A stretch of DNA of 8,028 nt, taken from the NCBI GenBank assembly GCA_021827885.1, contig JAKAUD010000187.1, forward strand, positions 1 through 8,028, given 5' to 3'. The notes below the pieces were generated by a model. It was not told where the DNA came from, searched no databases, and saw only the letters and a program-made list of their open reading frames with translations. The position numbers and the translations under genes are program-made. Source of the stretch: Thermoplasmata archaeon (GTDB lineage: Archaea; Thermoplasmatota; Thermoplasmata; Thermoplasmatales; Thermoplasmataceae). Positions 1-8,028 of the stretch are shown piece after piece; position 1 is the first letter of the stretch, and each line of letters begins with the position of its first letter.

Positions 1-8
1 CCGCAAAC

Positions 9-70
9 CGGAGGAACGGAAACCCCAGCTAATCGGAGGAATAGAGCTTCCGCTCCCCGATTAGCTTTCA
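9..70 (-). promoter_or_regulatory. Structured leader repeat, copy 1 (cut by the window edge)
   Basis: First of two direct copies; the other is at 3048-3124. Two long blocks are shared: 9-30 (CGGAGGAACG then GAAACCCCAGCT) and 47-59 (GCTTCCGCTCCCC then G). Read on the minus strand, the arm AGCTAATCGG (66-57) pairs perfectly with CCGATTAGCT (36-27). A second arm, GGGGAGCGGAAGC (58-46), can pair with GTTTCCGTTCCTC (21-9) using three G-U wobbles. The winged-helix gene's TGA (70-68) lies at its 5' edge. The part that hides the ribosome-binding site in copy 2 would fall left of base 1, so the gene it leads into is not visible. A weak TATA-like TTAAAG lies about 30 bases upstream, inside the winged-helix gene. 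Confidence 0.6.
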
Positions 71-331
71 GAATTCCAAAACAGATTCTTCTTTAAGTAA
101 TGTCTTCTTGATCCTGTAGGAACAGATCAGAGTGTTTCCCTTGGTTCTGCATCGCCTGTCGAGATATCCCTGCTCATACATTTCCCTGAGGATCCAAGCG
201 GCTCTTCCCTGTGAGATATTGAGCTGAGCTGCTATCCTTGCGGAACGAAAAGCAAAATTTGGGTACTGGCAAAGATGTTCCATAATGGTCTTCCACTCAT
301 CCGGTACCTTATGGGAAAGAAGAAATTCTAT
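68..331 (-). CDS. Winged-helix DNA-binding protein, copy A (start unresolved)
   Basis: Likely a small DNA-binding regulator. The helix pattern DEWKTIMEHLCQYP, then SARIAAQL, then a recognition-like segment SQGRAAWILREMYEQGYLDR, then a basic wing RTKGNTLICSYRIKK fits a winged helix-turn-helix. The first ATG (283) falls inside helix 1, so starting there would cut the fold. The frame stays similar to copy B further upstream (IEFL, then V, then EW), back to an ATA at 331 that overlaps the TAG of the 50-aa gene as ATAG. No ATG, GTG or TTG occurs in this frame between 283 and the next upstream stop. Either translation starts at ATA (GGAGG lies 9 bases before it), or ribosomes shift -1 from the 50-aa frame at A-AAA. 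From 331 the protein is 87 aa; from 283 it is 71. Last gene of the operon; its stop touches the leader repeat. Confidence 0.7.
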   Translation of the reverse strand: MEFLLSHKVPDEWKTIMEHLCQYPNFAFRSARIAAQLNISQGRAAWILREMYEQGYLDRRCRTKGNTLICSYRIKKTLLKEESVLEF

Positions 332-480
332 TTTGACCCGCCTCCAAATTTTCGGAATTTCAGAATGTCCAGGATTGTGACCTTCACTTCATGTTCCAGA
401 ATTTCAATTTCTTCCTTGGTCAACTCACCCTTCACAACGATGGTAAGACCCGACCTTTCAAACAAAGTGTGCTGTGGCAT
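328..480 (-). CDS. Conserved 50-aa protein, copy A
   Basis: Family not recognised. The protein starts MPQHTLFERSGLTIVVKGEL, continues with an acidic helix (TKEEIEILEHEV), and ends in a basic stretch, ILKFRKFGGGSK. The copy at 5563-5715 has the same length and about 76% identity, mostly conservative changes (V/I, E/D, K/R), which is the pattern of a selected coding sequence. The ATG comes one base after the TGA of the 92-aa gene, with GAAGGTG as ribosome-binding site in its last codons. The GGAGGC codons near the end double as a possible internal ribosome-binding or frameshift-stimulating site for the winged-helix frame. The strand-helix-helix length suggests a small domain that may be the N-terminal part of a fused regulator if the -1 shift happens. 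Function unknown. Confidence 0.75.
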   Translation of the reverse strand: MPQHTLFERSGLTIVVKGELTKEEIEILEHEVKVTILDILKFRKFGGGSK

Positions 481-481
481 A

Positions 482-760
482 TCACAGCACCTTCTCTACC
501 AGTCTGCCCCTCTTAATCGCCTTTAAGATGACCTCAATTCTGTAATGTGAATATGGCCTGACAATCCATTCACCTGGTTTTATTGGGCTTCTTTTCCTGT
601 TGAACGACTTATCGGCCCTGTGGCCTTCCTTTGTTGCTTTTATGAATTTCTTCCAGTCTCTGTCAAGATCGTAACGTCGTTCCACTTCTTTGATGAACTC
701 TTCGGGATATCGCTTTGCAAGATCCATCCAATTGTCAGAGAATGAAAATAGAGACATCAT
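482..760 (-). CDS. Conserved 92-aa protein of unknown function, copy A
   Basis: Family not recognised. Highly charged, with no membrane segment. Key blocks are YPEEFIKEVERRYDLDRDW (about residues 18-36), KEGHRADKSF (44-53) and PIKPGEWIVRPYSHYRIEV (59-77). A basic tail follows, KAIKRGRLVEKVL. The repeated Trp/Arg/Lys and KPGEW segments would suit nucleic-acid binding, but that is a guess. It has a strong ribosome-binding site (GGAGGGG) in the last codons of the 274-aa gene, and its ATG follows that gene's TGA as TGATATG. The copy at 5897-6109 is about 79% identical but lacks the first 20 or so residues. Its C-terminus appears to come from a deletion joining GAGAAGG to the AAGGTGCTGTGA that ends the Cys-rich gene in copy B. 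Confidence 0.75.
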   Translation of the reverse strand: MMSLFSFSDNWMDLAKRYPEEFIKEVERRYDLDRDWKKFIKATKEGHRADKSFNRKRSPIKPGEWIVRPYSHYRIEVILKAIKRGRLVEKVL

Positions 761-761
761 A

Positions 762-1586
762 TCAGTCCCCTCCCCTGTATGGTTTCTCTATCCTGGTCTT
801 GGCTTCATCAACCGATATATCAGGAGGATTCTGATAGAATGGCATCATTTTCTGTTTTGTCTCACGCTTGACACTTTCCGTAAGGATCCTTGGGGAAAAC
901 TGCTTGAAAAAGTCTGTTGGCGCTTCTGATATGTTCTGATTGCCCAGGAATTCTTTCCTGAACGTTTCATAGTCTATTCTTAAGAAATATCTGTCAACAA
1001 TGTCATTTTCAGATGGTACAAGCCAGGTTTCAGGTTCACTTGGGATGAGTGTATTGTCCTTTCCAATGTGCCTTCTAAGTATTCTAAATGTGCCATTTGT
1101 TGCCTTGTCTGTTAACTTGAATCCCTTATCGGTCTCTTCTATCTCGTAGGCATGGATTCTCTTCTCGGCCATGAACTGTTTTACAATTGGAATCGGATCA
1201 ATGGGATCTCTTTTCAGTACCCTGAAAATGCCAGACTGAACCAGGGACTTGAGATACCAGGCATGGCAGTCTGTTTCCAGACTGATGTCAAGCCTTATTC
1301 TTGCTTTGTCTTCAACTCTTGCCTTAACTGATTTCCATTCACTTTCTAAAATTGATAACTTTTGTCTTGTCTCAAATATGTCATTGTCCAGCTGTCTTAG
1401 CCTGGCTTCATCGGATGTTTGACTTTTGAGTGCCCAGAGGGACCTGTTAACATAGGCTGAGACATTGAAGTGTGAGCCCAAACCATCGATGAAATCTTCC
1501 ACTTCTGAGTCGATTGTTATCTGAAGCCTCCCTTTCCTCTTCAGTCCTTCTGGTGGTCTTCCCGGTTTTGAATTCTTTTTGCTCAT
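762..1586 (-). CDS. Ribbon-helix-helix regulator with coiled coil (274 aa)
   Basis: Probable DNA-binding protein. The N-terminus is basic with an AT-hook-like KPGRPPEG. It is followed by a ribbon-helix-helix pattern: strand GRLQITID (about 19-26), helix SEVEDFIDGLGSHF, and helix VSAYVNRSLWALK (about 42-54). Residues about 58-95 (ARLRQLDNDIFETRQKLSIL onward) look like a coiled coil. The C-terminal 180 residues, with GTFRILRRHIGKDN and WLVPSENDIVDRYFLRIDY, match nothing I recognise. At 274 aa it is far longer than simple ribbon-helix-helix repressors (50-100 aa), so the tail probably has its own role. It starts at ATG 1586 after GGAGGTCTCCGGGGT. A 33-bp palindrome 65 bases upstream suggests autoregulation. 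This gene and its promoter are absent from copy B. A plasmid copy-control or partition role is possible but not shown. Confidence 0.7.
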   Translation of the reverse strand: MSKKNSKPGRPPEGLKRKGRLQITIDSEVEDFIDGLGSHFNVSAYVNRSLWALKSQTSDEARLRQLDNDIFETRQKLSILESEWKSVKARVEDKARIRLDISLETDCHAWYLKSLVQSGIFRVLKRDPIDPIPIVKQFMAEKRIHAYEIEETDKGFKLTDKATNGTFRILRRHIGKDNTLIPSEPETWLVPSENDIVDRYFLRIDYETFRKEFLGNQNISEAPTDFFKQFSPRILTESVKRETKQKMMPFYQNPPDISVDEAKTRIEKPYRGGD

Positions 1587-1842
1587 ACCCCGGAGACCTC
1601 CATTTCCTTTCTAGTTCTTGAGAAGAAAGAAGAAAGAAAAGAAAATGAAAAATTAAATACATACAATAAGTACGTATTTAATTCTCGCAAAAGTAGTGTA
1701 ATGCTCATTTTCCAAACGTACTCCATTTGCAATTTAGTGTGTATTGAATTAAGCAGGACAATCTCTGACTGGCTCTTCTGATAATTTGAAAGTGCCGGAA
1801 TTATGTGCGCATTAAATTCTGAAGATTTGGAAGGAGTGAAAA
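1587..1842. other. Intergenic region ahead of the ribbon-helix-helix gene
   Basis: AT-rich spacer, the only long gap within operon A. On the minus strand, in order, it has about 160 bases without an obvious signal, the 33-bp palindrome (1683-1651), a polypyrimidine run of about 30 bases (1650-1620, made of TTTTC and TTC units), and the GGAGG site. A frame of 87 codons on the minus strand is open across all of it, but its translation is dominated by Phe/Ser from the pyrimidine run and it would include the operator, so I treat it as noncoding. Confidence 0.5.
1651..1683 (-). promoter_or_regulatory. 33-bp palindrome: probable operator and promoter of the 274-aa gene
   Basis: The plus-strand arm AATTAAATACATAC (1651-1664) and the arm GTACGTATTTAATT (1670-1683) are reverse complements except for one base, around a 5-base centre AATAA. 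Each arm contains TTTAAT or ATTAAATA, resembling an archaeal TATA box. With a box here, transcription would start about 1625-1645, shortly before the ATG at 1586. Ribbon-helix-helix proteins bind as dimers to inverted repeats and commonly repress their own genes, so autorepression by blocking the TATA box is the natural reading. Confidence 0.6.
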
Positions 1843-2172
1843 TCAATGCCTAAACCTCCTACTCTTGTTGTTTCTATTATGATTTCCGTACTTGACCCGG
1901 TGTCTCTGTATGTATTTCTCCCTCTGGATCTTCTGTTCAGGATCGGGAAAGAAGGTTGGCCTGATGTTCAGGGTAAGTGGATTCTTTCTCACAATATCAC
2001 AATCATCCTGGTGCCTTGACTGCCATAAGGATAGCTGTCTTTCTGCCTCAGGAAGATCGTATTCCATTATCCCCAGAATTTCAGGGCTGTTGGCGGAAAG
2101 TGAGTATATTCGCCCAACCAGGATTACACCTGTGATCTCCTGCTGAATCCTGTTATCCAAGCCGGAGATCAT
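1843..2172 (-). CDS. Conserved 109-aa protein of unknown function, copy A
   Basis: Family not recognised. The N-terminal half, EITGVILVGRIYSLSANSPE, has the look of a small beta-barrel strand pair. It is followed by a conserved acidic/aromatic block, EYDLPEAERQLSLWQSRHQD (about residues 38-57), a segment NPLTLNIRPTFFPDPEQ, and a basic tail. Copy B (6097-6396) is about 79% identical over the first 90 or so residues. It then diverges completely (RHRVKYGNHN against RRHLKNLWKK) where B has lost DNA. The start ATG overlaps the TGA of the 42-aa gene as ATGA, so the two are probably translationally coupled. No Cys motif, signal peptide or membrane helix is visible. The role is likely tied to the 42-aa partner, since the pair is kept intact in both copies. 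Confidence 0.75.
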   Translation of the reverse strand: MISGLDNRIQQEITGVILVGRIYSLSANSPEILGIMEYDLPEAERQLSLWQSRHQDDCDIVRKNPLTLNIRPTFFPDPEQKIQREKYIQRHRVKYGNHNRNNKSRRFRH

Positions 2173-2297
2173 TGTGCAACCTCCTCCAAGAAGAATTCTA
2201 ACAATGAGCTAACTTCCTCGGGCAGTGGTTCAAGTTTCCTTTCTTTCCAGAATTGTGAAAGGAAAGCCCTTTTTTCTGCTTCACCTGAAGGTAACAT
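2169..2297 (-). CDS. Conserved 42-aa helical protein, copy A
   Basis: Family not recognised. The protein begins MLPSGEAEKRAFLSQFWKER and ends with a predicted amphipathic helix, EEVSSLLEFFLEEVAQ. The start at ATG 2297 is set by a strong GGAGGAA site 5-6 bases upstream. The same start and length occur in copy B (6393-6521) with about 38 of 42 residues identical, and most base differences are silent or conservative, so this is a real gene despite its size. Its first 17 bases overlap the end of the 47-aa gene in another frame, and its TGA overlaps the next ATG. Two helices with a hydrophobic face suggest a protein-protein interaction subunit, possibly partner of the 109-aa product. Confidence 0.75.
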   Translation of the reverse strand: MLPSGEAEKRAFLSQFWKERKLEPLPEEVSSLLEFFLEEVAQ

Positions 2298-2424
2298 GAT
2301 GTTCCTCCGGGAAGTGCATCAGGTTATCTAACGCCCGGTCGGAGCATACCATGTAGTCCAGGTTGTGCCCGACCGTTTGTATTAGCCCCTTTCCCTGGGG
2401 CTTCCTAAAATCCAGTTTTTTCAT
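2281..2424 (-). CDS. 47-aa protein heading operon A
   Basis: A short frame, MKKLDFRKPQGKGL then IQTVGHNLDYMVCSDRALDN then LMHFPEEHHVTFR. It has a GGAGGT site 10 bases upstream that lies in the last codons of the preceding gene. Support comes from copy B, where the last 22 codons recur (CSDRALDTLMHFSEEYHVTFR). The differences there include silent third- and first-position changes, and the frame ends at the same TGA inside the 42-aa gene. Copy B lacks the first 25 codons. Family not recognised; the product looks soluble, slightly basic at the N-terminus, with His/Asp-rich ends. The overlap with the 42-aa gene suggests coupled translation. The N-terminal half is not independently supported. Confidence 0.55.
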   Translation of the reverse strand: MKKLDFRKPQGKGLIQTVGHNLDYMVCSDRALDNLMHFPEEHHVTFR

Positions 2425-2431
2425 ATACTTT

Positions 2432-3040
2432 CTAACCTCCGAAAATCACAATGCCGGAAATCAGGTAACCTACCTGTTCACCTGCAAATGGACCAAGGAA
2501 AGAGAACTGGCTATTTCCATATGCAAATACATTGAAACTGTAGGAAGTGGTGTTTCCTGCCATTCTAACCATCAGGTATGAGGACTGATTGCCTGTGATG
2601 TACTGAGGCTGCAGCTGCACATATTCTGTTGATTCATTATTCAATGAAACATTGAGAAATGGCTGGAAATTGGTTACATTTGTACCAAATCCAAGGCTCT
2701 CATTCGCCGTGACCGGATAGCCGAAAAGTATCGTCAGATTGGATACTGAGAAATCGTTCAGCTCTCCCTGTGTCAGATTTGTCAGAATGTAGCTCACACT
2801 TTCATTGTACGGCATGTCATACGTGGTAGTGCCATTGACAGAGGCAAATGCAATACCTGATCCGGTGGCATTGTAGATGAACTATGTCTGTGTGTCTCCC
2901 TTCAGTACAGGAGAATGATCATTCAAAGATACCAGGCTGTGCCCTATCAGTGATGATAAGAATAAGGCCATGATAACTGCAACAATGCCAACAGCCAGGG
3001 CAAAAATGCCTCGTTTTCCCTTTGATTTAGCGGTTTCCAT
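2432..3040 (-). pseudogene. Membrane-anchored extracellular protein with in-frame TAG
   Basis: A 202-codon frame from ATG 3040, interrupted by TAG at 2884-2882 (codon 53). The N-terminus is METAKSKGKR followed by one long hydrophobic helix (GIFALAVGIVAVIMALFLSS), so the rest should lie outside the cell. The exterior part has many N-glycosylation sequons (NAT, NGT, NES, NLT, NVT, NVS, NQS, NTT). The C-terminus, GYLISGIVIFGG, is hydrophobic and stops abruptly, perhaps a cut second helix. The KGKRG-hydrophobic start resembles archaeal pilin-type signal peptides, but I would not press this. GGAGGAA precedes the ATG and is hidden in the leader hairpin. The reading frame and sequon density continue unchanged across the TAG, so it is a recent nonsense change (CAG to TAG would do it) or readthrough. 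The downstream ATG at 2815 would give a protein without the anchor. Confidence 0.7.
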
Positions 3041-3047
3041 TATAAGT

Positions 3048-3124
3048 TTCCTCCGCTGATCGGAGGAACGGAAACCCCAGCTTATCGGGTTCGAATATGG
3101 CTTCCGCTCCCCGTTAAGCTTTCA
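3048..3124 (-). promoter_or_regulatory. Structured leader repeat, copy 2: candidate RNA switch
   Basis: Reading 3124 to 3048 on the minus strand, three stems are possible. P1 pairs AGCTTAACGGG (3120-3110) with CCCGATAAGCT (3089-3079), one mismatch. P2 pairs GGGGAGCGGAAGC (3112-3100) with GTTTCCGTTCCTC (3075-3063), 13 pairs including three G-U. P3 pairs TTCCTCCG (3068-3061) with CGGAGGAA (3055-3048), eight perfect pairs around ATCAG, covering the ribosome-binding site of the gene at 3040. P2 shares six bases with P3 and interleaves with P1, so P1+P3 (site hidden) and P2 (site free) exclude each other. The G-U pairs occur only on the minus-strand RNA. A TATA box places the transcript start at the 5' edge of the repeat. 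No known riboswitch class is recognised. Confidence 0.6.
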
Positions 3125-3142
3125 AATCTTAAAATACGAGGT

Positions 3143-3150
3143 TATTTAAA
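3143..3150 (-). promoter_or_regulatory. TATA box TTTAAATA for the leader and the 3040 gene
   Basis: On the minus strand TTTAAATA (3150-3143) matches the archaeal TATA consensus. With the usual spacing, transcription would begin near 3120, which is the first pairing base of the leader repeat. The box overlaps the last codons of the doubtful 39-codon frame. Confidence 0.6.
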
Positions 3151-3265
3151 TATGGTTTAGGCAACTTTCTAAGTTACTGGTTCCGCGAAGGTACGAGAAG
3201 TATGACAAGTCCATACCCAGAATGCTATAGAAAATGTCCATGATTAGATCCGAGGCATCTTCCAT
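3146..3265 (-). CDS. Possible 39-aa small protein
   Basis: An ATG at 3265, four bases after the stop of the four-helix membrane protein, opens a frame that begins MEDASDLIMDIFYSILGMDL and ends SYLRGTSN then LESCLNHI. There is no good ribosome-binding site, and the frame ends inside the TATA box of the next transcript. Composition is protein-like, but 40 open codons are not rare by chance. No second copy is present to compare with. Confidence 0.25.
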   Translation of the reverse strand: MEDASDLIMDIFYSILGMDLSYFSYLRGTSNLESCLNHI

Positions 3266-3269
3266 AAAA

Positions 3270-3656
3270 TTAGTGTGTACGTGTAACTACCTCATATCTT
3301 GCAACCAAAGGTGCTAATGCGAAACATGCAGAAACTGTCAATAAAAAGATCAGTGCCATCCAATTCGCAAAGATCAATGCCATCAATGCTAGAATGGCCA
3401 GAACTATAGAGATTATGTAGGAAATTCTTACTTTCGTCTTGCTTATATTAGGTGGAGGATTTGAGGTCCCAACTCTCTTGTAATAAGTGTAAATTATAAG
3501 GACGAGTGCAAAAAAAACCAGAGAAGCAATGCTCTGGTAAATGGAATTGGTTGAATAATGTGTACTGACTAGAATAACTATGTTAATAAGAAAAATTAAA
3601 AATAAGAAAATAGTCAATAGACGAAAGGTTCTGAGTACTTTATTAATCATTTCCAT
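3270..3656 (-). CDS. Small membrane protein with four predicted helices
   Basis: Function unknown; located in the cytoplasmic membrane. Four hydrophobic stretches are visible: LLTIFLFLIFLINIVILV, SIASLVFFALVLIIYTYY, ISYIISIVLAILALMALIF and ALIFLLTVSACFALAPLV. A basic loop KRVGTSNPPPNISKTKVR lies between helices 2 and 3. A GTG at 3668 overlaps the PKD gene's stop (TAGTG). I prefer ATG 3656 because GAGG lies six bases before it and nothing useful precedes the GTG; from 3656 the product is 128 aa. It directly follows the PKD protein, so the two are probably co-transcribed and the membrane protein may anchor or help export it. AT-rich relative to the duplicated operons. No family motif recognised. 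Confidence 0.7.
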   Translation of the reverse strand: MEMINKVLRTFRLLTIFLFLIFLINIVILVSTHYSTNSIYQSIASLVFFALVLIIYTYYKRVGTSNPPPNISKTKVRISYIISIVLAILALMALIFANWMALIFLLTVSACFALAPLVARYEVVTRTH

Positions 3657-3667
3657 TAGATTCCTCA

Positions 3668-5044
3668 CTAGCAGTATTCGATAATCTCGTTTATTGCCAC
3701 ATATAACTCATACAACAAGAATGCCGTTAGCGCTGTGTAAAATACAATGAGTACAAGAGTGAGACCTCCACTACCGATTATTGTAGCACCTTCTGCTATG
3801 AGTCCAGCAGCAGTACCGAAATACAATGCCCAAGCCTCCAGGCAGGCCCAAAGATTGTAATCATACACAATAGCTAACGAGTGACCAACAACCAAGTCTG
3901 ATACGTTTTGAGGGACCAGTCCAATGAATTCCCTGAAAGCGCTGGAGAGATCACCGTAATACCCATCAAACGTTTGCAAACTGACGTTGCCTGAGTCCTT
4001 ATAGCGTGAAGAAAGGAGACTAATACCGTTTTGAATCCCTGACAATTGTTCTGCAACGGTACCTGTGAAGTTCTCAATCAAGACGTCACCGAGCCCAACG
4101 GGATTTGTTACGGGGCTCACATCTCCAATCAGCATCCCTGAATATAAGTCGCTCGTTTGGTTCAGGACCAGTGCGTATAGAATATTGACATTCCAGGTTG
4201 CTGTAGTCATATTGAAGTCAAGAAGTATTTCAGTTGTATTATTATATATCCCTCTTGAAACAGAAAGTGTTGAATTTTGACCATAATACATGATAGAGGT
4301 CGAATTTGTCAAATTATAGCTTTTCAGGGGAGTTGGATTATTTGGTGAGGAATAGTTGGTGGGCACGGTGATGTTTATGCTCGAAGGAGTGTTCATTACG
4401 TTTGTACTAAGGAAGACTATCGGTCTGATAACCTGTGTGTAAGATGCGGTAGAACTACTTCCGTCTATACTGTTTGCCATTACTGTAACGTTATAAACAC
4501 CAGACATATTAAATAAGTATGAAGTTCCACTTATCTTTGAACCATTGATAAAGTAAGATAAGCTTCCTGAATAGCCCTCCCAATTAACTGATGTGTTAAA
4601 ATACACTGCTTGACCTACGTAAGAGGGATTCGTTGAACTATTTACTGAGTTTATTTCTGGTGCCGGACCTGCATTCACGTGTTGCGTGTACGTTTTCGTT
4701 GAAGAGCCATAGTTATTAGATGCTTCTACCTCTACCGTAAATGACCCAACGAAATTAAATGTATAATTAACAGAAGTAGGTACGGGATTTGTCCCGTAAG
4801 GGCCACTGTTATAGGACGCAATAAGGGTGCCGTTGACGTACCATGCAATGCCGTGAATAAGTGTGCCAAAATCAACTGAGGCGGAAAATTGAACAGTCTG
4901 TGATTCGATAGATGGATTAGGATTCCCGGTTACAGAGTTGATAATTGGAGCAGGTCCAGTAACGACGATGTTATTCTTGGCCTGCACTTGGCTTTGCCCG
5001 ATGTCCCTTACTTCAATGTTGAAGACTATCCCTAGGCCAGCCAC
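3668..5044 (-). CDS. PKD-domain surface protein with C-terminal membrane helices
   Basis: Probable cell-surface glycoprotein. Two PKD/Ig-like domains follow the N-terminus: about residues 32-127 (PIINSVTGNPNPSIESQTV, then YVNG, then FTVEVEASNNYGSS) and about 130-208 (EINSVNSSTNPSYVGQAVYF, then VYNVTVMANSIDGSS). Each has the typical opening proline/valine pattern and the closing VTV.A.N..G motif. A region without recognised domains (210-390) is crowded with N-x-S/T sequons, and about 50 hydrophobic residues near the C-terminus form two helices. The first canonical start is GTG 5044, giving 458 aa. However, the same frame continues upstream with SNKYTILIASFAALIIVV, an obvious membrane anchor or signal, up to a TGA at 5116-5114, with no start codon. 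An ATG at 5117 is one base out of frame. The true start is damaged or unusual. Function inferred from domains only: adhesion or S-layer association. Confidence 0.75.
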   Translation of the reverse strand: MAGLGIVFNIEVRDIGQSQVQAKNNIVVTGPAPIINSVTGNPNPSIESQTVQFSASVDFGTLIHGIAWYVNGTLIASYNSGPYGTNPVPTSVNYTFNFVGSFTVEVEASNNYGSSTKTYTQHVNAGPAPEINSVNSSTNPSYVGQAVYFNTSVNWEGYSGSLSYFINGSKISGTSYLFNMSGVYNVTVMANSIDGSSSTASYTQVIRPIVFLSTNVMNTPSSINITVPTNYSSPNNPTPLKSYNLTNSTSIMYYGQNSTLSVSRGIYNNTTEILLDFNMTTATWNVNILYALVLNQTSDLYSGMLIGDVSPVTNPVGLGDVLIENFTGTVAEQLSGIQNGISLLSSRYKDSGNVSLQTFDGYYGDLSSAFREFIGLVPQNVSDLVVGHSLAIVYDYNLWACLEAWALYFGTAAGLIAEGATIIGSGGLTLVLIVFYTALTAFLLYELYVAINEIIEYC

Positions 5045-5299
5045 AACAATTATTAAAGCAGCAAAACTCGCAATTAGTATTGTATACTTATTAGAGGTGA
5101 TGAAATAATCACTTCATTATTATATATATTCTTTCATTTCGTTAAGATATAATCATAGAATGTCCCCAACACTGAATAAGTTAACACTTTTTCTTCCTAC
5201 AACTAGGGGAGAGAACTTTTATTTTTTAAAAAAAAAGAATCTATAGAAGCCAGCAGCCCCCCCCAAAAAATGCAATATTGCACTTTTGTTATGAGTGAA
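5045..5299. other. Intergenic region between PKD gene and operon B
   Basis: On the minus strand it holds the terminator-like tracts behind operon B (5282-5221). Next come about 60 bases without a recognised signal, two TATA-like boxes (TTATATC at 5152-5146 and AATATATATA at 5130-5121), an ATG at 5117 followed at once by TGA, and 23 sense codons in frame with the PKD gene that encode a hydrophobic helix. With TTATATC as the box, transcription would start near 5122, which would make the ATG at 5117 almost leaderless. Confidence 0.5.
5221..5282 (-). terminator. Likely terminator of operon B: palindrome and T-runs
   Basis: Eighteen bases beyond the winged-helix stop, the minus strand has the perfect 12-bp palindrome TGCAATATTGCA (5282-5271). 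It is followed directly by TTTTTT and then eight G, and further on by nine T (5236-5228) with an A-rich complement. Archaeal transcription commonly ends at T-runs, with or without a hairpin. Confidence 0.5.
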
Positions 5300-5566
5300 T
5301 TAGGTGACAATGGGAGAAACCCCCTCTTTTATTTTGTAGTAAGATTTAGTATGTGATCCTTTACCTCTGGTTATTCTCTGCAGCAAACCAGCTTTGTGCA
5401 TTTCTAGCAGAACCTTCGATAATCTTTGAGGGGAAATGTAAATACCTTTCTTTGAGATTTTATCAAACAGGAAAGAGGAATTAAAGAAGAATCTTGGATA
5501 ACTGCGCAAATAAGCAATTACTTGTCTCCATTCTTCCGATACGTCACCGGTAATGAGAAATTCTAT
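5300..5566 (-). CDS. Winged-helix DNA-binding protein, copy B (start unresolved)
   Basis: Counterpart of the copy at 68-331. Helix 1 (SEEWRQVIAYLRSYP), then FLFDKIS, a recognition-like helix SPQRLSKVLLEMHKAGLLQR, and a wing ITRGKGSHTKSYYKIKE. The frame contains no ATG or GTG; the only canonical candidate is TTG 5509, which falls in the middle of helix 1. Similarity to copy A (IEFL, V, EW) begins at the ATA at 5566-5564, overlapping the TAG of the 50-aa gene. GGAGGCGG lies upstream, just as in copy A. From the ATA it has 88 residues. The DNA-binding half is only weakly similar to copy A, while the neighbouring genes are about 76-79% identical. This suggests exchange or fast change of DNA-binding specificity. 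A hairpin with T-runs follows. Confidence 0.7.
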   Translation of the reverse strand: MEFLITGDVSEEWRQVIAYLRSYPRFFFNSSFLFDKISKKGIYISPQRLSKVLLEMHKAGLLQRITRGKGSHTKSYYKIKEGVSPIVT

Positions 5567-5715
5567 CTTGATCCGCCTCCAAATTTCCTGAATTTGAGAA
5601 TGTCCAGTATTGTGGTCCTGACTTCATGTCCCAGGATCTCAAGCTCATCCCTGGATAGGTCTCCTTTTACAATGATGGTGAGGCCTGGCCGTTCAAACAA
5701 AGTATGCCGCGGCAT
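5563..5715 (-). CDS. Conserved 50-aa protein, copy B
   Basis: Product begins MPRHTLFERPGLTIIVKGDL and ends ILKFRKFGGGSR; same length as the gene at 328-480. A longer frame is open upstream (from 5784), but it runs antiparallel to the logic of the operon, and the aligned start is ATG 5715. This ATG shares one base with the TGA of the upstream Cys-rich frame (TGATG) and is preceded by GGAAGGTG. As in copy A, its last codons contain GGAGGC followed by a TAG that overlaps the ATA of the winged-helix frame. The perfectly kept C-terminal block KFRKFGGGS, including its bases, may be selected for the translational signal as well as for the protein. Function unknown. Confidence 0.75.
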   Translation of the reverse strand: MPRHTLFERPGLTIIVKGDLSRDELEILGHEVRTTILDILKFRKFGGGSR

Positions 5716-5897
5716 CACAGCACCTTCCTGGCGATGAGTGTGTCTCCAGCGTGGACATGGAAACAATGTGTCCTGTCCTGGCACATCTCAAGCTCATTCC
5801 AATCACATTCTGGCCAGTTACAAACGGCTATAGTTTCTGAAGTGTCTGGCTGGATTTTTTCCCGGTGTGTCAGGCCTCAACACCATTGACATTTCAT
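5715..5897 (-). pseudogene. Cys-rich (zinc-ribbon-like) 60-codon gene with in-frame TGA
   Basis: ATG 5897 overlaps the stop of the 70-aa gene (TAATG). The frame begins MKCQWC, meets TGA at codon 7 (5879-5877), then runs open for 53 codons to a TGA that overlaps the next ATG (TGATG). The part after the internal stop has CNWPECDW, then EMCQDRTHCFHVH. With the first CxxC this gives six Cys and several His, a pattern that suits a small zinc-binding fold. Exact one-base overlaps at both ends strongly suggest that the whole frame was one gene. A single change (CGA or GGA to TGA) would explain the stop. A downstream ATG at codon 38 would give only 23 residues. Absent from copy A, where the 92-aa gene ends with the KVL and stop of this frame. 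Confidence 0.6.
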
Positions 5898-6109
5898 TAA
5901 ACAGCCTTCTCAACCAGTCTGCCTCGCCTGATTGCCTTTAAGATGACCTCAATACTGTAATCAGAATAGGGCCGGGCTATCCATTCACCTGGTTTTATTG
6001 GACATAGTTTTCCGGAGAATGACTTATCAGCCCTGTGGCCTTCTTTGGTTATTCTGATGAAGATTTTCCAGTCCCTGTCTAGGTTATACCTGCGTTCTAC
6101 TTCTTCCAC
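5897..6109 (-). CDS. 5'-truncated copy of the 92-aa protein gene (70 aa), copy B
   Basis: Aligns with residues 22 onward of the copy at 482-760: VERRYNLDRDW, KEGHRADKSF and PIKPGEWIARPYSDYSIEV are all kept, about 79% identity. The frame lacks the N-terminal 20 or so residues and the strong ribosome-binding site of copy A. The upstream DNA is instead the tail of the 99-aa gene. Codons matching PEEF are still present just ahead of the GTG at 6109, so the deletion junction lies near 6122. GTG 6109 is the only start candidate, and the nearest AAGGAGG lies 14 bases away, which is long. It may be expressed poorly, by coupling to the overlapping 99-aa gene, or not at all. Its TAA overlaps the ATG of the Cys-rich gene. 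Confidence 0.6.
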   Translation of the reverse strand: MEEVERRYNLDRDWKIFIRITKEGHRADKSFSGKLCPIKPGEWIARPYSDYSIEVILKAIRRGRLVEKAV

Positions 6110-6396
6110 AAATTCTTCAGGTGCCTCCTTTGAACGTACTTTTCTCTCTGTATTCTCTGTTCAGGATCGGGGAAAAATGTTGTCTTGATATCAAGGATCA
6201 ACGGATTCTTGTTTACAATGATGCAATCGTCCTGATGCCTTGACTGCCAGATGGACAATTGCCTTTCAGCTTCTGGGAGATCGTAATCAACTATTCCCAT
6301 CACTTCGGGGCTGCTGGCGGAGAGAGAATAGATTCTACCAACCAGAATGACACCGGTGATCTCCTCCTGGATCCGGTTATCCGAAAGGGAGATCAT
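6097..6396 (-). CDS. Conserved 99-aa protein of unknown function, copy B
   Basis: Homologous to the 109-aa gene at 1843-2172. The blocks EITGVILVGRIYSLSASSPE, DYDLPEAERQLSIWQSRHQD and TTFFPDPEQRIQREKY are all present. The last eight or so residues (HLKNLWKK) are an out-of-frame reading of the 5' end of the neighbouring 92-aa-type gene, the result of the deletion that brought the two together, so the native C-terminus is probably lost. The ATG at 6396 overlaps the TGA of the 42-aa gene exactly as in copy A. It overlaps the 70-aa gene by 13 bases. Family not recognised. Confidence 0.75.
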   Translation of the reverse strand: MISLSDNRIQEEITGVILVGRIYSLSASSPEVMGIVDYDLPEAERQLSIWQSRHQDDCIIVNKNPLILDIKTTFFPDPEQRIQREKYVQRRHLKNLWKK

Positions 6397-6521
6397 TGAG
6401 CGACCTCCTCCAGGAAGAACTCTAACAAAGAACTAACTTCATCAGGCGTCGGTTCAAGCTTCCTTTCTCTCCAGAATTGCGAAAGAAACGCCTTCTTTTC
6501 TGCTTCACCTGAAGGTAACAT
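6393..6521 (-). CDS. Conserved 42-aa helical protein, copy B
   Basis: Product begins MLPSGEAEKKAFLSQFWRER and ends EVSSLLEFFLEEVAQ; same length, start, GGAGGAA site and stop/start overlap as the gene at 2169-2297. Differences are nearly all conservative (R/K, E/D) apart from Leu25 to Thr. This is the best-conserved member of the operon, so it is probably central to whatever the unit does. With the upstream gene truncated, it may now be the first intact gene of operon B; no clear promoter is visible upstream. Confidence 0.75.
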   Translation of the reverse strand: MLPSGEAEKKAFLSQFWRERKLEPTPDEVSSLLEFFLEEVAQ

Positions 6522-6572
6522 GGTATTCCTCCGAGAAGTGCATCAAGGTGTCTAACGCCCGGTCGGAGCATC
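6505..6572 (-). pseudogene. Remnant of the 47-aa gene, copy B
   Basis: The last 22 codons (CSDRALDTLMHFSEEYHVTFR, then TGA) match the 3' part of the frame at 2281-2424. Upstream of the TGC codon the DNA is unrelated, and the frame has no start codon before a TAA about 27 codons further on. The junction at about 6572 marks the right edge of the duplicated unit. Confidence 0.6.
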
Positions 6573-6622
6573 GGGTTAAATTCCCACAATCTTTCCTTTT
6601 GTAACGTACTGAGGGAAAGTAT

Positions 6623-6730
6623 ATGTCATCAGCCAGGTTTAGGTGTGCTTATGCAGAATTTGAGGCTGTGCTGAACTAGATGAGAATGTTTTATCGAACA
6701 GAAGTATTGATGGAGAAAATTGCAACTTGA
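6623..6730 (+). pseudogene. Possible decayed reading frame upstream of the transporter
   Basis: ATG 6623, eight bases after GAGGG, opens a frame of 18 codons (MSSARFRCAYAEFEAVLN). It hits TAG at 6677-6679 and continues for 16 codons (MRMFYRTEVLMEKIAT) to TGA. The two halves read like one short protein with a nonsense change, perhaps the end of a lost gene. No family recognised; chance is a fair alternative. The rest of 6573-6763 shows nothing else except weak promoter-like AT stretches (TTTTAT near 6690, CATATT near 6731). Confidence 0.2.
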
Positions 6731-6763
6731 CATATTGTTTGAGGGTCCGCTTTCCAGTCGATA

Positions 6764-8017
6764 ATGGAAAAAATTATGCCTTCTGATAAAATTCAAAAAT
6801 TCTGCAGTGATGGGATTATCCTTAACCTATCTTACGGGGCATTTATCAGGGATGTCGGCCAGTATGTGATCTGGGTTATCATGAGCGTTTACCTTAACGA
6901 GGTACGTTCACTTTCTTATGTTAGCATAGGTGTCGTGTTTCTCATAGGAGGATTCCTGAGTGTACCACTTTCAATTTTAGGTGGTAACCTCATTGACAGG
7001 ATAGGAAGGAGAAAACTTGCCATTTTGATACCTTGGCTGATGAGTGCTCTATCACTTGGGCTATTTGCAATGATCTATTACGACTTGAATTTGTTGGTTC
7101 TTCTGGCGCTTTTCATAATCTCTGGCCCCATGGAATCCCTTCAGTATGTTACAATGAGCACCATCATTGCTGATGTTACCAGCGAGTCGGAGAGGATATC
7201 TGGATATAGCGCACTCCGCATCGCGTCGAACCTTGGAATCGGAATTGGGCTCGTTGTTGGAGGTTTTCTTTCCCAGTTTAACTATGCATTCATATTCCTG
7301 CTTTCTTTCGGTGGGTACGTCTCCGAAGGGGTCCTCTATTATTTCCGTATTCCGGAAACCTCACCATCTACTGCAGTATCAAAAGGGGAGCACCAGCCAA
7401 AGCGGAAAATTGTGCTGCCATTCAGGGATACATTTTTCATTGCAATTTCCCTAATTACATCGTTCGGATGGTTTTTCACCGGCATGTTCGAGAGTGCCCT
7501 GACTCCTCTGTATATGTCATCGGTGAATCATTTCAACCCATTTAGCATTACAATCCTATTTGCCATCAACAGTGCTGTCGTAATCGCTTTCCAGACGCCA
7601 ATAAACAAACTCTTGAGGAATGTGAGAGATTCCTTAAGGATAATTCTCGGGCTAATGCTCTATTCCGTGGCCTATCTTATATTCGCAGAGACCTCATTTT
7701 ACCTTGTGATAGCTATGGCAGCTGTTCTGTTGACTTTCGGGGAAAACATAGCATCGCCCGCATCTACTTCCCTGATCACAAAGATTGCTCCGGAGAAGAA
7801 CCGTGGAAGTTACCTTGGCTTCAATTCCTCGATTGCTAGCCTGATAAACCCATTCAGACCACTTGTTGGAACCTTTCTCCTTTCAGCTACGGTTGCTGAG
7901 CCAAGTCTTTCCTGGATAGTGCTCTCCATGGTCAGTTTCCTCATAGCATTACTCTTCCTCGTCCTCTTCAGAAGGATATCACAACGAAGAAACAGTGTCA
8001 GTCGCAGTCCTCTTTAA
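6764..8017 (+). CDS. Major facilitator superfamily transporter, 12 helices (417 aa)
   Basis: Secondary transporter in the cytoplasmic membrane, substrate not predictable. Twelve hydrophobic segments can be counted, with a longer charged loop after helix 6 (about residues 204-220, SPSTAVSKGEHQPKRK). The family's motif A is clear between helices 2 and 3: GGNLIDRIGRRK at about 73-84. Helix 5 carries RIASNLGIGIGLVVGGF, as in drug/H+ antiporter-like members. A weaker motif-A relic, INKLLRNVRDSLR, follows helix 8. Length is normal and the gene looks intact. ATG 6764 is taken as the start; ATG 6776 is possible. The GAGGG at 6741 is rather far, and CATATT at 6731 would allow a nearly leaderless transcript. 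It is the only plus-strand gene, diverging from operon B, and looks like ordinary chromosomal or cargo content, not part of the unit. Confidence 0.85.
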   Translation: MEKIMPSDKIQKFCSDGIILNLSYGAFIRDVGQYVIWVIMSVYLNEVRSLSYVSIGVVFLIGGFLSVPLSILGGNLIDRIGRRKLAILIPWLMSALSLGLFAMIYYDLNLLVLLALFIISGPMESLQYVTMSTIIADVTSESERISGYSALRIASNLGIGIGLVVGGFLSQFNYAFIFLLSFGGYVSEGVLYYFRIPETSPSTAVSKGEHQPKRKIVLPFRDTFFIAISLITSFGWFFTGMFESALTPLYMSSVNHFNPFSITILFAINSAVVIAFQTPINKLLRNVRDSLRIILGLMLYSVAYLIFAETSFYLVIAMAAVLLTFGENIASPASTSLITKIAPEKNRGSYLGFNSSIASLINPFRPLVGTFLLSATVAEPSLSWIVLSMVSFLIALLFLVLFRRISQRRNSVSRSPL

Positions 8018-8028
8018 ACCTTGTGCCC

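Follow-up and report, generated by a model that had tools for sequence, protein, structure and literature searches.

A structured leader with mutually exclusive helices ahead of a membrane-protein gene in a Thermoplasmata archaeon: a candidate default-off translational switch

On the minus strand of a contig from a Thermoplasmata archaeon, the leader and start of a membrane-protein gene (2432..3040) carry switch-like pairing beyond chance, in which one strand can pair either with an upstream arm or with the ribosome-binding site and start codon of the gene. The whole stretch of DNA analysed, called here the window, is 8,028 nucleotides long. The pairings, their rarity and the order in which the states follow one another with RNA length at equilibrium are shown by computation. 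We propose, with about even confidence, that this leader is a translational switch that is off by default and whose helix P2 would be the open form, adopted in the nascent RNA or with the help of a partner.

The leader begins with the P1 hairpin (3120-3110 with 3089-3079, minus strand, as are all helices described here), in which 10 of 11 positions pair around an A-A mismatch at 3114/3085. P2, the opening helix (3112-3099 with 3076-3063), has 14 pairs; its 13-pair stretch 3112-3100/3075-3063 is fully paired (13/13), with three G-U among the 13. P3 (3068-3061 with 3055-3048, 8/8 pairs) closes the ribosome-binding site CGGAGGAA (3048..3055) over its GGAGGAA, and P4 (10 pairs, 3076-3067 with 3041-3032) encloses the start codon, the AUG lying inside the helix. 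P2 shares three bases with P1 (3112-3110) and six with P3 (3068-3063), and P3 and P4 overlap at bases 3068-3067. The strand 3076-3061 is complementary to the upstream arm 3112-3099, and it can also pair by one part with the ribosome-binding site and by another with the gene start; the arm 3112-3099 is an imitation, or decoy, of the start region. P1, the 13-pair P2 and P3 had been claimed in an earlier sequence-only reading of this DNA, which does not mention the P1 mismatch, and all three are present with the pair counts given above. Its further claim, that mutually exclusive stems hide or free the ribosome-binding site, agrees with both the pairing and the computed folds, which in this respect behave as those of a translational riboswitch. 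The closed state that it described, P1 with P3, holds as far as it goes and is incomplete, P4 and the first codons being required as well; P4 was absent from that reading and was found through competing-helix scoring. As read from the sequence, the leader (3120-3041) contains no ATG, GTG or TTG, for which reason a leader-peptide attenuator was rejected as a candidate, and none of the listed reading frames of at least 60 amino acids overlaps the leader.

The fold of the region 3124-3020 has an energy of -41.3 kcal/mol, a value reached by none of 200 shuffles (z -5.15; 0/60 and z -4.1 in a rerun). The 77 bases singled out by the sequence-only reading, folded alone, gave z -2.6 (3/200 shuffles) and, in the rerun, z -3.2 (0/60). 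The competition itself was scored in 95-base stretches as the best pair of helices competing for one strand. Of 3000 dinucleotide shuffles, 2 came up to the element's score of 22.8, as did one of 836 real windows of the sequence, which is the element itself. It should be noted that when z was computed for 454 windows (105 bases each, both strands), three fell below -4, stronger than the element in the same run; two of these belong to a second leader near 2300 and the third is at 1611. The scan window nearest to the element (start 3046, minus strand) reached only z -2.3, with the start codon outside it.

The states were then ordered by RNA length and temperature by equilibrium folding, a calculation that does not follow kinetics, ignores polymerase and ribosome footprints and uses folding tools without pseudoknots. 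P1 is dominant until the 3' end of the RNA reaches about 3068, and P2 takes over from 3064. With the 3' end between 3048 and 3038, the RNA at 37 °C is an about even mix (P2 0.29-0.54), the ribosome-binding site being 24-40% free; at 55 °C, P2 prevails (0.83-0.88) and 66-76% of the site is free. At 3038 and 55 °C, the ribosome-binding site is 66% and the AUG 99% free. Similarly, the 77-base leader alone divides about evenly between two states at 37 °C (P2 0.46 vs P3 0.54), P2 being ahead at 55 °C (0.88). For 3' ends from 3032 to 2850, P1, P3 and P4 form together at each length folded. It is P4 that makes the full-length RNA closed at equilibrium, and forcing the RNA into P2 costs about 9 kcal/mol relative to the closed form at 37 °C and about 6 at 55 °C. 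In the equilibrium model, the fold at intermediate length differs from that at full length, as in metastable leaders. When the leader was shuffled and the rest kept, none of 400 sequences opened and then closed and none closed both the site and the AUG, with 6 closing the ribosome-binding site alone and 7 the AUG alone.

A ribosome-binding site within a hairpin would also suit an RNA thermometer that opens through melting, a possibility raised by the sequence-only reading. The temperature series to 60 °C speaks against it, as the site of the full RNA is 2% free at 37 °C, 3% at 55 °C and still only 4% at 60 °C, with 12%, 14% and 14% for the AUG, and we regard a thermometer as extremely improbable.

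The gene downstream of the leader is broken in the window, with an in-frame stop at codon 53 and its C-terminal part missing. Among 15 aligned relatives, codon 53 is a sense codon in all 12 that cover the position, and the missing C-terminal part is present in 14. One search gave 18 relatives of this gene, some of them on contigs as long as 160 kb, and another 25, namely the same 18 and 7 more; there are intact genes among the relatives. On our reading, the relatives resemble proteins that have two membrane segments and an outer domain. The membrane protein matched no family above the cut-off and no solved relative, and its predicted fold was of low confidence (mean pLDDT 46, 10 sequences). 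The description of the element as the leader of a surface-protein gene stands in part: a gene is present, though broken in the window, and its relatives appear to be anchored in the membrane. One relative is the Thermoplasma acidophilum protein Q0KKZ0, which we take to be perhaps encoded on plasmid pTA1. This plasmid is mentioned in PMC3177234. The protein start METAKSKGKRG is constant (10/10) and had been considered as support for P4. This argument was set aside in favour of an explanation at the protein level, as the same residues are kept in 7 of 13 relatives at a place away from the start codon.

A second copy of the leader, copy 1, lies at 1..70 (70-1, minus strand), where it is cut by the window edge; it starts where the reading frame 283-68 ends, at the stop codon. 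The two copies are identical at 60 of 70 aligned bases, with one two-base gap. Only one of the 10 substitutions between them falls within the 28 P2 columns of the 70 (P 0.035), and it leaves a wobble pair, such that 14/14 P2 pairs are kept in copy 1, compared to 43-79% when one P2 arm is slid by 1 to 3 columns as a control. P2 shows no covariation, 13 of its 14 pairs being invariant between the copies. In P1, one pair is changed on both sides and still pairs, as in a compensatory change, another differs as G-C versus G-U between the copies, and a third is paired in copy 1 and mismatched in copy 2. A shuffle control on the two copies gave 241/500, two sequences carrying no statistical weight. 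Copy 1 passes from P1 to P2 at the same length as copy 2, with a stronger P1 (-17.7 vs -13.5) and a weaker P2 (-20.7 vs -23.0 in copy 2). At the window edge its P3 is partial and the P4 region lies outside the sequence; if the switch reading is true, the start of the gene after copy 1 should pair with GGTTTCCGTT.

These comparisons bear on a reading in which the leader is a fixed RNA clamp or a relic, where translation would simply be kept low, P2 would be a functionless intermediate and the copy would be decaying. Such a clamp would give the closed state computed between 37 and 60 °C for every length folded past 3032, the mismatch in P1 of copy 2 fits a relic, and the copy in the window would be decaying because its gene is broken. 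Against this, P2 is the best conserved part of the leader and its sole substitution still pairs; we consider a clamp or relic rather unlikely. Another reading is a translational switch that senses a ligand or protein, in which P1 and a P2 core (3109-3099/3076-3066) would make up a binding fold, possibly an H-type pseudoknot, that is stabilised by a molecule and leaves the site free. Between the copies, the P1 loop arm and the downstream strand that pairs with it differ at a single base, where pairing is kept; such constancy would be expected of a binding core. P1 and the P2 core abut without overlap, the sequence allowing both to form jointly. However, no Rfam family matches the leader, the broken downstream gene gives no clue to a ligand, and a pseudoknot with no spare base on the 5' side between its stems would probably be strained. 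A sensing switch of this kind is a possibility that we hold to be unlikely, though one to be taken seriously.

YTTAWA is a TATA consensus, and its position was read together with archaeal promoter spacing. A TATA-like box, TTTAAATA (3150-3143, minus strand), precedes copy 2; the YTTAWA core within it (3150-3145) stops 25 bases short of the first base of P1. At copy 1, a CTTAAA box (92..97, minus strand) ends 26 bases before P1 (position 66) and sits within the reading frame 283-68. The motif is scarce in the window, with 17 occurrences on both strands vs 25.3 from shuffles. A promoter role of both boxes is inferred, and the transcript would start at 3120, where P1 begins. The earlier proposal that the TATA box places the transcript start near the first base of P1 is strengthened by the matching spacing at copy 1 (25 vs 26).

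This matching distance also argues against a feature of the DNA itself, for instance a site of recombination or of a mobile element, that merely resembles an RNA leader, as do the complementarity to the gene's own start codon and the stronger folding of the minus strand. Such a feature would be in keeping with the presence of two copies amid diverged duplications, with copy 1 starting exactly at a stop codon and with the folding of the plus strand of the element (z -2.2, 0/60 shuffles). On balance it appears very unlikely.

The duplications lie around the membrane-protein gene and form two blocks that carry one gene set and have diverged to 77-78% identity (292-706/5527-6121 and 1904-2203/6128-6427), the second of which has no 274-aa gene and looks decayed. 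The 274-aa protein (762-1586, minus strand) has 33 relatives, none with a Pfam domain; in a 20-row alignment, this family has a near-constant C-terminal end and dissimilar N-terminal ends, as if these had been exchanged. Upstream of its gene, at 1651-1683, lies a 14-base inverted repeat (5-base spacer, 93% complementary), possibly an operator. A Pfam search of ten reading frames at E 0.001 gave two matches, an MFS transporter and a PKD domain (E 1.5e-08), the latter in a probable large surface protein (3668-5044, minus strand). The frame 283-68 encodes an HTH-like protein below the Pfam cut-off, and no tRNA gene was found in the window. We infer that the region is plasmid-like or mobile in origin. 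A second structured leader occupies 2298-2415 (minus strand), ahead of a 42-aa frame (2298-2174); its region (2420-2270) gave z -5.1 (0/200 shuffles), with a window-scan minimum of z -6.06, and no Rfam match. Its duplicate at 6519-6575 (minus strand), before the other copy of the 42-aa frame, retains the half with GCTCCGACCGGGCGTTAGA and GGAGGAA, and the wider surroundings of this duplicate fold no better than shuffles (z -0.45, 60/200).

Searches for known classes and for relatives returned little beyond the two copies. Rfam 15 gave 0 matches at gathering scores over the window and 0 up to E 5 in 2950-3200, in line with the earlier reading, which recognised no known class. In viral contigs, a long leader pattern had 0 matches, a 14-base pattern matched at least 120 stretches and was unspecific, and a pattern of the site plus start codons matched 102 stretches; protein-guided scans of viral contigs matched patterns in 5, 39 and 74 stretches, none of which was confirmed as a relative. 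A scan of genome contigs gave 5 matches, all with bacterial titles. A covariance model built from the two leader copies and run on the window with filters off recovered these copies at 104.3 and 97.6 bits, the next match (10.8 bits) being the other strand of copy 1. Applied to 85 of 227 loci, made up of the 5 genome-contig matches and 80 of the 102 site-plus-start stretches, with the last 22 and the 14-base-pattern set outside, this model gave 0 matches up to E 1. In plasmid and phage collections, neither the window nor any protein searched had a match, with the exception of the MFS transporter, which had one weak match on a Pantoea plasmid. Among the open-access papers that literature searches listed on archaeal or Thermoplasma riboswitches, thermometers and leaders, judged mostly by titles and the openings of abstracts, none described such a leader.

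Returning to the default-off switch, the effect on translation and the transient mode of opening are predictions of the model. The mRNA would begin with P1, some 80 bases ahead of the start codon. As the RNA lengthens, P1 would form first and P2 next, displacing P1, with the ribosome-binding site and the AUG then mostly accessible. Emergence of the first three codons would let P3 and P4 capture the site and the AUG and P1 re-form, such that the finished mRNA would be off. Translation would then take place on the nascent RNA, or for as long as a protein, an RNA, a small molecule or the ribosome holds P2. A transient open state in the nascent RNA is the simplest option for the trigger. In its strict form, the leader would be self-timed, with translation only on the nascent, transcription-coupled mRNA and a finished message that locks its own site and start codon; this we put forward tentatively, as a rather unlikely possibility. 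Several points count against the switch reading in general: two copies in a single window are a thin basis, copy 2 has a mismatch in P1, P2 shows no compensatory change, the gene is broken, the collections searched yielded no further copy, and at 37 °C no more than about half of the RNA is open once the ribosome-binding site has emerged. If the self-timed reading were true, the membrane protein of a plasmid-like element would be limited to early, coupled translation. A leader of 80 bases that combines a strong ribosome-binding site with a mimic of the start region and a length-dependent fold would be an unusual layer of control in Thermoplasma. If confirmed by reporters, it would make transcription-translation coupling testable in this lineage and could provide a regulatory part for acidophilic archaea.

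Several known systems share features with this leader. Translational riboswitches combine sequestor and anti-sequestor stems, SAM-II and preQ1-II riboswitches take H-type pseudoknot forms, and TPP riboswitches occur in Thermoplasma. Here too, a strand pairs with either the ribosome-binding site or an upstream arm, and the P2 core could, from its sequence, form a pseudoknot with the P1 loop as in SAM-II and preQ1-II. Unlike riboswitches, this leader has no Rfam match and no known ligand, and its closing stem spans the start codon into the third codon. The translational attenuators of the erm type carry a leader peptide; as in these, the segments pair in exclusive combinations, whereas the present leader lacks ATG, GTG and TTG. 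The hok mRNA and the leader of the MS2 maturation gene are bacterial metastable structures formed during transcription. For the aapA3 type I toxin mRNA, transient hairpins are proposed to close the site during transcription (PMC6733600). As in aapA3, hok and MS2, successive exclusive folds would govern access to the ribosome-binding site during RNA synthesis. By contrast with aapA3, the transient state predicted here is open and the final one closed, and unlike the bacterial metastable mRNAs, the leader is archaeal, precedes a membrane-protein gene and has no antisense RNA seen. According to the review PMC7531240, whose main text does not contain the word riboswitch, leaderless mRNAs are widely used in Thermoplasma. 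Set against the archaeal mRNAs treated there, an 80-base structured leader departs from the leaderless habit of Thermoplasma, and its strong SD motif before the AUG likens it to the SD-leadered messages.
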